Positions 1 to 11,134 of a DNA stretch of 11,134 bases are shown here, one piece after another. Both the position numbers and the translations under genes were made by a program. Position 1 is the first letter of the stretch. Every line of letters begins with the position of its first letter. The stretch lies in the NCBI GenBank assembly GCA_949289925.1, contig CASEPW010000078.1:1-11134 (forward strand), written 5' to 3'. The DNA comes from an uncultured Mycoplasmataceae bacterium. Its GTDB lineage: Bacteria; Bacillota_I; Bacilli_A; Mycoplasmatales; Mycoplasmoidaceae. The notes beneath the pieces were generated by a model, which made no database searches, was not told the origin of the DNA, and saw only the letters and a program-made list of their open reading frames with translations.

Positions 1-144
1 AGAAATAATAATTAAATCACCATTTTTATAATTTTTGTCTATTCATTTTGCAGCCTTTGTAATACCTAAAGAAAGTTCTTTTTCACTAATTAGAACTTTT
101 TTAATTCTAGGATCAATTTTATTTAATATTTTATTACTAGTCAT
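1..144 (-). CDS. hpt: Hypoxanthine phosphoribosyltransferase, N-terminal part (cut by window edge)
   Basis: The first 48 codons of a minus-strand gene start at ATG 144-142 and run off the left edge with no stop. The family joins hypoxanthine or guanine to PRPP to make IMP or GMP in cytoplasmic purine salvage, which mollicutes need because they lack purine synthesis. Seen: a stretch reading DPRIKKVLISEKEL near residues 11-24, closely like the N-terminus of Firmicute Hpt proteins (IxKVLISEEEI), then a helix and GDLIIIS at residues 42-48, the first beta strand that leads into the LKGS loop of the family. The PRPP-binding motif lies beyond the window. One tryptophan (residue 34) is coded by TGA at 43-45. 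The gene lies 63 bases after the 637-residue gene, has a TATAAT-like box upstream and only a weak Shine-Dalgarno. The identification rests on the short N-terminal match, so another purine phosphoribosyltransferase is possible but less likely. Confidence 0.77.
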
Positions 145-207
145 AGATTCTTATTTTATATATTATATATAAAATTGAATGAATATGAATATTTTTTATT
201 AATTTAA
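145..207 (-). promoter_or_regulatory. Possible promoter upstream of hpt
   Basis: The short gap between the preceding stop codon and the hpt start contains a perfect TATAAT on the minus strand (bases 167 to 162), 17 bases before the ATG. I see no clear -35 box, which is common in mollicutes. The ribosome site is weak (AAGAA close to the ATG). No terminator hairpin lies in this gap, so read-through from the upstream gene is also possible. The TA-rich composition makes chance matches likely. Confidence 0.4.
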
Positions 208-2121
208 TTAAGCTTTTTTAACTTTAGATTTTTTTGAAGTATTTTGTTTTTTACTTGGAACTAATTCGTGATTATTAGATTTTGAATTGTTTTTATTATT
301 TATTTTTGTTTTTACAACAATTTCTTTTTTTGTCGAATCAATGTTATTTTGTTCTTGAACATCATGATTAATTTTTTCAATTAAAAAATCATTTTTATCA
401 ACTCATTTAACTTCATATCCTATTTTTTTTAACTCTTCAGTACATTCGTTAACTTTAATAGTCATTCATATTAATAATTGATCCATTTCATCTTTTACAT
501 TAGATATTGGTAATTCTTTTTTGTGTTCAATTTCTTTTTTATTACTTAACAAGATTTTGTTAATTTTATTTAATTCTGCATCAATTAATTTAATTTTTTT
601 ATTTGCTAATTCTTCTATATGATTAACATTTTTTTGTTCATCAACAAAGTCATTAATATCTGTATTAGCAATTAATTCTTTAAATTCATTTGTATCTTTT
701 AATTTAATTGGAGCATCTGATTGTGGATGAATTTTACAAGTAGTAGTTTGTCCTACTTCAGAACTACTAGTTGATTTAATATCGTTTTTTGATATCGATA
801 AATTTGCTTCATTTTTCTCATCAGTAATTAAGCTTGATTTAACTTCATCTAAAGTTTTATCGTTATTTATATTTTCAATTTCTTTAATATCATCACCCAT
901 TTCAGCAATTAAATCAACTTTTTCACTATCAGGTAATAAATTATTTAATTTTTCTATTTCTTCATTAACAAGTGCAATTTTAACTTTTGTTTGTTTAGTT
1001 GTTAATTTCAATTCTTTATTAAGTTTTTCTAATTTTTTAATTAAATCTTTGTTAGATGGTAATGATATTTTTTCTTCCTCTAACTTGATATGTTTGTAGT
1101 ATTTTCTATGTATTTGTTTTGTAGGTTTTAATCTTACATCTGGATTATTATTAGTTGCAAATTCTAAACAAGCATCAACTTTTTGATTTAATTCTTTTCT
1201 AAGTTCTCTAACTTTATTTAAATCATTAATAATATCCAAATATTCATATGGATCAAAACCATATTTTTTATTGTTTTGATATGTTTTAGTAATAACTTCT
1301 TTCTTATCACATCACTCAATTAATTCAACCATTACTTTTCTTAATGGTGAAATTTCTTTTTGTTCAGGTCTATCAATTGCATTTTTAGCTCTCATTGTTG
1401 CTTGTTTTAATAATACTCATTCAAGTAATTTATCCATTTCAATTGAAACACCTTCAGGTGAACGAGGGTCAATTTCTTTTTCTGGAGTTCTATGTTGTTG
1501 AGATTGTTGATTACTCATGTCTTGAGTATTAATAGGTTTTTTAGTTTCTTCTTTATTATTATCTTTACCTAGGATATAATTGATTACTTCTTCAAATCCA
1601 TTTCTTCCAATTGCATATGCTAATGGCTCATAATTAGAAGTATTAAAAGAAATTTCATCCATTGCATTTTTATCATATTTAATATTCATTGAAACAATTT
1701 CATTTAATCAAATTGTTGTTTGTGAAATTTTTCATTCAGCTGATTTAACTTTTCACATATTATCATCTAAATTAAATTTAACAACATAGTTAATTGTGTT
1801 TCATTTTTTTGCAAATGCTAAAAAATCAAAATCTTTAACATTATTAAATAAATAAGAGTAATCCTTACTTGAACTTATATTATAATGAAATCTATCTATT
1901 AACATTTCAGCTGAAATTAATAAGTTTTTATATCAACTAGCATCGTATTGATCATATGATAATGGGAATGTTTTTTGTTTTTGTAAATTAAAAATAGTCT
2001 GAGATAAATAAATGTTGTTAAATAACATATTAGATTCATGGTAAAAATCATCTAATGCATTAATTAATAACATTGAATCTGATGGCACACTTATATTTAA
2101 TTTTTCTTCAATTTTACTCAT
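208..2121 (-). CDS. Soluble coiled-coil protein of unknown function (637 aa)
   Basis: I do not recognise the family. Read with UGA as Trp, one frame runs from ATG 2121-2119 to TAA 210-208; nine in-frame TGA codons (low bases 1933, 1801, 1753, 1732, 1708, 1417, 1312, 466, 403) are all tryptophan. There is no signal peptide or membrane helix, so it is probably cytoplasmic. Visible parts: residues 1-183, a compact-looking region with five Trp between 63 and 138; 185-221, a polar linker rich in Asn, Gln, Lys and Pro; 222-310, helical; about 350-405, Lys/Glu/Leu-rich and likely coiled coil; about 425-480, Ser/Thr/Asp-rich and probably disordered; about 495-585, a second helical block; 600-637, a Lys/Asn/Ser-rich basic tail. 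A motif EMDxLLxWxxxK occurs twice (residues 228-239 and 545-556). An AAGAG ribosome site lies seven bases before the ATG and supports the start. A structural or cytoskeletal role, or nucleic-acid binding by the tail, is conceivable but only inferred. Confidence 0.9.
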
Positions 2122-2160
2122 ATTTTCACTCTTGGGTATTTTTTACAATATATATTAATT
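2122..2160 (-). promoter_or_regulatory. Likely promoter and ribosome site of the 637-aa gene
   Basis: On the minus strand a TATATT box (bases 2152 to 2147) lies 25 bases before the ATG, followed by AAGAG (2133 to 2129), a partial Shine-Dalgarno, seven bases from the start codon. The terminator at 2165-2207 ends just upstream, so this gene needs its own promoter, which strengthens the call. No convincing -35 box is visible, and the assignment is by position and composition. Confidence 0.45.
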
Positions 2161-2164
2161 ATAC

Positions 2165-2207
2165 AAAAAAACAATTAAAAATGCACACCTTATTTCTAAA
2201 GTGTGCA
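2165..2207 (-). terminator. Strong rho-independent terminator, minus strand
   Basis: In minus-strand RNA the bases 2207-2198 (UGCACACUUU) pair with 2191-2182 (AAGGUGUGCA) in a 10-bp stem with one G-U pair and a six-base loop. A U-rich tract follows (five U, then seven U after a short break). On the plus strand the stem has a mismatch in place of the G-U pair and is not followed by a T run, so the minus orientation is favoured. It ends whatever is transcribed leftward from the 2.2-2.7 kb region: either the giant gene's mRNA or a separate small transcript. Confidence 0.83.
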
Positions 2208-2640
2208 CTAAATTGATCAATTTAAATGGTTGTTTTTTTGCAGCTCATGAAAGAGGAGTTATTACATATAAAGGGATAAAACGCAACCAATGGAAATAAA
2301 TCGATAAAATCGTAAATATTCGTTTAATCTTGTTTTATATCATCATGTTTCATTTTCTTCAAATTTATTTTTGATTATGTTCACAATATTAAAGACAACA
2401 AACAATTATCGTATTCATGGTGCAACAGCACAAAGTACCATCACAAAATATTTCAAACTATCCCTTGTATTCAATACTATTACTTATAATTTATTTCAAC
2501 TTGATTTTAAACACCTTTTAAAAGAATCAGTAATTTCAAAATATAGGTATTTGTTATATTCAAGCATCAATAGTAATAATCTTGAATTATCATAAAACAA
2601 TCAAACATATTACTTAACTATTCGAACGTTTTATATTTAA
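2208..2640. other. Unassigned intergenic stretch (possible decayed gene, 3' UTR or small RNA)
   Basis: About 430 bases without a credible gene. Six-frame reading with UGA as Trp gives only short open stretches: a plus-strand frame open from 2308 to 2595 with no ribosome site, and minus-strand pieces of 30-60 codons interrupted by TAA. An inverted pair TGGTTG (2227-2232) and CAACCA (2284-2289) encloses 51 bases. I find no tRNA, RNase P RNA, tmRNA or SRP RNA hallmarks. A strong minus-strand terminator at its left end suggests that the stretch is transcribed leftward. It could be a remnant of a mobile element or gene, but I cannot name one. Confidence 0.4.
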
Positions 2641-2666
2641 TGCAATGAAGTTTTTCAATCACTGCA
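2641..2666 (-). terminator. Weak hairpin downstream of the giant gene
   Basis: In minus-strand RNA the bases 2666-2659 (UGCAGUGA) pair with 2648-2641 (UCAUUGCA), an 8-bp stem with one G-U pair and a 10-base loop, followed by an A/U-rich stretch without a clean U run. It lies about 80 bases after the stop codon of the 2464-residue gene. It could be a weak terminator. A TATAAT on the same strand at 2678-2673 makes it equally possible that this is the 5' hairpin of a short transcript ending at 2165. Confidence 0.35.
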
Positions 2667-2743
2667 CTTATAATTATATATGTTTTTTTTGATGTTTTTT
2701 TCATCATTTTTTTTAAATAATTTATTATTTACTTTTTTCGAAA

Positions 2744-5700
2744 TTATATTTTTTTCTTAAAGATTTTTGGTAATTTAGCTATTAGTAATGCGATTAATAA
2801 ACAGATAGTAATAGTTACTACAATAATTAAGAAAAGTGCAACAATTTTCATTGGTGAAACTTCAGATGATAATGTTGTTTTTAAACCACTTAATTCTATA
2901 ATTATAGGTAAAGGAGTGGAAGAGAATGTACCATTAATATTATCTCAATAATTTGTTACAAATGCATTGAATACAATTTTACCTGAAAGATCATTAGCAG
3001 AATTTGGTTTATAAACTAAATTTTCAATTTTTATTGGATTATATCCTTGATCAACTAAACCATTTTGTTTTAAGATAGTTGGAGAATTTAATGCCATTGT
3101 TATGATTTTGATAAATGACTCTGGTGAAGATGAGATGTTTGAAGCATAAATACTTGAGAAATATTTATTATAAACTTCATCAAATTGATTTATATTAATG
3201 TTTATATAATTGTTATTGATTGAAAAATTTTCACCTGCTATTGTAGAAGATGTTGTAATTGATTTAAATCCAATTAATTTTAAGTTGAAAATTTTATTAT
3301 CATTAACTAACTTACCATTTTGATCATAATATTTATCAATTGAAATAGATGCATTTGCTGTTCCGTCTAAATTATTATAACTATCAATTGATAATAATTG
3401 AATGTTTGCATTTAATGGCAATGTACCATTAAATATTTCTTCTCTCTTCGATAAAATAATTTTATTTAATTCATTAAATGATTCAGCAACATAATCAGAA
3501 GCTAATTTATTAGAACATTCATCAGCAATAGAAATCATTTCGACTATAGAAGTAGAATGTGCTTTTAAAAATCCTCTAAATGTAATTTCTTCTGTTATGA
3601 ATGTTTGATTTTTTTCAACATTACCATGATTATTAAAATAATTAAAGAACGAGAATTTAGCTTTAACAATACCATTAATATTATCACGAGAGATAATTTG
3701 AATACCTTGAATATTTAATGTAGAGAAATCATCAGGTATTGAATTGAAAATGATATTTTTATTATATACAATTACCATTTTTAATTCTTCAAGATTTATT
3801 GTTTCAGCAAATAATGCATTTGAAGAAATAACTGGAGGGAATGAAAGATTAATATTTGTATTTACTTCTGTTGGGATTATTGACTTAAACCCTAATAATG
3901 TTAGTTTAAAATCAGATGAAGAACTTGTTTGTAACTCTCCTATTGTTGAATATCATTTATATAATGTTATATAAATGCATAATTTTCCTGTAAGATTATC
4001 AATATCAGAAATTTCAATATTAATATCATTAACCGAAAGATTCTCAGGTAAAGAATCAAAAATTGTTTCTCTATTTGATCATACATAATTTTTAATAGAT
4101 GTAATATCAGTTAATGATGAAGCTAAAATTTCAGAATAATTTGGAATAAAAATATCAAATATTTTTTGTGTTGTTTGAGAAACATTTTTAAATCCTGAAA
4201 TTGTTAAATTAAAAGATATTTTTTTAGTTGGATCATTTATTAATATAGAATTACTATTATAATATTTTGATAAATAAATTTTTAAAATTAAATGCCCTTT
4301 TATATTATCAAAATTAATATCAGCTAATGTAATATCATTAATAGTAACATTGTTAGGAATATCTTTAAAAATTTCACTAACATTTTGGAAAATAATTTCT
4401 TTTATTTTATTTGTATTCTTAGCAATATCTTGAGCTAAAATTTCATGATACCCAGGCAAGAAAAAAGTTGAGTTAATTAATTCTGTTTTCTTACTATTTT
4501 TAGAAAAACCATAAATAAAGTGGGTTTTTGTTATACTTGTTCCTAAAATTAAGTATCCATTTTCATCATAATAATTAGTATAATTAATAGAAACTTCAAG
4601 CATACCCTCAGAATTGTTAATGCTATCTATACTTTTAAAATTAATATTAGAGATTGAGAAATTAGGTCCTGGATTTTGAATGAATTTATTTTTATTTTTG
4701 TAAATTAATTGAATTATTTCTTGTGGAGATAATGAATATGCTGAAATATGAGATATTGAACCTAATCTAACTGTTTCAATAAAAATAGTAGGGGTAACTG
4801 GCATGAATCCTGTTAGTGTTAAATAAAATTTCTTATTTTCATTAACAATGTCTGCTTTTTCATTAAAATATAAGTTTAATGTTACTTCAACATTCATTTT
4901 TGCTGTTTTGTTATCAATGCTGATAATTTTTACATTAATAATATTATTTTTTGTAAATGTAGTTGGTAATGGTGAAAAGATTTGATTATAGAATAAACTA
5001 ATCAATTCAAAAATTTCATCGGTATTATATTCACTAGCTGTTGCCATTGAAGAAGTTCCAATATTAAATTCACTAACTGCTTGTGTTTTTCCAATTTCTT
5101 TAAAACCTGTAAAATTTATTTCACTAGTTAAAGTGTTTATAGTATCTACTAAACCATTATCTGATCTATAATAATTAGTAATACTAACATTAGCATTTAT
5201 TGATCCTCTTTTATTATCAACATTTTTAATTTCAACATTTCTAATATCATTAATTTTGAAATCACTAGGTAATGAAGGGATGATAGAATCTAGATTAAAG
5301 AAAATTTGTTGTTTTAATTGTAATGATGTATATTCACTAGCAATAATATTTGAAACATTTTTGATTTTAAAACTACTTTTTATAATTGTAGGTTGTGTAT
5401 TACCAAATCCTGAAAAAGTTATTGTGTGCTTTAATGGGTTATCAGTTCCTGCAATATTACCTTCCTCATCATAATATGATGTAATAGAAATCGAAATAGA
5501 TAATCTACCATCTGAATCATTTGGCATTAATGAATTAATAATAATATTTTGTTCATTAAAATTGTCAGGTAATGAGTTAAATATATCATTTTTATTTCTC
5601 ATTATTATACTAATTGCTTCTGCATTATCAACATCAGAAGGTTTTATATTTGAAACATCTAATAAAACTAAATCTGATTTAATTTCTGTTGAAACAATAC

Positions 5701-8700
5701 TTCTAAATCCGTTAATAGTAACATTTCACTCATAAATTTTTGATGTTTGTAATATACCATTATCATCGATATAATTAGTAATACCAACTTTTAAATACAT
5801 AATACCATTTAAATTATCACATTCTTCGACCTCAACTATTCTAATATTAGATGGATTAAAATTACTAGGTAACCCTGAAGTTATTGAAGAAATGTTTTCA
5901 TATATAAAATTACGTAATTCTTGGTTTAAAATAGATGAAGCTAATCTTGTTGAGAAAGGAGAATTAGGTAAAATGTTTATTTCATTTGAAAAAGAAGTTG
6001 CTTTATTAGAAGAAAAATTTTGAATAACTAATCTATCTATTGTTAACGGTTTAATTAATTCTACATTACCTTTTGTATCATAATAATTAATTATCTTTAA
6101 TGATACAGCAATTGATCCTCTTAAATTATCAAAACCTAAAATCTCTAATGATTGGATATCTCTTGCAGAAAAATTAGGAGTTGGATTAACTAAAAATAAT
6201 GGCAATATACTTTTTTCAGTCAAAATAGATGTTATTACAGGTGTTGTTAATTCATTAGGTAATAATTGACTTTTTTCAGGTAAAGTTATTCTTGTATAAA
6301 CTCTAGTTGGATATACTATCTTAAATCCTTCTAATAAAATATTTCCCACTGTTTTTGGTGATGTAATTAAATCTCCTTTGGCATCATAATAATTTGTAAA
6401 TGTTATTTCAATTTCTAATAAACCTTCTAAGTTTAATTGATTATTTGTTATATTAACATTTTGGATTAATACACCTGTATCTGGTTGAGAATCAAAAATA
6501 ATATCCTTATTTTGATTAACAATATCTATAACTTGTTGTTTTTGTAATGTCGATGCTACAACATCTTCATACCTTTGAAGTAAAACATTTTTTTGAACTG
6601 TTGTTTCAGTTATTTGTCTAAAACCTGTTAATAGTAATTTACCACATAATGGTCTAGAAGGATTGGTTTCTTGAATACCTTCACTATTAAAATAATTAGT
6701 AATTTCATATTCAATGGTGATTTCACCAGTTAAATTATTTGGATTTGGTGAAATTGCATTGTCTAATCTAACTATGACATCATCAAGAACATTGAAATTA
6801 GATGGAAAATTTAAAAATATTTGTTTAGTATATTTTTTTAAAATGAATTTTATATCTGTTTCACTTGAAGAATTAGAAGCTAAAATAGTACTATAATTTG
6901 GAACTAAAAATTCATTAATTACAGAAGATGATACTAATTTTTGAAACCCTTTAATAGTAATATCAATTGGTGGTTTATTTCATTGAGTTTGTAAAATACC
7001 ATTTTCATCATAATATCTTTTCAATTTTACATAAACATGTAAAGTTCCTGATTCATTATTATATACAACCTTGTCTGTTGGCTCACCAATTGAATTACAT
7101 ATTATAATATCTTCCATTGGATTTCATTGTTCTGGTTTTGAACCTTGAATCTTAGAATTAATTATTGTTATTAAATCAATTTTATTATTTGCAACTTGAG
7201 AAGCAATATACCCGTTACCAGCTGTTTTAAAATCATCAGGAGATAATATTGTTTCAGTAGTTTTTTTGAAACCTATAAAGGTAAAAGTTCCAAAATCCTT
7301 AAATGTAGTATGTAACTGGCCACTTGCATCATTTCAATAATTCAAACCTAAATTTACCACTAATTCTCCATTAACATTATCAGGAACATAATGTCTTACA
7401 CCATCTGGATAAGTAAATAATATATTATCATCACTAAAGTTTCTAGGTTCACCACGAATAACTGCATGAAGTTTTGACTTTAATAATTTTTCTAAAACAT
7501 CTGTTGGAGAAATTTCAGGTAATGAAACATTTAATATATTTGTATTTATAACTGTTTCATAATTTATCAAAAAATTAACTAATTTAATTTCAAATGGAAA
7601 TGGTTCAGCACCATCTGCAACATTTCTATATTGATTATTTTCATCAAAATATATATCTACAGTACCTGACAATCTAATTTCACCAAATTTATTGTCTCTA
7701 ACTATTTCATTAAAAGTAAAATTAGATTCAGATAATATATTCTTAAATACATTATTTTTTAGCGTTTCAATAATTTGATCATCAGTAAATGAGCTTGTAC
7801 TAATTTCTGATCAATCTTTTGAACCGTATTCAGGCAAATATGAAGTTGGTCCTGGTGATTTTTTAAAGTTCACTATTCTAATTGGTAGTGGGATAAAATT
7901 ATCAGCAGAAGTTTGAAGAGTTAATGAATCATCATAAAATCTAGAAAGTTTTGCATTGAATCTAACCTCACCTCCTGTTGGATCAACAACAAAATTGTCA
8001 ATTATAACATTATCAATTGAAAAATTTTTTGGTGGATTAACAACATTTTCAAAAACTAATTGCTTAGCATCATTTTGACTATATTGTGAAGGATAAATAG
8101 TTCTATTATTATCTAATAAATCATTCGGGATTTCAATTTTAGTTGGGAAAATTTCTTCAAAACCTACAAATGAAATATCACCAAAATTATAAAAATTATT
8201 GCCATCATCTGTATTTGGAACAATAATTAAGAAATCATCTTTTACCTCATTATATTCAAAATATTTATCTAATAAAACAGGAATTGTAATTTTAGGTGGG
8301 TGATTTTCAATTTTTTTCTTATTTAAATCTACACTTGTTTTTCCTCTTTTTGGCAAATTTACTATTGCGTTTGATGAAACAATTTTATTTACTATATTTT
8401 CTTGCAAATCTGGTGTTGATAATCATTCATAGATTGGCACACTTGAATCAATATTTATTTCATTAATAGCAATTTCTGTTGCTGCTGTTACTTTTTCAAA
8501 ACCTGAAATAGTAATTTGGCCAAAATTAGTTTTTTGTTTTACAATTTTTGAATTTCTAAAGAAATTAGATAAATATAAGTCGAATGTTATTAAACCATCT
8601 TTATTTGAATAATTAATGTTTTCTATAAAAATATCATCAATACCAAATTCAGATGTAACATTACCAAAAATTATTTTTCTTTTAATTAAATATTTTAATT

Positions 8701-10138
8701 CATTTAAATATCTATTTTCTGTTGCAATTTGGGCATATATTGCATCATTGTATAAAAATTCATCACTAGTTATTGATATACTATTTACAACTCTAGTATC
8801 TTCAATAGTTTTTCAATTTCCTTGAACAACTTCAGGAACAAGTGAGGCGTTATTATTGAATGAAAAATATTTACCATCATTGTAATTTGTATAATTATTA
8901 ACATCAACTCCAACCCCAGGTATAAATTGATATGTTATTGTTCCTCTATCATCATCTCCAATTAATTTTAACTTTGCACCATAAAATGTAGATGGGATAG
9001 CATTTTCAGCAAAAATTGAAAAATTTGAATTATTAAAATAATTTCTAGAATTTTTTATTTCTTTAATTTTTTCAGATGGTAACATATCACTATTAGATGA
9101 AGTTTTAACTTGAAAATTAAAAACTCTAGTAGATGCTGTTGGTACATATTGACCAAATAATCTAGTTCTTTCTTTTGTTAATGATGAACTAGGTATAGCA
9201 TCTATTATTCCTGAAAAATATGAAACATGTTCAATAGGATCAAAATACATCCCATAATCTAATGCTCTTGGGTTTAATTGAGAATTTGATGTTCCTGATA
9301 AAATATTATCTTGATTTGAATTACCAACAATATTTGCCTTAATGTATGGATTATAATTATAACTAGATTCATTAGATGTATTTGGAACTATGTTTGAAGT
9401 TTTAATAGAATAATTAATCAATACTGGTGAGGGATTTTCTAAATAAATTCTATCAGGAAAATCAGCATTAGGTTTTTTTACCATCATATAATAAAAAAGA
9501 GGCCCATTTACATCTGCTGGTTTAGATAATGCATCTTCTAAAAATGGAGGAGCAGTAATATATGTTTTTCTTAATTCAATCTTATTATTTGAATTTATTA
9601 AATCGTTATATATGTATTCATTTGAATTGTCTTGAGATTTATTAGGTAAGGCATTTTTTTGTTGAATAAATAATGAATTTAAACCATCATTAATATTATT
9701 AGAAAAATTTGGAGTATTACCTCAAAGCGAAAATAATATATTAAGTAAAATGGAGTTTTGATTACCATTAGAAATCATCGAAAATGATGATCCTATTGCA
9801 TTTTCACCAATTGAACCATTTAGTGCTCAATTAATATTTTTATTTTCATCAATTTTGATATTTCCTACAGTACCTTCTGAATTATATGGAACCAAATTAG
9901 ACCTAGCTAATTGAAATTCATTTTTAAAGTCGCTGATATCAGCACCTAAATTTGAAATTTCTATTTCTTCTACAGAAGACAAATCAGAAGGTTTTACATC
10001 TCTACTATTTTTTGCTAAAAAAACTTCATTACTTGATAATGATGATAACAAATAAGACGATGTAATAAAAACAACAACAAATAATGTTGTTGATGCTAGA
10101 AACATTTTTATGAATGATGATTTATTAATTTTTTTCAT
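2744..10138 (-). CDS. Giant repeat-containing surface protein, Lipoprotein_17 (PF04200)-like domains (2464 aa)
   Basis: With UGA as Trp a single frame runs from ATG 10138-10136 to TAA 2746-2744; I read every junction and found no TAA or TAG. Twelve TGA codons are Trp. Layout: residues 12-33 form a hydrophobic N-terminal segment after a Lys-rich start (signal or anchor); there is no cysteine nearby, so it is not a classical lipoprotein. Residues about 40-455 are a unique region rich in Asn and Ser. Residues about 459-2428 hold about 19 tandem domains of roughly 100 residues. Residues 2430-2454 are a membrane helix, and 2455-2464 a Lys-rich tail that should stay inside. The bulk should therefore be displayed outside the cell. 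The domains resemble the lipoprotein-associated domain of mycoplasma variable surface proteins (LPxxF... DNxxGxLxVxI... YYDxNG... GFK). Function is inferred: adhesion, surface coat or host interaction. Only six cysteines occur. The ATG has no Shine-Dalgarno, and a TATAAT box ends seven bases before it, so the mRNA may be nearly leaderless. Confidence 0.93.
2853..8764 (-). repeat. Tandem array of about 19 surface domains (~100 residues each) in the giant protein
   Basis: The units are aligned on a Gly-Phe (or Asn-Phe) landmark near their end. The Phe falls at residues 547, 660, 758, 856, 957, 1065, 1173, 1272, 1375, 1478, 1578, 1679, 1778, 1878, 1983, 2084, 2190, 2291, with Gly-Leu at 2418-2419. 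Most spacings are 98-108 residues. Each unit runs: a helix often beginning with LAS or ASE; IxxSLPxxF; DI followed by a strand; DNxxGxL and alternating hydrophobics; YYDxNGxL; a variable loop; a strand with GFKxIxxTE. Units 10-18 are the most regular. Units 2-6 are degenerate (NF for GF, insertions, loss of the LPxxF motif), and the last unit carries about 25 extra residues. The units differ clearly at protein and DNA level, so this is a diverged array and not a recent expansion. The Lipoprotein_17 match is made by eye from the motif pattern. Confidence 0.85.
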
Positions 10139-10189
10139 TTTTTATATTATATTATATAATATATAAAATTTTAAAAAAATGAGGTATAT
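10139..10189. promoter_or_regulatory. Divergent promoter region between the giant gene and trxB
   Basis: These 51 bases are the only DNA between two divergent genes. Plus strand: TATAAT at 10155-10160, then GAGG at 10181-10184 as ribosome site five bases before the trxB ATG. Minus strand: two overlapping TATAAT boxes (10156-10151 and 10151-10146) directly before the giant gene's ATG, with no Shine-Dalgarno. The -10 elements of both genes overlap, so polymerase binding for one could exclude the other. The TA-rich composition lowers the weight of any single box, but the trxB ribosome site is clear. Confidence 0.6.
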
Positions 10190-11122
10190 ATGGACAAAAA
10201 AAATGTTGCAATTATTGGAGCAGGACCCGCAGGTTTAACTGCTGCAATTTATTTACAAAGAGCAAATATAAATGCTATTTTTTTTGATGGAGATGCACCA
10301 GGGGGCAAAATGGTAAAAACTGCTCACGTTGAGAATTATCCAGGTTTTAAAAAAATAAATGGTGCAGATTTAGCGTATTCGATGTTTGAACAAGCTGTTT
10401 CATTAGGTGCAAAATATGAAGGAACATTTGTTAGTAAAATAAAACAAAATGGTAATAAATTTATTATTTTTACAAAAAATAATAAAAAATTTGAGGTAGA
10501 TGCTGTATTTATCTCTAATGGAACAGAAAATAGAAAATTAAATATCCCAGGTGAAATTGAATTCTTTAACAAAGGAGTTAGTTATTGTGCAATTTGCGAT
10601 AGTAGTTTTTTTAAAAATGAAGATATTGCTGTTGTTGGATCAGGAAATTCTGCTGCAGAAGAAAGTGTGTTTTTAAGTAATATAGGGAAAAACATTCATT
10701 TATTTGTTAGAAGTGAAAATTTAAAATGTGATGAAACTATTAAAGATGAATTATTAAAACTTGAAAATGTACATATTCATTATAATAGTAGAATAAAACA
10801 AATTTTAGGAAATAATGCTGTTGATGAAATTTTAGTTGTAAATGATAAAGAAAATAAAGAATACAAAATGGCAATTAAAGCAGTCTTTCCATTTATTGGT
10901 TTAGATCCAATTAGCATTGAATTAGAAGCTAATAAAGAAATTGCTAAAAATGACAAAGGATTTATTGTTGTAGATAAAAATATGAGAACTAATATCCCTG
11001 GAGTTTATGCTATTGGAGATATCATTGAAAAGAAATATAGACAAATTTCTACTGCAATTTCAGATGGTACTATTGCAGCTTTAAATTGTGTTGAATTTTT
11101 AAAAAATAATAATTGAAAATAA
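10190..11122 (+). CDS. trxB: Thioredoxin reductase (FAD-dependent), 310 aa
   Basis: This flavoenzyme passes electrons from NADPH through FAD and a redox disulphide to thioredoxin in the cytoplasm, the main thiol-reducing route in mollicutes. Seen: the FAD motif GAGPAG at residues 10-15; VENYPGF at 47-53; active-site CAIC with Cys133 and Cys136, followed by Asp137; the nucleotide-binding GSGNSA at 150-155; and the C-terminal FAD motif with GD at 276-277. The length is close to the family's usual 310-320. The start is fixed by GAGG five bases upstream and by the N-terminal FAD strand. The apparent stop TGA at 11114 is Trp309; Lys310 and TAA at 11120-11122 follow. Odd point: the HRRxxxR motif that binds the NADPH 2'-phosphate in the E. 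coli and Bacillus enzymes reads VRSENLK here (173-179), which keeps one Arg and a Lys. A related ferredoxin- or NADH-using reductase is the alternative. Confidence 0.92.
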
Positions 11123-11134
11123 TTTTATATATAA

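Follow-up and report, generated by a model that had tools for sequence, protein, structure and literature searches.

A giant tandem-repeat protein of an uncultured Mycoplasmataceae bacterium and distant relatives that share the number and order of its repeats

The window analyzed here, a stretch of 11,134 nucleotides that constitutes contig C78 of the genome of an uncultured Mycoplasmataceae bacterium (G000; 648,284 bases, 108 contigs, 74% complete), carries the gene of a giant protein, P0001, with divergent repeats whose number and order stay the same even in proteins that share only a third of their residues. P0001 is probably a fixed-length surface stalk or adhesin, presumably a long one, that reaches out from a wall-less bacterium. 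What is worth keeping is the set of giant proteins with a kept repeat order, which is of more interest than the UGA codons within the gene. The features of the window and of related loci are listed in Table 1.

TABLE 1 Features of the giant gene, its surroundings, and related loci
Feature	Position	Strand	Remark
Giant ORF (P0001)	2744..10138	-	2464 aa, NCBI code 4; ATG at 10138, stop TAA at 2746-2744, 2464 codons (table 4 translation)
UGA=Trp codons (low bases)	9827, 9722, 8813, 8423, 7811, 7334, 7124, 6980, 5726, 4079, 3953, 2945	-	
N-terminal hydrophobic segment, residues 8-26	10061..10117	-	hydropathy; signal peptide or signal anchor
N-terminal unique region, residues ~51-447	8798..9988	-	no Pfam family
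Array of 19 tandem repeats, residues 448-2425	2864..8797	-	predicted divergent relatives of Lipoprotein_17 (PF04200)
Repeat 11	5387..5686	-	sole repeat above PF04200 cut-off
C-terminal TM segment, residues 2435-2453	2780..2836	-	hydropathy
Basic C-terminal tail, residues 2454-2464	2747..2779	-	short
trxB	10190-11122	+	divergent from giant gene
Gap between giant gene and trxB	10139-10189		51 bases
Region between giant and downstream genes	2122-2743		~620 bases
Terminator-like stem	2209-2180		between two minus-strand genes
Downstream gene	208-2121	-	637 residues, 9 UGA=Trp codons
Three giants head to tail, one strand	L052 (G000:C44) 1-14983	-	gaps of 27 and 37 bases
C44c	L052 1-3363		contig end
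C89	L056 2-2563		contig end
Repeat protein of congener G004	L060 1594-12189	+	3532-residue frame

The repeats and their relation to Lipoprotein_17

With the repeat profile, the array of P0001 was divided into 19 repeats of ~104 residues each, which share a mean pairwise identity of 28% (maximum, 41%) and follow a consensus of roughly I.AS, I...IF..P.NF...NI, DN..G, and YYD..G.L, with GF near the end. The first-pass annotation had suggested PF04200 for this array. This was a good guess that held for part of the material: measured against the gathering cut-off of 22.4 bits, repeat 11 passed with 26.2 bits, but P0001 as a whole reached only 17.5 bits. Repeat 16 scored 22.0 bits and five more repeats between 17.1 and 20.5 bits, so that 9 of the 19 repeats scanned singly matched at an E value of 0.1 and 7, one of them above the cut-off, at an E value of 0.01, the remaining 12 giving no match at the latter threshold. 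Two orthologues described below also passed (P0005, 59.9 bits; P0006, 49.6 bits), whereas a third failed (P0004, 19.1 bits). Judged by these scores, the repeats are in all likelihood divergent relatives of Lipoprotein_17.

Very few papers on the PF04200 domain were found in the literature. The domain is named for a single protein of M. gallisepticum in PMC2865477. No paper describing such giants by title or abstract was found in a search outside of which most subscription journals lay. A sequence search of the PDB with P0001 gave no match. The repeat profile gave six matches there, to LRR kinases of plants and to two further proteins, with no mycoplasma protein named among them; all had E values of 0.023 or worse and were judged to be due to chance. 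Of the double-repeat alignments, A6, built from non-overlapping pairs, looked in register, and A2 and A5 were dropped since overlapping windows gave misalignment or a shift.

Kept number and order of the repeats

A protein database of 5.8 billion entries was searched with P0001 by scoring the 7995 candidates that shared most words with it, a procedure by which relatives may be missed. Of the candidates scored, P0004 has 2454 residues and is 51% identical to P0001 over 100% of the length; P0005 is 37% identical over 97% and P0006 33% over 88%, and more distant giants were matched as well. A search with P0006 added P0011 (29% identity over 88% of P0006); for this search and another one, the ~8000 best word-sharing candidates were likewise scored. 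P0004, P0005, P0006, and P0011 resemble P0001 in being long, in having the same repeats in the same order, and in ending similarly, the transmembrane end and tail of the four orthologues following a common pattern (IAK, L or A, P, basic residues). P0004 to P0006 differ from P0001 not only in overall sequence but most of all in their first 50 residues and in the unique region.

With a second profile, 19 repeats were counted in each of the five proteins. As this profile was built from P0001, P0004, P0005, and P0006, the count for P0011 is the sole independent one, and in P0004 and P0005 the number leans on a weak repeat 2 (3.7 and 8.1 bits). In P0006 the first profile had given 20 matches, one of them at 0.0 bits, versus 19 with the second. 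When the repeats of the five proteins were compared, 164 reciprocal-best pairs out of 190 possible ones lay on the diagonal and 1 lay off it. Extended to six groups of giants (see below), the comparison placed 283 of 284 within-group reciprocal-best pairs on one diagonal. Between groups, as a control, 178 of 583 such pairs fell on the best diagonal, a figure biased upwards because the best diagonal is a maximum, and no kept order was found between the repeats of P0001 and those of P0007 to P0010. By itself, a kept order is no proof of selection for length, because ancient, divergent repeats recombine little. The equal repeat number in five proteins, as read from their sequences, suggests such selection.

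At an E value of 1e-3, the repeat profile matched 18 of the 95 genomes of the family; at 1e-5, it matched 23 of the 320 genomes of the order, namely, 11 of the same family (genera g1, g3, and g11) and 12 of another one (f7); in both scans, matches per genome were recorded up to a maximum. Within the window's own genus, G002 and G003 gave no repeat match, out of six genomes. The whole protein matched 8 of the 320 genomes at an E value of 1e-10, with no full-length orthologue among the matches listed.

Further giants in the same genome

Five further giants were found in G000, named C44a, C44b, C44c+C89, C3, and C49, each of which is in register with a different database partner or partners. All 18 reciprocal pairs of C44a and P0009 agree (20 and 21 repeats, P0009 having 20 or 21 depending on the profile), as do all 19 of C3 and P0010 (for C3, the count was 18 or 19 according to the profile and cut-off used), all 16 of C49 and P0012, where C49 is cut by a contig end, and all 13 of C44b and P0013, which is likewise a cut pair. 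C44c (10/10 pairs) and C89 (8/8) match repeats 1 to 10 and 11 to 18, respectively, of P0007/P0008 and, by sequence, look like the two ends of one gene split across contigs. The C-terminal tails are alike within each group and different between groups. Together, the six groups account in G000 for 12,173 residues, or 36.5 kb, corresponding to ~5.6% of the assembled bases.

The surface repeats of mycoplasmas are chiefly known as size-variable arrays. It is conceivable, though we hold it to be rather doubtful, that the giants represent a fixed kit of at least six tail-anchored stalk proteins in which domain number and order are frozen across distant relatives, yielding rods of defined lengths; such rods would perhaps act next to one another as a single coat or attachment organelle. 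Against this idea, the groups other than that of P0001 have two or three independent members, some of them truncated at contig ends, and neither the repeat proteins of the congener G004 (3/3) nor those of G025 (2/2) belong to any of the groups. Three proteins of G000 itself (C86, C48, and C107) also lie outside all groups, as do five contigs of family f7 that carry related repeats (genus g41, L066 to L070). The group assignment covered neither C26 nor a congener protein in L033. In congener G004, a 3532-residue frame with repeats of the same family was observed that fits no group.

Membrane ends and probable function

P0001 has an N-terminal hydrophobic segment and a C-terminal transmembrane segment, the latter strongly hydrophobic and followed by a basic tail, a plan found in 8 of 8 giants examined. 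The previous description of P0001 as a giant tandem-domain surface protein is well supported as regards tandem domains and membrane anchoring; its surface location is deduced from these two segments. A lipobox cysteine after the signal, the hallmark of a mycoplasma lipoprotein, is absent, the first cysteine being residue 1014.

For the stalk or adhesin considered probable above, hydropathy suggests that the N-terminal segment carries the protein through the membrane, in which the C-terminal helix and the basic tail would then hold it. The 19 repeats would make up a long, thin extracellular stalk by which the unique N-terminal region is held at a distance from the membrane; its length would be ~70 to 80 nm if every repeat were a compact ~4-nm domain. 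Binding to the host surface, mucus, or neighboring cells may be the task of the N-terminal region or of certain repeats, which is the weakest step of this proposal. Since repeat number and order are kept in the relatives, the length of the stalk seems to be held constant and not to vary; that this reflects a need for a given length is our interpretation. The genome encodes at least six such giants, P0001 included. If true, stalk length would be a selected trait, each repeat position would have a role, and the PF04200 domain would gain a testable job.

A screen for fibrillar adhesins lists PF04200 among the stalk domains (PMC9210967). Like the PF04200-containing fibrillar-adhesin-like proteins of that source, P0001 has repeats that match PF04200 (one above the cut-off) in a tandem array and a C-terminal membrane anchor; it differs from them in that the whole protein stays below the cut-off and in having no lipobox, no known adhesive domain, and 19 repeats in kept order. 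Of the hallmarks of this class, tandem stalk domains are present (19 repeats), as is a cell-surface anchor at one end, which was recognized by hydropathy only; an adhesive domain was not recognized by Pfam in residues 1 to 447. The predicted plan of a unique N-terminal region, a long array, and a C-terminal anchor thus fits the fibrillar-adhesin class except for the adhesive domain.

An unlikely alternative is that neither hydrophobic end leaves the membrane; P0001 would then form a giant loop, or several such proteins a surface coat or shield, without a free tip. The presence of both segments in 8/8 giants speaks for this arrangement, and at least six giants making up such a share of the assembled bases would suit a coat. 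Moreover, the signal peptidase I families Peptidase_S26 and Peptidase_S24 were not matched in any of 12 genomes, including G000, versus matches in 12 and 10, respectively, of 14 control genomes, and the N-terminal segment may therefore remain in the membrane. However, mycoplasmas without a recognizable signal peptidase I still cleave some signals; our literature search on this enzyme in mycoplasmas gave nothing useful. The N terminus of P0005, by reading of its sequence, looks like a classical cleavable signal (SATAAVASYK), and conservation is lowest in the first 50 residues of the protein, with 11 to 26% identity to P0001 in the three orthologues measured, which also argues against a loop.

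It is less likely still that P0001 serves not for attachment but as a scaffold on which nutrients or macromolecules are captured or enzymes displayed. As residues 1 to 447 contain no recognized domain (best Pfam score, 13.2 bits, versus a cut-off of 27), any target would be possible. On the other hand, no enzymatic or carbohydrate-binding family was found in P0001 at the Pfam cut-off, and the one paper cited above counts the family of the repeat among adhesin stalk domains.

We regard it as quite improbable that P0001 acts as a leg in a gliding machine, as Gli349 does in Mycoplasma mobile. Gli349 is described as membrane-anchored with 18 repeats of ~100 residues, its transmembrane segment lying at the N terminus and an oval foot at the C terminus (PMC7052211). 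Both are giant membrane-anchored mycoplasma proteins, and size, repeat length, and repeat number (18 versus 19) are of the same order; in addition, three giants lie head to tail on C44, and the giant gli genes likewise adjoin. In this comparison, made by description only, P0001 differs from Gli349 in being anchored at the opposite end and in the lack of extra F1-like genes. G000 contains two PF00006 matches, as do G004 and G005, which is as many as an ordinary F1 alpha/beta pair would give and hence no sign of an F1-like internal motor; a paralogous F1-like ATPase of a gliding motor was not found in G000, an objection that is weakened by the genome being 74% complete.

Reading of UGA in the frame

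The gene of the probable stalk protein is read with UGA as tryptophan. Its 2464-codon frame contains 12 TGA codons, no TGG, no TAG, and TAA solely as the stop. From base composition, 185 TAA or TAG codons would be expected (probability of none, 4e-84), and the longest run free of them in 200 first-order Markov windows comprised 260 codons (mean, 126). The GC content is 9% at third codon positions and 32% and 31% at the first two, as expected of a coding frame in AT-rich DNA. These results bear out the single frame without internal TAA or TAG that had been proposed, and all 12 UGA positions named with it agree with the residue list of the translation. Under table 11, the frame breaks at these 12 places into 13 pieces of 103, 34, 302, 129, 203, 158, 69, 47, 417, 548, 41, 335, and 66 residues, of which 8 have at least 100 residues, in line with the "seven or more" fragments of the first-pass annotation.

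At the 12 UGA sites, tryptophan is found 12 times in P0004, 10 times in P0005, and 5 times in P0006, and tryptophan, phenylalanine, or tyrosine 12, 12, and 9 times, compared to 3, 9, and 16 tryptophans, respectively, at the 2452 other positions; the relatives' sequences were used as predicted in the database, whatever the code applied there. A tRNA-Trp with the anticodon UCA is encoded on contig L033 (CASEIK010000023.1) of a congener (G005, of the window's genus). The tRNA evidence rests on this congener because no tRNA-Trp is among the four tRNAs found in the 74% complete genome G000, a number that is low even for an incomplete genome. Among the matches listed, TGA is the only in-frame stop within the genome itself.

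The gene is thus predicted to yield one protein of 2464 residues. The opposing view, by which the standard code applies and the frame represents several short proteins or a gene in decay, has only its breakage at 12 places under table 11 in its favor; it is already refuted, and its probability negligible, by the anticodon of the congener's tRNA-Trp, the restriction of in-frame stops to TGA among the listed matches, the tryptophans kept in relatives, and the existence of full-length relatives. It had further been claimed that annotation with the standard bacterial code would miss the gene or list it in fragments. The frame does break under table 11, but the claim was overstated: full-length relatives are already present in the protein database, and since UGA is normally read as tryptophan in this lineage and throughout the order, the "hidden gene" is an annotation matter and the UGA reading itself is textbook.

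Neighboring genes

Upstream of the giant gene lies trxB, identified by a TRX_reduct score of 338.9 bits, just below the cut-off of 343.45. In the gap between the two genes, a TATAAT motif ends 7 bases before the ATG of P0001, which would suit a leaderless transcript; promoter-like matches in the window showed no excess (89, versus 107 in shuffles). The 637-residue protein encoded downstream was matched in all 6 genomes of the genus and in none of 33 others searched, and gave no Pfam match at an E value of 1. No host or habitat is proposed here, since nothing ties the marine-bivalve microbiota treated in one paper (PMC10497454) to this genome. No RNA family of Rfam matched the window, including the region between the giant and the downstream gene. 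A terminator-like stem was observed in this region; terminator-like sites number 3 in the window, versus 1.6 in shuffles.
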